From positions 5,664 to 45,459 of the forward strand of contig PLNP01000005.1 of assembly GCA_003142815.1 (NCBI GenBank): a DNA stretch of 39,796 nt, read 5' to 3'. Positions 1 to 39,796 of the stretch are shown here, in pieces; the first letter of the stretch is position 1, and each line of letters opens with the position of its first letter. Below the pieces are notes generated by a model. That model made no database searches. It was not told the DNA's origin and worked only from the letters and a program-made list of their open reading frames with translations. Source of the DNA: Rhodanobacteraceae bacterium. GTDB taxonomy: Bacteria; Pseudomonadota; Gammaproteobacteria; Xanthomonadales; Rhodanobacteraceae. Position numbers and translations under genes: made by a program.

Positions 1-255
1 CAACGCCGCGATCGCCTCGCAGCGACGTCGCTTGCCCCAACGCGCGCGCTCGAGGGGACCAATGTGCCAGCGTCGCTCGAGCCAACGCTGCGGCCACGGA
101 TTGTTGTCGCCATCGGTCGCGAACACGACACGCACGCGTGCGCCCGCGGCCAACGCAGACTGGATCAGCTCACCCGCAGCGAGCGTTTCGTCATCCGGAT
201 GCGGTACAAATACCAGCACGCGATCATGCGGGAATAATTGCAGCGACACCGTCAT
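1..255 (-). CDS. PIG-L/LmbE family deacetylase, N-terminal part (runs off the window)
   Basis: Reading leftward from an ATG at 253-255, the first 85 codons encode the start of a PIG-L/LmbE-type zinc deacetylase. A short beta strand (VLVFVPHPDDE, about residues 13-23) carries the His-Pro-Asp-Asp-Glu zinc motif of the family, followed by a Rossmann-like alpha/beta stretch ending in FATDGDNN. Family members remove N-acetyl groups from sugars or related amines; the substrate here cannot be told. The motif normally lies 10-20 residues from the start, which supports this ATG. The gene continues beyond base 1, so its length and C-terminal metal ligand are not visible. It lies downstream of argH on the same strand but is separated by almost 590 bases, so it probably has its own promoter. 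Confidence 0.85.
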   Translation of the reverse strand, partial: MTVSLQLFPHDRVLVFVPHPDDETLAAGELIQSALAAGARVRVVFATDGDNNPWPQRWLERRWHIGPLERARWGKRRRCEAIAAL

Positions 256-842
256 CGATTTTCCATTTGGCCAACGCTTGATCCGGCGGTGTTCGGCACA
301 CGCTGTACGGCGTACAGCCTAGCAGTATGCTGGAAGAGTCCGTATTGGTCTGCCTCCGCCGAGGGGTTCCGGCGATACGCGCCCGGGCTCGCCTTGATCG
401 AATCGAACACTTGCGCGGTGGATTCGCGGGCGACGCAACCGTGCATCGCGTTGACCCCGTGCCGAAACGAAACCCCGGTTCCACAATGATCCCGTTGACG
501 CGAACCGCGGAATCGCGCTCAACCGCACCGCCATACACTTCAGCCCCGGCGGGAGGAACCCGCCAGCGGCATCGCATTTTCATTCATCCGTGGTTGGCGC
601 GAAAGCCACGAGGATCACAGACTCGAACAGCTGCACCGCCCCACCCAAAACCCGAAAGAGGCGGCGTCACCGTCCGCTTGTGTGCGTCGCGTCCACGACT
701 ACCATGAAATGCCGGGCGACAGCATCTATCGCCTCGTCATTTTGCTCGGCCTTTTGTTGCTGCTGTACACAAGTCGGCGTTTCAGCATATTCCACCGCTT
801 GCTGCACTCGGCGGCAAACGCATGGCGCTCGAAGCAATCGCT
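256..842. other. Gene-poor spacer between argH and the deacetylase gene
   Basis: About 590 bases in which I find no convincing gene. Overlapping open frames on both strands have compositions typical of GC-rich shadow frames (many Arg, Pro and Ser, no motif). One rightward frame from an ATG at 709 begins with a hydrophobic stretch (LVILLGLLLLLY) but then runs deep into argH on the opposite strand. Apart from the inverted repeat at 302-318 I see nothing definable. Confidence 0.5.
302..318. promoter_or_regulatory. Perfect 7+3+7 inverted repeat upstream of the deacetylase gene
   Basis: The arms GCTGTAC (302-308) and GTACAGC (312-318) are exact reverse complements around a 3-base centre. The site is about 47 bases upstream of the deacetylase ATG, and on the minus strand a TAGGCT stretch lies right beside it. 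Size and position fit an operator for a dimeric regulator. No regulator gene is nearby to name the protein. Confidence 0.35.
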
Positions 843-2138
843 TCAAGCGTCGACTTCGCGCAAGCGCGCCCGCAACTCGTCCAGGCGCAGATGCGCCGTT
901 GCACCCGGCGATACGCGCGCAGCGAGACTCGCTTCCGGCGAACGGCCCTGCCCGGCCGTCGCGACGGCCTCGGCAGCCTGTTTGTACGCGTCGCGGAAAG
1001 GCATTCCGGCCGCGGCCTGTTCGATCGCTACGTCAGTGGCGTACATGGCTGGTTCAATCGCGGCGCGCATCGCAGGCGCATTCCATTCGAAGCGTGTCAG
1101 TAGGTCGGGCAACAGCGCGAGTGCGGCGAGGCCGCGGTGGAAGCCGTGCAACAGCGCCCCCTTCGAGAACTGCAGATCGCGCTGATAGCCGGACGGCAAC
1201 GACAGCAACTGTTCGATCTCGGTGCGCGCGGCGGCGACGCTCGCATAGCTCGCACGCATCAATTCGATGACATCCGGATTGCGCTTGTTCGGCATGATCG
1301 AACTGCCGGTCGTGTATTCGGCAGGGAGCTTCACGAAGCCGAACTCCGCGGTCGTGAACAGCGACAGATCCCACGCGAGGCGGCGCAGGTCGAGCAACGC
1401 CGCGCCGAGCGCATCGAGCGCAGCAATCTCGAACTTGCCGCGCGACAGTTGCGCGTAGATCGGGTTGATCTGTAGCCGCGCAAAACCGAGTGCACGAGTG
1501 GTGTGGTCGCGATCGAGCGGCAGATTCACGCCGTAGCCAGCCGCGGTGCCAAGCGGGTTCGCGTCGATCCAGGCCAGCGTGTCACGCGCGCGCCGCGCAT
1601 CGTCGATGAATGCCTCGGCAAAACCTGCGAACCACAACGCGGTCGAGGAAACCACCGCACGCTGCAGATGCGTGTAACCCGGCAGCGGCAACGACTCGCG
1701 CGCGGCGCGATCGAGGCAGACGTCCGCGACCGCGCAACCGATCGCGAGCAGCTCTCCGAGCTTCGCTTTCAGCCAGAGCCGCGTCGCGACCAGGATCTGG
1801 TCGTTGCGACTGCGCCCGGTATGCACCTTGCGACCGATGTCGCCGAGGCGCTCGGTCAGGCGCGCTTCGATCGCCGAATGGCCGTCCTCGTAACGCGCAT
1901 CGAGCACGAAACGGTCCGCACGGAAATCCTCGGCCAGCGCGTCGAGTTCGTGCGCAAGCGCTCGCGCCTCGTCCGCGCTGACAACGCCGATGTTCGCAAG
2001 ACCTTCGACGTGCGCCTTGCTCGCCTCGATGTCGTGCAGCAGGAACTCGCGATCGAGCACGACGTCATCCCCGGCGAGGAAACGCATGATGCGCTCGTCG
2101 GTGCGCGTGCCGGTTTTTTGCCAAAGCAGATCAGTCAT
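843..2138 (-). CDS. argH: Argininosuccinate lyase
   Basis: This 431-residue protein splits argininosuccinate into arginine and fumarate, the last step of arginine synthesis, in the cytoplasm. It belongs to the fumarase/aspartase superfamily: an N-terminal helical part with HTGRSRNDQ near residue 87, the central helical bundle, and the signature loop [12 protein letters not shown] about two thirds along, which contains the catalytic serine. Length is close to that of Xanthomonas enzymes and shorter than the roughly 460 residues usual elsewhere. The ATG at 2136-2138 gives the expected N-terminus (LLWQKTG). It is the last arginine gene of the leftward cluster, 72 bases after argC, and that gap holds a palindromic repeat. 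Confidence 0.96.
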
Positions 2139-2163
2139 CGGTGTACCTCGCCAAACTGAAAGT

Positions 2164-2209
2164 CGTCATTCCGACCCTTCGACAAGCTCAGGACAGGCCG
2201 GGATGACGA
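2164..2209. repeat. Short interspersed palindromic repeat, family A, argC-argH spacer
   Basis: The stretch has outer arms GTCATTCC and GGGATGAC around a TTCGACAAGCTCAGGACAG core. Close relatives lie at 5786-5832 (argE-argG spacer), 30602-30632 and 33729-33780. Repeats of this REP-like type are common between genes of GC-rich proteobacteria. Here it separates two genes of one operon and could shape mRNA stability. Confidence 0.75.
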
Positions 2210-2210
2210 T

Positions 2211-3173
2211 CTATGTGTGATGTGCGACTGGAATTGAAGCAAGCTCATCAAAACCGAATGCGATATTGAGGTTCTGCATCGCCTGCGTCGCGGCGCCCTT
2301 GAGCAGATTGTCGATCGTCGCGACGACGACGACGCGCTTGCCGCCCGGCGCGACTGCGAATCCACCGATATCGACATGATGCTTGCCGGCGATGACGCTG
2401 ACCCACGGCGCTTCGTCGACGATCCGGATCAACGGTTCACCGGCGTAGAACTCGCGATAGCGCGTCTTGATCGCATCCGCGCTCATCGCCTGCTGCAACC
2501 ACAGGTTCACGGTCATCGTGATGCCGCGAAAATGTGGCGCGACATGCGGCATGAACTCGACTGGCACGCCGAGTTGGCGCGTGACTTCGCGTTCGTGCAT
2601 GTGATCGACCAGCGCGTACGGCATCAAGTTGTCAAGAAGTTTCTCGGGATCGTTCTTGTCGGAAGGCGTCGTGCCGGCACCCGAATAGCCGGACACGCCG
2701 AAACACGCCGGCGGCGCGGCGAGTTCGTTCTTCAGCGGTGCGATCGCGAGTTGCATCGCGGTCGCATAGCAGCCAGGATTGCTGATGCGCGTCTGTCCGC
2801 CATAGCTCCTGCGCGTGAGTTCCGGCAGGCCGTAATACCAGGAATCATTGAATCGATAGTCGGCGGAAAGGTCGACGATGATCGTGTCCGGCTTCTCCAC
2901 ATCGATCGCCGCTACGACCCCGGCCGCGTTGCCGTTCGGCAGCGCGAGCACGACGGCGTCGGCACGCTTCTTCGCGATATCGTCGTCGGAAAGATTCTCG
3001 TAGCGCAGGTCACCGGCAAATTCGGCGACGTGGTCGCTCACGCGTTGCCCGTCCAGCTCGCGCGACGACACGAACGCAAACTCAAGCGCCGGATGCCGCG
3101 CAATGGACTTGATCAGTTCCGCTCCGGTATGGCCACGCGCGCCGACGATGCCGATTGTCTTCTTCTCGCTCAT
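2211..3173 (-). CDS. argC: N-acetyl-gamma-glutamyl-phosphate reductase
   Basis: The 320-residue enzyme uses NADPH to reduce N-acetylglutamyl-phosphate to N-acetylglutamate semialdehyde, the third step of arginine synthesis. The N-terminal nucleotide-binding loop is [13 protein letters not shown] (residues 6-18), and the catalytic cysteine sits in SNPGCYAT near residue 133. I chose the ATG at 3171-3173 ([11 protein letters not shown]) because it leaves the Rossmann strand at the proper distance; an upstream in-frame start would add nine residues reading into the previous gene. It begins four bases after the stop of the kinase/synthase gene, so translation is probably coupled. Confidence 0.96.
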
Positions 3174-3177
3174 GAGG

Positions 3178-4500
3178 TCAGTCCGACAAGGTGGGCACAC
3201 GTTCGCGACAATGCGCGACGCAGCGTGCGATGTCCGCGAAATCGCGGATGCCGTACCAGTACACCTTCCACTTCGGCTCCTTGTAGCAGCCGTCGGATTC
3301 GGCGTAGTAGAACGCGTTGATCAGGTTGTGGTGGCGCGAACGCCAGAACAGCTGCGGATTTTCCGCGCGCATGACCTGCCACGCGGCGCGGCCGAGACCC
3401 TCGCCCTGCGCGTCGTCGGCGACCGCGAACTTGTCGAGATAGGCGAAGCCTTCCTCGCGGGTCAGGATCAGTGCGGCGCGATAGTTTTCGCTGACATAGG
3501 CCTTGAACAGCCTGGTGCGCTCGAAGTAGTCCGATACCAGCCTGCGTCCGAATCCAGCCTCGATCAGCGCGCGCAGACGCTCGAGATCGAGCATGCTCCA
3601 GTCCGTATGCACGTCGACTCTTTCGCCGCGACGGACCAGCGTGCCCGAACCCTTGTGAGTGAACAGCTCCTTGGCGAGCTCGTCGGGTCTGGTGATCGAC
3701 ACCGACGAGGTCAGCGGCAGCTTGTCGAGCAGGTCCCTGATCTGCTCGATCTTCACGCGCATGCCGCCGTTGATCCATGGCTGCGCCATCAGCTCCTCGT
3801 ACTCCGTGCTGAGGTTGATCGAATCGATGATCCGGCCATCGCCATCGAGCAGGCCGCCGGTGCCGGTCAGGAAAACGATCTTGTACGGCTTCAGCATGCG
3901 CACGAGTTCGTTCGCGGCAAAGTCCGCATTGATGTTGAGGATCTGGCCCGACATCGTCTCGCCGAGCGAGGCGATCACCGGGATCGAACCGGCGCGCAGG
4001 CTGGCCTCGATCGGCGCGAGGTTCGCGCGCGCGACACGGCCAACCAGACCGAGCGCGTTGCGGTCGATGAACTCGGCCTCGAACACGCCGGACAGGATCG
4101 AAGTCGCGCGCGCGCCCGCCTGCTGCAGCGCCTCGACCAGATTGAGATTCTGCGCCTGGGCCACGCGGCGCACGATCGCCAGCGTTTCCGGTGAAGTCAC
4201 GCGCAGGCCGTCGACGGTCTGCTTCGCGATGCCGGCCGCGGAAAGCTCCTCGTCGAGCTGCGGGCCGGCGCCATGCACGACGATCGGGGTCAGGCCGACC
4301 TGCTGCAGGAACGCAAGCGACGAAGTCAGCGCATCGAGATCGTCGCGCAGCACCGCGCCGCCAACCTTGACCACCGCGAAGCGCTTGGCGTCGAGTTGCG
4401 AGAAGCGCTTCAGGTACTGGTCGATCTCCTTCGCGCTGGCCATGCTCGAGAGCAGGCGCACGATGGTCTGGCGGACCTGCAGATGGGTTTCGGCGTTCAT
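3178..4500 (-). CDS. argB: Bifunctional N-acetylglutamate kinase / N-acetylglutamate synthase
   Basis: This 440-residue fused protein catalyses the first two steps of arginine synthesis: acetylation of glutamate and phosphorylation of N-acetylglutamate. Residues about 25-285 form an amino-acid kinase domain (VVKVGGAVL near 43-51, then [21 protein letters not shown] later). Residues about 290-440 form the DUF619/vertebrate-like N-acetyltransferase domain ([21 protein letters not shown] in its middle). This architecture is known from Xanthomonas and a few relatives and is closer to animal NAGS than to E. coli ArgA. A start at 4500 makes an ATGA overlap with the argE stop; an upstream in-frame start (4569) would read inside argE and is less likely. 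Confidence 0.94.
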
Positions 4501-5756
4501 GCGTGTCCCTGCGCGATGATGCGATGGATGGTTTCCGCGTAGCGTTGCAATTGGTTGAGCGCGACCCATTCGTCGGCGCTGTGCGCCTGCGCGATGTCGC
4601 CCGGGCCGTAGACGAGCGTGGGATAGCCGGCCTGCGAGAACAGCGCGGCCTCGGTCCAGAAGTCGACCGCGTTGCCGATCGGCAGATCCAGTGCGCCGGC
4701 GAGATCGCGCGCGGCGAGCCGGCGCGCTTCGGCGTCGGCGATGTCACCGGCCGGCAGCGACGGGCCGCGGAAGGTCTCGGTGAATTCGACCGGTTCGACC
4801 TCGGCAAAGCTGCGGAACGTGCGCAGCAGTTCATCGCTGTCCATCGACGGCAACGGACGGAAACCGAAGCGCACCTCGGCCGCTGGCGCGATCACGTTCG
4901 CCTTGATGCCGCCCTCGACGCGGCCAATGTTGAAGCGCAGGCCGGTAAGTCCGCCGAAACCCGCGTGCGCCAGAGATTCGACATGGTCGAGCGCATGCGC
5001 GCCCCAGCGCATCGCCTGATGCAGTGCGCTGTCGGTCGTCTTCTGCTCACCCGATGTGTGACCCGCGCGACCCGCGAAACGCATCAGCACCGAGCTGATG
5101 CCGCGGTGCGCGAGCACGGCCTCGCCGCGCGTGGGCTCGGCGACGATGACGGCTTCAAAACCCCTCTGCCCTCGGCGACCGAAGGAAGTCCCCGTGGAAG
5201 AGATGGGTTGGGGTGAGGGGTCGGCGAAATCGCCACCGCTGCGCTCCGCCCGGACCCTCATCCGGCCCTTCGGGCCACCTTCTCTCCCACCGGGACTTCC
5301 TTCGGTCGCCGGAGGGAGAACGGAGATCCCTTCGAGGAACGCGGCGATGCAACGCGCGTCGTTCGCTTCCTCGTCGGTCGTGAACAGGAATGCGGCGGCA
5401 CCTTCGCTGCGTTGTGCGGCGGCAAGCAAGCCGGCGGCCGCACCCTTGATGTCGCAGGCGCCGAGGCCGATCGCGCGGTCTGCGCTCACGCCCAGTTCGA
5501 ACGGACTCGCCGTCCACGCCGGTGAATCGGGCACGGTGTCGAGATGCACGTTGAACAGCAATGTCGGCTGGCCGCGCACCGCGTACAGGCTGACCGCACC
5601 GGCACCGTGATCGGTGACCGTGCAATCGAAGCCAGCGAGCTGCGCGCGCAGGTAGTCGAAGATGCCTCCGGTGTCGATCGCACGCGGCGGATTGCGCGTG
5701 TCGAACGCGACCAGCGCGCGCAGGTGTTGCAAGGTATTGTCGAGTAGTGTCGTCAC
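4497..5756 (-). CDS. argE: N-acetyl-L-citrulline / acetylornithine deacetylase carrying an in-frame repeat insertion
   Basis: This M20-family zinc peptidase removes acetate from N-acetylcitrulline (the substrate when an acetylornithine carbamoyltransferase is present) or acetylornithine. Metal-site motifs are present: NVHLDTVPD near residue 69, GACDIKGA near 99, TDEEAND near 127, VAEPT near 205 and [13 protein letters not shown] towards the end. The protein is 419 residues, about 53 more than the 366 or so I recall for Xanthomonas homologues. The excess lies in one block, residues about 146-198, between AFLE and FEAVIVAEP, low in complexity (Gly, Ser, Pro, Arg) and encoded by a palindromic repeat. 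Flanking sequence is normal, so the enzyme may still work with a surface loop. It overlaps the next gene by four bases (ATGA). Confidence 0.92.
5169..5316. repeat. MITE-like element with 24-base terminal inverted repeats, inside argE
   Basis: The left arm (5169-5192) begins CCCTCGGCGACCGAAGGAAG and the right arm (5292-5316) ends CTTCGGTCGCCGGAGGG; the arms are reverse complements apart from about one inserted base. The interior contains GGGTGAGGGG and CCCTCATCCGG, again complementary to each other. The element is open in the argE frame. A half copy of the arm recurs at 27137-27170. It has the form of a non-autonomous palindromic element that carries no gene. Confidence 0.8.
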
Positions 5757-5785
5757 AGGGTCGCTCGCGTTCGCATCTTTCTGCT

Positions 5786-5832
5786 CGTCATCCCGGCCCT
5801 TCGACGAGCTCAGGACAGGCCGGAATGACGAT
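5786..5832. repeat. Short palindromic repeat, family A, argG-argE spacer
   Basis: Outer arms CGTCATCCCGGCC and GGCCGGAATGACG enclose a TTCGACGAGCTCAGGACA core. It is the second family A copy in the arginine operon and sits just after the argG stop, so it could fold in the mRNA between argG and argE. Confidence 0.75.
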
Positions 5833-5850
5833 CTTCTGGAACCGAATCTG

Positions 5851-7056
5851 TTATTTCGCGTTTCTGTTCACTTCCGCCCACAAGGTCGAGCTCATGCCAT
5901 ACAGGTGGATGAAGCCCTCGGCCTCGGCGACGCCCCAGTCGGCGGACTGCGCGTAAGTCGCGCCCTTCGCGTTGAGGATGTGCCTCGACTCGATCGCGAC
6001 CGCATTGACGACGCCGCCACTGGTTTCCAGCAATACGTCGCCATTGACGGTCGACTGGCTCGACGCCAGGAATGCCTCCAGATCGATCTTGAGCGGATCG
6101 TGGAAGAAACCTTCGTAGACCAACTCGACCCACTTGCGCGCGATCTCGGGCTTGAAGCGGTTCTGCTGCTTGGAGAGCACCGCCTCCTCCAGCGCACGAT
6201 GCGCGGTCAGCAATGCCGTCAGGCCCGGCGCCTCGAAGAGGATGCGGCCCTTGAGGCCGATCGTGGTGTCACCGGTGTAGAGGCCGCGACCGACGCCATA
6301 CTGCGCGAACAGGCCGTTGAGTTTCGCGAGCATCCTGTGACCGGCCATCTTCTCGCCATCGAGCGCAACCGCCTCGCCGTGCTCGAACGTGAGCTTCACG
6401 CGCAGCGCCTGCGACGGCCATTCGGCGCGCGGCCTGCACCAGCCCACCGCGCCCTCGCCCGGCACCTGCCAGCGGTCGATCTCACCGCCGGACAGGGTGA
6501 GACCCAACAGGTTTTCGTTGATCGTGTACGCCTTCTGTTTGGCGCGCACGCCGAAGCCGCGCTCTTCCAGGTATTTCTGCTCGTAGGCGCGTACTTCGGT
6601 GTGTTCCTTCTGGATCTCGCGGATCGGCGCGACGATCGTGTAGTCCCCCAGCGCCTTCACCGCGAGGTCGAAACGCACCTGGTCGTTGCCCATGCCGGTG
6701 CAGCCGTGCGCGATCGCCGTCGTACCGAGCTCGTCGGCGCGCTTCAGCGCGGCCTCGACGATCAGGTAACGGTCGGACACCAGCAGCGGGTACTGACCCT
6801 GATAACCCTCGCCCGCCCACACGAACGGCTTGACGAAACCTTCCCAGATCGCCGGGCCGCCATCGACGGTCACGTGCGAGGCCACGCCGAGTTCGTGCGC
6901 GCGCCGTTCGATGAATGCGCGCTCCTCGGCGTCGACGCCGCCGGTATCGGCGAACACGGTATGCACGGCATAACCGCGCTCCTTGAGATACGGCACGCAG
7001 AAACTGGTGTCGAGGCCGCCGGAGAAGGCCAGCACAATGTCTTTACTTGTTGTCAT
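5851..7056 (-). CDS. argG: Argininosuccinate synthase
   Basis: The 401-residue enzyme condenses citrulline and aspartate with ATP to make argininosuccinate. The N-terminus carries the PP-loop ATP-binding motif [10 protein letters not shown] (about residues 9-18), and the substrate-binding region [13 protein letters not shown] follows near residue 115. I chose the ATG at 7054-7056: it places the PP-loop correctly and overlaps the argF stop as ATGA. The open frame continues upstream of it only as a shadow of argF. It is the second gene of the operon, so its expression should follow any attenuation upstream of argF. Confidence 0.96.
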
Positions 7057-8123
7057 CTTGAGTGCCTTCTTTGTGGTGCTTTGTTCCCATCTCGGTTTAC
7101 GATCAGCGCGGCCATGATCGCCTTCTGCACATGCAGCCGGTTCTCGGCCTCGTCGATCGCGATGCACGCGGTTGAATCCATGACCGCATCGGTCGCCTTG
7201 ACGTTGCGGCGCAGCGGTAGGCAATGGCTGAACACGCCGTGGTCGGTCAGCGCCATCTTCGCTTCGTCGACGATGAAGTGCTGGTGCGCATCGCGGATCG
7301 GCTTTTCCTCGGCCCAGCGACCGAAGTACGGCAGCGCGCCCCAGCTTTTCGCGTAGATGACATGCGCGCCGCGATACGCGCTTTGCGGATCGTGGCTGAT
7401 CGTGAGCGAGCCGCCGTTCTCGGCGACGTTCTGGCGTGCGAAATCCATATAGCGCTGATCGAGCACATACTCCGGCGTCGGGCACAGCAGGGTGACGTCC
7501 ATGCCGTAGCGCGTCGCGATCTGCAGCGCGGAGTTCGCGACCGCGGTGTTGAGCGGCCGCGGATGGTAGGTCCAGGTCAGTACATATTTCCTGCCGCGCA
7601 GAGCCTGCCCCGGACTTGATCCGCGGTCCTTGCCGAAGCGCTCCTGCAGCGCCTGGATATGCGCGAGCTCCTGGCACGGATGGGTGATCGTCTCCATGTT
7701 GATCACCGGCACCGTCGCGTGTTTCGCGAACGCGCGGATCACGCGGTCCTCGCGGTCGACCGCCCAGTCCTGGAATTTCGGGAATGCGCGCACGCCGATC
7801 AGGTCCACATAGCGCGACAGTACGCGCGCGACCTCGGCGACGTGCTCCTCGGCCTCGCCGTCCATGACGGAGCCGACCTCGAACTCGATCGGCCACGCGT
7901 CTTTGCCGGGCGCGAGCACGATCGCATGGCCGCCGAGCTGGAATGCACCGAGTTCGAAGCTCGTGCGCGTGCGCATCGACGGATTGAAGAACAGCAGAGC
8001 GATCGACTTGCCTTCGAGCTGATGGCCAGTCTTCGAACGCTTGAACAGCGCGGCCTGGTCGAGCAACGCATCGAGTTCAGGCCGCGTCCAGTCCTGCGTG
8101 CTGAGAAAGTGGCGGAGCGCCAT
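7053..8123 (-). CDS. argF: N-acetyl-L-ornithine carbamoyltransferase
   Basis: The 356-residue protein transfers a carbamoyl group to N-acetylornithine, giving N-acetylcitrulline. Motifs are those of the Xanthomonas-type enzyme rather than ordinary OTCase: [21 protein letters not shown] near residue 48, [28 protein letters not shown], and the C-terminal [17 protein letters not shown]. The ATG at 8121-8123 gives [12 protein letters not shown], matching the family start. Relative to the roughly 339-residue enzyme I remember, there are about seven extra residues before [10 protein letters not shown] (see 7603-7629) and an unusual tail of about 12 residues that overlaps the argG start. It is the first structural gene of the operon. 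Confidence 0.95.
7603..7629. repeat. Repeat-derived insertion inside argF
   Basis: The plus-strand stretch CCTGCCCCGGACTTGATCCG resembles the widespread intergenic palindrome that contains GATCAAGTCCGGGGCAGG. In argF it encodes roughly DRGSSPGQA, just where the protein is about seven residues longer than relatives. It is probably a trimmed palindromic repeat kept in frame. Confidence 0.55.
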
Positions 8124-8159
8124 GGCAAATTCCAAATGGTTTGAAGAAACGTGGGCCCG

Positions 8160-8192
8160 AAAGCAGAAAACCCGGCGCAGAGGCCGGGTCTT
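8160..8192 (-). terminator. Intrinsic terminator / attenuator hairpin before argF
   Basis: On the minus strand the arm ACCCGGC (8189-8183), a 6-base loop and the arm GCCGGGT (8176-8170) form a strong stem that extends by three more pairs into the following TTTTCTGCTT tract. It lies about 40 bases before the argF start and downstream of the arginine promoter region, so it would stop operon transcription unless prevented. A third sequence, GCCGGGT at 8232-8226, is identical to the 3' arm and can pair with the 5' arm instead. Confidence 0.65.
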
Positions 8193-8223
8193 GTCGAAGC
8201 TGAAGAAGAAAACGTGCGACGGC

Positions 8224-8328
8224 CTACCCGGCAGGAATGCAAAGTTCCGGTCGGCGCGCGCGCGAAGTCATCCCCGCGGCCATGCGGGCGCTGGTGACGA
8301 TCTGCGGCTGGTTTGCGACTCGGCTCAT
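8224..8328 (-). CDS. Putative arginine leader peptide (34 residues)
   Basis: A short frame from ATG 8326-8328 to TAG 8224-8226 encodes 34 residues, five of them Arg, with a near-continuous group TSRARRPE at residues 21-28. It starts about 20-25 bases downstream of a promoter-like pair and ends about 32 bases before the terminator hairpin, the classical layout of a leader peptide. The Arg codons (8251-8256 and 8260-8262) sit directly before CCGG (8250-8247), which can pair with CCGG of segment 2 (8231-8228). A ribosome stalled there would free segment 2 to form the antiterminator. No strong Shine-Dalgarno sequence is visible. The structural reading is my inference. Confidence 0.45.
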   Translation of the reverse strand: MSRVANQPQIVTSARMAAGMTSRARRPELCIPAG

Positions 8329-8354
8329 CGGGTTCGGCTCAAGCGATTGGGCAG

Positions 8355-8383
8355 AAGTTACCTGCAAACGGTGCACCGCGCAA
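8355..8383 (-). promoter_or_regulatory. Candidate promoter of the arginine operon
   Basis: On the minus strand, TTGCGC (8383-8378) and TAACTT (8360-8355) are separated by 17 bases, a fair sigma-70 arrangement. Transcription would begin about 8348, just ahead of the putative leader peptide. The -10 match is only moderate. Confidence 0.35.
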
Positions 8384-8410
8384 CGATCGTGATTGCAAGA
8401 GTGGGTGCAC

Positions 8411-8441
8411 CACACAAAACGACCGGGTAGTGCCCGGTCGT
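8411..8441 (-). terminator. Intrinsic terminator after the glycine-zipper gene
   Basis: Arms CGACCGGG (8420-8427) and CCCGGTCG (8433-8440) form an 8-bp stem with a 5-base loop; on the minus strand it is followed by TTTTGTGTG. It lies 24 bases past the glycine-zipper gene's stop and isolates it from the arginine operon. Confidence 0.65.
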
Positions 8442-8464
8442 CGATGAATCCTGATATCAACGTG

Positions 8465-9004
8465 TTATTCGACGGGTTCGATACTCACCCGCACCCGCAA
8501 GCGATCACCTGGATCGTAGTTGAGGCGCGACATGAAGACGTCACCGCGATAGCGGTACTGCACGTCGTACGCGACAACGCGACGCTCCTCGGCGACATCA
8601 TTCAAGACATGGCAGCGCCGTTCCGTTTCGACATAAGACGAGTCACCACCGCTGGCAACATTGTTGCCGATGGCGCCACCCGCAACCGCCCCTGCAACGG
8701 TGGCCGCCTTGCGTCCATCGCCCTTGCCGACTGTACTGCCGAGGACGCCGCCAACAATCGCGCCGAGCACGGTGCCTGTCGCACGATTGCCGTTGTCGAC
8801 GTGGCGCTCGACCGGGACTTCTTCGCACTCCTGGCGCGGCGCACTGGTCTGCACGTGGCTATAGATCGGATCGACGCGCAGCACATCGGCCCATGCCACC
8901 TTGGCGTTGTCCGCACCGGCCGCATTGTCATAACTGCGATCCTGAGCGCTGACCTGGGTCCCCACCAGGAGCAGCGTCACGGCCGCCAACATCATCAATT
9001 TCAT
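8465..9004 (-). CDS. Glycine-zipper envelope protein (17 kDa antigen-like)
   Basis: A 179-residue exported protein. The ATG at 9002-9004 has a GGAGGC ribosome site five to six bases upstream and starts a signal peptide (MKLMMLAAVTLLLVGTQVSA, cleavage likely after QVSA). The middle contains a glycine-zipper segment of alternating small residues (TGTVLGAIVGGVLGSTVGKG and the following AATVAGAVAGGAIGN), typical of the glycine zipper 2TM domain in outer-membrane or periplasmic proteins. The C-terminal part (YRYRGDVFMSRL) resembles the conserved end of this family. No lipobox is seen, so it is probably a periplasmic or membrane-inserted protein. Its exact role is unknown. Confidence 0.8.
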   Translation of the reverse strand: MKLMMLAAVTLLLVGTQVSAQDRSYDNAAGADNAKVAWADVLRVDPIYSHVQTSAPRQECEEVPVERHVDNGNRATGTVLGAIVGGVLGSTVGKGDGRKAATVAGAVAGGAIGNNVASGGDSSYVETERRCHVLNDVAEERRVVAYDVQYRYRGDVFMSRLNYDPGDRLRVRVSIEPVE

Positions 9005-9208
9005 TACTGCCTCCAAGCCAAGCTCGCCACGCTATGCCGATCATTGCCGGCTTGCTCTGCCCACGCGTGGTCGAGGAATTCCGTTGCAATTACAGCATTC
9101 GATCGCTGAACCCACCCCTAAGCCACTAGCCACATTCAGAAATCCGCCGAAGTGCCGGGACCGCGACGGGCGCCCTGTTATCATCACGAGCCGCGGAGGC
9201 TTCTCTTG

Positions 9209-10675
9209 ATGCAACTACGACTCCACAACGGCCTGACCCGGCGTACCGAGGACTTCGTTCCGGCCAATCCCGAGCGCGTCACGATGTATGTGTGCGGGCC
9301 GACCGTCTACAACTACGTGCATATCGGCAACGCGCGGCCGCCTGTCGTGTTCGGCCTGCTCGCGCGACTGCTGAAGCGCCGCTATCCGAACGTCGTCTAC
9401 GCGCGCAACATCACCGACATCGACGACAAGATCAACGCAGCCGCGAAAAGTGCCGGCGTGCCAATCGATGCGATCACGACACACTTCGCCGCGGCTTATC
9501 GCGAAGACATGGCGAAGCTCGGCGCGGACGAGCCCGACATCGCACCGCGCGCGACCGCCCATATCGGCCAGATCATTGTGATGTGCGAACGGCTGATCGC
9601 CAGCGGCCACGCCTATGCCGCCGAAGGCCATGTGCTGTTCGACGTCGCCAGCTTCGCCGACTACGGCCGTCTTTCCGGCCGTTCGACCGAGGATATGATC
9701 GCCGGCGCGAGAGTCGAAGTCGCGCCATACAAGAAGAACCCGGCTGATTTTGTGCTCTGGAAACCGTCGACGCCGGACCTGCCGGGCTGGGACAGCCCAT
9801 GGGGCCGTGGCCGGCCGGGCTGGCACATCGAATGCTCGGCGATGGCCGAGGCGCATCTCGGTGAAACCATCGACATCCATGCCGGCGGCAACGATCTCAT
9901 GTTTCCGCATCACGAGAACGAGATCGCGCAAAGCACGTGCGCCCACGGCGGCAAGGTCTTCGCGCGCTACTGGCTGCACAACGGCATGCTGACCTTCGAT
10001 GGGCGCAAGATGTCCAAATCGCTCGGCAACGTGCTCGTGCTGCACGAACTCCTCGAAAAACACTCGCCAGAAGTGCTGCGCTTCCTGCTCCTGAAAGCGC
10101 ACTATCGCCAGCCGCTCGACTGGTCCGACACCACGCTGCAGCAGGCGCGTGCGACGCTGGACGGCTGGTATCGCGTATTACTCGATCTCGCTGATGTCGA
10201 GGTCAGTGCTGAGGAGCGCAAAGTACCAGCCGAGGTCGAATCCGCTCTGCTCGACGATCTCAATACGCCTCAAGCGTTCGCCGTGCTCGCTCGCCTTGCG
10301 GACGGTGCCCGTAGCGCGGCCACGTCGGAAGCCAAACATGAAGCTAAAGCCGCCTTGCTCGGAGGCGGCGGCCTACTTGGTCTTTTGCAACAAGATCCCA
10401 ACATCTGGTTTGGAAGTGGCCACGCGGAAACCGATGTCGTCACGAAACTTCGCAGGGAGCGCCGAGCGGCGCGCAGCGCGAAGAATTTCGCCCGTGCTGA
10501 CGAAATTCGAAAAGAGCTCGCTGCAATGGGTGTCACCATCGAAGACAAACCTGACGGTACCGATAACGTCATCGTTCGTGAACGGTTAGTCGAAACCATT
10601 GGAACTTCCAGTTCCGTAAAAAGCCAGCTCTCAGCGACCGCGCAACTCTCCGATAAAGTCGACTTGTCCAATTGA
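9209..10675 (+). CDS. cysS: Cysteinyl-tRNA synthetase
   Basis: The 488-residue class I aminoacyl-tRNA synthetase charges tRNA-Cys. Visible signatures: [18 protein letters not shown] (zinc cysteine and the HIGH-type motif) near residues 26-43, [12 protein letters not shown] with zinc ligands near the middle, HHENEIAQS, and KMSKSLGN (KMSKS loop). The ATG at 9209 follows GGAGGC by a normal distance; an in-frame start at 9152 would add 19 residues without family support. The C-terminus is slightly longer than in E. coli (461 residues), ending in a Ser-rich tail. The gene is divergent from the glycine-zipper gene and is followed seven bases later by sufE. Confidence 0.96.
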
Positions 10676-10682
10676 AACTAAG

Positions 10683-11138
10683 ATGAACGCTCAGCTTGAG
10701 CCAGTCGAAACCAGCGCCGAAGAAGCGCAAACCGCGATTGCCGAGGAATTCGCGTTCTTCGGTGACTGGGCCGAACGCTATCAATACCTGATTGACCTCG
10801 GCCGCAAGCTGCCAGCGTTTCCAGACCCGCAGAAGACCGAGCAACACGAGGTTCACGGCTGTCAATCACAGGTCTGGCTGCTGCCGAGCGGGGATGCGCA
10901 TCGCCTCGATTTCCAGGCGATCAGCGATTCCTCGATCGTGTCCGGCCTGATCGCGCTGCTGCTGCGTGTGTACTCGGGCCGCCCGGCCGCGGAAATCCTC
11001 GCGACCGAGCCGCACTTCATCGCGGCGATCGGCCTCGCCAAGCATCTGTCGCCGACGCGCTCCAACGGTCTCGCCGCAATGCTTCAGGCGATCAAGCAGC
11101 GCGCGCGCGAAGCGCTGGCAGCGCTGAGCCAGCCATGA
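10683..11138 (+). CDS. sufE: SufE family cysteine-desulfuration protein
   Basis: A 151-residue sulfur acceptor that takes persulfide sulfur from a cysteine desulfurase (SufS or CsdA) and passes it to the Fe-S scaffold. The sulfur-accepting cysteine is in EVHGCQSQVWL near residue 60, the family hallmark, followed by SDSSIVSGLIALLL and the C-terminal helices (LSPTRSNGLAAML). The gene lies seven bases after cysS and is probably cotranscribed. CsdE, the close paralogue, cannot be excluded by sequence alone. It ends at a long inverted repeat shared with the convergent gene. Confidence 0.93.
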   Translation: MNAQLEPVETSAEEAQTAIAEEFAFFGDWAERYQYLIDLGRKLPAFPDPQKTEQHEVHGCQSQVWLLPSGDAHRLDFQAISDSSIVSGLIALLLRVYSGRPAAEILATEPHFIAAIGLAKHLSPTRSNGLAAMLQAIKQRAREALAALSQP

Positions 11139-11213
11139 CCGTCGCCCCGGCGAAAGCCGGGGCCCAGTGACTTCCTGCATCCGCTGGATCCCGGCTTTCG
11201 CCCGGGATGACGG
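11139..11213. repeat. Long interspersed inverted repeat, family B, between convergent genes
   Basis: CCCCGGCGAAAGCCGGGG and, about 25 bases on, GATCCCGGCTTTCGCCCGGG face each other, each preceded or followed by CCAG/CTGG. The whole forms a long imperfect hairpin. Relatives are at 27643-27720 and 30669-30768. Lying between the stops of sufE and the panE-like gene, it may act as a bidirectional terminator. Confidence 0.7.
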
Positions 11214-11222
11214 CCTATGCTT

Positions 11223-12161
11223 TTACGTTCTTTCAGTAGAATTCGTCGCAACGCGCACGCCTTCGTACACGCGCAGATGCGTCAACGCGGCCGCGAGCAG
11301 CGGCGTGTCCAGCGCATGCGCAATGGCCCGTGCGCGCATGTCGCCGAGGATGTGCTCGCATTCCGTGCGTGCCCCGCGTTCGAGGTCGCGCAGCATGGAC
11401 GCCTTCAACGGCGAGTTCGGCATCGTCAGTACGCGCTCGGCGTCGATGGTCGCCGTCGTCGATAGCACATGGCCGCTGCGTCGCGCCGTTTCCGTGCATT
11501 CGACATACAAGCGCCGCGCGAGATCCGCGCCGTCGGCGGTCACCACGATCTCGCCGACCGAGCCACGCATCAGGCAGGTCAGGCCCGCCAGCGTCGCGAT
11601 GAACGCGAACTTTTCCCACATCGCGGCAAGGATGTCAGCGCTGTGGATGACGTTAGGACCGAGAGTGTGCAACCCCGCCGCGATGTCGACCGGCACCGAC
11701 ATTGCCGGGTCACGACTGCCGAAGGTCAACCGGTCCAGCGAACCAAACTGGTGAACCGCGCCCTCGGCATCCAGCGTCACCGAGATATGGCAAACGCCAC
11801 CGAGCACGTGTGCTGCGCCGAACGCCGCATCGAGCGCATCGAGTTGGCGCACGCCGTTCAGCAGCGGCAATACGAGGGTCCTGTCGCCGACCGCTGGCGC
11901 AATCGCCGCGATCGCGGAATCGAGGTCGTAGGCCTTGCACGACACCACGGCGAGGTCATAGTGCGCGCCCGCTGCGACCGCGGTGATCGCCTGAACCGGC
12001 TGCGAGAAATCGCCGCGCCCACTGCGGATGCGCAGGCCACGTTTTGCGAGCAGCGCAGCGCGCGCGGGTCGCACCAGAAATGCGACGTCATGGCCCGCTT
12101 CGATCAGGCGCGCGCCGTAGCAGCCGCCGATCGCACCGGCGCCGAGGATCAGGACGCGCAT
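11223..12161 (-). CDS. Ketopantoate reductase (ApbA/PanE) family protein
   Basis: The 312-residue protein has the N-terminal NADP-binding GAGAIGGCYG (residues 7-16), the VSCKAYD segment with a conserved lysine near residue 75, LNGVRQLD, and a C-terminal helical domain with NSPLKASMLRDLERGARTE. PanE reduces 2-dehydropantoate to pantoate for CoA synthesis. Here the catalytic-lysine segment reads MWEKFAFIATLAG: the lysine is present but the asparagine that follows in E. coli PanE (KLAVN) is replaced by isoleucine. This variant is common in paralogues of the family, so the true substrate may differ. It lies 11 bases after pilZ on the same strand. Confidence 0.85.
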   Translation of the reverse strand: MRVLILGAGAIGGCYGARLIEAGHDVAFLVRPARAALLAKRGLRIRSGRGDFSQPVQAITAVAAGAHYDLAVVSCKAYDLDSAIAAIAPAVGDRTLVLPLLNGVRQLDALDAAFGAAHVLGGVCHISVTLDAEGAVHQFGSLDRLTFGSRDPAMSVPVDIAAGLHTLGPNVIHSADILAAMWEKFAFIATLAGLTCLMRGSVGEIVVTADGADLARRLYVECTETARRSGHVLSTTATIDAERVLTMPNSPLKASMLRDLERGARTECEHILGDMRARAIAHALDTPLLAAALTHLRVYEGVRVATNSTERT

Positions 12162-12172
12162 GCAAAGTCCCC

Positions 12173-12538
12173 CTACATTGTGTGGGTCGGACGTTCCTGG
12201 GTCAGGATGCCGGCGAGGATCGACTCGATTTTCGTGCGCGCGGCTTCGCCATCGGACGATTCGCTGAACTGCACGCCGATCCCGGCCATGCGGTTGCCTT
12301 GCGCACCTGGCGGAGTGATCCAGATGATCTTGCCGGCGATCGGCATGCGATCTTTGTCGTCCATCAGCGAAAGCAGGATGAACACCTCGTCGCCGAGGCT
12401 GTAGCGCTTCGGGGTCGGCACAAACAAGCCTCCACCGCGCACGAATGGCATATAGGCGTTGAACAGAGCGCCCTTGTCCTTGATCGCCAACGGCAACATG
12501 CCCTGGCGTGGCGCTCCGCGCGATACTGGGGTGGCCAT
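12173..12538 (-). CDS. pilZ: PilZ domain protein (type IV pilus type)
   Basis: A 121-residue single-domain protein with the PilZ fold: MLPLAIKDKGALFNAYMPFVRGGGLFVPT, then SLGDEVFILLSLMDDKDRMPIAGKIIWITPP. It starts five bases after the holB stop, the position pilZ holds in Pseudomonas and Xanthomonas. Like those founding PilZ proteins it lacks a clear RxxxR c-di-GMP binding motif, so it probably acts through protein contacts (PilB, FimX) in pilus assembly rather than by binding the nucleotide. Confidence 0.9.
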   Translation of the reverse strand: MATPVSRGAPRQGMLPLAIKDKGALFNAYMPFVRGGGLFVPTPKRYSLGDEVFILLSLMDDKDRMPIAGKIIWITPPGAQGNRMAGIGVQFSESSDGEAARTKIESILAGILTQERPTHTM

Positions 12539-12542
12539 TTAT

Positions 12543-13520
12543 TCACGTACTCCCTGAAACCGCGGCGCGGACAGGCCACGCGCGCAATAAATCGAGCAGG
12601 ACCAAATCCGTGCGCAACGGAGTTGCCAGCAGGCCGCGCGCGTGATTGGCGCGGCTGAACCACGCCGCTAGCTTCGGGATTTCTTCGCGCGCGGTCAAGC
12701 CGAGCGCGCCGACTTCACCGCGGGCGAGGCTGCGCGCCTCGTCACGCGCAAGCGCAGCAGCGAACCAGAGCCGTGTCTCCGGCTGGTCCGCGGCCCAGCG
12801 CTCCGCCACCTCGGACGGTGGCCTGCGACCGCGGCTGAGCGCGGCGAGATCGTCGGCGCAGGCAGTGCGGATCGCGAGCGTTTCGTCCTTGCTCCACTTC
12901 AGCGCGAGCCCGGGATTGCCCAGACTCGCATCGAGCGACTCCTCGGCGCGCGCAACGTCGATGCGATGCTCGCGCAACCAGGCCAATGCCTCCGCGCGCG
13001 TCGGCGCACGCAGGTCGATGCGCTGGCACCGACTGCGAATCGTCGCCGGGAGTCGCGACGGGTCATCCGCGATCAGCATCAGGATCGTCGCGGGCGTCGG
13101 TTCCTCCAGCGTTTTCAGCAGTGCATTGGCCGCGTTGACGTTGAGCCGGTCGGCCGGATCGATGAGTGCAATCTGCGCGCCGCCGAACTGGCTCGACAGC
13201 GCGAGCCGCTGCGACAACGCGCGGATCTGGTCGACGGTTATTTCGGTGCGCGGCTTGCCGTCCTCGCGCAGCTCAAACGTGATCCGGGCCAAGTCCGGAT
13301 GCGAGCCCGCAGCCACCAGCCGGCAACTGCGACAGACGCCGCAGGCATAGCCCTCGCCTGTGCGCTGGCTGCACAACGCCGCCGTCGCGAGGGCGTTGGC
13401 GAGCGTGCGTTTGCCCAGCCCCGCAGGCGCGGCGAACAGCAAGCCGTGGTGCAGACGGTGCCCGGCGAGCGCGCTGGCGAGCATGTGCCACGTCTCGGCC
13501 AGCCACGGCTGCAGGCTCAC
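12543..13520 (-). CDS. holB: DNA polymerase III delta-prime subunit
   Basis: The 325-residue clamp-loader subunit. It shows an AAA+ fold with FAAPAGLGKRTLANALA (Walker A-like), a zinc module CGVCRSCRL preceded by CSQ, DPADRLNVNAANALLKTLEEP, and RSRCQRIDL. A GTG start at 13518-13520 overlaps the tmk stop as GTGA and gives SLQPWLAETW, the usual family beginning; an upstream start would add 15 residues from the tmk frame. With the tau/gamma subunit (dnaX at 28853) it loads the sliding clamp at replication forks. Confidence 0.92.
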   Translation of the reverse strand: MSLQPWLAETWHMLASALAGHRLHHGLLFAAPAGLGKRTLANALATAALCSQRTGEGYACGVCRSCRLVAAGSHPDLARITFELREDGKPRTEITVDQIRALSQRLALSSQFGGAQIALIDPADRLNVNAANALLKTLEEPTPATILMLIADDPSRLPATIRSRCQRIDLRAPTRAEALAWLREHRIDVARAEESLDASLGNPGLALKWSKDETLAIRTACADDLAALSRGRRPPSEVAERWAADQPETRLWFAAALARDEARSLARGEVGALGLTAREEIPKLAAWFSRANHARGLLATPLRTDLVLLDLLRAWPVRAAVSGST

Positions 13521-14152
13521 GCGACCGCCTCGACGGAGTCGACATAGGCGTCGATGATCGCGCACGCGGCGCCGCGAACCGCCGCGACGGGCTGGCTCGC
13601 ATCGATCACGCGAAAGCGTGCCGGTTCGGCGGCGGCGCGCTCGCGATACGCCGCACGCACGCGCTCGAAGAAATCGCCGGATTCCAGCTCGATGCGATCG
13701 GCGTGGCCACGTGCACCGACGCGTGCCAAGCCTTCGGCAACCGGCAAATCGAACAGCAGGGTGAGATCGGGTTTGATCAGCGCCGCCCAGTCTTCGAGTT
13801 CGGCGATACGCGCGCGCGGCTGGCCGCGACCACCCCCTTGGTACGCATAGCTCGCATCGGTGAATCGGTCCGACAACGCCCAGCGCCCGGCCGCAAGCGC
13901 GGGCTGGATAACCTCACGCACGAGCTGCGCGCGCGCGGCGAACATCAGCAGAAGCTCGCTTTCCGCCGTGATGTCGCGCCGCGCCGGATCGAGCACGATC
14001 GCGCGCACCGCTTCGCCGAATGCGGTGCCGCCGGGTTCGCGCGTCACCACCACGTCCAGACCGCGGCTGGCCAACCGCACGCGCACGACTTCGAGCACGG
14101 TGCTCTTGCCGGCGCCCTCGCCACCCTCCAGCGTGATGAATTTTCCGCTCAT
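13517..14152 (-). CDS. tmk: Thymidylate kinase
   Basis: The 211-residue kinase phosphorylates dTMP to dTDP. The P-loop is LEGGEGAGKST (residues 8-18), the DRX-type motif is SDRFTDASYAYQGGGRG, and the lid region is GARGHADRIE. The ATG at 14150-14152 follows GGGAA and gives the usual MSGKFITLEG. A GTG 15 bases upstream overlaps the mltG stop and is an alternative. It is linked to holB by a 4-base overlap and to mltG by 11 bases. Confidence 0.95.
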   Translation of the reverse strand: MSGKFITLEGGEGAGKSTVLEVVRVRLASRGLDVVVTREPGGTAFGEAVRAIVLDPARRDITAESELLLMFAARAQLVREVIQPALAAGRWALSDRFTDASYAYQGGGRGQPRARIAELEDWAALIKPDLTLLFDLPVAEGLARVGARGHADRIELESGDFFERVRAAYRERAAAEPARFRVIDASQPVAAVRGAACAIIDAYVDSVEAVA

Positions 14153-14163
14153 GCGATTCCCGA

Positions 14164-15231
14164 TCACGGCGTGCGCTGCAATTGATACTTCTGGACCGCG
14201 CGATTGTGCGCGTCCAGGGTCAGCGAGAACTCGTGGCTGCCATCGCCACGCGCGACGAAATACAACGCATCGCCTGGGGTCGGATGCAGGGTCGCCTCGA
14301 TCGCGACGGCACCCGGCAACGCAATCGGGGTCGGTGGCAAACCATCGCGCGTATAGGTGTTGTACGGCGTATCGCTTTCCAGATCGCGGCGATGGATGTT
14401 GCCGTCGTACGCGTCGCCTAGCCCAAAGATAACGGTCGGATCGGTCTGCAAACGCATACCGGCCTTCAGGCGGCGCAGGAATACGCCGGCGATGAGCGGG
14501 CGTTCGTTCGGCTGTGCGGTTTCCTTCTCGACGATCGAGGCAAGGATCAACGCCTGGTACGGCGTATCGAGGTTCACGTCCGGGCTACGCGCCGCCCATA
14601 GCCGGTCGAGTGTCTTCTGCATCGCCGCGTGCGTGCGCTTGAGCACATCGACGTCCGATTCGCCCTTCACCCAGGCATAGGTTTCCGGCAGGAACCAGCC
14701 TTCCGGCTTGCCATCGTCGATGCCGACACGCTTGGCGATGTCATCGTCGGAGAGGCCAGGCAGGGTTTGTGCCAGTCCGCTCTCGGTGGCGAGGGCGAGG
14801 CGCAATTGCTTGAACGTCCATCCGTCAACAATCGTGAAACGGTGCTGCACGACTTCGCCAGCGGCCATCCGGCGCAACAGTTCGCGCGGCGTGATGCCTG
14901 GGGCAAGCGCGTACTCGCCCGCGTGCAGGCGACCGCCGACGCCAAGCTCGCGGCCGAGCGCGCGCCAGTAGAGGCCCTCACGCACTCCGCGGCCGGCGAA
15001 CCCGTCGTGGCGCAACTGGGCGACGATCAGCGGATAACTCGCGCCGCGGGCGATATCGATCGTCGCGTCGGCCTGCGCGATCGGCAGAGGTGAATCGGTG
15101 AAATGTCGATAGTCGAACCAGGCCGCGACCGCGGCGCCAACCACGGCGAGCAGGACGAGTACCAGCACTATAGCCAGTACGGAGCGGCCTTGGATTGCGC
15201 GTGGGTGGGGCATGGTTCGGCGTTTCAACAT
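14164..15231 (-). CDS. mltG: Endolytic peptidoglycan transglycosylase MltG
   Basis: A 355-residue inner-membrane protein that cuts nascent glycan strands and ends their elongation. One transmembrane segment (VLAIVLVLVLLAVVGAAVAAW, about residues 17-37) is followed by a LysM-like part (RGASYPLIVAQL) and the YceG catalytic domain with LILASIVEKETAQPNE (the catalytic Glu of the motif), LQTDPTVIFGLG, NTYTRDGLPPTPIALPG and ALYFVARGDGSHEFS. I take ATG 15229-15231 as the start; a second ATG six codons later is possible. The frame remains open upstream through a pabB-like remnant, so a 412-residue fusion starting at 15402 cannot be excluded. Confidence 0.92.
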   Translation of the reverse strand: MLKRRTMPHPRAIQGRSVLAIVLVLVLLAVVGAAVAAWFDYRHFTDSPLPIAQADATIDIARGASYPLIVAQLRHDGFAGRGVREGLYWRALGRELGVGGRLHAGEYALAPGITPRELLRRMAAGEVVQHRFTIVDGWTFKQLRLALATESGLAQTLPGLSDDDIAKRVGIDDGKPEGWFLPETYAWVKGESDVDVLKRTHAAMQKTLDRLWAARSPDVNLDTPYQALILASIVEKETAQPNERPLIAGVFLRRLKAGMRLQTDPTVIFGLGDAYDGNIHRRDLESDTPYNTYTRDGLPPTPIALPGAVAIEATLHPTPGDALYFVARGDGSHEFSLTLDAHNRAVQKYQLQRTP

Positions 15232-15402
15232 GAGGGCACCAGCGTAGCCGGATTCGATATCGAAGGGCGAGGGCTGAGGGCTGCGCGCGCGCCGGATGCC
15301 GCGCGCGACACTTTCGAGCAAGCCCGGATAGCGTTTCGGATACGCCGCCGCGAGCGGCAGCAGATCGCGGCTACCCGCGAGCTCACGGATGACAGGCGTC
15401 AT
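15232..15402 (-). pseudogene. pabB: Remnant of pabB (aminodeoxychorismate synthase component I), 5' end only
   Basis: From ATG 15400-15402 the first 35 or so codons read like a PabB N-terminus (IRELAGSRDLLPLAAAYPKR, then PGLLESVARG). In Xanthomonas pabB lies in this place between fabF and mltG. After about residue 35 the similarity ends in a short low-complexity stretch (RRARSPQPSP, from GCCCTCAGCCCTCGCCC), and the frame runs straight into mltG. More than 400 codons of the enzyme are missing. The remnant keeps the start codon and is in frame with mltG. Identification rests on my memory of the family. Confidence 0.6.
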
Positions 15403-15435
15403 CGCCGATCACCGCGTGTCGCGGCTGCGCCGATC

Positions 15436-16674
15436 CTACAGGCGGCGGAACGCCAGGGTGCCGTTGGTCCCGCCAAAGCCGAACGAATTGGACAGCACGA
15501 CATCGAGCTTCGCCTGGCGCGCGGTGTTCGGCACGAAATCAAGGTCGCAGCCTTCGCCAGGATTGTCGAGATTGATAGTCGGCGGAACCACACCATCGCG
15601 GATCGCCAAGATCGAGAAGATCGCCTCGATGCCGCCGGCCGCGCCGAGCAGGTGCCCGGTCATCGACTTGGTTGAGCTCACCATCAATTTCTTCGCATGG
15701 TCGCCGAAGAGGCCCTTGATGCCCTGCACCTCGGCGGCGTCGCCAGCCGGTGTCGATGTACCGTGTGCGTTGATGTACTGCACATCCTCCAGCGCGAGCC
15801 CGGCATCCTTGACGGCCGCGCGCATGCAACGGCCGCCCCCTTCGCCATTCTCGCTCGGCGAGGTCATGTGGAAGGCATCTCCGCTCATGCCGAAGCCGAC
15901 CAGCTCACAGTAGATACGCGCGCCGCGCTTTTTCGCGTGTTCGTAGTCTTCGATCACGAGCACGCCGGCGCCGTCGGAGAGCACGAAACCGTCGCGATCG
16001 CGATCCCACGGCCGGCTCGCCTTTTCCGGCTCGTCATTGCGCGTCGATAGCGCGCGCGCCGAACAGAAGCCGCCAACCGCGGTGCCGACGGTCGAGAATT
16101 CCGCGCCGCCGGCGACCATCACGTCGGCGTCGCCATACTGGATCAGGCGCATGCTCAGACCAATGCTGTGCGTCGCGGACGTGCACGCGGTCGCGCAGGC
16201 GATGTTCGGCCCTTTCAGGCCGAGCATGATCGAGAGATTTCCCGACGCCATGTTGATGATCGAACTCGGCACGAAGAACGGCGAGATCTTGCGCTGGCCG
16301 TGTTCGTGATACGCGATGGCGGTCTTCTCGATCGTCGCGATGCCGCCGATGCCCGCGCCGACCGCGACGCCGATGCGTTCCTCGTCGTGTTCGTGGGGAT
16401 GCAGGCCTGCATCCGCCAGCGCCTGCACCGAAGCGGCAATGCCGTAGTGGATGAACGGGTCCATCTTCTTGACGTCTTTCGCGGCGACGTACTGCGCGGG
16501 ATCGAAATCGCGCACTTCGCCGGCAATGCGCGTCGGAAACGTGCTCGCATCGAAATGCGTGATCGGACCGATGCCGCTCTTGCCGGCGGTGATGTTCGCC
16601 CACGCTGTCGCCACATCGTTGCCGACGGGGCTGACGATGCCGAGACCGGTGACGACGACGCGACGCTTGGTCAT
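15436..16674 (-). CDS. fabF: 3-oxoacyl-ACP synthase II (KAS II)
   Basis: The 412-residue condensing enzyme extends acyl-ACP with malonyl-ACP. The Cys-His-His triad is visible: [12 protein letters not shown] (Cys near residue 163), [11 protein letters not shown], and [13 protein letters not shown]. The C-terminal [15 protein letters not shown] is typical. Its start is ATG 16672-16674 ([15 protein letters not shown]). It follows acpP in the leftward cluster but beyond a terminator-like hairpin, so expression after acpP is probably reduced. Confidence 0.96.
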
Positions 16675-16762
16675 GGATGACGCACCCTGGTTGATTCCGA
16701 TTGCGTGTCGACCGATGGAACACGGCAGCGATTGGCATACGCAGGCGTGTGTTGGCGGTCTC

Positions 16763-16793
16763 CAAAACGAAAGCTGCGCCTCGTGGGCGCAGC
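16763..16793 (-). terminator. Intrinsic terminator after acpP
   Basis: GCTGCGCC (16773-16780) and GGCGCAGC (16786-16793) pair in an 8-bp stem; on the minus strand the stem is followed by TTTCGTTTT. It lies about 27 bases past the acpP stop, between acpP and fabF. Such a partial terminator would let acpP mRNA exceed that of fabF. Confidence 0.65.
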
Positions 16794-16819
16794 ATCGTGT
16801 GACGCTTGATAACGCGACT

Positions 16820-17059
16820 TCAAACCTTGACGTGCGCCTTGACGTAGTCGACGGCCTGCTGCACGGTCGTGATCTTCTCGGCTTCCTCGTCCGGGATCTC
16901 GCACTCGAATTCCTCTTCCAGCGCCATCACCAGCTCGACGGTGTCCAGTGAGTCGGCACCGAGATCGTCCACGAATGATGCATTCGGCGTGACCTCGTCT
17001 TCCTTCACGCCCAGCTGTTCGACGACGATCTTCTTGACGCGTTCTTCGATAGTGCTCAT
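16820..17059 (-). CDS. acpP: Acyl carrier protein
   Basis: A 79-residue acidic protein that carries fatty-acid intermediates on a phosphopantetheine arm. The attachment serine lies in [18 protein letters not shown] (Ser 37 region), and the sequence is nearly that of E. coli ACP. The ribosome site GGAGG lies 11 bases upstream of the ATG. It sits between fabG and fabF in the canonical order. Confidence 0.97.
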
Positions 17060-17146
17060 GTGTTCCTGTACCTCCGATCGGAATTCGTGCAGCGCGCGTT
17101 GTTACGGCGCGATCCGCGTGGGCGAGGCGCCCTTTCAAGACGCGGC

Positions 17147-17152
17147 ATTGTA
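17147..17152 (-). promoter_or_regulatory. Candidate acpP promoter -10 box
   Basis: TACAAT on the minus strand lies about 90 bases upstream of the acpP start, in the 189-base fabG-acpP spacer. The -35 region 17 bases away (TGGCGA) is weak. A separate acpP promoter is usual in this cluster. Confidence 0.35.
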
Positions 17153-17248
17153 GTGGAAGGTCAGGCCCCTCGCCACCTGCTGTGCGAAGCGCGCGTCGAC
17201 CTGCAAAATCCGATCAAGCGCATGCTGCAACGCACTGAATCGCAATAG

Positions 17249-17992
17249 CTAAGCCATGTACATGCCGCCGTTCACGTGCAACGTCTCGCCCGTGATGTAA
17301 GCCGCCGCCGGCGATGCCAGGAACGCGACCGCCTTGGCGATGTCGGCGGCCGCACCGAGACGGCCGAGTGCGATCTGGCCAAGCAACGCGTTGCGCTGCT
17401 CCTCCGGCAATGCGCGCGTCATGTCGGTGTCGATGAAACCCGGCGCGACGACATTGACGGTGATTCCGCGCGAACCGATTTCGCGCGCCAGCGATTTGGA
17501 GAACGCGATGATGCCGGCCTTCGCCGCGGCGTAGTTCGCCTGGCCCGGATTGCCGGTCAGGCCGATCACCGAGGCGATCGAGATGATGCGGCCCTTGCGC
17601 GCCTTCATCATGCCGCGCAGCACGGCTTTGGAGGCACGAAAGACCGAGCTCAGATTGGTGTCGAGGACAATTTGCCAATCTTCGTCCTTCATTCGCATCA
17701 ACAATTGGTCGCGCGTGATGCCCGCGTTGTTGACCAGGATCGAGATCGCGCCGAACTCCTTGGCCGTGGCATCGATCAACGCTTCGACGGCCGCGCCATC
17801 GGTGACGTCGAGTACGCGTCCAACGCCCGCGTACGCGGCGAGGCGTTCGCCAATCGCCTGCGCGCCTGCCTCCGTGGTCGCGGTGCCAATGACTTTTGCG
17901 CCGAGCGCAGCCAGTTCGTCCGCGATGGCGGCTCCGATGCCACGGCTCGCACCGGTGACCAGCGCGATTTCTGCCTCAAGCAGATTGCCCAT
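17249..17992 (-). CDS. fabG: 3-oxoacyl-ACP reductase
   Basis: The 247-residue short-chain dehydrogenase reduces 3-oxoacyl-ACP with NADPH. It has GASRGIGAAIA (cofactor loop, residues 14-24), NNAGITRD, the catalytic serine in SIASVIGLTGNPGQ, and YAAAKAG (Tyr and Lys). The ATG at 17990-17992 follows AGAGGTG and is preferred to an upstream in-frame start that would add 24 residues. About 165 bases separate it from fabD, and I see nothing definable in that gap. Confidence 0.96.
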   Translation of the reverse strand: MGNLLEAEIALVTGASRGIGAAIADELAALGAKVIGTATTEAGAQAIGERLAAYAGVGRVLDVTDGAAVEALIDATAKEFGAISILVNNAGITRDQLLMRMKDEDWQIVLDTNLSSVFRASKAVLRGMMKARKGRIISIASVIGLTGNPGQANYAAAKAGIIAFSKSLAREIGSRGITVNVVAPGFIDTDMTRALPEEQRNALLGQIALGRLGAAADIAKAVAFLASPAAAYITGETLHVNGGMYMA

Positions 17993-18157
17993 CGTTTCAC
18001 CTCTGGCAGCATGCCGCATGTGGCAGGGTGCGAACCTTACACGGAAGCGCCGGCAGGCTACCACCGTTCGATCTTGTTTCCGTCCGGATCAAGGAACCAA
18101 CCGCATCGGCCGCAACGGAACGAAGTCGGACGCAGCGCCGAATCACGACCAGCGCGA

Positions 18158-19114
18158 TCAGCTGCGCCAATCGGCAAGCGCAGCATCGAACTCGCCGGGC
18201 ATGCCGAGCGCGCGACCTTCGATGGTCTTGTCGATCCGCTTGATCAGCCCCGTCAACACCTTGCCCGGCCCGCATTCGGCGAAACGCGTCGCGCCGGCAT
18301 CGGCGAGGGCTTGCACGCATTCTGTCCAGCGCACGGGCAGATACAACTGGCGCACGAGTGCGTCGCGGATCGCGGCGATATCGTCGTGGATCTTTGCATC
18401 GACGTTTTGCACGATCGGAATCCTCGGCGCGTGCCACGCGTACGCGCCCATCGCCTCGGCGACCCGGTTCGCCGCCTCGCGCATCAACGGCGTGTGCGAA
18501 GGCACGCTGACTGCAAGCGTGACCGTCTTGCGCGCGCCACGCTCGGCGAGCAACGCGATCGCGGCGTCGACTGCCTGCGCATGGCCGCCGATCACGATCT
18601 GACCCGGCGAGTTGTAATTCGCGGGCGCGACAACATGCTCGCCCGAGACTTCGCGGCAAACCGCCTCGACGACGGCATCATCCGCACCGAGCACGGCCGC
18701 CATCGCGCCGACGCCTTCCGGCGCCGCGTTCTGCATGGCCTGTCCGCGGATGCGCACCAGATGTGCGGCGTCGTGGAGACTGATCGCGCCGGCCGCAACC
18801 AGCGCGGTGTATTCGCCCAGGCTATGCCCGGCGAGTCGCGCAGGAACCGGGCCGCCGGCCGCCTGCCACACGCGCCAGACCGCGACGCCGGCCGCGAGCA
18901 AGGCCGGTTGCGTGTATTCGGTGCGATTGAGCATCGCCTCGGGGCCACCTTGCGACAACGCCCAGAGCTCAACGCCGGCGCCATCGGATGCCTCCGCGAA
19001 CGTCGCGCGCACGCCGGGGTGCAGCTCGGCGAGTTCGGCCAGCATGCCTAGCGATTGCGAGCCCTGGCCGGGGAAGATGAAGGCCAAGTTCGGGATTCGG
19101 GAAAGGTCGCTCAT
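18158..19114 (-). CDS. fabD: Malonyl-CoA:ACP transacylase
   Basis: The 318-residue enzyme loads malonate from CoA onto ACP. FPGQGSQSLGM (oxyanion region, about residues 14-24), the nucleophile elbow GHSLGEYTAL with the catalytic serine near residue 97, the catalytic histidine in SVPSHTPLM, and GPGKVLTGLIKRI are all present. It starts at ATG 19112-19114. The 114-base gap to fabH contains copies of the tandem motif CGGGATT but no gene. Confidence 0.96.
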   Translation of the reverse strand: MSDLSRIPNLAFIFPGQGSQSLGMLAELAELHPGVRATFAEASDGAGVELWALSQGGPEAMLNRTEYTQPALLAAGVAVWRVWQAAGGPVPARLAGHSLGEYTALVAAGAISLHDAAHLVRIRGQAMQNAAPEGVGAMAAVLGADDAVVEAVCREVSGEHVVAPANYNSPGQIVIGGHAQAVDAAIALLAERGARKTVTLAVSVPSHTPLMREAANRVAEAMGAYAWHAPRIPIVQNVDAKIHDDIAAIRDALVRQLYLPVRWTECVQALADAGATRFAECGPGKVLTGLIKRIDKTIEGRALGMPGEFDAALADWRS

Positions 19115-19228
19115 GGCTGCAGCTCGTCGTTACAGTTGGAATGATCACATTCGGCGAAGAGTCGGCATTCGACCAGAAATATCGTGCCTTGGGTTTGTTC
19201 GAATCCCGAATCCCCAATCCCGGCTTTC

Positions 19229-20197
19229 TCAATACTTCAACAGCGCTGACGACCAGGTGAGACCACCGCCGAATGCTTCCAGCAACAGTGTCTGTCCTCG
19301 CTTTACCTTGCCCGAGCGCACCGCTTCGTCGAGCGCCAGCGGCACCGAGCCGGAAGACGTATTGCCGTGGCGGTCGATGGTAACGATCACGCGATCCATC
19401 GAAAGGCCGAGCCGTTTGGCCGTCGCCTCGATGATGCGCAGGTTGGCCTGATGCGGAATCAGCCAATCGACATCTTTTTCCTGCATGCCGGCCGCTTCCA
19501 GCGTTTCGCCGACGATGCGATCGAGCGTCCTGACTGCAACCTTGAACACTTCGCTGCCGCCCATGATCACGCGCACGCCGTGATTGGGCTCGTCGCGGAA
19601 ACCGGCGGAAACGCCAACCGGGTTGTACAGGAGGTGTTTATAGGCACCGTCCGCGTGCAGCTTGGTGGTCAGGATGCCGGGTTCTGCCGAGGCTTCGAGC
19701 ACGACCGCGCCAGCGCCGTCACCGAACAGTACACAAGTCGAGCGATCGCTCCAGTCGATCATGCGGGTCAGGGTTTCCGCGCCGACCACGAGTGCTTTTT
19801 TCACCTGGCCGGTGCGGATGAACTGGTCGGCGATGCCGAGCGCATACATGAAGCCGGAGCACGCCGCGTTTACATCGAATGCGGCACAACCGTTCGCGCC
19901 GAGGCGATGCTGCAGCAGGCACGCAGTCGAAGGAAAAATGATGTCGGGCGTGGTCGTGCCAAGCACGATCAGGTCGAGCTCGCTCGCCTTGGTGCCGGCC
20001 GCCTCGAGTGCGTGGGTGGCCGCATAGAAGGCCAGATCGCCGGTGGTCTCGCCCTCCGCGGCCATGCGCCGCTCACGAATGCCGGTGCGCGAGGCGATCC
20101 ATTCGTCACTCGTGTCGACGAGCTTTTCAAGATCGGCGTTGGTGACGACTTTTTCCGGCAGATAACTGCCGGTGCCGGCGATGCGTGAGTAGATCAG
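19229..20197 (-). CDS. fabH: 3-oxoacyl-ACP synthase III (KAS III), probable CTG start
   Basis: The enzyme (322 residues from the start chosen) begins fatty-acid synthesis by joining acetyl-CoA and malonyl-ACP. It shows [11 protein letters not shown] with the catalytic cysteine near residue 113, IPHQANLRI (His) and [13 protein letters not shown] (Asn), and SRTGIRERR. There is no ATG near the expected beginning. A CTG at 20195-20197, with GAGGGG seven bases upstream, gives [14 protein letters not shown], exactly where the family starts. GTG codons at 20239 and 20233 lie further upstream in frame but have no clear ribosome site. Confidence 0.93.
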
Positions 20198-20376
20198 GGT
20201 AGTTCCCCTCAGGTTCAGATTGGACGGCGTCACGCGCACAGCCGCGTCACCCGCGCCAGTCCAGAACCGAAACTCTTGCTGCGCTGGGCCGCCCCGTCCG
20301 CTTCAGCGGGGCCGAAAACGCGTGTCGCCAGTGGTCGCGCTCCGGCAAGCTCTGCCAGACACGCATTACGCACAGA

Positions 20377-20571
20377 TCAACCCTCGTCGCGAACCTTGGC
20401 CTTGGATTCGATGACCTTCTTGCCGCGATAAAAGCCATCCTTGGTGATGTGATGGCGGATATGCACCTCACCCGAGGTCGGGTCGGTCGCAAGCTGCTTC
20501 GCGGTGAGCGAATCATGCGCGCGACGCATGCCGCGGCGGGACGGGGTGGTACGACTCTTGGCGACTGCCAT
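20377..20571 (-). CDS. rpmF: 50S ribosomal protein L32
   Basis: A 64-residue basic protein beginning [20 protein letters not shown], the standard L32 N-terminus, with [15 protein letters not shown] later. It lacks the Cys pairs of zinc-binding L32 forms, as usual in gammaproteobacteria. It follows yceD by 13 bases. Downstream one expects plsX before fabH; here only about 180 bases without a gene separate L32 from fabH. Confidence 0.96.
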
Positions 20572-20584
20572 GACACTCTCCAGT

Positions 20585-21091
20585 TCAATGTTTCTTCAGC
20601 GAGCCGAGCACCACAAACGGGTTGGTCGGCTCCATATCGGTCGAAGCTTCGCCCGATCCGTCATTCCATTCCAGCGGCGCACCAGGTTTCAGCGGCACCA
20701 CCGGCAACGCGAGAATCAATTCGTCCTCGATCACGTCGGCAATCCCGAGCTGACCATCCGGAACGAGCAGGGGCTCATACCCTTCCGGCAGCGCGGCTTC
20801 GTCGCTCTCGTGTGCGATCAGGCCCAGGCGCTGATCGACCAACACGGGATACGTGAACGTTTCCAGCGTACGCTGGCAAACCAGCGGCAATCCTGCCTCG
20901 ACGCGGAGCGCAAGATAGGAAATGCCCAATCCATCCTTGCCAAATTCGACCACATAACACGCGTCACCCTCGCTCGAAGCGAGACCACCGCGCAACCGCT
21001 GCATCGAAGCCAGCGGCAAGGTGCCTTCATAGGTGTATTGCGCCTGCACCTGACGCGCAATATCGACGCGAGCTGGCAGGGCTGCAGACAT
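20585..21091 (-). CDS. yceD: YceD family protein (DUF177, large-subunit rRNA accumulation protein)
   Basis: A 168-residue protein of the YceD/DUF177 family, recognised by [29 protein letters not shown] and the acidic central part ([19 protein letters not shown], then [13 protein letters not shown]), and by its place just before rpmF. The family supports 23S rRNA accumulation and 50S assembly. The paired cysteines are partly replaced. The start is ATG 21089-21091; the longer frame upstream is an antisense shadow of the divergent gene. Confidence 0.9.
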
Positions 21092-21203
21092 GGGCGCGCG
21101 ATGGTAGGTGCGCGCCCGGTTCGTGTCAACCGCAATCGCCGATTTGCCGCCTGCGCGCGGCACCAGCAGACTAGGACTGCCAAGCCGCCATTCTACGGTA
21201 ATT

Positions 21204-21635
21204 GTGACCATTCTTCTCGCATCTGTCGCCATTTTGCTGCTTGTCGTCCTGTTCGCCTGGCTGCGCGAACGCCGACTGCACCGCAAGCCGCGCCTGCTCG
21301 GCAAAATCCTGGATCTGGCCGACGCGCTGGAGCACGAATTGCTGGAATGCCGCGCGCGGCTGCGCGAGATTCCGGCGTTGGCGGCGACCTTGCCGCCCGC
21401 CGAGCAGCTCTCTGCTCGCAGCACGCTCGCTGCCGAGCCGCAGGTGCAGGACGCATTGCGCGACCTGCTCGCGCACCGGCTCTGGCTCAAGGAGCACGCC
21501 GCCAGTGCCTCGCTCGATGAGTTGCACTCGGCGCGCGACGCGCTGACCGCGACGCGCGCGGCGCTGGCCGGGCAACTCGCACGGCTCGCCGACGTGCGCG
21601 CCGAATTCGAGCAGTCCCGGATCAAGGCGCGATGA
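21204..21635 (+). CDS. Small membrane-anchored coiled-coil protein of unknown function
   Basis: About 143 residues from a GTG at 21204-21206. The first 20 residues form one membrane helix (ILLASVAILLLVVLFAWL) followed by basic residues (RERRLHRKPR), then a long Leu/Ala/Glu-rich helical stretch with heptad-like spacing. This suggests an inner-membrane anchor with a cytoplasmic coiled coil. Its stop overlaps the maf start (ATGA), so they form a transcription unit divergent from yceD-rpmF. I do not recognise the family, and the start codon is uncertain because the ribosome site is weak. Confidence 0.65.
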   Translation: MTILLASVAILLLVVLFAWLRERRLHRKPRLLGKILDLADALEHELLECRARLREIPALAATLPPAEQLSARSTLAAEPQVQDALRDLLAHRLWLKEHAASASLDELHSARDALTATRAALAGQLARLADVRAEFEQSRIKAR

Positions 21636-22231
21636 CACCACTCGCCGACATCGACCTCGTGCTCGCGTCCACTTCGCGCTATCGGCGTGAACTGCTGGCG
21701 CGTTTCACTCCATCATTTCGCACGCTTTCACCGGCAATCGACGAATCGCCGCTTCCCGATGAGACGCCGTCTGCGCTCGCGATCCGCCTGGCGGCTGCAA
21801 AAGCGCGCGCGATCGCCGCACAGTGCCCGCAGGCGCTCGTCGTCGGCAGCGATCAGGTCGCCGACCTTGACGGGCGCGTCCTTGGAAAACCCGGCATGGC
21901 GAATGTCGCTCGCGAACAGCTCGCGGCCTGCGCAGGTCATGGCGTGATCTTTCACACGGCCGTGTGCCTGATCGACACGCGTCAGCAGCCGGCGCCAATC
22001 CACGCCGGGATCGATACGACGCGGGTTGTCTTCCGCGATCTCCACGAAGACGAGATCGCGCGCTACATTGCCGCCGAAAAGCCGCTCGACTGCGCCGGCA
22101 GCTTCAAGGCCGAAGGCCTCGGCATTGCGTTGTTCGAGCGCATCGAAAGCTGCGATCCGACCGCCTTGATCGGCCTGCCGCTGATCGTGCTGGCACGTCT
22201 GTTGCGCGCGGCCGGCGTGGCCGTGCCGTAG
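21632..22231 (+). CDS. Maf family nucleotide pyrophosphatase (YceF-like)
   Basis: The 199-residue protein begins ADIDLVLASTSRYRRELLAR, the Maf signature, and continues with ESPLPDETPSALAIRLAAAKA, VVGSDQVADLDGRVLGKPG (the acidic motif) and GSFKAEGLGIALFERIE. Maf proteins hydrolyse modified or canonical nucleoside triphosphates; this sub-branch, near yceD and rpmF, matches YceF, which acts on 7-methyl-GTP. The yceF-yceD neighbourhood is conserved, although here the two are divergent. Confidence 0.9.
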   Translation: MTPLADIDLVLASTSRYRRELLARFTPSFRTLSPAIDESPLPDETPSALAIRLAAAKARAIAAQCPQALVVGSDQVADLDGRVLGKPGMANVAREQLAACAGHGVIFHTAVCLIDTRQQPAPIHAGIDTTRVVFRDLHEDEIARYIAAEKPLDCAGSFKAEGLGIALFERIESCDPTALIGLPLIVLARLLRAAGVAVP

Positions 22232-22329
22232 CGGCATCGCGCGGGCTGGTACGCCCACCAGGCACACGCACGACGCGGCGTCGTTACACTGCGGACAGCA
22301 CACGTCCCCCAAGCCGCACGGTTAACTCC

Positions 22330-23280
22330 ATGATCGAACCGCCCAACACCTCCCTGCCGGCGGATCTGCGCGATTCGCTGGCGCGCGCGATTGCCCAGGT
22401 CAACACCGTCGTCCTCGGCAAGCGCCGCGAGATCCGTCTCGCCTTCGTCTGCCTGCTCGCCGGCGGCCATCTGCTGATCGAGGATCTGCCCGGCGTCGGC
22501 AAGACCACGCTCGCGCACGCGCTCGCGGTGACGCTTGGGCTCGGTTTCCAGCGCGTGCAATTCACCTCCGACCTGCTGCCTTCGGACATCATCGGCGTCG
22601 GCATCTTCGAGCGCGACGTCAATCGCTTCAAGTTCCATCCGGGACCCTTGTTCACACAGCTGCTGCTCGCCGACGAAATCAACCGCGCGATGCCGAAGAC
22701 GCAGAGCGCGCTGCTCGAAGCGATGGCGGAGGAACAAGTTACGGTCGACGGCATCACACACCGACTGGCACCGCCTTTCTTTGTGGTCGCGACGCAGAAT
22801 CCGCTCGATTTCGCCGGCACCTATCCACTGCCCGATTCGCAGCTCGACCGCTTCATGCTGCGCATGAGCCTCGGCTATCCGGATCGCGATGCCGAGCGCG
22901 CGATGCTCGGCGCGAGCGATCGGCGCAGCGTGCTCGAAGCCTTGTCGCCCTGCCTCACGGCGGAGCAGATCATCGAACTGCGCCACGCCTGCACCGCGGT
23001 ATTCGCTAGCGCTGCGTTGATCGAATACGTGCAGGCGCTGCTCGCAGCGAGTCGCGCACATGCCGAAATCCGGGTTGGCCTGTCGCCGCGCGCCGGCCTC
23101 GCCCTGCTCGCTGCGGCGCGCGCGCATGCATTGCTGGCCGGCCGCCCGCATTGCGTGCCCGAAGATGTGCAGTCGGTGTTTTCGTTCGTCGCCAGCCATC
23201 GGCTGACCCTGGATGCGAGCGCGCGCGCGGGACCCGACAAGCTCGCGCTGCAATTGCTCGAGTCGACGCCGGTGCGCTGA
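22330..23280 (+). CDS. MoxR-type AAA+ ATPase
   Basis: A 316-residue ATPase with EDLPGVGKTTLAHALA (Walker A, near residue 54), LLADEINRAMPKTQSALLEAM (Walker B), ATQNPLDFAGTYPLPDSQLDRF (sensor 1 and arginine-finger region) and SPRAGLALLAAARA (sensor 2). MoxR proteins are thought to act as chaperones in maturation of partner complexes. It is followed by DUF58 and transglutaminase genes, the common MoxR-DUF58-TgpA operon of gammaproteobacteria. Confidence 0.94.
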   Translation: MIEPPNTSLPADLRDSLARAIAQVNTVVLGKRREIRLAFVCLLAGGHLLIEDLPGVGKTTLAHALAVTLGLGFQRVQFTSDLLPSDIIGVGIFERDVNRFKFHPGPLFTQLLLADEINRAMPKTQSALLEAMAEEQVTVDGITHRLAPPFFVVATQNPLDFAGTYPLPDSQLDRFMLRMSLGYPDRDAERAMLGASDRRSVLEALSPCLTAEQIIELRHACTAVFASAALIEYVQALLAASRAHAEIRVGLSPRAGLALLAAARAHALLAGRPHCVPEDVQSVFSFVASHRLTLDASARAGPDKLALQLLESTPVR

Positions 23281-23327
23281 CGCGTGCTGGCCGCGACGCA
23301 CATTCAAATGTCGACGCGAGCAAAACG

Positions 23328-24323
23328 ATGACCCTCGCGATAGCTCACCTGCGCACTCGCCTCCTCGCCGCCGCCGAACGCCGCCTGCCTGCGCTAACGC
23401 GCCTGCGCCGGGCGGAATCGCTACCGGTCCGGCTGGATCGCCGACGCATTTATGTGCTGCCGACCGGCTTCGGCCTCGCGTTCACGGGCCTCATGTTCGT
23501 CATGCTGCTGGGTGCGCTCAACTATGGAAACAATCCGGCGCTGCTGTTGACCTGCCTGCTCGGCGCGGCGGCCGGCGCGAGTGTGTTTTTCGGTTTTCGC
23601 AGCATCACCGGACTTGCGCTGATCCGCATGCGCGCCGAAGACGCGTATGCAGGTGTGCCGTTCCTGCTGCATCTGTCTTTTGAAACAGGCGCACGCGCGC
23701 GACCGAGCCTGCGTCTGCGCGGCGCCGACGCGGAAACCGCGTTTGCACTGGCGCCACATCGCGCAGATGACATCGCGCTACGCGTGGTGCACGCATCGCG
23801 CGGCTGGTTCCGGACCGGCCGTATGCGCGTCTGGACCGAGTATCCGCTGGGTCTGTTCCAGCTCTGGAGTTGGCTGCATCCGGAGGCCCCATTCCTTGTC
23901 TACCCGGCGCTCGAGTCACCCGCTCCGCCGCTGCCGGCCGGCGATGGCCAGCACGGCGAGCAGCTGAACTCCGGCGCCAGCGAGGAACACGCGGGTCTGC
24001 GTGACTACCGCCCCGCGGACGCGCCGCGATTGATCGCGTGGAAAGCCTCGGTGCGCCACGACAGCCTGCTGGTGCGCGACGTCGAACGCCGCTCCGGCGA
24101 AGCGCTGAGGCTCGACTATGCGCGGCTTGGCGCACTCGATACCGAAGCGCGCATCAGCCGACTCGCCGCCTGGGTCGTTGCCGCCGAGGCCGGGCAACGC
24201 AGCTACGCGCTGCGTCTGCCCAACGAGACGATCGGGCCCGGCCTCGGCGCGCGGCATCGGCACGCGTGCCTGCGCGCGCTCGCATTGCTGCCGGGCGCAC
24301 AAGGCCACGCCGCAGATGATTGA
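23328..24323 (+). CDS. DUF58 domain membrane protein
   Basis: A 331-residue protein with two hydrophobic helices near the N-terminus (residues about 40-85: FGLAFTGLMFVMLLGALNYG, then LLLTCLLGAAAGASVFFGF) and the DUF58 motif GLRDYRPADAPRLIAWKASVRHD near residue 225, resembling a von Willebrand-like domain. The ATG at 23328 is preceded by GACGCGAGCAAAAC, a weak ribosome site. It overlaps the next gene by eight bases. In this operon type the DUF58 protein is a probable MoxR client. Confidence 0.9.
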   Translation: MTLAIAHLRTRLLAAAERRLPALTRLRRAESLPVRLDRRRIYVLPTGFGLAFTGLMFVMLLGALNYGNNPALLLTCLLGAAAGASVFFGFRSITGLALIRMRAEDAYAGVPFLLHLSFETGARARPSLRLRGADAETAFALAPHRADDIALRVVHASRGWFRTGRMRVWTEYPLGLFQLWSWLHPEAPFLVYPALESPAPPLPAGDGQHGEQLNSGASEEHAGLRDYRPADAPRLIAWKASVRHDSLLVRDVERRSGEALRLDYARLGALDTEARISRLAAWVVAAEAGQRSYALRLPNETIGPGLGARHRHACLRALALLPGAQGHAADD

Positions 24324-26325
24324 GCGGCTCGACAATCGCCAATTCGACTTGCTGACCATAACCGTCGCGGCCACGCTCGCCGCGCATATCGGCCATCTTC
24401 CATCATGGCTGACGCTATCGCTCGCGATTCTGCTGCCGTTGCGCGCGTGGACGCGTCGGCGCGACACCGCAAAGGTGGGCGCGTGGATCCGGTTGCCGCT
24501 GACCGTGCTGCTGGTCGCATTGGTGATTGCGAACTTCGGCAACCTGTTCGGACGCGAACCCGGCAGCGTGCTCGGCTGCGGCCTGCTCGCACTGAAGCTG
24601 CTCGAAGCCGAGCGGATTCGCGATGCGCGCGTCGCGCTCGGATTTGCCGCATTCGTGCTGATGAGCGCGCTGCTGTTCGCACAGGACCTGGTTTTCACCG
24701 TGCTGATCTGTGCGGTCCTGGTTTTGCTGCTGGCGACACTCATCGGATTGCAGCCCGCGCCGCTCGCACAACAACGGCCGCTGCGTGCACAACTGCGATT
24801 GGCACTCGTGTTGCTGGGCGCGAGCCTGCCGCTCGCCATCGCCACGTTCGTACTGGTGCCGCGCCTGATTTCGCCGCTATGGGGCGCACCCGGCGCCGAC
24901 ACCGCCGCACGCAGCGGGCTCAGTGACCGCATGGCGCCTGGCTCGATGACCGATCTGCTGATCGATGATTCCCCGGCATTCCGGGTCGACTTCGATGCGA
25001 CCGTACCGCCACCACGGCAGCGTTACTTCCGCGCGATCGTGCTGTGGGATTTCGATGGCACCACCTGGACACGCGGGCGTTCCGGCGGCCGTGGACAACT
25101 GGAGGATGTGCAACGCGCAGGCGACGCCGCGCTCGTTGGTTACACGATCACCCTGGAGCCGACCGATCGGCGTTGGCTGCCCACGCTCGATCTGCCGCTG
25201 ACGGCGCCCGCGGCCGCCCATCTCAGCGCCGATCGCGTGCTCGTCGCGAATGAACCGGTCGCGCAGCCGCGCCAATACCACGTGCAATCGGCAACGAACT
25301 TTATGCTCGCGCCGACCTTGTCCTCCGCCGCGCGCACGAGCGCACTGGCGTTGCCCGCTGGCTTCGATCCGAAAACCCGCGCGCTCGCCGAACGCTGGCG
25401 CGCCGATGGCAAGAACGATGACGCGGTGATCCGCGCCGCGCTCGATCTGTTCCACGCGAGCTTCACCTACACGCTGTCGCCGCCCTTGCTCGGCCGCGAC
25501 TCGGTCGACGATTTCCTGTTCGACACGCGGCGTGGCTTTTGCGAGCACTATTCGTCGGCGTTCGTTTTTCTGATGCGCGCGGCAGGGATTCCGGCGCGCG
25601 TCGTGACCGGTTACCAGGGCGGTTGGTGGAGCGCGAAGTCGGCCTATCTCCTGGTCCGTCAATCCGACGCGCACGCATGGGCCGAGGTGTGGAGCGAAGG
25701 ACGCGGCTGGCAGCGCGTCGATCCGACGGCGGCGGTGAGTCCCGCGCGCATCGAGCTCGGTGCGGCCAGCGCGAACGGCAACCCCAGCTGGGCGCAATCG
25801 GACTGGCTGCGCAACCTGCGCAACCAATTTGATTTCGCAAATCGGCTGTGGACCGAAAGCATCGTGCGCTTCGATGCGTCACGCCAGAAAAGCGTGCTGA
25901 CACCGTTTGGCGTGGCCGATGCGAATCCGGCCGATCTTCTGTACGCGCTGTCCGGCGTGCTCGGCATCGTGATACTGATCGCGACCCTCTGGGCGATACG
26001 CAGCGCCGGTACGACGCGACGCGGCGACGCGCTCGATCGCGCGTGGGCGCTGCTCGGCAAGCGTCTGGCCCGTGCCGGCATGACGCCGAGAGCCAACGAA
26101 GGCCCGCTCGACCTGCTGCAACGCGCGCGCGCGGCGGCGCCGGCATTCGCCGCAGCGCTCGAACCGCTGATCGCGCGCTATATCGACTTGCGCTACGGCG
26201 TCGACGAACCCGCGCCTGAACGGATCGCCGCGTTCGCGGCTGCAGCGCGTAAACTTCGGCTGCCCTCGCACGTTGAGAACTTGGGTGGTGCGACGATCCG
26301 CAATTCAGCCGCGTCTCGTTATTGA
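24316..26325 (+). CDS. TgpA-like transglutaminase membrane protein (DUF3488)
   Basis: A 669-residue inner-membrane protein: five or six helices in the first 190 residues, a periplasmic transglutaminase core, one more helix near residue 540 (LLYALSGVLGIVILIATLW) and a cytoplasmic tail (DUF4129-like). The catalytic triad is visible: Cys in RRGFCEHYSSAFVFLMR, His in QSDAHAWAEVWSEG, Asp in VDPTAAV. TgpA of Pseudomonas is essential for viability, but its substrate is unknown. It is the last gene of the MoxR-DUF58-TgpA unit; the ATG lies inside the end of the DUF58 gene. Confidence 0.93.
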   Translation: MIERLDNRQFDLLTITVAATLAAHIGHLPSWLTLSLAILLPLRAWTRRRDTAKVGAWIRLPLTVLLVALVIANFGNLFGREPGSVLGCGLLALKLLEAERIRDARVALGFAAFVLMSALLFAQDLVFTVLICAVLVLLLATLIGLQPAPLAQQRPLRAQLRLALVLLGASLPLAIATFVLVPRLISPLWGAPGADTAARSGLSDRMAPGSMTDLLIDDSPAFRVDFDATVPPPRQRYFRAIVLWDFDGTTWTRGRSGGRGQLEDVQRAGDAALVGYTITLEPTDRRWLPTLDLPLTAPAAAHLSADRVLVANEPVAQPRQYHVQSATNFMLAPTLSSAARTSALALPAGFDPKTRALAERWRADGKNDDAVIRAALDLFHASFTYTLSPPLLGRDSVDDFLFDTRRGFCEHYSSAFVFLMRAAGIPARVVTGYQGGWWSAKSAYLLVRQSDAHAWAEVWSEGRGWQRVDPTAAVSPARIELGAASANGNPSWAQSDWLRNLRNQFDFANRLWTESIVRFDASRQKSVLTPFGVADANPADLLYALSGVLGIVILIATLWAIRSAGTTRRGDALDRAWALLGKRLARAGMTPRANEGPLDLLQRARAAAPAFAAALEPLIARYIDLRYGVDEPAPERIAAFAAAARKLRLPSHVENLGGATIRNSAASRY

Positions 26326-26346
26326 TCCGGTACTCAAAGTTTGAGT

Positions 26347-26385
26347 GCCCTCCGCTTTCCCTGCCCTGCACCAGCGGTGGAGGGC
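26347..26385. repeat. Imperfect palindrome downstream of the transglutaminase gene
   Basis: GCCCTCC (26347-26353) and GGAGGGC (26379-26385) face each other around a C-rich loop, followed by G-rich sequence. No T-tract follows on either strand, so it is a repeat-like hairpin rather than a clear terminator. Confidence 0.4.
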
Positions 26386-26498
26386 AAGGGTGGGGGGATT
26401 GATTCGGTCGATTGGAATCTGAATTCGTTCCGGATCAATAATATCGCGATGACGCCAACCAGCGTTGCGCCCCCGATTTCGATTTGTCGAGGTTCCCG

Positions 26499-27059
26499 AT
26501 GAACAAGCAACTTGCGATCGCTCTTCTCGCCGCTAGCCTCGCCTCGTGCGCGACCATACCGACACCCTTGCAAGGCCAGTTTTCACCGACCGTGCCGCGC
26601 GACGCGGTCAACACCGGTGGCAGCGGCGAGGCCGTGCGCTGGGGCGGCGAAATCATCAAGGTTGAACCGAAAGCGGACACCACCTGCTTCGAGGTGCTTG
26701 CACGCGAACTCGACGCCAGCGCGCGCCCACGTTCGCGCGACTCCAACGACGGCCGCTTCATTGCCTGCCGCAACGGTTTCTATGACCCGCAAGTGTTCGA
26801 GCGCGGCCGCGACCTGACAGTCATCGGCCACGTGACCGGCACCGATCACGGCAAGGTGGGCGAATTCGATTACGCCTACCCGCACGTCGCCGCCGATGCG
26901 ATCTACCTGTGGCCAAAACGCGCGATCTATGCGCGTTCGCCCTACTACGATCCATGGATGTACGGTTACGGTGGTTTCGGTTGGGGCTACGGCCCGTACT
27001 GGGGTCCGTTCTGGGGCGGTCCGACCGTGATCATCCGCGAGCATTCGCACGAGCATTAG
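26499..27059 (+). CDS. Slp family outer-membrane lipoprotein
   Basis: A 186-residue lipoprotein. From ATG 26499 (GAGGTT a few bases upstream) a signal peptide ends in the lipobox LASC near residue 17. The mature part has the Slp pattern: VRWGGEIIKVEPKADTTCFE, then GRFIACRNGFYDPQVFERGR, and VIGHVTGTDHGKVGEFDYAYP. Slp proteins are outer-membrane lipoproteins linked to stationary phase and stress in E. coli. The end is a Gly/Tyr/Trp-rich stretch (YGYGGFGWGYGPYWG) and a His-rich tail, longer than in E. coli Slp. Confidence 0.9.
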   Translation: MNKQLAIALLAASLASCATIPTPLQGQFSPTVPRDAVNTGGSGEAVRWGGEIIKVEPKADTTCFEVLARELDASARPRSRDSNDGRFIACRNGFYDPQVFERGRDLTVIGHVTGTDHGKVGEFDYAYPHVAADAIYLWPKRAIYARSPYYDPWMYGYGGFGWGYGPYWGPFWGGPTVIIREHSHEH

Positions 27060-27136
27060 AACGCGCCGCCGCCGAAGTTGGGGCATTGAGTGGCGCCACG
27101 CGCCTCTTTGCGAAACCTGTTCGGCGCCGAGTTTCA

Positions 27137-27170
27137 GCCCCTCTCCCCTCGGCGACCGAAGGGAGAAAGG
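27137..27170. repeat. Half copy of the argE-type palindromic element
   Basis: The stretch CCCCTCGGCGACCGAAGGG matches the terminal arm of the element inside argE (5169-5192), followed here by GAGAAAGG. Only one arm is present, in the 220-base spacer between the Slp gene and the convergent HIT gene. That spacer holds nothing else I can define. Confidence 0.6.
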
Positions 27171-27279
27171 AAAGAGCTGAAATTCGACACTAGCCAGGTT
27201 GCGGAATCAGGACAACGCCGGACACGTCGCGCCTCCAGCACTGTCTGCGTGAGCGATGCCGCGCTTGCCCGACGCTGGG

Positions 27280-27624
27280 CTACCCTGGCGGCCACCGCAT
27301 CGCGCGCCCCGCGAGCAGATGCAGGTGCAGATGGAACACGGTCTGGCCGCCGTCGCGATTGCAATTGATGACCACGCGGTAACCGTCTTCAGCGAAGCCC
27401 TGCGCCTTCGCATAACGCGCAGCGGCCAATACCAGTTTGCCGACGCCAAGCGCGTCGGCAGCGGTCAGGTCGTTCAAGGTCGCGATCGGCGTCTTCGGGA
27501 TGAACAACACATGCACCGGCGCCTGCGGCGTGATGTCGCGAAACGCAAGCACGTCATCGTCTTCGTAAACGATGTCGGCGGGAATCTCGCGGCGGATGAT
27601 TTTTGCGAACAACGTGTCGGTCAT
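27280..27624 (-). CDS. HIT family nucleotide-binding protein (HinT-like)
   Basis: A 114-residue protein with the histidine-triad motif QTVFHLHLHLLAG near the C-terminus and the N-terminal FAKIIRREIPADIVYEDDD typical of HinT/Hit1 purine nucleoside phosphoramidases. HVLFIPKTPIATLNDL is also characteristic. It starts at ATG 27622-27624 and lies downstream of recR on the same strand, beyond a palindromic repeat. Confidence 0.94.
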   Translation of the reverse strand: MTDTLFAKIIRREIPADIVYEDDDVLAFRDITPQAPVHVLFIPKTPIATLNDLTAADALGVGKLVLAAARYAKAQGFAEDGYRVVINCNRDGGQTVFHLHLHLLAGRAMRWPPG

Positions 27625-27642
27625 CGGATCCTCCGGTTACGC

Positions 27643-27720
27643 CGTCATCCCGGCGTAGGCAGGGATCCAGCGTCTTCGTGTTGTCGAAAAAGCACTCGGT
27701 CCGGCGTTCGCCGGGACGAC
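27643..27720. repeat. Interspersed inverted repeat, family B, recR-hit spacer
   Basis: GTCATCCCGGCG at the left and TTCGCCGGGACGAC at the right face each other, with GGGATCCAG inside. It is related to the repeats at 11139-11213 and 30669-30768. Confidence 0.65.
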
Positions 27721-27744
27721 GAGATGAAGAATGTATTGCGTCCG

Positions 27745-28347
27745 TCAACTGAGCGCCTGGCGGCCGCCGAATGCATGCGCGAGCGTACCGCGATCGATGA
27801 ATTCCAGCTCGCCGCCGAGCGGCACGCCGTGCGCGAGTCGACTGGCGCGCACGCCGGCCGCGCGCGCGAGCTGAGCGAGCAGATGCGCGGTCGCCTCGCC
27901 CTCGACGGTTGGATTGGTCGCGACGATCAGCTCCTGAATTTCGCCTTCGCCGAGTCGCGCCGCGAGCAGATCGAGACCGAGCTCCCTCGGGCCCAGCCCG
28001 TCGAGCGGCGACAATCGGCCAAGCAGCACGAAATACTGGCCACGGAATCCGGTCGCCTGTTCGATCGCGAGCTGGTCGACGGGCGTTTCGACGACGCACA
28101 GCAACGCGTGATCGCGCACCGGATTTGCGCACAGCGCGCAGATCGGTTCTTCGCTGAACGTGCGGCAGCGCGTGCAGTTGCCAATGCGCTCGACCGCAAC
28201 GGCCAGCCGCTCAGCCAGCTTCCGCGCGCCCGCGCGATCGCGTTCGAGCATATGGAATGCCATGCGTTGCGCGGTCTTCGCGCCGACACCGGGCAGGCAG
28301 CGCAGCGCGTCTATCAGGTCAGCGAGGAGTGGAGAGCTTGTCGGCAT
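27745..28347 (-). CDS. recR: Recombination mediator RecR
   Basis: A 200-residue protein acting with RecF/RecO to load RecA at gaps. Order of parts: helix-hairpin-helix [18 protein letters not shown], the four-cysteine zinc finger CTRC...CALC, and the Toprim domain ([16 protein letters not shown], then [11 protein letters not shown], and [12 protein letters not shown]). ATG 28345-28347 ([12 protein letters not shown]) is the usual start; the longer open frame adds 32 residues without family support. dnaX-ybaB-recR is the standard bacterial order. Confidence 0.95.
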
Positions 28348-28482
28348 GAGGGCCAAGGATGGGATGCTGATTCGCCGTTCTGTTCGTGGAGTGCGCGCGA
28401 AAAGAGTTTGGCGAGACGAAGGCGCTTTCCTGTTTGCGCGCACCTTGGGGGCGCTTTTGACGTCTGCATCTGCTCCGCTGTC

Positions 28483-28806
28483 CTAAAACGGCATCTTGAA
28501 ACCAGCCGGCAGATTCATGCCGGAGGTCAGACCGCCGAGTTTTTCCTGGCTCAATGCGGCGATCTTGTTGACCGCATCGTTGACCGCCGCCGCTACGAGA
28601 TCCTCGGCCATCTCCGCATCGTCAGCGAACAGCTTGCGGTCGATCGTGACGTGCCGCACTTCGTGGCGCCCGCTCATCAGCACGCTGACCAGACCACCAC
28701 CGGACTGGCCGGTGACTTCCGCCTGCGCAATCTCTTCCTGCGCGCGCTTCATGTCTTCCTGTATGCGCTGCGCCTGTTGCATCAAACCGGCGAGTGGGCC
28801 TTTCAT
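28483..28806 (-). CDS. ybaB: YbaB/EbfC nucleoid-associated protein
   Basis: A 107-residue dimeric DNA-binding protein. Signature parts are [20 protein letters not shown] (helix), [20 protein letters not shown] and the C-terminal [20 protein letters not shown]. It lies between dnaX and recR, as in most proteobacteria. Confidence 0.95.
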
Positions 28807-28852
28807 GTTCGTCTCTCCATCAACTTTCGCATTCCATCAGGTTTGCATTCGA

Positions 28853-30529
28853 TCAGGATTGGGCCGGCCGCACGCTTTCGGGAATCACGCGCGCGCCAAA
28901 CGTGTCGATCACCGACTGCACAAACGGATCGGCGCGTACCGAATCCTCGGCCGCCTGCTGGCGCACGTTGTCGGCGCGCACACGTCGCTCGGCGGGGCTT
29001 TCCGCACCGCCCGTATCGCGCTCGATTTTTACCTTGATATCACGCCCGAGCGCAGCGCCAAGACGCTGTTCGAGCAGCGCGAGCATCGGGGCAACGGCGA
29101 GGTGTGCATGCGCGGGCTTCAGCGCAAGCCGTACGATCTTCTCTTCGATCGCGATCAACGAGGCCTGGCGCGCGAGCTGGCCGACCGGTCCGCGCAACTC
29201 CGCCCGTTCGATCAGATCGGCCCATTCGCCCGTCGTGTGTGCGCTGGGTGTATCGGCAACGGATGTCGCTGGCAGCGGTGCCGCAGGCGGCTGTGCGCTT
29301 GATCCGGCGACTGTCGCAGCGCGTGAAGGACGCTGCTGCGCACCCTGCGCTGCTGGCGACGCCGGCGGTCGGGCCGGCGCAGCCGCAGCAGTGCGCGACG
29401 CAGCCACCGCCGCTGGCGACGGCGCCGGACGGGGCGTTGCCGCAGCAGCGATCGCAGCCGGCGCGAACGCGAGCATGCGCAGCAGCGCCATCTCGAAACC
29501 GACCCGCGGCGTCGGCGCGAGCGGCAGATCGCGCCGGCCGGTAACCACCATCTGATACCACAACTGCACGTCCTCGGCCGCAAGGCGGCCGGCAAGACCG
29601 ATCAGATCCGCGTCGTCCGCCCCGCTCGCGGCAGGAATCAGTTGCATCAACTGCACGCGATGCAGGAGCCCGGCAAGTTCGTCGAGGACCTGCCCGAAAT
29701 CCGGCGCGAAGCTGCCGATGTGCTCGATTTCATCGAGCAGGGCCGCACCGTCACCACTGGCAAGAGTTTCCAGCAACACGCGGACTTTCGCGCGCTCCAC
29801 GGTACCGAGCATCGCGTGGACTTCATTGGCATGCAGCGCACCGCCACCGTGCGCGATCGCCTGGTCGAGCAGCGACAAGCCATCGCGCAGCGAACCGTCG
29901 GCCGCGCGCGCGAGTACCTCGATGCCCTCCTCGTCGTACGCGATGCCTTCGGCGCCGAGAATGTGCTGCATCTGGCCGATGATCTGTTCCGGCGTCAGCC
30001 GCTTCAGGTTGAACTTGATGCAGCGCGAGAGCACGGTCACCAGCAGCTTCTGCGGGTCGGTTGTCGCGAGCAGGAACTTCACATGCGGCGGCGGTTCCTC
30101 GAGCGTTTTCAGCAGCGCGTTGAACGCCGCTTTCGAGAGCATGTGGACTTCGTCGATCAGATAAACCTTGTAGCGGCCGCGCGTCGGCGCATACATCGCG
30201 TTGTCGATCAGCTCGCGCACGTTGTCGATGCCGGTATTGCTGGCAGCGTCGATTTCGAGCAGGTCTACGAAGCGGCCCGCATCGATCTCGACGCAGGCGC
30301 TGCACTCACCGCACGGCTGCGAGGTCGGTCCCTTCTCGCAATTGAGGGATTTGGCGAAGATCCGCGCGATCGTGGTCTTGCCGACGCCGCGCGTGCCGGT
30401 GAACAGCAGCGCGTGATGCAACCGCCCGCTGTCGAGCGCATGGGTGAGCGCGCGCACGACGTGCTCCTGCCCAACCAGTTCGGAAAAGCGGCGTGGACGC
30501 CATTTGCGCGCTAGGGCTTGATACGACAT
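28853..30529 (-). CDS. dnaX: DNA polymerase III subunits gamma and tau
   Basis: The 558-residue clamp-loader ATPase. MSYQALARKWRPRRFSELVG is the classical beginning; GTRGVGKTTIARIFAKSLNC holds Walker A, four cysteines follow for zinc (about residues 64-79), and LIDEVHMLSKAAFNALLKTL is Walker B. An Ala/Pro-rich linker (about residues 370-440) leads to the tau C-terminal region (EWADLIERAELRGPVGQLAR). I chose ATG 30527-30529; a TTG two codons upstream is an alternative. I did not find an obvious A-rich slippery site, so how a gamma form would arise is not evident. Confidence 0.95.
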   Translation of the reverse strand: MSYQALARKWRPRRFSELVGQEHVVRALTHALDSGRLHHALLFTGTRGVGKTTIARIFAKSLNCEKGPTSQPCGECSACVEIDAGRFVDLLEIDAASNTGIDNVRELIDNAMYAPTRGRYKVYLIDEVHMLSKAAFNALLKTLEEPPPHVKFLLATTDPQKLLVTVLSRCIKFNLKRLTPEQIIGQMQHILGAEGIAYDEEGIEVLARAADGSLRDGLSLLDQAIAHGGGALHANEVHAMLGTVERAKVRVLLETLASGDGAALLDEIEHIGSFAPDFGQVLDELAGLLHRVQLMQLIPAASGADDADLIGLAGRLAAEDVQLWYQMVVTGRRDLPLAPTPRVGFEMALLRMLAFAPAAIAAAATPRPAPSPAAVAASRTAAAAPARPPASPAAQGAQQRPSRAATVAGSSAQPPAAPLPATSVADTPSAHTTGEWADLIERAELRGPVGQLARQASLIAIEEKIVRLALKPAHAHLAVAPMLALLEQRLGAALGRDIKVKIERDTGGAESPAERRVRADNVRQQAAEDSVRADPFVQSVIDTFGARVIPESVRPAQS

Positions 30530-30601
30530 GGGCAATTCGCAGACGAGGGTTCGATTGTAGCAAGCACGAGTCGGGACGGCCGGAACAACCTTGTTCCGAT
30601 C

Positions 30602-30632
30602 GTCGGCCCTTCGACCGACTGAGACAGGCCGG
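30602..30632. repeat. Degenerate family A repeat upstream of dnaX
   Basis: CGGCCCTTCGACCGACTGAGACAG is a variant of the family A core. A separate perfect inverted repeat, CGGAACAA facing TTGTTCCG, lies just to its left (about 30581-30598). Both are in the spacer between dnaX and the tRNA-Ser region. Confidence 0.5.
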
Positions 30633-30668
30633 ACCGCGCCGAGTCCCCAGATTCAACAGGTTGCCAAG

Positions 30669-30768
30669 AGCTGGATCCCGGCTTTACTCGCGCCGCCCTG
30701 GCGCTCGCCCTCCGGGCCAGCTCGGCTGTTCGCGCGCGCTCCTGCGCGCGCAGTCGCCGGGATGACGA
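30669..30768. repeat. Interspersed inverted repeat, family B, with GCGCGC hairpin
   Basis: AGCTGGATCCCGGC at the left and GTCGCCGGGATGACG at the right frame about 70 bases that include GCGCGCGCTCCTGCGCGCGC, itself a hairpin. This is the third family B copy in the window. It fills the gap between dnaX and the first broken tRNA-Ser. Confidence 0.6.
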
Positions 30769-30889
30769 CGTATTCACAACGACCGTATGGAGCGCAAGGC
30801 ATGCCATCGCTCCGCTTGTGCGAGGGCGACGCGACCGGTATCCTCCGCGACCCGTTAGACGCCGCACTGGATGCGGGCATCGGGTGGTC

Positions 30890-31054
30890 TGCGGAGAGGT
30901 GTCCGAGCGGTTGAAGGAGCACGCCTGGAAAGTGTGTAAACGGGTTAAACCGTTTCGCGGGTTCGACAAATTCGTCGGGAACGAATTTGGACAGCCGCAG
31001 GCTGGCCCCGAGCGCAGCGAGGGGTGAGGCACAGGATGAGCCGAACAATCCCGC
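30890..31054 (+). pseudogene. Broken tRNA-Ser(GGA) copy, interrupted in the T-loop
   Basis: Bases 30890-30966 match the intact tRNA-Ser at 31182 onward, from just before the acceptor through GCGGGTTCGA of the T-arm, with a single difference (C at 30908, T at 31198). An 80-base hairpin element (30967-31046) follows, then the T-stem resumes as ATCCCGC (to 31054). The 3' acceptor arm and CCA are missing. A tRNA with this insert cannot fold normally. Confidence 0.75.
30967..31046. repeat. 80-base hairpin element inside the broken tRNA-Ser copy
   Basis: It begins with an 8-bp hairpin, CAAATTCG facing CGAATTTG (30967-30989). A second GC-rich palindrome follows (CCCC...GGGG around GAGCGCAGCGA), and it ends GGTGAGGCACAGGATGAGCC. 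A very similar tail occurs after the hairpin at 31092-31117. Confidence 0.65.
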
Positions 31055-31071
31055 ACGCCGCAGTAGTCTTA

Positions 31072-31091
31072 CGGAGAGGTGTCCGAGTGGT
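31072..31091 (+). pseudogene. Second tRNA-Ser fragment, first 20 bases only
   Basis: CGGAGAGGTGTCCGAGTGGT is identical to the start of the intact tRNA-Ser (31182-31201) and breaks off in the D-loop, where a hairpin element begins. Confidence 0.65.
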
Positions 31092-31135
31092 CGCATTCGG
31101 CGCTCACGCCGAATGCGGGTGAGGCAGGATGCCGA
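31092..31135. repeat. Second hairpin element, after the tRNA-Ser fragment
   Basis: An 11-bp perfect stem, CGCATTCGGCG facing CGCCGAATGCG with a CTCA loop (31092-31117), is followed by GGTGAGGCAGGATGCCGA. That tail equals the tail of the 80-base element apart from two 2-base gaps, while the hairpin sequences differ. Confidence 0.65.
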
Positions 31136-31182
31136 TCGGCAAATGCTCCAGGGACGGACGAGGCCGAGAAGTTTCAAAATGC

Positions 31183-31274
31183 GGAGAGGTGTCCGAGTGG
31201 TTGAAGGAGCACGCCTGGAAAGTGTGTAAACGGGTTAAACCGTTTCGCGGGTTCGAATCCCGCTCTCTCCGCCA
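31183..31274 (+). tRNA. tRNA-Ser (anticodon GGA)
   Basis: A complete 92-base class II tRNA including encoded CCA (31272-31274). The acceptor GGAGAGG (31183-31189) pairs with TCTCTCC (31264-31270, one G-T). The anticodon stem CACGC/GTGTG encloses loop CTGGAAA, giving anticodon GGA, which reads UCC and UCU. A long variable arm (AACGGGTTAAACCGTTT region) marks it as serine, and the T-arm GCGGGTTCGAATCCCGC is perfect. Two broken copies lie upstream. Confidence 0.95.
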
Positions 31275-31322
31275 GTTTTGCAACAGCATCACGAGCGAGC
31301 GCATCCCGCTCGTACAAGTTTA

Positions 31323-31434
31323 TGGCGGCTCCGTCGGTCCTCCCGCGACGATAGCTCGCAAACTCCGCCAGGTCCGGAAGGAAGCAACGGTAGCGAGTGA
31401 TTCGGGTGCCGGGATGTGGCTGGCGGAGCTGCCA
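31323..31434 (+). ncRNA. ffs: Signal recognition particle RNA (4.5S RNA)
   Basis: The conserved SRP apical region CCAGGTCCGGAAGGAAGCA lies at about 31368-31386 and is followed by GTGCCGGGATGTGGCTGG. The ends TGGCGGCTCCG (31323) and CGGAGCTGCCA (31434) pair to close the long hairpin. Overall length, about 112 bases, matches E. coli 4.5S RNA. The RNA binds Ffh and FtsY to target membrane proteins. It lies about 50 bases after the tRNA-Ser. Confidence 0.93.
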
Positions 31435-31737
31435 CCCTCTCTGCTGCGCTCAGCGCAAAGCAACCCCTCGCGAGCAGCCCTCCTCTCTGGCGCCTCGACC
31501 GGCTCGGCCATCCTTGGCCGATCGCACGGCGGCGCGGACGATGCCCGATGGCATCACGCACGCGCATCGCCTAGCCCACCGGCCCGGCAACGTCACAAGA
31601 CTCCACCCAGCCGTCGCAGACACCCTTCGCTGCGGCTTCATCCAACGCGAGCATCGCCCGAGCGCTGATATCGCCGCTCGTCCGGAGGTTAGTCTCAACC
31701 TCCAAGTGCAACACCCCGGATCGGTTAGGGTGTTGCG
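31435..31737. other. Spacer between the SRP RNA and the IS30 remnant
   Basis: About 300 bases hold the nitroreductase read-through tail and the possible gene fragment on the minus strand, and a perfect inverted repeat GCAACACCC/GGGTGTTGC (31708-31716, 31728-31736) directly before the IS30 start codon, perhaps derived from the element's end. I see no intact gene of its own here. Confidence 0.4.
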
Positions 31738-32541
31738 ATGGACGAACAATATCGGCATTTGACTGCAGAAAAACGAGCGGTGGTGATAATCGAGCACCGG
31801 AAGCGTGTGAGTCTGCGCGCGATCGCCCGAGAGCTTGGGTGTAACGTATCGACGATCTCGCGCGAAGTGCGCCGCAAGGCTTTCGGAAGGCTCGGATGTG
31901 GCGGGGGCGAAGGTGAGCGAGACTGCGCGATTGCCGCCCTCAGCCAAGGCGATGCTGCGCTTCAGGTCCTCAACTGGCTCTCCGCCAACCCAGCGGACCT
32001 CCGGCTCCTTGCGCGGGACGGGCGGTGGCGCGGCCTTCGGGTGCCCGACGATGATTGGCGCAACTGACACCCAAGCGGCGGGAAGGCCGAGCACATCCTT
32101 CCCATCCGCCGTGTTGAGGAAGCTCTGCGCGAAACCGATCCAACAGGTGCCGAGTCCGGCAGCGTACGCGGCGAGCATCAAATTCTCGGCAGCCAACGCA
32201 CAATCCTCGACGATCCAGGGGCCTTCCGCGCTCGCCGAAATCAAGATCAGCACGGGCGCGCGATAGAAGATGTGAAAATTCGGATCATTGAGCAGCGATC
32301 GGAAGTGATCGGAATGGGGGCTCGCGGGCATGGTCGCGAGCACATGGGACTTCGCGTCACGCGAGACCCGATCGAGCAAGCTCTGGTCGCGCAAGACCGT
32401 GAATGTCCACGGCTGCTGGTTTACCGCGCTCGGTGCGCGCACGGCCGCATCTATCAGACGACGGATTGTTCGATCATCGACAGCTTCTTCCGTGTATTCG
32501 CGTACCGCGCGGCGCCCGGTGATCGCCTCATTGAGATCCAT
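31450..32541 (-). CDS. Nitroreductase family protein with a read-through tail over the IS30 remnant
   Basis: From ATG 32539-32541 (AAGGGAAC nearby as ribosome site) the first 185 or so residues are a flavin-dependent nitroreductase domain: ITGRRAVREYTEEAVDDRT, RAPSAVNQQPWTFTVL and AYAAGLGTCWIGFAQSF. They probably reduce nitro compounds or quinones with NAD(P)H. The native end should lie near residue 190-218. Instead the frame continues through the antisense of the IS30 fragment to 31450, for about 363 residues, with composition unlike a protein domain. The IS insertion has likely removed the native stop codon. Activity may persist if the tail is tolerated. Confidence 0.75.
   Translation of the reverse strand: MDLNEAITGRRAVREYTEEAVDDRTIRRLIDAAVRAPSAVNQQPWTFTVLRDQSLLDRVSRDAKSHVLATMPASPHSDHFRSLLNDPNFHIFYRAPVLILISASAEGPWIVEDCALAAENLMLAAYAAGLGTCWIGFAQSFLNTADGKDVLGLPAAWVSVAPIIVGHPKAAPPPVPRKEPEVRWVGGEPVEDLKRSIALAEGGNRAVSLTFAPATSEPSESLAAHFARDRRYVTPKLSGDRAQTHTLPVLDYHHRSFFCSQMPILFVHRNTLTDPGCCTWRLRLTSGRAAISALGRCSRWMKPQRRVSATAGWSLVTLPGRWARRCACVMPSGIVRAAVRSAKDGRAGRGAREEGCSRGVALR
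31571..31714 (-). pseudogene. Possible 3' fragment of an unidentified gene
   Basis: On the minus strand one frame ending at TAG 31571-31573 reads plausibly as protein (VETNLRTSGDISARAMLALD, then EAAAKGVCDGWVESCDVAG), with coding-like composition. It is cut off at the IS30-side hairpin (31708-31736). I do not recognise it. The frame is different from that of the nitroreductase read-through. Confidence 0.25.
31738..31884 (+). mobile_element. IS30 family transposase remnant (N-terminal helix-turn-helix only)
   Basis: Codons 1-49 from ATG 31738 encode LTAEKRAVVIIEHRKRVSLR followed by AIARELGCNVSTISREVRRK, the DNA-binding helix-turn-helix (HTH_38) that begins IS30 transposases. The similarity stops at about codon 49, and the following sequence is the opposite strand of the nitroreductase gene. 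The DDE catalytic domain is absent, so the element is dead. Confidence 0.75.
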
Positions 32542-32603
32542 TGCGTTGTTCCCTTCTAAAAACTGCATCAGTTTACAGAATAGCTCGCCATTGCGCGGCG
32601 TAA

Positions 32604-33200
32604 ATGAAAGTCTCGCTTGTGTTCTTGCTGATCTTTGCAGCATGTCTTCAACTGCAGGCCGCCGAAACCACCAACCCCGGTGACATCATCCAGAAGGAAG
32701 GCGAGCTGCTGATCGCCGATGGCAGCTCCTACTATCGTTTCAGCAAGAACGGCGTGTTCGATTCCGGACCGTTGGACGTGAGCGGCCGGACCATCCGCGG
32801 CGAATGGAAACAAAGCGGCGACTATTTTTTTGTCATCGAAGGCGAGTGGAGCTGGGCGAACGGCATCAGCAATCCGGGCGACAGGCGCAGGCTCTGCATG
32901 ATCATCGAGCCGCCCTGTGAATATCGGCCCGACACGTCGAAACAGATCCACGTTGCGCATACCACGAAGTCTCCACCGAAAAAAGATCGGCTCGCCGAAG
33001 CGATAGGTGCGCAGCGCTGGCGCTCATGGTTCCCTTTGGCAAACTCAGGGCAACGCACACGGCGGCATTTTCTGGGGATAAGGCAAGTGACCCCAAGTTA
33101 CTTCAGAACTACAGAGACCTCGTTCTCAAGCCGCCCTAACAAGGCCCAATGCCTACAGCCGTCACGGACCGTGCTGGCGCACGCTCCGCGCCGGCTATAG
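32604..33200 (+). CDS. Secreted hypothetical protein, possibly frameshifted
   Basis: From ATG 32604 a clear signal peptide (MKVSLVFLLIFAACLQLQA) precedes a small domain (IIQKEGELLIADGSSYYRFS, then GEWSWANGISNPGDRRRLC). It is probably exported. After about residue 115 the composition becomes less protein-like. Another frame (33026-33139) ends in DPKLLQNYRDLVLKPP with its stop inside the attC-like site, which suggests a frameshift near 32950-33020. I do not recognise the family. It is lower in GC than its neighbours, in keeping with acquisition. Confidence 0.5.
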   Translation: MKVSLVFLLIFAACLQLQAAETTNPGDIIQKEGELLIADGSSYYRFSKNGVFDSGPLDVSGRTIRGEWKQSGDYFFVIEGEWSWANGISNPGDRRRLCMIIEPPCEYRPDTSKQIHVAHTTKSPPKKDRLAEAIGAQRWRSWFPLANSGQRTRRHFLGIRQVTPSYFRTTETSFSSRPNKAQCLQPSRTVLAHAPRRL

Positions 33201-33226
33201 GCGTGGCTCATCTTTAAACGTTACCG
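33134..33226. other. attC-like recombination site (putative, integron cassette type)
   Basis: CCTAAC (33135-33140) and CGTTA (33219-33223) bound an imperfect palindrome: GCCTACAGCC (33151-33160) facing GGCTATAGGC (33192-33201), with partly complementary outer boxes GGCCCAAT and GTGGCTCATC. The length, about 90 bases, and the layout fit an attC site. A stop codon of one frame (TAA 33137-33139) lies in the left core, as usual for cassettes. The right core overlaps the moaE stop. No integrase is in the window. Confidence 0.4.
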
Positions 33227-33670
33227 TGAATACTCCGAGGTAACCACCGGCGTGTTATCCGGATGCAGCCAACCCGATTCGCCGTCGGCGTAGTGCTCGT
33301 TCTTCCAGATCGGCACGCGCAGCTTCACCTCGTCGATGATCCAGCGGCAGGCTGCGAACGCGGCGTCGCGGTGGTCGGCGCTGACTCCGGCCCAGACAGC
33401 AAGATCGCCGATCGCGAGGCTGCCGACGCGATGAATGCAGCGTGCCTCGCGCACGTGGAAGCGTTCGAGCGCTTCGGCGAGGATCGCCTCGCCTTCGCTC
33501 TCGGCCAATGGCGCATACGCTTGATAGTCGAGCCGACGCACCACGCGGCCTTCGTTGTGGTCGCGCACCCAGCCCTCGAACGTGACGCAACCACCTGCGG
33601 CGGCGTGGCCGAGTGCGGCTTTCTCCGCATCGACGTCGATGCTCGTATCGGCAAGTCGGAAGCACTTCAT
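33221..33670 (-). CDS. moaE: Molybdopterin synthase catalytic subunit
   Basis: The 149-residue large subunit inserts dithiolene sulfur into precursor Z, using thiocarboxylated MoaD. It shows GGCVTFEGWVRDHNEGR, RVGSLAIGDLAVWAGVSADH, and IDEVKLRVPIWKNEHYADGE with the catalytic lysine. The ATG at 33668-33670 is the natural start. It ends the moa operon, 133 bases after moaD; that gap contains a family A repeat. Confidence 0.94.
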   Translation of the reverse strand: MKCFRLADTSIDVDAEKAALGHAAAGGCVTFEGWVRDHNEGRVVRRLDYQAYAPLAESEGEAILAEALERFHVREARCIHRVGSLAIGDLAVWAGVSADHRDAAFAACRWIIDEVKLRVPIWKNEHYADGESGWLHPDNTPVVTSEYSR

Positions 33671-33728
33671 TACGGCACACGTCTCAGAAGAAACTGGATG
33701 ACCAGCTTCGTTGTTGTAAAGCGCCTCC

Positions 33729-33780
33729 GGCCCGGGCGAAGCCCGGCCTGTCCTGACCCTGTCGAAGTGCCGGAATGACG
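33729..33780. repeat. Family A palindromic repeat, moaD-moaE spacer
   Basis: GGCCCGGGCGAAGCCCGGCC is followed by TGTCCTGACCCTGTCGAAG and CCGGAATGACG, the family A core in inverted orientation. It lies inside the moa operon. Confidence 0.65.
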
Positions 33781-33803
33781 AAAAGAAAGCGGGCCATCGC
33801 GGC

Positions 33804-34043
33804 CTAACCACCCGACACCGGTGGCAGGAAAACGACTTCGTCGCGGTCGGCAAGCGCGTGATCCCAGGCGACAAACGCACCGTTGACGGCGACACGCAGC
33901 CGCTCCGCGGCAAGCGTGAAATCATGCGCGGCCGCGACTTCCGCATATAGCTCACGCGGCGTACGCGCCGCGCTGTCACGCACTTCTTCGGCACGTCCGG
34001 CGCGATCCGCGAGGCTCGCGAAATACAGCATCTGGTAGTTCAT
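33804..34043 (-). CDS. moaD: Molybdopterin synthase sulfur carrier subunit
   Basis: A 79-residue ubiquitin-like protein ending in VSGG, the C-terminal Gly-Gly that is adenylated and thiocarboxylated. FLPPVSGG is typical. Its ATG overlaps the moaC stop (ATGA). It delivers sulfur to MoaE. Confidence 0.93.
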
Positions 34044-34540
34044 GCGACGACCTTGCCCTGTTTCACGCGGCGCTTGCCACCGCTCTTTTCGACTAGATGC
34101 AGGGCGTCGATCACGATCTCGTGCGACAGCGCCTTGCACATGTCGTAAACCGTCAGCGCGGCGACGCTGGCGCCGGTCAGCGCTTCCATCTCGACGCCGG
34201 TCTTGTGCGTGATCGCGACGGTGCAGCGGATCATGAGTTCGGTGTCCGATGCGAATTCGATCTCGATGCGGCAATTCTCGATCGGCAATGGATGGCAGAA
34301 CGGAATCAGTTCGTGCGTGCGCTTCACTGCCATGGTGCCGGCGATGATCGCGGTGTCGATGACCGGGCCCTTCGTCGAGCGCAATCCCTGCTCGCGCAAG
34401 GATGCGGCAACCTCCGCCGGAAAACGCACGCGCGCCTCGGCGACCGCCTCGCGGCGCGTCGCCGGCTTCGCGCCGACGTTGACCATGCGTGGGCGGCCCT
34501 CGGCGGAAAGATGCGTCAGTTGTCCGGTCTTTTCTTTCAT
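34040..34540 (-). CDS. moaC: Cyclic pyranopterin monophosphate synthase
   Basis: The 166-residue enzyme works with MoaA to make cyclic pyranopterin monophosphate. [29 protein letters not shown] and [20 protein letters not shown] are the family hallmarks, including a catalytic lysine in the final KSGGKR segment. Start ATG 34538-34540 is chosen; the upstream extension has no family support. It lies 50 bases after moaA and overlaps moaD. Confidence 0.95.
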
Positions 34541-34590
34541 CGTTGTCTGTTTCAATCCGCCACGGCGCTGTTCAGGACGCATCACGTCTC

Positions 34591-35646
34591 TCACCCCCCT
34601 ATCGTGTACATCTCGACGCGCTCACGCGTCGCACGCGACGCCCCGCTACGGATTTCACTGTAGCGATCGTCGCGCACATTCCAGACCGCATGGATCAAGC
34701 CGGCCAATTCCGCGTCGCTCGCGCCGGCGCGCATCGGGCCGCGCAGGTCGTGGCCGGAGTTGGCGAACAAGCAGGTATACAGGCGCCCGTCCGCGGACAG
34801 GCGCGCGCGCGTGCAGTCGCCGCAGAAAGGTTCGGTCACCGAACTGATGAAGCCGATCTCGCCGCCGCCGTCCGCGAAGGTGTAGCGTCGCGCGACTTCG
34901 CCGCCATAATTGGGTTCGAGCTCGACCAGCGGCCAACGCGCCGCGATGCGCGCGCGCAGTTCCGCGCTCGGCACGACCAGACCCAGCTGCCAATCGTTGC
35001 AGGTGCCGACATCCATGTATTCGATGAAGCGCACGATATGGCCACTGCCGCGGAAATGTTCGAGAAGATCAATCACCTCGCCGTCGTTGCTGCCGCGCAT
35101 GACCACGCAGTTGATCTTGAGCGGCGCGAATCCGGCGTGCTCGGCCGCCGCGATCGCGCCAAGCACGGTTTCAATCTCGCCGCGTTCGCCGGACATCGCG
35201 CGGAACGTGGCCGGCACAATCGAATCGACGCTCAGCGTCAGCCGCTTCAACCCCGCGTCGCGCAGCGTTTGCGCGAGCGGCGCGAGCAGACTTCCATTGG
35301 TTGTCAGCGCGATGTCATCGATCCCCGGAACGGCGGCGAGCTTGCGCACGAGTTCGGGCAGATCGCGACGCAGCAGCGGTTCGCCACCGGTCAAGCGCAG
35401 CTTGCGAACGCCGAGACCGGCGAAGACGGTAGCGAGACGTTCGATTTCCTCGAAACGCAGGCGCTCAGCCTTGCTGAGGAATTGGTGATCGCGCGGATAC
35501 TGGTCCTCCGGCATGCAGTACGGGCAGCGGAAATTGCAGCGGTCGAGCACCGAGATGCGCAGGTCCGAAAGCGCGCGCCCGCGAAGATCGCGCGGCCGCA
35601 CGTCGGCCGATGCGGGATCGAGCTTGAGCGGAATCGCGGCGCCCAT
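34591..35646 (-). CDS. moaA: GTP 3',8-cyclase (radical SAM)
   Basis: The 351-residue radical-SAM enzyme turns GTP into the first molybdopterin intermediate. The N-terminal cluster motif is CNFRCPYC (Cys 37, 41, 44), then [18 protein letters not shown], and the second cluster motif [19 protein letters not shown]. The C-terminal Gly-Gly is present. It begins one base after the metallo-beta-lactamase gene ends, so it is probably cotranscribed with it and kdkA. Confidence 0.96.
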
Positions 35647-35647
35647 G

Positions 35648-36415
35648 TCAATCGACCTCAGTCAGGACACGCATGCGCCCACGCGGCGGCGCCAGCGCGA
35701 ACGCATCGCCGCGGCGCGCGACACGAAAACCGCGCGCTTCCATGACCGCTGCGTCAGCTTCGCTGGCGTAGTGATACAGGATGAAGCGGCTGCGCATTTC
35801 CGTCGTGTATTCGCGTTCGAGATCGTCGAGGCCGGTGTGCGACGGGTTCCCGACCAGCGCGCAATCGTGCGCGACGAGCTCTCCATTCGCGGCATACGCA
35901 CCGAGCATTTCCGGCACGGGCCGCGTATCGCCGGTCCAGACGACACTGCCTGCGAGGGAAATGCCGAACGACGTGTGCGGTGCATGGTGCCGCGTCGCGA
36001 ATACGTCAAACCACAGGCCATCGCACCAGAACCCGCGCGAGAGCGGGATCAACCGGAACGCGTCCCAGAAATTCGCACCGCCTTCGGCGAGCACTTCGGG
36101 ATAGTCGGCGACGCGCGCCTGCAGCAGCGGCACCAACGCCGCATGCGCGTAGACCCGGACGCAACCGCGCAGTTCGGCGTCGAAATAGACTTCGTAGAAA
36201 AGTCGTTCGAGGCCGCCGACGTGATCCATGTGCGTGTGCGTGATGTAGATCGCGCGCGGCGACTTCCCGTAGCGGTCGAGATAGGCCGAAAGCGCCTCGG
36301 CGCCGCAATCGATCATCAACAGCGGTTCGTCGTCTTGTTCGAGTACGCCACAGGCGGAGCCGAGCTCAGGCGCCTGTGCGCTGCCGACGCCAAGGAAGCG
36401 CAGAATCAGACTCAT
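35648..36415 (-). CDS. Metallo-beta-lactamase fold hydrolase
   Basis: A 255-residue protein with the metal motif THTHMDHVGGL (HxHxDH, near residue 60), later TRHHAPHTSFG, WTGDTRP (Asp ligand) and DCALVGNPSHTG (His). The overall pattern is that of RNase Z/phosphonate-type or RNA-processing MBL hydrolases. The true substrate is unknown. It overlaps kdkA by four bases (ATGA) and precedes moaA by one base, which could mean the three genes share a transcript without sharing a pathway. Confidence 0.85.
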   Translation of the reverse strand: MSLILRFLGVGSAQAPELGSACGVLEQDDEPLLMIDCGAEALSAYLDRYGKSPRAIYITHTHMDHVGGLERLFYEVYFDAELRGCVRVYAHAALVPLLQARVADYPEVLAEGGANFWDAFRLIPLSRGFWCDGLWFDVFATRHHAPHTSFGISLAGSVVWTGDTRPVPEMLGAYAANGELVAHDCALVGNPSHTGLDDLEREYTTEMRSRFILYHYASEADAAVMEARGFRVARRGDAFALAPPRGRMRVLTEVD

Positions 36416-37173
36416 GACGATACTCCGCGCGGAGCGGCGGCAACGAGGGATTGCGACAAGGCATCGTGGTAAGCCGCGAGCAGCGGATGCCAGAACTGTG
36501 CATCGAAGCCTTCGAGGCGTTTCGCGCCGAGCTTGTCCAGGGATCGGCGCAAACGCGCAAGGTTCGCCTGCTGCCAGGCAAGCTTCGGCTTGCGCAACCG
36601 GCCACGATCAAAATCGATCAGCCACACCGCGTCATTGCTGTCGATGAGAATATTGTGCGCATTGAGATCCGCGTGCCAGACATTCGCGGCATGCAATCGC
36701 GCGATCGTGCGGCCGACACGCTGCGCCAGAACCGGCCCGAGCGAAGCCTGCGCGAGCCGATCAGCCAAGGTTTGCGCACCCTCGATCCGGCGTGTAAGCA
36801 GGTCTGCACGATAACGCAAACCATCGTGCACATACCGCGCGGCGACTGGTGACGACACCGGCAGACCGAGGCCAACAAGATGTGCAAGCAAGCGGAATTC
36901 GCGAAAGGCGCGCGTGCGTGCCGCGCCTGTCCAGAGATATTGATCGGCACTCACGCGCGCAGCCAAGCCGCCGCGATGATAATGACGCAGCGCACAGGTG
37001 CCGATGGGGGTGTCGACGAACGCAACCCCACCGCGCCCACCAGAATGCGCGTCGGCCTTGCCGAGTGCCGACCAGTGCGCATGATCGAACCACGCTTCGT
37101 CGGGCGCAACGCCGAGGGCGCGATCGAACACGATCGCCCCGGTTGCCGTCGATTGAACTTGCGCCTCGATCAT
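36412..37173 (-). CDS. kdkA: 3-deoxy-D-manno-octulosonic acid kinase
   Basis: A 253-residue kinase-like protein that phosphorylates the Kdo residue of lipid A inner core. It has YRADLLTRRIEGAQTLADRL, HAANVWHADLNAHNILIDS (catalytic Asp and Asn) and WLIDFDRGRLRKPK (DFD metal motif). The start is ATG 37171-37173 (MIEAQVQST). It is divergent from the glycosyltransferase at 37250, with a 76-base shared promoter region. The neighbour is another lipopolysaccharide core gene, which supports the call. Confidence 0.9.
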   Translation of the reverse strand: MIEAQVQSTATGAIVFDRALGVAPDEAWFDHAHWSALGKADAHSGGRGGVAFVDTPIGTCALRHYHRGGLAARVSADQYLWTGAARTRAFREFRLLAHLVGLGLPVSSPVAARYVHDGLRYRADLLTRRIEGAQTLADRLAQASLGPVLAQRVGRTIARLHAANVWHADLNAHNILIDSNDAVWLIDFDRGRLRKPKLAWQQANLARLRRSLDKLGAKRLEGFDAQFWHPLLAAYHDALSQSLVAAAPRGVSS

Positions 37174-37249
37174 GCGTCTGCCAAGTTGCCGAATCCGAAT
37201 GGTGCGCAGACCTGCGCCCACGTCCACTACAAATAGTAGCAAGCCTCGC

Positions 37250-38311
37250 ATGGATCAAGGTTCACTATCGGGCGCGGAACCCGGCTCGCTCTGCCTGCTG
37301 CGTACATCGGCAATCGGCGACGTCACCCACGTCGTGCCGCTGGTGCGCACCGTGCAACATCGCTGGCCGCAAACCCGGCTGACCTGGCTGATCGGCAAGC
37401 TTGAGCACAAGCTGGTCGGCGACGTGCCCGGCGTCGAGTTCATCGTATTTGACAAGCACGCCGGACGCGCCGGCTACCGCGACGTGCGCGAGAAGCTGGC
37501 CGGGCGGCGCTTCGACGCGCTGCTGCACATGCAGGTCTCGTTGCGCTCGAACCTGCTCAGCCTTGCGGTCAAGGCACCGTTACGGATTGGTTACGACCGT
37601 GCACGCTCGAAGGACCTGCACGGTTTCTTCGTCAATTGTCGCATTCCCGCACGCAGCGGCGACCACGTGCTCGATGCGATGGCAAGTTTTCTCGAACCGC
37701 TGGGGCTCAAGCAGACCGAGGTGCGCTGGGATATCCCGATTCCGGCCGAAGCGCGCGCCTTTGCCGAGATGCATCTACGCAACGACATGCCGACGCTGCT
37801 GGTCAGCCCGGCGTCCAGCCATCGTCTACGCAACTGGCGCCCGGAGCGCTACGCCGCGGTGATCGACCACGCCGCGCTCACGCTAGGCTGGCGTGTCGCG
37901 CTGTGCGGCGGCCCGAGCGTATTCGAACGCGAATTCGGGGATGCGATCCTCGCGCATACGCAAACACGCCCGCTCGACCTGATCGGCAAGGACACCCTGA
38001 AGCAGATGCTCGCGCTGCTCGCGCGCGCGACCCTCGTGCTGTGCCCGGATTCAGGTCCGATGCACATGGCGAACGCGGTTGGCACGCCCGTACTCGGCCT
38101 GCACGCAGCCAGCAATCCGGCGCGCTCAGGCCCCTATTCCGACCGCCAATGGTGCGTCGACCGCTACGACGCCGCAGCGCGCAAGTTCCGCAAGAAGCCG
38201 GCCGACGCATTGCCGTGGGGAACCAAGCTCGAACACCGCGGCGTGATGGACTTGATCGAGGTCGACGACGTGATCGAACGCCTCGAAGCGTTTGCCGACG
38301 CGCGCGGGTAA
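37250..38311 (+). CDS. Glycosyltransferase family 9, heptosyltransferase-like
   Basis: A 353-residue protein that probably adds heptose to the lipopolysaccharide inner core. It begins LCLLRTSAIGDVTHVVPLVR, the GT9 start, and has GYDRARSKDLHGFF, VSPASSHRLRNWRPERYAAV and LVLCPDSGPMHMANAVGTPV (donor-binding). The ATG at 37250 follows a weak ribosome site. Whether it is heptosyltransferase I or a paralogue cannot be said. Confidence 0.88.
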   Translation: MDQGSLSGAEPGSLCLLRTSAIGDVTHVVPLVRTVQHRWPQTRLTWLIGKLEHKLVGDVPGVEFIVFDKHAGRAGYRDVREKLAGRRFDALLHMQVSLRSNLLSLAVKAPLRIGYDRARSKDLHGFFVNCRIPARSGDHVLDAMASFLEPLGLKQTEVRWDIPIPAEARAFAEMHLRNDMPTLLVSPASSHRLRNWRPERYAAVIDHAALTLGWRVALCGGPSVFEREFGDAILAHTQTRPLDLIGKDTLKQMLALLARATLVLCPDSGPMHMANAVGTPVLGLHAASNPARSGPYSDRQWCVDRYDAAARKFRKKPADALPWGTKLEHRGVMDLIEVDDVIERLEAFADARG

Positions 38312-38329
38312 TGCTACGTAAGCAAAAGC

Positions 38330-38365
38330 TTGAATCGCCAACCAGACGTATATACACTGTGCACA
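38330..38365 (+). promoter_or_regulatory. Promoter and operator-like palindromes of the toxin-antitoxin pair
   Basis: TTGAAT (38330-38335) and TATACA (38351-38356), 15 bases apart, form a short-spaced promoter. GTATATAC (38348-38355) and TGTGCACA (38358-38365) are perfect palindromes overlapping or following it. A ribbon-helix-helix antitoxin could bind here and repress its own operon. Confidence 0.45.
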
Positions 38366-38387
38366 CACAACCCGTTGGAGGTCTGCA

Positions 38388-38669
38388 ATGGCCGTCTTTA
38401 CATCACCACGCGAGACCACTATCAATCTGCGGGCCCCGGCCGATCAGAAAACACTTATCGACCGTGCTGCGGAGGTACTCCGACAGACTCGGTCCAGTTT
38501 CATGCTTGAGGCATCGGTCCAACGTGCCGAGACAGTGCTCGCGGACCGTACGCGCTTCGCGCTGAGCGAGGAGCAGATGGCACGCTTCCATGAGGCGCTG
38601 GATATGCCACTGCCCGACCCGGAGGCACTTCGCCGCCTGCTGACCCGGCCGCCTCCCTGGGCCCGTTAA
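38388..38669 (+). CDS. DUF1778 antitoxin (TacA/AtaR-like, ribbon-helix-helix)
   Basis: A 93-residue protein with the RHH strand RETTINLRAPADQKTLIDRA followed by AEVLRQTRSSFMLEASVQRA, the DUF1778 pattern, then a C-terminal tail that would cover the toxin (SEEQMARFHEALDMP). GGAGG lies just upstream of ATG 38388. It precedes a GNAT toxin by three bases. It should bind the palindromes at 38348-38365 and neutralise the toxin. Confidence 0.92.
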   Translation: MAVFTSPRETTINLRAPADQKTLIDRAAEVLRQTRSSFMLEASVQRAETVLADRTRFALSEEQMARFHEALDMPLPDPEALRRLLTRPPPWAR

Positions 38670-38672
38670 GGA

Positions 38673-39182
38673 ATGCCGTTCGAATCACCGGCCCGGATCA
38701 CGCCTGAGCACGACGTTTCCCGATTCCAGTGCCAGCACGCCGAACTCACCGATTGGCTGCAGCGTCGCGCCCTTGCCAATGAGCGCGCGCAGGTGTGCCG
38801 AACCTATGTCGTCTGTGAAGGTCTTCGCGTCGTTGGCTACTACGTGTTGGCGGCAGGCGCGTTGGAGCACGCAGTGGCATCAGGGCACATCCGTCGCAAC
38901 ATGCCCGCACCGATTCCGGCCATCGTTCTGGGTCGGCTCGCAGTAGATGAGCGATACCAAGGTCAAGGGTTCGGCGCGGGCCTGCTCCAAGACGCGATCT
39001 ATCGAAGCCAGAATGTCGTCACGGCCATCGGGGCACGCGTTCTGCTCTGCCATGCGATCGACGAGCGAGCGAGCGCGTTCTATCTCAAGCACGGCTTCCT
39101 TCCGTCGCCGTTCCTTGACCTGACCGTGATGCTCGATCTGAGGAAGCTGTCCGCGCTCCTGACCCCTCCGGCGCCGCCGTAA
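38673..39182 (+). CDS. GNAT acetyltransferase toxin (TacT/AtaT-like)
   Basis: A 169-residue GNAT enzyme. Acetyl-CoA binding is visible at LAVDERYQGQGFGAGLLQDAI, and the catalytic Tyr lies in AFYLKHGFLPSP. GNAT toxins of this type acetylate the amino group of charged tRNAs and stop translation. The N-terminal FQCQHAELTDWLQRRA and the DUF1778 partner immediately upstream are typical. Confidence 0.92.
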   Translation: MPFESPARITPEHDVSRFQCQHAELTDWLQRRALANERAQVCRTYVVCEGLRVVGYYVLAAGALEHAVASGHIRRNMPAPIPAIVLGRLAVDERYQGQGFGAGLLQDAIYRSQNVVTAIGARVLLCHAIDERASAFYLKHGFLPSPFLDLTVMLDLRKLSALLTPPAPP

Positions 39183-39796
39183 CTACGCTTCCGCCACAGT
39201 CCTGGTACGACTACCGCATGCATTGCAGCACAATGTCTGCATCGCTTTTTCTCGATACAGCTACCCATCTAGCTACCCATTTGCGCACCACTGGCCGCTT
39301 GAATCAGGCGCCCGGCTCGCCTCAACAGCGGCTACCAGTTCCGGCGCGCCTTCGTCTTTCATCTTCGCGGCGGCGGCGGCATTTCGCACGGATACGTTCA
39401 GCAGTTCGGCTGCTTCCGCCTGCAAAGTCCGCAAATTTGCGGAAGGTTCAACGTCGGTTTGCTCATCCTGCGGCATGTTCGCAATCTTCGCCGCCACCGT
39501 TTCGTATCGCCAATGCGGTGACCACCCATTGCGGCCGACCTGACTGCCGTCGCCGAGCATGCTGTCCATTGACCGCTTGGCGCTTGACCATCAGCGGCCC
39601 GTGCGAGCGGCGCTTGCAACAAAAACGAGGGTATCGTCGCCTCAGTGCGCAGAGATTTGAGCTATCGCGCCGTGCAGATTTTCGGAGCCACGTCTGTGCG
39701 GCGCCAAGTTGGCATAGTAAGCTTGCCTGGCAGAAACTATTTCGCCGCTGGATTCAGAAAAGTCGTTGTTTCGTCGAACCAGCTCTCAGCCGGGAC
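39183..39796. other. Tail of the window: degenerate accessory sequence
   Basis: After the toxin the DNA has lower GC and no intact gene. It contains a direct repeat AGCTACCCAT (twice within about 39263-39283) and the ParB-like fragment at 39273-39569. The last 170 bases hold nothing I can define. Confidence 0.5.
39273..39569 (-). pseudogene. Fragment of a ParB-related mobile-element protein
   Basis: On the minus strand about 70 residues (from VAAKIANMPQDE to EGAPELVAAVEA, including LQAEAAELLNVSVRNAAAAA) match a region that I know from ParB/Srx-like proteins of plasmids and phages (MVAAKIAN...SQ..AAELLNVS...GAPELV.AVE). The ParB N-terminal domain before it and the part after AAVEA are missing. 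It is presumably a decayed remnant of a mobile element. Confidence 0.5.

What the first reader, a model, noticed from the sequence alone, without database searches (positions are those of the whole stretch)
8160..8383. Putative ribosome-mediated arginine attenuator before argF
On the minus strand a promoter-like pair (8383-8355) is followed by a 34-codon frame (8328-8224) with five Arg codons, three of them in one group, then a strong intrinsic terminator (8192-8160). The terminator's 5' arm ACCCGGC can pair either with its own 3' arm or with an identical GCCGGGT at the leader stop codon (8232-8226). That GCCGGGT in turn contains CCGG able to pair with CCGG right after the Arg codons. This gives segments 1:2, 2:3 and 3:4 as in trp- or his-type attenuators. 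Classical leader-peptide attenuation is well known for his, trp, leu, ilv, thr and phe operons; I am not aware of it for arginine in Gram-negative bacteria.
Basis: partly seen in the sequence, partly recalled or inferred. Interest (0 to 1): 0.72.

Follow-up and report, generated by a model that had tools for sequence, protein, structure and literature searches.

The report
Arginine attenuator before the arginine operon
In front of the arginine-making genes of Xanthomonas and its kin lies a conserved switch in which a ribosome reading arginine codons in a tiny leader gene probably decides whether transcription stops or goes on, a kind of control I found no report of for arginine synthesis in Gram-negative bacteria.

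Summary
Minus-strand 8383-8160 is a leader-peptide attenuator before argF' and the arginine genes behind it. In 97 of 98 distinct argF' upstream regions the same leader frame occurs, with a near-invariant core MTSRARRP. Its third Arg is CGA in 95 of 97, against 29 of 2003 Arg codons in the argF' genes. The leader stop lies in a segment (GCYGGGT) that complements the terminator's 5' arm; both helices hold and change together. The promoter is conserved (93 of 97). ArgR was found in 0 of 147 genomes. More distant families of the order keep Arg clusters in the same place.

In Xanthomonas the same RNA is in print and in Rfam as "sRNA Xoo5": it starts 2 nt before the leader ATG, and its downstream gene is N-acetylornithine carbamoyltransferase. 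In what I searched nobody calls it an attenuator.

Two things go beyond a textbook attenuator: selection on the peptide itself (pN/pS 0.08 in the core, about 1 on both sides) and a nearly leaderless start in most Lysobacteraceae rows. Against: the 1:2 hairpin is weak, no arginine response has been measured, published Xoo5 sizes do not fit the predicted terminated RNA, and two related families lack a clear segment 2.

The parts
8355..8383 (-). Promoter: -35 TTGCGC (8383-8378), 17 nt, -10 TAACTT (8360-8355)
   Evidence: TTGC N2 + 16-18 nt + xAxxxT found before the leader ATG in 93 of 97 relatives, base-shuffled mean 1.9, maximum 7 of 50 shuffles; single-sequence consensus scan found none
8224..8328 (-). 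Leader peptide gene, 34 codons, MSRVANQPQIVTSARMAAGMTSRARRPELCIPAG*
   Evidence: core conserved in 97 of 98; pN/pS core 0.08, MTSRARRP 0.01, parts on both sides 1.15 and 0.97
8248..8271 (-). Near-invariant core MTSRARRP with Arg codons 8262-8260, 8256-8254, 8253-8251 (CGA) followed by Pro CCG 8250-8248: proposed stall site
8247..8250 (-). Segment 1 (CCGG), proposed protector of segment 2
   Evidence: weak: (mean z -0.47); indirect support (mean P of 2:3 is 0.56 without ribosome, 0.94 with a ribosome on the third Arg codon)
8226..8232 (-). Segment 2 GCCGGGT, overlaps the leader stop codon; 5' half of the antiterminator
   Evidence: exact complement of the terminator 5' arm in 81 of 97 relatives; 2:3 helix paired in 98.8% of 665 cells
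8183..8189 (-). Segment 3 ACCCGGC: 3' half of antiterminator or 5' arm of terminator
8170..8176 (-). Segment 4 GCCGGGT: 3' arm of terminator, followed by T-rich tract to about 8160
   Evidence: 3:4 helix paired in 100% of 665 cells, 2 pairs changed on both sides; mean z -5.6
7053..8123 (-). argF', N-acetylornithine carbamoyltransferase, first gene behind the attenuator
   Evidence: NCBIfam NF003384 equivalog 1.9e-180; PDB relatives 3kzc and others of that name
2211..7053 (-). Further genes on the same strand: argG (argininosuccinate synthase domains), M20 peptidase (argE-like), NAGK-NAGS fusion (argAB), argC-like semialdehyde dehydrogenase
   Evidence: Pfam and NCBIfam; co-transcription inferred from order and strand, not tested
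8416..8441 (-). Terminator-like hairpin behind the upstream glycine-zipper gene, separating the two units
   Evidence: read by eye from the sequence; the scan did not list it

Best explanation
A ribosome-mediated (trp/his-type) transcription attenuator that senses arginine and controls the arginine operon.

RNA polymerase starts at about 8348 (inferred from the -10) and a ribosome follows on the 34-codon leader. When charged Arg-tRNA is short, the ribosome halts on the Arg codons 8262-8251, above all on the conserved rare CGA before Pro. Its front edge then ends about 8 nt short of segment 2, so segment 2 pairs with segment 3 as soon as 3 is made. The terminator cannot form and the operon is read. 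When arginine is plentiful, the ribosome reaches the stop codon, which overlaps segment 2, and covers it. Segments 3 and 4 then form the terminator and transcription stops about 40 nt before argF'.

Shown by comparison: the anatomy, translation-level selection on the leader, the two exclusive helices, the fixed spacing, the promoter pattern and the absence of ArgR. Inferred: ribosome stalling, charged-tRNA sensing and the response to arginine.
For: Leader core in 97 of 98 distinct upstream regions; the miss, L072, has only 87 nt of upstream DNA. pN/pS is 0.08 in the core, 1.15 before it and 0.97 after it; shifted frames give 1.55 and 2.63 in the core. Third Arg codon is CGA in 95 of 97 against 29 of 2003 Arg codons of the argF' genes. 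CGA to segment 2 is 21 nt in 85 of 97. 2:3 paired in 98.8% and 3:4 in 100% of 665 cells; the variable pair is C-G in 63 and U-A in 31 of 95 rows in both helices. Antiterminator mean z -2.2, terminator -5.6. When RNA ends at segment 3 and a ribosome sits on the third Arg codon, 2:3 forms with P>0.5 in 94 of 97. In 27 genomes of other families of the order, picked by score, the model hit lies directly before argF' in 26; the 11 loci of f3 and f4 keep MTSRARR, and the other families have Arg clusters such as RRLRRP, RRARRR, RRRRR. The terminator's 3' arm recurs exactly at segment 2's place in 13 of 26 of these against 0.034 expected per locus. ArgR: 0 of 117 and 0 of 30 genomes, E. coli control positive. 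The homologous RNA is transcribed in X. oryzae as sRNA-Xoo5, before the N-acetylornithine carbamoyltransferase gene.
Against: No measured response to arginine was found. Published Xoo5 sizes (124 nt by RACE and cloning, about 130 and about 100 nt on Northern blots) fall short of the 157-161 nt predicted for RNA ended at the terminator in five Lysobacteraceae, and the cloned 3' end lies before the terminator. The covariation is few events: at least 3 changes in segment 2 and 2 in segment 3 on a quick argF' tree, with no power in the sign test. 1:2 is weak (31 of 97 and 19 of 97 with z < -1). At equilibrium the full-length RNA prefers the terminator even with a ribosome on the first Arg codon (74 of 97) or the third (85 of 97), so the switch must rely on order of synthesis. 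In f3 and f4 the exact segment-2 copy is missing in 10 of 11 loci although MTSRARR is kept, so there the antiterminator is weaker, shifted or absent. Peptide-level conservation exceeds what Arg codons alone require.
Confidence: 0.86

Rival explanations
1. Arrest-peptide control: the conserved nascent chain MTSRARRP, not charged Arg-tRNA, is the sensor. Free arginine (or a related metabolite) acts on the peptide inside the ribosome and holds it, for instance at the stop codon over segment 2, which would favour the terminator.
For: Amino acids of the core are fixed while codons vary synonymously (pN/pS 0.01 for MTSRARRP). Met, Thr, Ser, Ala and Pro are as fixed as Arg. The distance from the first core Arg to the stop is 12 codons in 87 of 97. 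In f3 and f4 the peptide core is kept (11 of 11) although an exact segment 2 is mostly missing (10 of 11).
Against: The loci of f5 and f7-f10 show Arg clusters but not the rest of the core. The CGA codon is fixed at codon level, which a peptide sensor would not need. The fixed spacing is equally expected from ribosome masking.
Confidence: 0.2
2. The RNA is mainly a trans-acting small RNA (sRNA-Xoo5), or the peptide acts in trans, and the terminator is simply its own end.
For: Described and curated as an sRNA. Short species were seen on Northern blots in PSA medium. Trans-acting leader products exist elsewhere (peTrpL of Sinorhizobium, PMC7298713, seen only as a search listing with the start of its abstract).
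Against: The core pattern occurs once per matching genome in the 127 of 199 genomes that hold it, and the element lies directly before argF' in 26 of 27 distant genomes taken. A free sRNA needs no second copy of the terminator arm overlapping a stop codon.
Confidence: 0.06
3. Riboswitch or protein-bound leader (ArgR-like, T-box) rather than a translated leader.
For: Conserved RNA with exclusive hairpins before a biosynthetic gene.
Against: Conservation follows the reading frame. No T-box or riboswitch family matches; the only Rfam match in 8050-8450 up to E 1 is Xoo5. No ArgR.
Confidence: 0.03
4. Chance: an Arg-rich frame and a plain terminator in GC-rich DNA.
For: The single sequence folds no better than shuffles and the simple scans find nothing.
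Against: The comparative results, e.g. 97 of 98 and 93 of 97.
Confidence: 0.01

Closest known systems
Leader-peptide attenuators of trp, his, leu, ilv, thr, phe operons (recalled; Vitreschak 2004 seen only as a reference in PMC1262725)
   Same: Short translated leader with codons of the pathway's product, stop near segment 2, exclusive 2:3 and 3:4 helices, intrinsic terminator before the first gene
   Different: Amino acid is arginine; the leader peptide core is conserved as protein; the 1:2 hairpin is weak; nearly leaderless leader gene in most Lysobacteraceae rows
Salmonella speF orf34 (PMC6386406, passages read)
   Same: Gram-negative, short upstream frame, ribosome pausing on consecutive Arg codons at low arginine changes the RNA fold
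   Different: Controls ornithine decarboxylase, works through Rho, RNase G and the speF start region; two Arg codons
Rfam RF02242, sRNA-Xoo5 (PMC3039613, passages read)
   Same: The same locus and RNA: in five Lysobacteraceae loci the model covers the leader from 2 nt before its ATG; in the window it covers 8323-8209
   Different: Described as a non-coding sRNA; the model stops before the terminator; window score 43 bits is below its cut-off of 50
Arginine T-boxes (named in PMC1262725, passages read) and ArgR repression (recalled)
   Same: Arginine feedback on arg genes
   Different: tRNA-binding RNA or DNA-binding protein; neither found here

Membership tests
Ribosome-mediated transcription attenuator (trp/his type) | Translated short leader frame | tested here: met
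   Frame-specific selection: core pN/pS 0.08 in frame, 1.55 and 2.63 in shifted frames; no direct proof of translation
Ribosome-mediated transcription attenuator (trp/his type) | Cluster of codons for the end product of the operon | tested here: met
   Three Arg codons in four in 96 of 97 (the second is His in L004); Arg clusters in distant families
Ribosome-mediated transcription attenuator (trp/his type) | Intrinsic terminator between leader and first gene | tested here: met
   Stem found in all 97; 3:4 paired in 100% of cells; T-rich tail seen in the alignment
Ribosome-mediated transcription attenuator (trp/his type) | Exclusive antiterminator 2:3 with segment 2 masked by a ribosome at the stop codon | tested here: met
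   98.8% of cells paired; the two codons before the stop are GCYGGG in 87 of 97; exact complement 81 of 97. Not clear in f3 and f4: exact copy in 1 of 11 loci
Ribosome-mediated transcription attenuator (trp/his type) | Protector or pause hairpin 1:2 | tested here: inconclusive
   Mean z -0.47; mean 2:3 probability falls from 0.94 to 0.56 without a ribosome
Ribosome-mediated transcription attenuator (trp/his type) | Leader transcribed from an upstream promoter | tested here: met
   Promoter pattern 93 of 97; mapped 5' end in X. oryzae from the literature; not mapped in the window's organism
Ribosome-mediated transcription attenuator (trp/his type) | Readthrough rises when the cognate charged tRNA falls | not testable with these tools
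   Needs an experiment
Rfam RF02242 Xoo5 | Score above the curated cut-off (50 bits) | tested here: not met
   Window 43 bits, E 9.3e-8; met in 5 of 7 loci given (86-147 bits), not in L015 or L001
speF orf34 / SpeFL leaders | Lies before an ornithine decarboxylase gene | tested here: not met
   Next gene is N-acetylornithine carbamoyltransferase
T-box | Match to the Rfam T-box model | tested here: not met
   No such match at gathering score over the window or at E<=1 over 8050-8450

The most novel reading that the evidence does not exclude
An arginine attenuator, spread over an order that lacks ArgR in every genome searched, in which the leader peptide itself does work: the fixed chain MTSRARRP, read from a nearly leaderless mRNA in most Lysobacteraceae, slows or arrests the ribosome (Arg-CGA before Pro) and may sense arginine directly, or has a further role in trans after release. 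That would make it a hybrid of codon-reading attenuator and arrest peptide.
Probability: 0.3. Interest if true: 0.85.

Novelty: new variant of a known kind. Interest (0 to 1): 0.74.

Why it matters
If true, it adds arginine to the amino acids under leader-peptide attenuation of their own synthesis in Gram-negatives. It would explain how an order in which no ArgR was found (0 of 147 genomes searched) controls arginine synthesis. It would turn a curated 'non-coding sRNA' (Xoo5) into the transcribed leader of the arg operon, carrying a small protein-coding gene. The selected peptide core makes a clear question testable: can one leader use both codon reading and nascent-chain arrest?

Tried and rejected
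Single-sequence tests gave nothing: consensus scan and MFE against shuffles (z +2.0). Equilibrium folding with a stalled ribosome did not give the antiterminator in most rows; folding of the RNA as it ends at segment 3 did. The case 'ribosome at the stop codon' gives the terminator in 97 of 97, but there segment 2 is removed by construction. A tree-based sign test of the covariation had too few events.

Search outside the order: 51 of 369 genomes of the class pass E<=0.01, five of them of the order itself; the best of the rest (6.8e-5, L128) is the end of a coding gene plus a terminator. I treat E<=0.01 as noise level and do not read the 345 of 398 of the order at that threshold as 345 true cases. 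A second copy of the leader before another arg gene: one site in the window's genome, one per matching genome; a diverged second copy was not sought. Pfam and NCBIfam models for the leader peptide: none.

Literature: ten searches of the held library showed no arginine attenuator before argF in Gram-negatives among the rows listed; most subscription papers are not in that library. Term searches in the text of PMC7694677 and PMC3744752 gave no occurrence, and in PMC10219788 none that bears on it. In the 2010 attenuator survey PMC2965389 'arginine' does not occur, and the one Xanthomonas mention is rpsL.

Full report
WHAT IS THERE. The minus strand of 8383-8160 carries, in order: a promoter-like pair (TTGCGC, 17 nt, TAACTT), a 34-codon frame MSRVANQPQIVTSARMAAGMTSRARRPELCIPAG*, and a GC-rich hairpin with a T-rich tail. 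The argF' ATG is at 8123. That gene is N-acetylornithine carbamoyltransferase (NCBIfam equivalog, E 1.9e-180; best solved-structure matches 3kzc and others of the same name). It is followed on the same strand by argininosuccinate synthase, an M20 peptidase (argE-like), a kinase-acetyltransferase fusion (NAGK-NAGS) and an argC-like dehydrogenase. The nearest named relatives by argF' are Rhodanobacteraceae, among them Dokdonella, so the window is probably from Lysobacterales. This is inferred; the genome itself is unnamed.

CONSERVATION OF THE LEADER. argF' was found in 110 of these 111 at the E limit used (L002, a weak match in the own genome, dropped out). Removing identical upstream regions left 98. 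The core is present in 97; the miss, L072, has only 87 nt before the gene. Met, Thr, Ser, the first Arg, Ala and the third Arg are 97 of 97; the second Arg and the Pro are 96 of 97. The third Arg codon is CGA in 95 of 97, although CGA makes up 29 of 2003 Arg codons in the argF' genes of the same loci and 11 of 245 in nine window genes.

SELECTION ON THE PEPTIDE. Counting differences by reading frame, the core (11 codons) has pN 0.025 and pS 0.315 (ratio 0.08), and MTSRARRP has 0.004 and 0.253 (0.01). The part before it gives 1.15, the five codons just upstream of the core 0.86, and the linker behind it 0.97. Read in the two shifted frames the core gives 1.55 and 2.63. So the frame is very probably translated, and the amino acids, not only the bases, are kept. 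This is more than codon reading by itself demands.

THE RNA SWITCH. The two codons before the leader stop are GCYGGG in 87 of 97 rows. The segment GCYGGGT is the exact complement of the terminator's 5' arm in 81 of 97 rows: 53 with GCCGGGT and ACCCGGC, 28 with GCTGGGT and ACCCAGC. On the alignment of 97 (95 distinct) the 2:3 helix is paired in 98.8% of 665 cells and the 3:4 helix in 100%. The same variable position is C-G in 63 and U-A in 31 rows in both. Sliding the partner drops pairing to between 24 and 57%. On a quick argF' tree this is at least 3 changes of segment 2 and 2 of segment 3, so few independent events. The fold of the antiterminator is better than shuffles (mean z -2.2; 92 of 97 below -1), the terminator strongly so (-5.6; 97 of 97), and the 1:2 region hardly (-0.47; 31 and 19 of 97 below -1 in its two versions).

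GEOMETRY AND FOLDING. From the first base of the CGA codon to segment 2 is 21 nt in 85 of 97, and from the first core Arg to the stop is 12 codons in 87 of 97. I assumed that a ribosome covers 12 nt beyond the first base of its A-site codon; that figure is recalled. A ribosome halted on the Arg codons then leaves segment 2 free, and one at the stop codon covers it. When the RNA ends at segment 3, the antiterminator forms with P>0.5 in 94 of 97 with a ribosome on the third Arg codon, and in 54 of 97 without a ribosome. For full-length RNA at equilibrium the terminator wins in 85 of 97 even with a ribosome on the third Arg codon, in 74 of 97 with one on the first, and in 95 of 97 without a ribosome. 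The switch therefore has to depend on 2:3 forming before 4 is made, as is taught for known attenuators (recalled).

PROMOTER AND START. TTGC followed at 16-18 nt by xAxxxT lies before the leader ATG in 93 of 97 (spacer 17 in 80, 18 in 13), against a mean of 1.9 and at most 7 in 50 base shuffles. The -10 to ATG distance falls into two groups: 6-10 nt (45 rows) and 24-39 nt (48 rows); the window has 26 nt. The short group holds 29 of the 32 rows that taxonomy names Lysobacteraceae, and 3 of 30 named Rhodanobacteraceae. In the short group the leader gene should be nearly leaderless.

EXPERIMENTAL TRACE IN PRINT. Rfam's Xoo5 family (RF02242) matches the window at 8323-8209 with 43 bits, below its cut-off of 50. 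It matches five of seven loci given with 86-147 bits, starting 2 nt before the leader ATG (L015 and L001 did not reach the cut-off). The source paper (PMC3039613, passages read) reports sRNA-Xoo5 of X. oryzae with a 5' end set by 5' RACE, 124 nt, Northern bands of about 130 and 100 nt, between PXO_00354 and PXO_00353. Its protein table names PXO_00353 N-acetylornithine carbamoyltransferase. That model position 1 equals the RACE end is my inference from the equal length of 124. The words argF, leader and terminator do not occur in its text, and the one 'attenuation' concerns virulence; it says only that clones overlapping 5' untranslated regions may attenuate transcription. So the RNA is real and starts where the promoter pattern predicts. 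Against a simple story, RNA ended at the terminator should be 157-161 nt in the five loci checked, longer than the bands. Trimming from the 3' end is possible (5' end to the end of segment 2 is 102 nt), but that is a guess.

BREADTH. A covariance model from the alignment finds a match in 345 of 398 genomes of the order at E<=0.01. That threshold is lax: in the class, 51 of 369 pass it, five of which belong to the order, and the best of the rest (6.8e-5) is a chance match. I then took 27 genomes of seven other families of the order (f3, f4, f5, f7-f10), picked by hand from the better scores. In 26 of 27 a hit lies directly before argF'. All 11 loci of families f3 and f4 keep MTSRARR, but only 1 of these 11 has an exact segment-2 copy. 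The loci of f5 and f7-f10 with argF' lack that core but show Arg clusters in the same place, such as RRLRRP, HLRRP, RRARRTRRP, RRARRR, PRRRR, RRRRR. Over all 26 distant loci the terminator's 3' arm recurs exactly 20-70 nt upstream of segment 3 in 13, against 0.034 expected per locus. The exact core pattern occurs in 127 of 199 genomes of the order, once in each, and the reversed control pattern in one genome.

WHY HERE. The arginine repressor (PF02863) is found in 0 of 117 genomes of the family and 0 of 30 of other families, while the same search rings in 8 of 14 control genomes, E. coli and B. subtilis among them. Attenuation thus may stand in for ArgR.

MECHANISM AND RIVALS. The simplest reading is a charged-tRNA-sensing attenuator. 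The distant families argue for Arg codons as the constant part; the fixed CGA argues for decoding as the sensor. The fixed peptide in the 97 rows and in f3-f4 is not explained by this and leaves room for a nascent-chain role, the more so as f3 and f4 keep the peptide but mostly not an exact segment 2. Closest arginine case in print: Salmonella speF orf34, where ribosomes pause on two Arg codons at low arginine (PMC6386406, passages read); different gene, different machinery. In Actinobacteria a survey found no RNA structures before arginine operons and names T-boxes for arginine elsewhere (PMC1262725, passages read).

LIMITS. No experiment on arginine response was found in what I could read. 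Literature coverage is the open part of PubMed Central only (ten searches). The rows of the alignment come from loci chosen by likeness of argF', so they over-represent close families.

Noticed in passing
window 8441-8416 (-): Terminator-like hairpin with T tail after the upstream glycine-zipper gene (9016-8465), separating it from the arg leader.
   Followed up: partly
L010, L055 upstream of argF': About 200 nt (L055) to 300 nt (L010) of extra DNA lies between the attenuator's terminator and argF'; the attenuator itself is kept.
   Followed up: no
L184 (NZ_CP010410.1 75800-79198): A 508-kb 'plasmid' of Xanthomonas sacchari R1 carries argF' and argG with the attenuator; the leader is not annotated in the table shown.
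   Followed up: partly
Rfam RF02242 / L039 2237-2360: The Rfam family Xoo5, filed as an sRNA, contains a conserved small reading frame and stops just before the terminator.
   Followed up: yes
L039, L054, L022, L047, L082: Published Xoo5 bands (about 130 and 100 nt) do not match the predicted 157-161 nt terminated RNA; 5' end to the end of segment 2 is 102 nt.
   Followed up: partly
L154, L156-L163, L165: Families f3 and f4 keep MTSRARR but no exact segment 2: what replaces the antiterminator there is unexplained.
   Followed up: partly
window 4569-3178 (-): Acetylglutamate kinase fused to an N-acetylglutamate synthase domain.
   Followed up: no
window 31183-31428 (+): tRNA gene and bacterial small SRP RNA next to each other.
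   Followed up: no
L065 start of locus: The upstream part looks like a sequencing-adapter or poly-C contig-end artefact; this row was one of the four promoter misses.
   Followed up: no
L066: A record titled Rhizobium sp. (MAG) carries a Lysobacterales-type argF' and attenuator; probably misnamed or mixed.
   Followed up: no
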